Source: Magnetovibrio sp. (lineage in GTDB: Bacteria; Pseudomonadota; Alphaproteobacteria; Rhodospirillales; Magnetovibrionaceae). From it: 14,867 bases of DNA. The position numbers and the translations under genes were made by a program. Where the stretch lies: assembly GCA_016763255.1 (NCBI GenBank), contig JAESUA010000142.1, positions 1 through 14,867 of the forward strand. The letters run 5' to 3'. This document shows, in pieces, positions 1-14,867 of this stretch; position 1 is the stretch's first letter, and every line of letters begins with the position of its first letter. A model generated the notes under the pieces. That model was not told the origin of the DNA. It did no database searches and saw nothing but the letters and a program-made list of their open reading frames with translations.

Positions 1-213
1 GCCCTGGTTGATGGCGTGGTGAAGCACCTGAATGCGCGGATCATCGGCGGCCAAGGCCTGGGCGATTTGAAAAGATGCGTCAGCGGAACAATCATCAATG
101 ATGATGATTTCCAGCTCCAGCCCGGCGGTGTCGGCGCAACCGACCTTGGCGACCACTTGGGCCAGGGTTTTGGCTTCGTTATAACAGGGAATGACGACGC
201 TGAGCTTATTCAT
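1..213 (-). CDS. Family 2 glycosyltransferase, N-terminal part (runs off the left edge)
   Basis: The 71 visible residues start MNKLSVVIPCYNEAKTLAQV and continue with a beta strand ending in IIIIDDCSADAS, then a stretch ending HHAINQG. This is the N-terminal nucleotide-sugar-binding half of a GT-A fold GT2 enzyme: the VVIPCYNE strand, the acidic DDCSAD pair, and the H-x3-NxG motif resembling dolichyl-phosphate mannosyltransferase-like enzymes. Such enzymes transfer a sugar from a nucleotide donor to a lipid carrier or growing glycan at the cytoplasmic face of the membrane. The acceptor cannot be inferred because the C-terminal half is missing. The start ATG follows an AGGGA ribosome-binding site, and the gene begins 15 bases after the stop of the heparinase-family gene, so the two are probably co-transcribed and translationally coupled. 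Confidence 0.88.
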   Translation of the reverse strand, partial: MNKLSVVIPCYNEAKTLAQVVAKVGCADTAGLELEIIIIDDCSADASFQIAQALAADDPRIQVLHHAINQG

Positions 214-228
214 GGATGTCCCTAATAA

Positions 229-1914
229 TTACGCCCCAGCCTTGACTGTATCGCGGCTGAAGGACCATTTGACCAAGGCCCCATTGCCCGACAGGGGCCC
301 GGAAATGACGATTTGTTCCGACCTGCGTGGTTTGCCCGGTTGGCCGAGATAGATGCTGTCTTCCAATTTAACACTGTTGGCAGAGGTGCGCAGCCGCCAT
401 ACGTCTTTGCCCGGCAGGCGCAACAACACCCCATGCCCATCACCCAAAAGCGAGGCTTTGACCGCCGGGTGGAGGTGAAAACGAACGGTGAAGTGCGTTC
501 CGCCGGTGCCGGTTAAACGATCTTCACCACGCAGGTCGGTGCCGTGCGAAGCCAAAAACAATGCGCGATGGTGGGTCAGACCCAGGCTGGAGAGATAGCC
601 ATCGTGGCTGGCTTCCACCAAGGTGCCTTCGTCCACATCCCGGCGGGTGCAGGTCACGGTTTCTGGGCCGTGGCTTAGTTTGCCCGGCTCATCGAATGTG
701 GCCGAGGAGGTATTATCGACACTCAGCGTGGAATGTGCGGCGGTGGCGCTCAACGCGCTACGCCAAGGATCGTTGGGTGCGCTGCGTGCCCCACAATTAA
801 CGATCAAACGGTGTTTGCCGGCGCTCATTTCGAAACTTAAGGTGCTGGCATGTTGCTGGTGACCGATGGTGGTGGGGTGACCCGTTTCGAAGATGATATG
901 AACATTGTCGGCATTGAGGCGTTGAAAACCGGCGTGCGGGGCATTTTGTGGCGGTTTGGCAACGGAATCCGTTTGCGCCAACAAAAGGTCTAGCCAAGTG
1001 GGATCATTTTCCAGGCCACCATTGAACAGTGCCAAGCCGCCATCGGGGTGGCGCAGGGCGCGCACCATCGGGGCGATGCGGTCGATGGCATTTTGCAAGA
1101 ACCCCGGAACATCGCCGGTGGCGGCACCGATCATGGCTTTGAGTTCCAGCAAGTCTTGCAGCACCTGGGTGAGGCGTTGGGGGCTGCGTTCCACATGGCC
1201 GCCGTCGGGCAAAACCTGGGTGGTGATTTCTTTTTCCAGCTGCGCCAAGACCTTGGCCATGCGGCCCTCACCGCCCAGTAGGGCAAAAACGCCAAAGGCT
1301 TGGCCTTTGAGCGTATGCAGCCTAGCAAATCCGGTTATCGGCGCGGGGACCGTGCGCAGCAGATGGCGTGCTTCACGCCCGGCGGTTTGGCGCAACAGGG
1401 TTTCGAACGGCCCGGTGGCGTCTTCGCGGACCAAAAATGCCCAGTGTTGGCACCAATTGACCAGCCGATCTGCGCTGACCTCGGGGGCCCAGGACACGGC
1501 GTTCCAGGTGCGGTTGGCCTCGATCCACACCGACAGCCATCCACGGGCAAAATAGGGGGCTTCACCGCCACTCAGCGCGCTTAAATCTTTCATCCAGGCA
1601 TGGGAATGGAACCACCCCAGCCATGCTAACGATGCGGTGGCGGGCAGTTCGCGGGCCGAAATAACGCTGTGGCTTTCGCCTTGATGGATAAAAATTCCGT
1701 TGAGAATTTGATGACCGATTTGCGGATTGCCGGGCCACAGATCGGGCACATCAAAGCGCATGACTTTGGGTGTGCGGCCCAGCAACAACAGTCGATACAG
1801 CGCGGTCGCACGAAAGCCGCCTCCCCCGGGGGGCCCGGTGGGATGTTCACCCTGGGGCTGCCCTGGGGGGCCGTTATCAGCGTTGAGCGTGGTGAAACCG
1901 AAACCATTGTTCAT
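229..1914 (-). CDS. Heparinase II/III family protein
   Basis: A 561-residue protein with the pattern seen in alphaproteobacterial heparinase II/III-like proteins. Near residues 38-65 is the segment LYRLLLLGRTPKV followed by DLWPGNPQIG. An alpha-helical region follows with WLGWFHSHAWMKDL and a W/R-rich stretch. The C-terminal beta-sandwich contains HASTLSFEMS (His355 onward) and RLIVNCGAR. Family members are polysaccharide lyases or putative lyases of uronate-containing glycans; the real substrate of this intracellular-looking version (no signal peptide visible) is unknown. Residues about 15-34 are a Gly/Pro/Gln-rich low-complexity stretch encoded by long C and G runs, so the exact start is uncertain; no good Shine-Dalgarno precedes the ATG. 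It lies 168 bases after rsmB on the same strand and directly before a glycosyltransferase, which suggests a glycan-related role. Confidence 0.85.
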   Translation of the reverse strand: MNNGFGFTTLNADNGPPGQPQGEHPTGPPGGGGFRATALYRLLLLGRTPKVMRFDVPDLWPGNPQIGHQILNGIFIHQGESHSVISARELPATASLAWLGWFHSHAWMKDLSALSGGEAPYFARGWLSVWIEANRTWNAVSWAPEVSADRLVNWCQHWAFLVREDATGPFETLLRQTAGREARHLLRTVPAPITGFARLHTLKGQAFGVFALLGGEGRMAKVLAQLEKEITTQVLPDGGHVERSPQRLTQVLQDLLELKAMIGAATGDVPGFLQNAIDRIAPMVRALRHPDGGLALFNGGLENDPTWLDLLLAQTDSVAKPPQNAPHAGFQRLNADNVHIIFETGHPTTIGHQQHASTLSFEMSAGKHRLIVNCGARSAPNDPWRSALSATAAHSTLSVDNTSSATFDEPGKLSHGPETVTCTRRDVDEGTLVEASHDGYLSSLGLTHHRALFLASHGTDLRGEDRLTGTGGTHFTVRFHLHPAVKASLLGDGHGVLLRLPGKDVWRLRTSANSVKLEDSIYLGQPGKPRRSEQIVISGPLSGNGALVKWSFSRDTVKAGA

Positions 1915-2019
1915 CAGTGATGGGTATCAGCTTCAATCCGGGCGGGCAAGGATCACGATCACAAGCTCGCAAGCTGTTAAAGTGTATGGGCTATCATTGA
2001 TGATTGCACTTGCGTTACA

Positions 2020-2025
2020 ATTATA
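2020..2025 (-). promoter_or_regulatory. Candidate -10 box upstream of the heparinase gene
   Basis: Read on the minus strand this is a perfect TATAAT hexamer in the 168-base gap between rsmB and the heparinase-family gene, about 105 bases before the latter's ATG. The -35 region (around TCTGCC at 17-base spacing) matches the sigma-70 consensus poorly, so an independent promoter is only possible. Nearby, ATCATTGATGAT (1993-2004) is a short perfect palindrome that could bind a regulator, but such short palindromes also arise by chance in AT-rich DNA. Confidence 0.28.
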
Positions 2026-2082
2026 GAGGGTGGCCGTTTTAGGGCAGATCGTGGATTCGGAACGCAGCCGCAATAGTTATCC

Positions 2083-3414
2083 TCAGCAGCGACGCAGGCG
2101 GGCGGCGAAAAAGCCATCCATACCGCCTTGGTCGCTAAGGTGACTGGGCAGGGTGCGTAAAAAGCCATCTTCGGTAATGATGTCGGTGAGCGTTCCGGCT
2201 TCTTGGGGGCGCACGGGATCAAGCACCACCGGGGCACCGGACTCCAGCAGGGCGCGGATCTGGTGCTCGCCTTCTTCGGGCTGTAGTGAACAACAGCAAT
2301 ACACGATCAAGCCCCCGGGACGCACCATTTCGACAGCGGAACTAAGCAGTTTGGCTTGAAGTGCGGCCAGTTTGGTGACGTCTGAGGGCTGTTTGAGGCG
2401 CAATACATCGGGGTGGCGGCGTGCCGTCCCGGTGGCCGAGCACGGCACATCGAGCAAAAGCGCATCGGCGAGGATGGCGGGACGCCAGGTGATGGCATCA
2501 GCGGTGATGACCTTGGCGTTTAAGCCGGTGCGTTTGAGGTTTTCGTGGACCCGTTTGAGGCGTTTTTCGGAGCGATCCACAGCCATCACCCGGGCCCCAG
2601 CGGCGGCCAGTTCCATGGTTTTGCCGCCCGGTGCAGCGCACAGATCGATGACGTGCATGTCGGCGACGTTGCCCAGCAGTCGCGCCGGGATGCTGGCGGC
2701 CATATCTTGGATCCACCACGCCCCTTCATCGAAACCGGGCAAGGTGGTGATGGTGCCCTTGTGGTTCATGCGCCGCAGCGATCCGGTGGGCATCAATTGG
2801 GCTTCCAATTGCTCGGCCCAATGGGCCGGATCCTCTTTGGCGGTGATGTCGAGTGGGGCCTCGATCAAATGTTGGGCGGCGATGGTGCGGGTGATTTTGC
2901 CGCCATAGGCTTCCAGCCAGCTGTCCCACAGCCAAGGTGGTGTGTTGACCCGGTCGATGTCGAGGCCGGCCAGAAGTTCGGCCCCTTCGCGCTGGCTGCG
3001 ACGCAAGATTGCGTTGACCAGTTTGCGGTACGGCGCAAGGCTGCCGCCGCGGCATAAATCAACCGCGGTGTCGACGGCGGCATGGTCGGCAATGTCGAGA
3101 AAAAACAGCTGTGCCAAGCCGATGCGTATCACGTTCTTGGCGGCGATGCCCTTTTTGCCCAAAGGCTTATCCAGGTATGCCGCGGCCAAGGCGTCAATCT
3201 CGCCCAAATGGCGCAACACCGTGCGGGTAATTTTCTGGGCCAGCGCGCGGTCACGCTCCGCCAACTTGTTAAAGGAGGTCGTTTGATTGGCGGCTTCATC
3301 CAACAAATGTCTTTGGTTGAGCACGGCGTCGAGCAATTCGAGGGCAGCGGTACGAGGCATGATGGGCCGAAAGTCCTTAAACGAGAGTCTGATGGTTGGG
3401 GCTGGTTGAGACAT
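2083..3414 (-). CDS. rsmB: 16S rRNA (cytosine(967)-C(5))-methyltransferase RsmB
   Basis: A 443-residue SAM-dependent rRNA methyltransferase that makes m5C967 in 16S rRNA. The N-terminal NusB-like RNA-binding domain spans roughly residues 18-155 (LLDAVL, RDRALAQKITRTVLRHLGEID, HAAVDTAVDL). The catalytic Rossmann domain carries DLCAAPGGKT (residues 257-266, SAM binding), DVPCSATGT (322-330, with the motif IV product-release Cys325) and YCCCSLQPEE, where Cys375 is the expected nucleophile (YxTCS in most homologues, here YCCCS). Length fits the family. The start is uncertain: the upstream ATG has no clear ribosome-binding site, and Met19 (MPRTAALELLDAVL) resembles the usual N-terminus and has AAGGA 13 bases upstream. 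It heads the rsmB-heparinase-glycosyltransferase run and diverges from the DUF1674 gene. Confidence 0.96.
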   Translation of the reverse strand: MSQPAPTIRLSFKDFRPIMPRTAALELLDAVLNQRHLLDEAANQTTSFNKLAERDRALAQKITRTVLRHLGEIDALAAAYLDKPLGKKGIAAKNVIRIGLAQLFFLDIADHAAVDTAVDLCRGGSLAPYRKLVNAILRRSQREGAELLAGLDIDRVNTPPWLWDSWLEAYGGKITRTIAAQHLIEAPLDITAKEDPAHWAEQLEAQLMPTGSLRRMNHKGTITTLPGFDEGAWWIQDMAASIPARLLGNVADMHVIDLCAAPGGKTMELAAAGARVMAVDRSEKRLKRVHENLKRTGLNAKVITADAITWRPAILADALLLDVPCSATGTARRHPDVLRLKQPSDVTKLAALQAKLLSSAVEMVRPGGLIVYCCCSLQPEEGEHQIRALLESGAPVVLDPVRPQEAGTLTDIITEDGFLRTLPSHLSDQGGMDGFFAARLRRC

Positions 3415-3536
3415 CTTGAATTGGTAAAGTTGCCACGGGCCTCACGACCCTATTCATGTCCCTATATTATGCCCCCTATACCACGCAAAAACCCTGGGTT
3501 ACACTGAAAGCTGATTTTTTCCTCCCCAGATGAGAT

Positions 3537-3764
3537 GTGACCTCGGCCATGCCAAACCATGATTCAATTGATAACTCTATATCCGAAATGCAGAAAAAAG
3601 ATGCTGCCGAGGGGCCGCTCAACAGCTCCGATACAGATAACAGTTGCGTAACCAACACATCATCAAAACCATCTGAATTACCGAAAGAAATTGGCGGTCG
3701 TGACGGTCCCGATCCAACCCGTTATGGTGATTGGGAAAACAAAGGTCGGTGTGTCGATTTTTAA
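3537..3764 (+). CDS. DUF1674 / succinate dehydrogenase assembly factor 4 (SDHAF4)-like protein
   Basis: A 75-residue protein whose last 25 residues form the conserved signature of the family, with EIGGRDGPDPTRYGDW and KGRCVDF at the very C-terminus (residues 51-75). The first 50 residues are hydrophilic, Ser/Asn/Asp-rich and probably disordered, as in homologues. Mitochondrial relatives (Sdh8/SDHAF4) bind the flavinylated SdhA subunit and help it join SdhB in complex II; the same role in bacteria is inferred from homology. The frame opens with GTG at 3537; the ATG at 3549 (four codons later) is an equally plausible start, and neither has a strong ribosome-binding site. It diverges from rsmB across 122 bases, an arrangement I recall as common in alphaproteobacteria. 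Confidence 0.88.
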   Translation: MTSAMPNHDSIDNSISEMQKKDAAEGPLNSSDTDNSCVTNTSSKPSELPKEIGGRDGPDPTRYGDWENKGRCVDF

Positions 3765-4355
3765 GCTTAAGCATGATTGTGATGCGGCAATTGGCCGTCC
3801 TTAAATACTTTTTAGCGGCCTAATAAATGCCCACTTCCAACCTTATCGTGGTGCCGAAACAATAATCTTTGATGACTTGCACGGCCAATATATTTTCACC
3901 GCAGGCGGTTTGAATAGGCCTTGAGGTGCCGTGAGGTCATCCCTTTAACGGCGAAGAGGCCCCAATCCACGGTCGACCAAGTCGCGCTCAACTTTACCGT
4001 TGCGTGATGAGTACAAATGGATACAAAACCACCAACCGCGAACTGCGTTTGTAGATTTTTGGTTCGGGTTCAGGCCAAGCGGGACGAGTACAGGCTGGTA
4101 TAAGTTACTGTATGTGGCCTATCTGAGCCACACATCAGCAAGTTTGCTTCAGTTGTGGATGGCAAGTGTTTTTGGCCGATCTGTATGATGTAGCCGTTTG
4201 TAATTTATGATGTTTTTTGGCGGCAGATGTTTAGATATTTTTATTTTTGCTTATGTGGGGGCATGATTGGCCATCAACTATATTGGCATAAAATGAAACG
4301 CTTGTTTTCATGTGCCGATATTTATCAAATCATATCATATGTTTAGGAAAACAAT
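3765..4355. other. Long intergenic stretch without a supportable gene
   Basis: About 590 bases between the DUF1674 gene and the acsA terminator. No tRNA, rRNA, known RNA motif or convincing coding sequence was recognised. A 62-codon plus-strand frame (4000-4188) has no ribosome-binding site and no recognisable domain. On the minus strand, 3830-4045 has stretches open in alternating frames broken by stops, for example one containing WGLFAVKGMTSRHLKAYSNR near 3900-3960. This could be a decayed gene, possibly of a mobile element, but I cannot identify a family. From 4195 the DNA becomes AT-rich and includes the inverted repeat ATGAAA-N7-TTTCAT (4293-4311). Confidence 0.5.
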
Positions 4356-4381
4356 AACGGCGGAGCCAGGGCCCCGCCGTT
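4344..4381 (-). terminator. Rho-independent terminator of acsA
   Basis: Read on the minus strand, 22 bases after the acsA stop, AACGGCGGGGCC pairs with GGCTCCGCCGTT (4356-4381) to give a near-perfect GC-rich stem of about 11-12 pairs with a tight loop. It is followed by ATTGTTTT. On the plus strand the same stem is followed by TTG, so it would work mainly for acsA. Confidence 0.88.
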
Positions 4382-4403
4382 TTGCATAGTCTGGTAACCG
4401 AAG

Positions 4404-6344
<1,941 letters not shown>

Positions 6345-6474
6345 TAGTAGTGTCCCTCCCTGGGTGAGGTCAGTTTTGGGTATTCTCGTTTTATCCGTAA
6401 TTTTAAACCCCTTACCGTGGAATGGCTCCCGGTTTTGATTTTGGGGCGGGAAACGAGTCCGCTCGCGTACCACT

Positions 6475-6492
6475 CTGCAACAATTGTGCAGT
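6475..6492 (-). promoter_or_regulatory. Inverted repeat and weak sigma-54-like element upstream of acsA
   Basis: About 130 bases before the acsA ATG, CTGCA-N7-TGCAG (6475-6491) is a perfect inverted repeat with CAATTG in its centre. Read on the minus strand the same DNA gives CTGCACAATTGTTGCA, which matches the sigma-54 consensus TGGCACG-N4-TTGCA at the GCAC and TTGCA parts but lacks the -25 G. It may be an operator or promoter for acetate-responsive control of acsA. A sigma-70-like AATAAT hexamer with TTGCAC 17 bases upstream of it, slightly further upstream on the same strand, is an alternative. Confidence 0.25.
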
Positions 6493-6563
6493 GCAGCGTA
6501 AATCAGATTATTGAGGAATTGTGGGCCGTGTGCAAGGGGCGATCAGCCAAAAACGACCAATTT

Positions 6564-6926
6564 TCAATCCAGCCACACATGCCCTTCGCGCACCACGCAC
6601 GATATGGGGGTCAAATGTTTTCCGATGCAGGGACCTTGGACACATTCGCCGTCTTCGATGCGAAACAACGCCCCGTGGGTGGAACACAAAATCATATCCT
6701 TTTCCGGGGTCAAAAAATGTCCCGGCATGAAATCGAGCGGCGCAAGGATATGAGGACAGGAATTCACATACAAGGTGATGTTGTCGGCTTGGCGCACGGC
6801 GATGATAGAGGTGCGCTGACCGTCGAGTTCGGTGACCAAGGCGGCGGACTCGCCATCATCGATATCATCGAGTTTGCACAAGGCTAATTTGTGCGGGGCC
6901 AATTTGCTCGGGGGTTGCGCACTCAT
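6564..6926 (-). CDS. Rieske [2Fe-2S] domain protein
   Basis: A 120-residue single-domain Rieske protein. The two cluster-binding boxes are Cys57-Pro-His59 and Cys81-Ser-Thr-His84, followed by the usual GALFRIEDGECVQGPC segment. The short gap between box residues, absence of a transmembrane anchor or signal peptide, and small size point to a soluble ferredoxin-type electron carrier of the kind that serves oxygenases or nitrite reductase-like enzymes (NirD/BphF-like), not the cytochrome bc1 subunit. Its redox partner is not visible nearby. The ATG overlaps the stop of the EVE-domain gene (ATGA at 6923-6926), so the two are translationally coupled. Confidence 0.9.
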   Translation of the reverse strand: MSAQPPSKLAPHKLALCKLDDIDDGESAALVTELDGQRTSIIAVRQADNITLYVNSCPHILAPLDFMPGHFLTPEKDMILCSTHGALFRIEDGECVQGPCIGKHLTPISCVVREGHVWLD

Positions 6927-7339
6927 GATTCAAGACCTCCCGCCATGGAGAGAACTTCCGCCCATTCGTCATCACGCACCGGTGATACGGACAGGCGCGA
7001 TTGACGCAACAAGGCCATGTTTTCCAACTTGGGATTGGTTTTGATGTTGGCCAAGGATACGGGTTCTTTCACTTGCGCAATGGCTTTAAAATCGACACAC
7101 ACGAATTTGCCTTTTGCATCGCTCGGGTCGAGGTAAAATTCCGTCACCACCTCCACCACCCCAACGATACTCTTTTCGTGAACGGAATGATAAAAAAAGG
7201 CCAAGTCGCCCAGCTTCATAGCCTTCATAAAATTGGCGGCTTGGTGATTGCGCACGCCATCCCACGGCTCAACCCCGGCCTTGACATGATCGGCCCAAGA
7301 CCAGCTTCGGGGTTCGGATTTGACCAGCCAATAGGCCAC
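6923..7339 (-). CDS. EVE domain-containing protein (THYN1-like)
   Basis: A 138-residue protein consisting of one EVE (PUA-like) domain: AYWLVKSEP at the N-terminus, WDGVRNHQAANFMKAMKLGD, FFYHSVHEKSIVGVVEV, and DPSDAKGKFVCVDFKAI. The domain binds nucleic acids containing modified bases in the characterised relatives; the cellular role in bacteria is not settled. The GTG at 7339 is chosen because it gives the conserved (M)AYWLVKSEP start and has AAAGGAGA eight bases upstream, overlapping the stop of the YciI gene; an ATG-initiated frame to 7375 would add 12 residues unlike the family. It sits 14 bases after yciI and overlaps the Rieske gene, forming a yciI-EVE-Rieske minus-strand run. Confidence 0.92.
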   Translation of the reverse strand: MAYWLVKSEPRSWSWADHVKAGVEPWDGVRNHQAANFMKAMKLGDLAFFYHSVHEKSIVGVVEVVTEFYLDPSDAKGKFVCVDFKAIAQVKEPVSLANIKTNPKLENMALLRQSRLSVSPVRDDEWAEVLSMAGGLES

Positions 7340-7353
7340 GCTGAGGTCTCCTT

Positions 7354-7632
7354 TTAGCCCAGAACTTTTTTCCACGGGCGGATCGTTACGTCTGCGAAAA
7401 CACCTGCAGTGGCGTAAGGATCGGCGGCGGCGAAAGCATCCACTTCGGCGCGGTTTTCCATATCGACGACGATCAAGCCGCCGTTCATGGTTTCGCAGTC
7501 GTCCGCCTACGTGGGTCCGGCAAAAACCAATTTGTCACCCAGGGCTTTAAGATGTTCAAGGTGGGCAGGGCGGTTTTCCAGGCGTACATCGAGGCGGTCA
7601 ACGTGGTCGGTGCAAAAAAGGGCGAACAGCAT
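7354..7632 (-). pseudogene. YciI family protein interrupted by an in-frame amber stop
   Basis: Reading from ATG 7632 (AGGGA ribosome-binding site) gives MLFALFCTDHVDRLDVRLEN, then RPAHLEHLKALGDKLVFAGP, typical of YciI proteins with the conserved histidine of the RPAHL segment. Codon 42 is TAG (7507-7509). After it the same frame continues without shift to the family's C-terminal pattern, with FAAADPYATAGVFADV and IRPWKKVLG, ending in TAA at 7354. The total of 92 codons matches the normal YciI length. A leucine codon would need only one base change (TTG to TAG). The gene is therefore either freshly inactivated, read through, or carries a sequencing error. YciI proteins are small ferredoxin-like-fold enzymes or binding proteins of mostly unknown substrate. 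Confidence 0.9.
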
Positions 7633-7716
7633 GGATGGATCCCTATTGGTCATGATGAAAGTGGTTTGATAAGCGTTAGTAAGCAAACGTGAACCGGCTG
7701 GAGCGTAATTTCAAGG

Positions 7717-7734
7717 CTTTGATGAACATCAAAG
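7717..7734 (+). promoter_or_regulatory. Perfect FNR/FixK-type binding site
   Basis: CTTTGATGAACATCAAAG is a perfect palindrome around a four-base centre and contains the exact consensus TTGAT-N4-ATCAA (7719-7732) for FNR/FnrL/FixK regulators, which respond to oxygen limitation. It lies about 150 bases before the radical SAM start codon. A TATGTT or TAATAT -10-like hexamer lies about 20-25 bases downstream, so the site is placed roughly where class II activation would put it. It is also about 85 bases upstream of the divergent yciI start, so control of that gene cannot be excluded. Confidence 0.7.
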
Positions 7735-7742
7735 ACAAAATA

Positions 7743-7794
7743 CATGAATAATATGTTCATGGTTCACAATTAACCATAATTAATATATGGTTAA
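7743..7794 (+). promoter_or_regulatory. AT-rich region with nested inverted repeats (candidate operators)
   Basis: Two perfect inverted repeats with seven-base centres follow the FNR-type box: CATGAA-N7-TTCATG (7743-7761) and TTAACCATA-N7-TATGGTTAA (7770-7794). A third overlapping pair, ATGGTT-N7-AACCAT (7759-7777), links them. The ATGGTT/AACCAT half-site thus recurs three times in alternating orientation, which suggests cooperative binding by a dimeric regulator near the transcription start of the radical SAM gene. The regulator is unknown. Confidence 0.4.
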
Positions 7795-7881
7795 TATAGA
7801 TTGCCACGACCCCCCTTTATACACGTTAGGCAAGTAATTTTCGTATTCCACGACGAAGCGATAAAAGGGAGTTCATGCGGC

Positions 7882-9303
7882 ATGGAACACTTCACTATCG
7901 AACAGTTTTTGCCTTGTCGAGAACCGGAACTGGCCACGATCAGCCAACGCAAAGCCTTGCCCCAAGGAAATGTGCAGTTGTGTTTGGCGCATGATGTCAT
8001 GGCCGTGCCCATGTCGTCTGGGTTTAAGGTGTCGTGGGCCGGGGGTGATGTATATGTGCGTGATATGGGCCTTTTGCGTGAACTTGAAACGGGTCGGCTG
8101 AGCACCCGTGAAGCCGCCCGCCGTGGCATGAGTGATGTCCATGAGATGGAACAACTGAATGCCGCAGGGCTGATTTCGACGGATATAAGCGCGTTGCATC
8201 ATGTGCGTGAAGCCAAGATCGCCGACCGCTATCGTAGGCTTTACGATGAAGGTGACTGGACCTGGTTTTGCATGAGTCCCGACAAACTCGAAATTGATCT
8301 CACCAACCGCTGCAACCTGACCTGTGTGCACTGCAGCCGTGAAGCCAGCCCGCACGCCGATGTTGATCCCGAAATGAAACCGCAACAGCTGTTCGCCCTG
8401 GTCGCGGAGGCGGCCGATATCGGCGCGACCTCGCTGAGCTTGATGGGCGGGGAGCCGACGGTGCATCCACACCTGTTGGATCTGGCACATTTTGCCAAAA
8501 AAAAGGGCATCCATTCTTTGTCGACCAGCACCAATGGCCTGCGGGTTAAGGCTGAAATGGCCGAGCGCATGGCCTATCTGTTTTCTTCATTGCAGGTCAG
8601 CCTGCATGGTTGTGATGCGCAAACCCATGACCGTATCGTGCAACATGACGGCGCGTTTAAGGCCGCGACCAATGCGGTGCGCTTGATGATCAAATATGGT
8701 GCCCCGGCCATCAACGTGGCATTTTCGGTGATGCCGCAAAATCGTTCACAAATTGAGGATGCGGTGAAGATGGCCCAGGACCTTGGTGCCACCTCGGTGC
8801 GGTTTTTGGCGCTCACCGCCGAAGGCCGCGCAAGCTGCCTGCCGATGCTCAGCTGCGAAGACAAAAGTGAGATTTCCGACGAGTTGCGCCGCCTGCGCGA
8901 AACTTTGGCCGAGGACACCAGGGCCCTGGACGTGCAGGGCGGCGGCTTTCCCATCTACTTACCGTTTAATAACAAGGCGGCAGTTTATGGCTGTCCCGCA
9001 GGGCGTACCTTGATGTACGTCGAGGCCGACGGCGCGGCGCACATTTGCCACGCGGTGCACGACACAGTCGGCAACGTCACCGAGACCGCGTTGCTTGACC
9101 TTTGGCATCACCCGGATGTGCGAACCATACGCAGGCGAATTTCTTGTGATTGCTCCTACACATCCATTTGGGCCGGGGGCTGTTTGGCTAACCCCGAATG
9201 GATGGAGCGCTTTCAAAGTCCACAATCTAAGTGCGTTCAGGCTAAGTGCGCGCAGGCATCCCAAAGCCCCAGTGCGCCAGCAAAATCAGGTGCGCCTGCA
9301 TAA
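7882..9303 (+). CDS. Radical SAM protein with RRE-like N-terminus and SPASM/twitch-like C-terminus
   Basis: A 473-residue putative peptide or protein maturase. Residues about 30-100 look like a PqqD/RiPP-recognition winged helix: a beta hairpin (FKVSWAGGDVYVRD), then LLRELETGRLSTREAA and a final helix ending LNAAGLIST. The radical SAM core follows with Cys144-x3-Cys148-x2-Cys151 (NRCNLTCVHC) binding the 4Fe-4S cluster and MGGEPT (188-193) for SAM. The C-terminal part has Cys371-x17-Cys389, Cys422-x-Cys424-x9-Cys434 and two further cysteines (451, 456). This resembles a SPASM or twitch domain with auxiliary Fe-S cluster(s) but does not follow the canonical Cx2Cx5Cx3C spacing. ATG 7882 has AAGGGAG about ten bases upstream; the TTG at 7801 has no such signal. 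It is 45 bases before a Cys-rich small gene, its probable substrate. Confidence 0.9.
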   Translation: MEHFTIEQFLPCREPELATISQRKALPQGNVQLCLAHDVMAVPMSSGFKVSWAGGDVYVRDMGLLRELETGRLSTREAARRGMSDVHEMEQLNAAGLISTDISALHHVREAKIADRYRRLYDEGDWTWFCMSPDKLEIDLTNRCNLTCVHCSREASPHADVDPEMKPQQLFALVAEAADIGATSLSLMGGEPTVHPHLLDLAHFAKKKGIHSLSTSTNGLRVKAEMAERMAYLFSSLQVSLHGCDAQTHDRIVQHDGAFKAATNAVRLMIKYGAPAINVAFSVMPQNRSQIEDAVKMAQDLGATSVRFLALTAEGRASCLPMLSCEDKSEISDELRRLRETLAEDTRALDVQGGGFPIYLPFNNKAAVYGCPAGRTLMYVEADGAAHICHAVHDTVGNVTETALLDLWHHPDVRTIRRRISCDCSYTSIWAGGCLANPEWMERFQSPQSKCVQAKCAQASQSPSAPAKSGAPA

Positions 9304-9325
9304 CCAGATGCACCAGCATAAATAT
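9272..9325 (+). repeat. Three degenerate 18-base tandem repeats across the radical SAM stop codon
   Basis: Units GTGCGCCAGCAAAATCAG (9272-9289), GTGCGCCTGCATAACCAG (9290-9307) and ATGCACCAGCATAAATAT (9308-9325) follow each other directly. Units 1 and 2 share 15 of 18 bases. The stop codon of the radical SAM gene lies in unit 2 and unit 3 is non-coding, so the repeat probably arose by duplication and shaped the Ala/Pro/Ser-rich tail. Just upstream, AAGTGCG followed by a CAGGC-like segment also occurs twice (the KCVQAKCAQA tail). Confidence 0.6.
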
Positions 9326-9348
9326 TACTGTCAGCAGAGGAAAAAATC

Positions 9349-9648
9349 ATGGCTCGCAGAGTAACCAGCGCTGCATTGGCGAAGAAAATCGACCCGACAA
9401 TCAGCCGTTTTTTCGAAGAAGAATTGATCAAATTGCGCAAGGATATCACATCGCTTGGGCGCGGTGATGTGATGGCCTGCCAGTCTTGTCACTTGGATGA
9501 CGGCTGTTGTGCCGATATCGGGTGTTGTAAGGACAAGGGCTGTTGCGGCCAAGCCAAGTCGGACTCGGGCTTGTTTGAAAATCCCGATATCTGGTTGTCC
9601 GAATTGGACAAGCGCATCACCAAGATCGTGCCGGGTTATAAACCCTGA
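9349..9648 (+). CDS. Cys-rich small protein, candidate substrate of the adjacent radical SAM enzyme
   Basis: A 99-residue protein of no family I recognise. Residues 1-43 are charged and mostly helical-looking (AALAKKIDPTISRFFEEELI). Residues 44-66 hold eight cysteines (44, 47, 53, 54, 59, 60, 65, 66): one CxxC followed by three GCC units at an exact six-residue period (GCCADI, GCCKDK, GCCGQA). Residues 67-99 contain no cysteine (SGLFENPDIWLSELDKR). There is no signal peptide or membrane segment. AGAGGA sits nine bases before the ATG and the gene follows the radical SAM gene by 45 bases in the same direction, so they form an operon. Possible roles are a RiPP-like or thioether-crosslinked protein matured by the neighbour, or a metal or Fe-S binding protein. 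The central position of the Cys block resembles a modified structural subunit more than a peptide with a C-terminal core. Its stop is one base from the gpsA stop on the other strand. Confidence 0.85.
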   Translation: MARRVTSAALAKKIDPTISRFFEEELIKLRKDITSLGRGDVMACQSCHLDDGCCADIGCCKDKGCCGQAKSDSGLFENPDIWLSELDKRITKIVPGYKP

Positions 9649-9649
9649 G

Positions 9650-10639
9650 CTATTCGATGTTCAGCGGGCGGCTCAAAAGGCCGGTGATGATGGCGTCAAG
9701 ATCGACGCCGTGGTTGAGCACCCCGTCGACCGCCAAGCAGATCGGCATGTCGACCTGATGGCGACGCGCCATTTCGGTGACCGCTGCGGCGGTGAATACG
9801 CCCTCGGTGACGGCGTTGCGTTCGGCTAAAATATCGTTGAGGCTGCGGCCCTGGCCCAATTGCACGCCCAGCGAAAAGTTGCGCGATTGCATGGCACTGC
9901 AGGTCAGGGTCAGATCGCCCAACCCGGAAAGGCCCATCAAGGTGTGCTCGTCCGCGCCCAGCACTTCACCCAAGCGGACAATTTCCGCCAGACCACGGGT
10001 GATCAAAGCGGCGCGCGCGTTGTCGCCCATTTTACGGCCTTCGACGATGCCACAGGCGATGGCCAGAACGTTCTTGATGGCACCACCAATTTGCGCGCCG
10101 ATCACGTCATAAGAATAATAAGGTCGAAAACAGCGACTGGATAAGGCCTTGCATAGGTGTTGCCCCAGCGCCTCGTCATCGCAGGCCAGGGTGATCGCGG
10201 TGGGCATATTGCGCGCCACTTCGATGGCAAAGGTGGGCCCGGACAAAATGGCAATCGGCACCTCTTCACCCAAAGCTTCGCCGACCACATCGCCCATTAA
10301 TTTATAGCTGCCCTGCTCAATCCCTTTGGCGCAGATGATTGCCGGCACGCCGGGTTTCCAGTGGGGTTTGGCGGCTTCGCACACGGCGCGCATGAATTGC
10401 GCCGGGGCGACCAACAAAACCGCTTCGACATCCAGGGCCTCGGCCAAATCGGTGGTGGCGTGAATACCTTCATCCAAGGTCACGCCGGGCAAAAAGGCGG
10501 TGTTTTCGTGGTTCGAATTGATGGCCTTGGCGACGTCTGATTCATGGGCCTGCAAGAGCACTTCTGGCCCGGCGCGACGCACCGCCGTGGCCAATGCCGT
10601 TCCCCATGCCCCCGCACCGATGACCCCAATTTTCTGCAC
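9650..10639 (-). CDS. gpsA: Glycerol-3-phosphate dehydrogenase [NAD(P)+]
   Basis: A 329-residue cytosolic enzyme reducing dihydroxyacetone phosphate to sn-glycerol 3-phosphate, the backbone for phospholipid synthesis. The nucleotide-binding loop GAGAWG is at residues 8-13, AKGIEQG and LSGPTFAIEVAR follow, the catalytic lysine is Lys189 in GGAIKNVLAIACG, and GLSGLGDLTLTC is the family signature near residue 250. GTG 10639 is the likely start: it gives (M)QKIGVIGAGAWG and has GGAGG eight bases upstream. The longest frame begins with TTG at 10666 and would add nine residues with no ribosome-binding site. It follows tsaD by 65 bases, probably as one transcript, and converges with the Cys-rich gene with no room for a terminator between them. 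Confidence 0.96.
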   Translation of the reverse strand: MQKIGVIGAGAWGTALATAVRRAGPEVLLQAHESDVAKAINSNHENTAFLPGVTLDEGIHATTDLAEALDVEAVLLVAPAQFMRAVCEAAKPHWKPGVPAIICAKGIEQGSYKLMGDVVGEALGEEVPIAILSGPTFAIEVARNMPTAITLACDDEALGQHLCKALSSRCFRPYYSYDVIGAQIGGAIKNVLAIACGIVEGRKMGDNARAALITRGLAEIVRLGEVLGADEHTLMGLSGLGDLTLTCSAMQSRNFSLGVQLGQGRSLNDILAERNAVTEGVFTAAAVTEMARRHQVDMPICLAVDGVLNHGVDLDAIITGLLSRPLNIE

Positions 10640-10704
10640 GTCGTTTGCCTCCGTAAATGTGTTCAAGTTATATGCACGTTCAAAAGATTGCGCACAAGGC
10701 CTGC

Positions 10705-11763
10705 TTAGGCTTTAACGCCCGCGCCCTTGGCTTTGGGCGCGTCCGGGTCCAGCGGCCAGCGTGGACGCGGGGCAAAATCGAGGCCATCTGGGGGGCCATT
10801 TTTAAGCCGCTCGATGCCCGCCCAGGCGATCATCGCGGCGTTATCGGTACATAGGTTGAGGGGTGGGGCGACCAAAACCATGCCCTCTTTGGCGACCACC
10901 TGTTGAAGCTTTTCACGCAACGCGGCGTTGGCGGCCACGCCCCCGGCGACCACCAAGGTCGTGCCATCCGGGCATTGTGCCTGAAACTCATGCATGGCGC
11001 GCCGCGCCCGATCGGCGATGACGTCGGCCACCGCGGCCTGGAAACTGGCCGCCATGTCGTTGACGTCTTGGTCCAACAATTCGCCCGGCGGCAGCGCATC
11101 GATGGCGCGTTTGACCGCCGCTTTGAGCCCTGAAAATGAAAAATGACAGCCCGGTCTGCCGCGCAGTGGGCGGGGTAGGGCAAAACGTTTGGCGTCGCCG
11201 AGCTTGGCCGCGGCCTCGATCGGTGGCCCGCCGGGATAGCCCAGGCCCAACAATTTGGCCGATTTATCGAACGCTTCTCCCACCGCATCGTCGATGGTGG
11301 TGCCCAGGCGAGTGTAATCACCGACCCCGCGCACGATCAAAAGCTGGCTGTGGCCACCCGATACCAGCAACAACAGATAAGGAAATTTGACGTTATCGGT
11401 GAGGCGTGCGGTCAGCGCGTGGCCTTCCAGATGGTTGATCGCGACAAATGGAATGTCATGGGCACAGGCGATGGCCTTGGCGGTCATCACCCCGACGATC
11501 ACCCCGCCGATCAACCCCGGTCCGCCGGTGGCGGCCACCGCATCGAGATCTTCAAAACCGATGTTGGCCTGCTCCATGGCTTGTTTGACCACGTGATCGG
11601 CGTATTCCAGGTGGGCGCGCGCGGCCACCTCGGGCACGATGCCACCGTAGGGGCGGTGTATCTCGATTTGCGACAGCACCACATCGGATAGAATTTCACC
11701 CTGATCGGTGATCACCGATGCAGCGGTTTCGTCACAACTGGTTTCGATGCCCAGCACGATCAT
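10705..11763 (-). CDS. tsaD: tRNA N6-adenosine threonylcarbamoyltransferase TsaD
   Basis: A 352-residue Kae1/Qri7-family enzyme that transfers the threonylcarbamoyl group to A37 of ANN-decoding tRNAs, acting with TsaB, TsaE and TsaC elsewhere in the genome. The start [16 protein letters not shown] is canonical. [10 protein letters not shown] precedes the metal ligands His111 and His115 in [18 protein letters not shown] and the C-terminal [12 protein letters not shown] (third ligand Asp) are present. The last 15 or so residues are a Lys/Ala-rich tail. The ATG has AAAGGC upstream. It diverges from hemC across about 130 bases and leads into gpsA. Confidence 0.97.
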
Positions 11764-11795
11764 GTATAAAGCCTTTGAAAAAACCTTCGTTTTGT

Positions 11796-11823
11796 CATCT
11801 TACTCTTGCCATCTTACTTTTGC
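11796..11823 (+). repeat. 14-base tandem direct repeat between tsaD and hemC
   Basis: CATCTTACTCTTGC (11796-11809) is followed at once by CATCTTACTTTTGC (11810-11823), 13 of 14 bases identical. It lies in the divergent promoter region of tsaD and hemC, so it may be a double binding site for a regulator or a simple slippage duplication. Confidence 0.55.
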
Positions 11824-11893
11824 CTCGGGCGGACTTTACTCTAAGGCGAGCCGCAAAAAACCATATATTTTTTCTCAAGGACCGGACCCTCTC

Positions 11894-12871
11894 ATGACAC
11901 CATTTCGCATCGGCACCCGAGGCAGCCCGCTGGCATTGGCCCAGGCCTATGAAACCCGTGATGGCTTAATCGCCGCCTTCCCCGAAATGGGTGAAGAAGG
12001 CGCGATCGAAATCGTTGTCATCAAAACCACCGGCGATAAAATTCAAGACCGCGCCTTGATGGAAATTGGCGGCAAGGGTCTGTTTACCAAGGAAATCGAC
12101 GACGCCATGCTGACCGGTGAAATTGAAATCGCGGTGCATTCCATGAAAGACGTGCCGACCTGGATGCCCGAAGGCATTCATCTGCCGTGCATGTTGGAAC
12201 GCCAAGACGTGCGCGATGCGTTTATTTCCAACAAAGCCAAAAGCATTTGGGACTTGCCCCAAGGCGCGGTGGTCGGCACCGCGTCGCTGCGTCGCCAGTC
12301 GCAAATTCTGGCGCGACGTCCCGACCTGAAGGTGGTGACCATTCGCGGCACCGTGCAGACGCGCTTGAAAAAGCTCGAAGCCGGGGATGTGGACGGCACC
12401 ATGTTGGCCACCGCCGGGCTTAACCGCATGGGCATGGAACAACACATCACCGAAACCATGAACCCCGATGAATTCATCCCCGCCGTCGGCCAAGGCGCCA
12501 TCGGCATCACCTGTATGATCGATGATCAACGGGTGAACACCATCTTGGCGGCGTTGAACCATGAAAAAACCGTGGTGCGGGTCACCGCCGAGCGGGCTTT
12601 TTTAAGGGTCTTGGACGGTTCGTGCCGCACCCCAATCGCCGCCCACGCGTGGTATGACGGCGACAAAACATTGCAGTTTAAGGGTCTGGTGGCCAAACCC
12701 GATGGTTCAGTGGTGCACGCGGTATCGCGCAACGGGGTCGCCACCCTTATCGATGCAGACGCCATGGGCCGTGATGCGGGCGAAGAGTTGAAGGGCAAAA
12801 TCGGCCCGGACTTTTTGGTCACCGCGTCCCATGAGTCCTCACCGACCACCGCACCCAGCAAAAAAGACTGA
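11894..12871 (+). CDS. hemC: Hydroxymethylbilane synthase (porphobilinogen deaminase)
   Basis: A 325-residue enzyme that condenses four porphobilinogens into hydroxymethylbilane in tetrapyrrole synthesis. The N-terminus FRIGTRGSPLALAQA is typical. GGKGLFTKEID is followed by HSMKDVP with the catalytic Asp86. GTASLRRQ supplies basic substrate-binding residues, and LDGSCRTPIAAHA carries Cys244, which anchors the dipyrromethane cofactor. ATG 11894 matches the family start; the open frame continues upstream to 11708 but that part overlaps tsaD and has no homology. AAGGA lies about 12 bases before the ATG. hemD starts ten bases after the hemC stop, so the two are one operon. Confidence 0.97.
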   Translation: MTPFRIGTRGSPLALAQAYETRDGLIAAFPEMGEEGAIEIVVIKTTGDKIQDRALMEIGGKGLFTKEIDDAMLTGEIEIAVHSMKDVPTWMPEGIHLPCMLERQDVRDAFISNKAKSIWDLPQGAVVGTASLRRQSQILARRPDLKVVTIRGTVQTRLKKLEAGDVDGTMLATAGLNRMGMEQHITETMNPDEFIPAVGQGAIGITCMIDDQRVNTILAALNHEKTVVRVTAERAFLRVLDGSCRTPIAAHAWYDGDKTLQFKGLVAKPDGSVVHAVSRNGVATLIDADAMGRDAGEELKGKIGPDFLVTASHESSPTTAPSKKD

Positions 12872-12881
12872 GCCGCGTACG

Positions 12882-13586
12882 ATGCGTCTGCTGGTCACCC
12901 GCCCTGCTGAGGATTCCCAGCGATTGATCAGCGCCCTTGAGCGCGCCGGTCATGAAGGCGTGGCCGCGGCGTTGCTCGAGATTCGTTATTTTGAGGGCGA
13001 TGAGTTGGATCTAAACGGGGTCCAGGCGGTTTTGTTGACCTCGGCCAATGGTGTGCGCGCTTTTGCTGCCCGGTCGGAACAACGCGATTTGCCAGCTTTG
13101 TGTGTCGGTGACGCCACCGCCCGTGAAGCCTTGGCGTTGGGCTTTTTGAGCGTGAAAAGTGCCGCGGGCGATGTCCAGGCCTTGGCCAAGCTGTGTGCAT
13201 TGGAATTGGATCCGGCCAATGGCGCAGTGCTGCATCCGGCAGGCTCCAAGGTGGCCGGGGATTTGGCCGGGTTGGTGCAAGTCGATGGTTTTAGTTATCG
13301 CCGTGAAGTGCTTTACGAAGCCATCAAGGCGCAACATTTGCCGTCCGCAGCACTCGACGCCTTGGTCGACCAAAGCGTCGATGGGGTGTTGTTGTTTTCA
13401 CCGCGCACCGGGGCGGCGTTTGCGCGCCTGGTTGACAAGGCCAACGCCAGTTCGCATCTCACAGCGGTCAGCGCGTATTGTTTGAGCGCAGCGGTGGCCG
13501 ATAAGATTAAAGATTTACCATGGCGTGCGGTGCATATTGCCGCCAAACCCGATCAGGCTTCGCTTTTGGCTTTGCTGGATGCATGA
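12882..13586 (+). CDS. hemD: Uroporphyrinogen-III synthase
   Basis: A 234-residue protein that cyclises hydroxymethylbilane to uroporphyrinogen III, the step after HemC. The family is poorly conserved, but the start MRLLVTRPAEDSQRL, the LLTSANGVRAFA strand-turn, and VLLFSPRTGAAFARLV in the second domain are clear HemD landmarks, as is the position after hemC. ATG 12882 is chosen because MRLLVTRP is the usual N-terminus; a frame from 12831 would overlap hemC and add 17 unrelated residues. No strong ribosome-binding site is seen, consistent with coupling to hemC ten bases upstream. Confidence 0.93.
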   Translation: MRLLVTRPAEDSQRLISALERAGHEGVAAALLEIRYFEGDELDLNGVQAVLLTSANGVRAFAARSEQRDLPALCVGDATAREALALGFLSVKSAAGDVQALAKLCALELDPANGAVLHPAGSKVAGDLAGLVQVDGFSYRREVLYEAIKAQHLPSAALDALVDQSVDGVLLFSPRTGAAFARLVDKANASSHLTAVSAYCLSAAVADKIKDLPWRAVHIAAKPDQASLLALLDA

Positions 13587-13644
13587 TAGATATATTTCTA
13601 TAGCCTAATTTTGATTTTGTTCACTTTGGGGACCTGACCCACTC

Positions 13645-14867
13645 ATGACGGACACCACCGATAAGAATGCCGATGTCGATATTATCGATGTCGCGTCATC
13701 GCAAGACGCCTTAAACGAAGGCCAATCAGGCCCCGATAAAGGCCCAAATCGTGCACCCGAAAAATCATCCGGTGGCGGCTTTGTCTGGCTGCTGGCGGCG
13801 GTGGTTGTGATGGCCGGCGGCGGATATGCCGTGTGGCCGTATGTGGGCAATCAAGCCGCGCCCTATGTCAAAGAGGCGCGCACCATGTTGGGGTTTCAGG
13901 GCCGTCCGACCCAGCCGACTTTGCCCAAACCTGCCCAGCCCGAACGGCCCTCGCCGGTGACGCCATCTCCGGTAACCCCAGCTCCGGCAACAACGTCTGG
14001 CGCAAAAATGCCGCCCGTTGATATACCCGCTGTTGAAACGCCGGTGGCTGCGGCCCCTGAACCGATGCGCGTTTCCCCGGTAGAGGCTCCGGTACAAGTC
14101 CAGGCTCCTTTGGGCAATCTGGATCGCCGTATTGCGCAATTGGAAAGCCAAGCCGGGCAAAATCAATCGGGTGCAGATGTTGCGCCGATCTTGAACAGCT
14201 TTGTCGCGCGCCTGGATGTGTTGGAAGCCCAACTTAACGCAGCCCTTAATGACGGTGGTTCGACGGATGGTCAAACGGCGCTGGATGCGACCTCGCATTT
14301 GGCCCGCACCTTGGAACAAATTACGGCTCAACTGGCGACCTTGAACACCCGCCTTGGGGCCTTGGAAAATGCCCCACGCTCCTTGATCGATCCCAGCGCT
14401 TCGGCCCAGGCTTTGGTGCTGGCGGTGAGCCAGTTGCAGACCCAAGCGGGCAATGCAGCTGCGTTTTCCGGCGATCTGGACGCGCTTGAACGTATTGGCA
14501 GCGCCGATCCTTTCATCGCTGCGGCGGTGGCGCGTTTGCGCCCTCATGCCTCTTTAGGGGTGGCAAGCCTGACGGTGTTGAACGCTGAATTTAAAACCAT
14601 GGCGGCCAATGTGATGCGCGCCCACAGACGATCCGATCGAGGCGGCTGGTGGAGTGAGGTCACCAATGCCATGGGTTCATTGGTGAGCGTGCGGCGCACC
14701 GATCCGGCGCGCATCGATGATGAGGTCGAACGCGCCTTGGCGATTGCCGAACGCGCGTTGGGTCAAAATGATTTGCATACCGCGGTGGCCGCGCTGCGCG
14801 CCCTGCAGGGTCCGCAAGGCCCCCAGGCCCCGCCAGCCCAGGCCGCCAACCCCTGGCGCAATGCGGC
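13645..14867 (+). CDS. Mitofilin/COG4223-like membrane protein (runs off the right edge)
   Basis: The 407 visible residues form an acidic, hydrophilic N-terminus (1-45), one transmembrane helix (about 46-66, VWLLAAVVVMAGGGYAVW), a Pro/Ala/Val/Thr-rich linker (about 88-155) and a coiled-coil region (about 158-240, for example LDRRIAQLE and LATLNTRLGALE). A helical C-terminal part includes AIAERALGQNDLHTAVAALR, as in mitofilin domains. This is the architecture of the alphaproteobacterial Mic60-like proteins encoded after hemD, which shape inner-membrane invaginations and link them to the outer membrane; that role is inferred from homologues. It follows hemD by 58 bases, with a GGGGA-like site about 13 bases before the ATG. 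hemY would be the expected next gene, beyond the window. Confidence 0.88.
   Translation, partial: MTDTTDKNADVDIIDVASSQDALNEGQSGPDKGPNRAPEKSSGGGFVWLLAAVVVMAGGGYAVWPYVGNQAAPYVKEARTMLGFQGRPTQPTLPKPAQPERPSPVTPSPVTPAPATTSGAKMPPVDIPAVETPVAAAPEPMRVSPVEAPVQVQAPLGNLDRRIAQLESQAGQNQSGADVAPILNSFVARLDVLEAQLNAALNDGGSTDGQTALDATSHLARTLEQITAQLATLNTRLGALENAPRSLIDPSASAQALVLAVSQLQTQAGNAAAFSGDLDALERIGSADPFIAAAVARLRPHASLGVASLTVLNAEFKTMAANVMRAHRRSDRGGWWSEVTNAMGSLVSVRRTDPARIDDEVERALAIAERALGQNDLHTAVAALRALQGPQGPQAPPAQAANPWRNA

Follow-up and report, generated by a model that had tools for sequence, protein, structure and literature searches.

A radical SAM/SPASM maturase with a predicted RRE fold and a cysteine-rich small-protein partner in an alphaproteobacterium and in methanogens

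Most of the radical SAM enzymes known to modify peptides act on secreted bacterial peptides. One of them, the streptide maturase SuiB, forms a Lys-Trp link, unlike the thioethers that we propose below. Other systems use cysteine. In the passages of PMC9413430 that deal with PapB/PapA (freyrasin, a ranthipeptide), a radical SAM/SPASM maturase acts on a ribosomal substrate with tandem Cys-Xn-Asp/Glu units; n is 3 in the units of PapA, CX3(D/E), and PapB tolerates spacings of n = 0-6. QhpD is the maturase of a small protein subunit, the quinohemoprotein amine dehydrogenase gamma subunit QhpC, in which Cys is joined to Glu or Asp by thioethers, as set out in sections of PMC8172795. Sections of that paper and of PMC6231123 also describe CteB, the maturase of the SCIFF ranthipeptides/sactipeptides, which combines an RRE, a radical SAM domain and a SPASM domain and has a Cys-rich substrate.

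Here we compare with these systems a gene pair from a Magnetovibrio draft genome, found within a stretch of 14,867 nucleotides that was analysed as a whole and is called the window throughout. The open reading frames are as the initial annotation had them: a 473-residue radical SAM gene and, 45 bases further on, a 99-residue protein with eight cysteines in 23 residues (residues 44, 47, 53, 54, 59, 60, 65 and 66). The interval assigned to the pair there, 7633-9649, is the whole stretch from the start of the YciI-like gene to the end of gpsA; the enzyme itself starts at 7882 (Table 1). The two genes constitute a new family, an RRE-radical SAM maturase together with its small-protein partner. As a pair it matched no already characterised, curated family above its cut-off among the NCBIfam models listed and Pfam, and searches of the open-access literature with motif strings and keywords found no published description of it among the titles and abstracts listed.

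Table 1. Positions of the features discussed in the text; coordinates refer to the window unless a locus is named.
Feature	Position	Strand	Basis or remark
FNR/ANR-type site TTGATGAACATCAA, perfect TTGAT-N4-ATCAA, upstream of pair	7719..7732	+	only match in window
10-base perfect inverted repeat ATTAACCATA-N7-TATGGTTAAT, upstream of pair	7769..7795	+	possible operator
Radical SAM/SPASM maturase (P0001), 473 aa	7882..9303	+	ORF; Pfam; 13 close relatives P0004-P0016
RRE-like winged-helix domain of enzyme, residues 32-94	7975..8163	+	AlphaFold2 model; SkfB/SuiB alignments
CNLTCVHC, CX3CX2C motif of SAM-binding [4Fe-4S] cluster, residues 144-151	8311..8334	+	
Auxiliary-cluster region C371-X12-G-X4-C389 ... 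C422-X-C424-X5-W430-X3-C434	8992..9183	+	
Small Cys-rich protein (P0002), 99 aa, presumed substrate	9349..9648	+	ORF; 20 further clusters, P0003 and P0039-P0057
Hexad core, residues 47-68: CHLDD / GCCADI / GCCKDK / GCCGQ	9487..9552	+	three CX2D units, 6-residue spacing
Aegiribacteria 113-aa partner gene	L003:9322-9663, L004:6410-6751, L119:4134-4475		

Pfam places the larger protein among the radical SAM enzymes, with Radical_SAM (PF04055) scoring 76.1 bits against a gathering score of 29.5. Its ATG at 7882 is also the start in relatives with a complete N-terminus, which open with E-[QE]-x-[LV]-P-C; this motif (residues 7-12, 7900-7917) is conserved, and its Cys lies outside the known cluster motifs. 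The RRE-like N-terminus claimed at the outset held as a predicted fold and failed as a sequence model, Pfam RRE/PqqD giving no match at E<=1 in the 13 enzyme members scanned, 11 of them with the N-terminal part. In the AlphaFold2 model (mean pLDDT 83-94 per ten-residue block over residues 21-100), strands at 32-35, 39-44, 48-52 and 55-59 precede helices at 63-70, 75-79 and 83-94. This makes four assigned strands against three in the definition given in part of PMC12710340 (an N-terminal winged helix of three strands, then three helices), and the domain qualifies as an RRE in the predicted model only. A fold search with the whole model returned as the nearest solved fold the sactipeptide maturase SkfB, with its RRE, radical SAM and auxiliary domains, and SuiB as the second, N-terminal domain included, with alignments starting at residue 37 and at 33-34; that of CteB, in contrast, starts at model residue 122-131, and its N-terminal domain is not superposed.

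The Cys-rich C-terminus is a SPASM domain by Pfam (31.5 bits, cut-off 21.5), with a spacing as unfamiliar as had been suspected. The seven-cysteine SPASM motif reads CX9-15GX4C-CX2CX5CX3C-C in the relevant passage of PMC5715301, whereas the enzyme has CX12GX4C ... CXCX5(C)X3C, with CXC in place of CX2C. A CXC pair is also found in the auxiliary domain of SkfB, as described in part of PMC6231123, but here X5CX3C comes after it, the arrangement of a full SPASM domain. The Cys after GGC is present in only four of 14 enzyme sequences. Residue 430 (codon 9169-9171) is Trp in the window and a SPASM Cys in all 13 aligned relatives, and the window may therefore hold a weakened or mis-sequenced copy of the enzyme. 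Among the 25 NCBIfam models listed of the 72 matched at E<=1, the enzyme stayed under every cut-off, including those for PapB (54.4 bits, cut-off 340), SkfB (58.5, cut-off 300) and the sactipeptide maturases AlbA (55, cut-off 850) and StsB (89.3, cut-off 625); QhpD is not one of these 25 models. A prokaryotic viperin-type defence enzyme was rejected, the NCBIfam viperin model scoring 54.4 bits against a cut-off of 180 and the PADLOC pVip match (62.8 bits) being confined to residues 138-282 of the radical SAM core.

The window small protein has no Pfam or NCBIfam match at E<=1, in keeping with the first impression that its sequence was unfamiliar, and this sets it apart from QhpC, whose own Pfam family we take to be PF08992. 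Across the 23 aligned small proteins, the best E-values were 0.015 for Pfam and 0.028 for NCBIfam, each in one member, so that CteB/SCIFF substrates too differ from these proteins, which have no NCBIfam match of note; a profile of the 23 found no PDB chain at E<=1. Searched alone against 5.8 billion proteins, the small protein had one relative, P0003, at 80% identity. A profile of these two and three Methanosarcina proteins then brought in 19 further clusters, one of which (P0044) has a source named as Candidatus Sulfotelmatobacter, an acidobacterial genus.

Three [D/E/N]-x-G-C units, repeating at intervals of exactly six residues, are common to all 21 small-protein clusters. The core of the related proteins is a strict six-residue repeat, G-C-x-x-D/E-x, or C-x-x-(D/E)-x-G when read from its first Cys. 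In 24 sequences (the 21 clusters and three locus translations, some of them near-copies), we counted four successive CX2(D/E) units in 13, three in P0002 and P0003, and two in nine. Runs of three or four were absent from all 2000 shuffles of each protein, while runs of two were matched by 2 to 33 of 2000 shuffles in the nine proteins that have them. CX3(D/E) is found no more than twice in any one protein, and nowhere in a run with a spacing of six. Compared with PapA, the window small protein has X = 2 rather than 3, a period of six residues and a second Cys directly after the first, and it lacks the CX3(D/E) repeat. In nine small proteins Asn, Gln or Ile stands at the acceptor place of one hexad, which implies that not every unit requires an acidic residue. 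Within the GCCxDKGCC unit, Gly and Lys are conserved at least as much as the acids. Conserved sequence also runs on past the core in the relatives. The structural model of the small protein is poor (mean pLDDT 50.2).

Relatives of both proteins stand side by side in other genomes, which takes the pairing beyond chance. Among 7998 candidates scored, the enzyme has 13 close relatives at E-values from 4.4e-250 to 1.6e-68, with the next at 3.8e-17. A tree that combines 18 family rows with ten remoter matches separates the family from the rest by a branch whose support is moderate (85/91; 88% of bootstrap trees). Scanning genome contigs with the single sequence P0001 found no relative; an enzyme profile found at least four family loci, L002-L005, at E<=8e-89 against 8e-18 for the next among the best 80 matches. 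At two Methanosarcina loci the gene directly upstream of the enzyme encodes a 112-residue small protein, with the core DDCGCVKDQGCCQDKGCCREGKCPAE at L005. The gene order is thus reversed, with the enzyme first in the window and the small gene first in Methanosarcina. The locus of M. acetivorans, the named source of enzyme cluster P0011, also carries the pair. At L005:7992-9331 (Methanosarcina draft G063) the enzyme is split into two overlapping ORFs in different frames, and the small protein is intact. The pair lies about 5 kb from a CO-dehydrogenase-like gene in M. acetivorans (L117:13839-15740) and about 2.5 kb from one in L002 (2898-4834), which we presume to encode the carbon monoxide dehydrogenase catalytic subunit; such a gene is not shown in L118 (G063).

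In the family of G063, the enzyme (E<=1e-60) was found in three of 111 genomes and the full-length small protein in the same three. A fourth small-protein match, in G074, spans 20 residues (E 3.9e-4) at a locus with no comparable Cys-array frame and was taken as chance. The host and 59 relatives carry each of the two proteins in the host only (1/60); the enzyme occurs in one of 385 sampled genomes of the host's class, the host itself, and the small protein in one of 246 sampled genomes of G063's phylum, G063 itself. The small protein was therefore not found without the enzyme in the three genome sets that bear on this question (3/111, 1/60 and 1/246), the 20-residue chance match aside. Since the three archaeal pair genomes are close kin, these counts are not independent events, and the presence of the pair in both an alphaproteobacterium and methanogens, in opposite gene order, is the stronger point. 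A scan, run without a positive control, of the four genomes behind L006, L011, L044 and L075 gave no family match. Viral contigs held no small protein and, among the best 80 matches listed, only remote enzyme matches (best 1e-17); plasmids gave no match to the small protein P0047.

The length of the longest contig behind each protein cluster offered a further, weak sign of pairing. The 80%-identical pair P0004/P0003, in which P0004 keeps the SPASM Cys, has a longest contig of 31,037 bases for both members, and small-protein and enzyme clusters agreed in this way in three cases (31037, 9890 and 2540). A fourth equality, 2858 for P0039 and P0013, was not trusted, because P0039 is almost the same as the M. 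acetivorans small protein and P0013 is distant in the tree from the enzyme of M. acetivorans. Among the 20 small-protein clusters from outside the window, seven more come from contigs above 2 kb with no enzyme match in size (7998 candidates scored) and nine from shorter ones. Nine of the 13 enzyme clusters likewise lack a size-matched small-protein cluster, and that these include P0011, even though its locus is paired, indicates the weakness of the sign.

One branch of the enzyme family has another partner. In Candidatus Aegiribacteria the enzyme was found at E<=1e-40 in three of the 42 genomes from the class; its gene shares 17 bases with the gene of a 113-residue protein that has one Cys, in GNGCPNIYY, and this partner is present in the same three genomes. 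It is unrelated to the Cys-rich family (hhalign probability 0.1%), and the Aegiribacteria enzymes form a fully supported clade with P0014 and P0015 (100/100). We presume the 113-residue protein to be a second, different substrate of the same enzyme family. A small partner, about 100 residues long, is thus a constant of the maturases, but its identity can vary. Upstream of the enzyme, L003 (6907-7518) and L119 (6310-6921) have a similar 203-residue protein with a lipoprotein-like start, which was not seen in L004.

Taken together, these data suggest that the two genes form an enzyme-substrate cassette, and we regard it as likely that the small protein is the substrate of the radical SAM enzyme, a reading that the changed partner in Aegiribacteria favours. 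Binding of the small protein would fall to the enzyme's N-terminal RRE, and the enzyme would work along the repeated core. Because the tandem CX2(D/E) core resembles the PapA units and the Cys-Asp/Glu links of QhpC, we lean, by a modest degree, towards Cys-to-Asp/Glu thioethers formed in the CX2(D/E) units, with each GC(C) unit having its first Cys joined to the Asp or Glu three residues downstream. The hexad is so regular that the mass change and the positions of the rings can be predicted sharply: the window protein would form three thioethers and lose 6 Da, and those archaeal relatives that have four units would lose 8 Da. In each pair the second Cys would stay free, and these regularly arrayed thiols could be ligands of a metal or cluster. 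In the window we saw no transporter, peptidase or immunity gene next to the pair, as had been remarked from the start, and no exporter or leader protease; SkfB-type transporter and immunity genes and a qhp structural gene are likewise not seen there, and the Cys spacing, a regular hexad, is a further difference from QhpD/QhpC. Since conserved sequence also follows the core in relatives, the product is probably a modified protein that stays inside the cell. That the pair is compact, scattered over an alphaproteobacterium and methanogens, and in the window flanked by no gene for export or processing thus points to cell-retained modified proteins. Genetic tools exist for one host, M. acetivorans, where the function of the pair is testable. 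More speculatively, and with doubts that outweigh our confidence, the pair might define a new class of radically cross-linked intracellular proteins in archaea and bacteria, in which hexad thioether rings and a free-thiol array would serve as an anaerobic metal or redox cofactor, made by a partner-swapping maturase within a mobile two-gene cassette.

Enzymes of this architecture catalyse several reactions, and the pair might be enzyme and substrate for a different radical chemistry: conserved Asp, Gly or Lys residues could be epimerised, decarboxylated, oxidised or joined by C-C or C-O links, in which case the cysteines would do no more than bind metal or form disulfides. We hold this to be improbable, yet deserving of attention: the one-Cys Aegiribacteria partner means that the family need not form thioethers throughout and that a shared reaction may not use Cys, and the strong conservation of Gly and Lys in GCCxDKGCC fits as well, but in the Cys-bearing branch every unit has a single Cys and a single acid at a fixed distance from each other, as in PapA. 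We think it less probable again that the small protein is a metal-binding or redox partner, metallothionein-like or an Fe-S donor, of an enzyme that acts on something else. Its core is Cys-rich and conserved, and, to judge from what part of PMC6231123 says of SuiB, an RRE need not bind a leader; a Cys-poor partner beside relatives of the enzyme, however, fits a swap of substrates better than one of redox partners, and inspection by eye revealed no third gene, common to the window and the loci of Methanosarcina, as a candidate for the other substrate, even if L003 and L119 do share the 203-residue gene. That the window copy is a decaying relic with an enzyme inactivated by W430 seems very improbable. 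W430 does replace a SPASM Cys of all 13 aligned relatives, the neighbouring YciI-like gene has an in-frame stop, and the genome is an incomplete draft, but both window ORFs are full-length and the 80%-identical pair P0004/P0003 carries Cys at the 430 position.

By names read from translations, the setting of the pair comprises Rieske, EVE, YciI, gpsA, tsaD and hemC genes. The pair runs in the opposite direction to gpsA and YciI, between which it stands, and it ends one base from the gpsA stop. In 17 gpsA loci from relatives, neither pair gene is present; YciI lies beside gpsA in 11 of them and not in the other six, and the 11 have a Rieske gene further on in every case and an EVE gene in nine. 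The pair is therefore a compact, acquired cassette inserted between gpsA and YciI. Upstream of it the sequence is rich in AT (GC content 38.1% over 7656-7881, compared with 56.9% in the whole window) and contains TTGAT-N4-ATCAA, which we take to be the FNR consensus. This site is expected 0.01 times in the window, was present in three of 200 shuffles and is absent from the eight relatives' loci checked; an FNR-type regulator probably switches on expression without oxygen. Promoter-like hexamers number two where 1.3 are expected, no more than chance. The host genome is a 67% complete draft in 425 contigs, and the YciI-like gene (about 7376-7653, minus strand) has its in-frame stop after ...FAGPT, a place through which the relatives' copies align, so that it is either a pseudogene or the site of a sequencing error.
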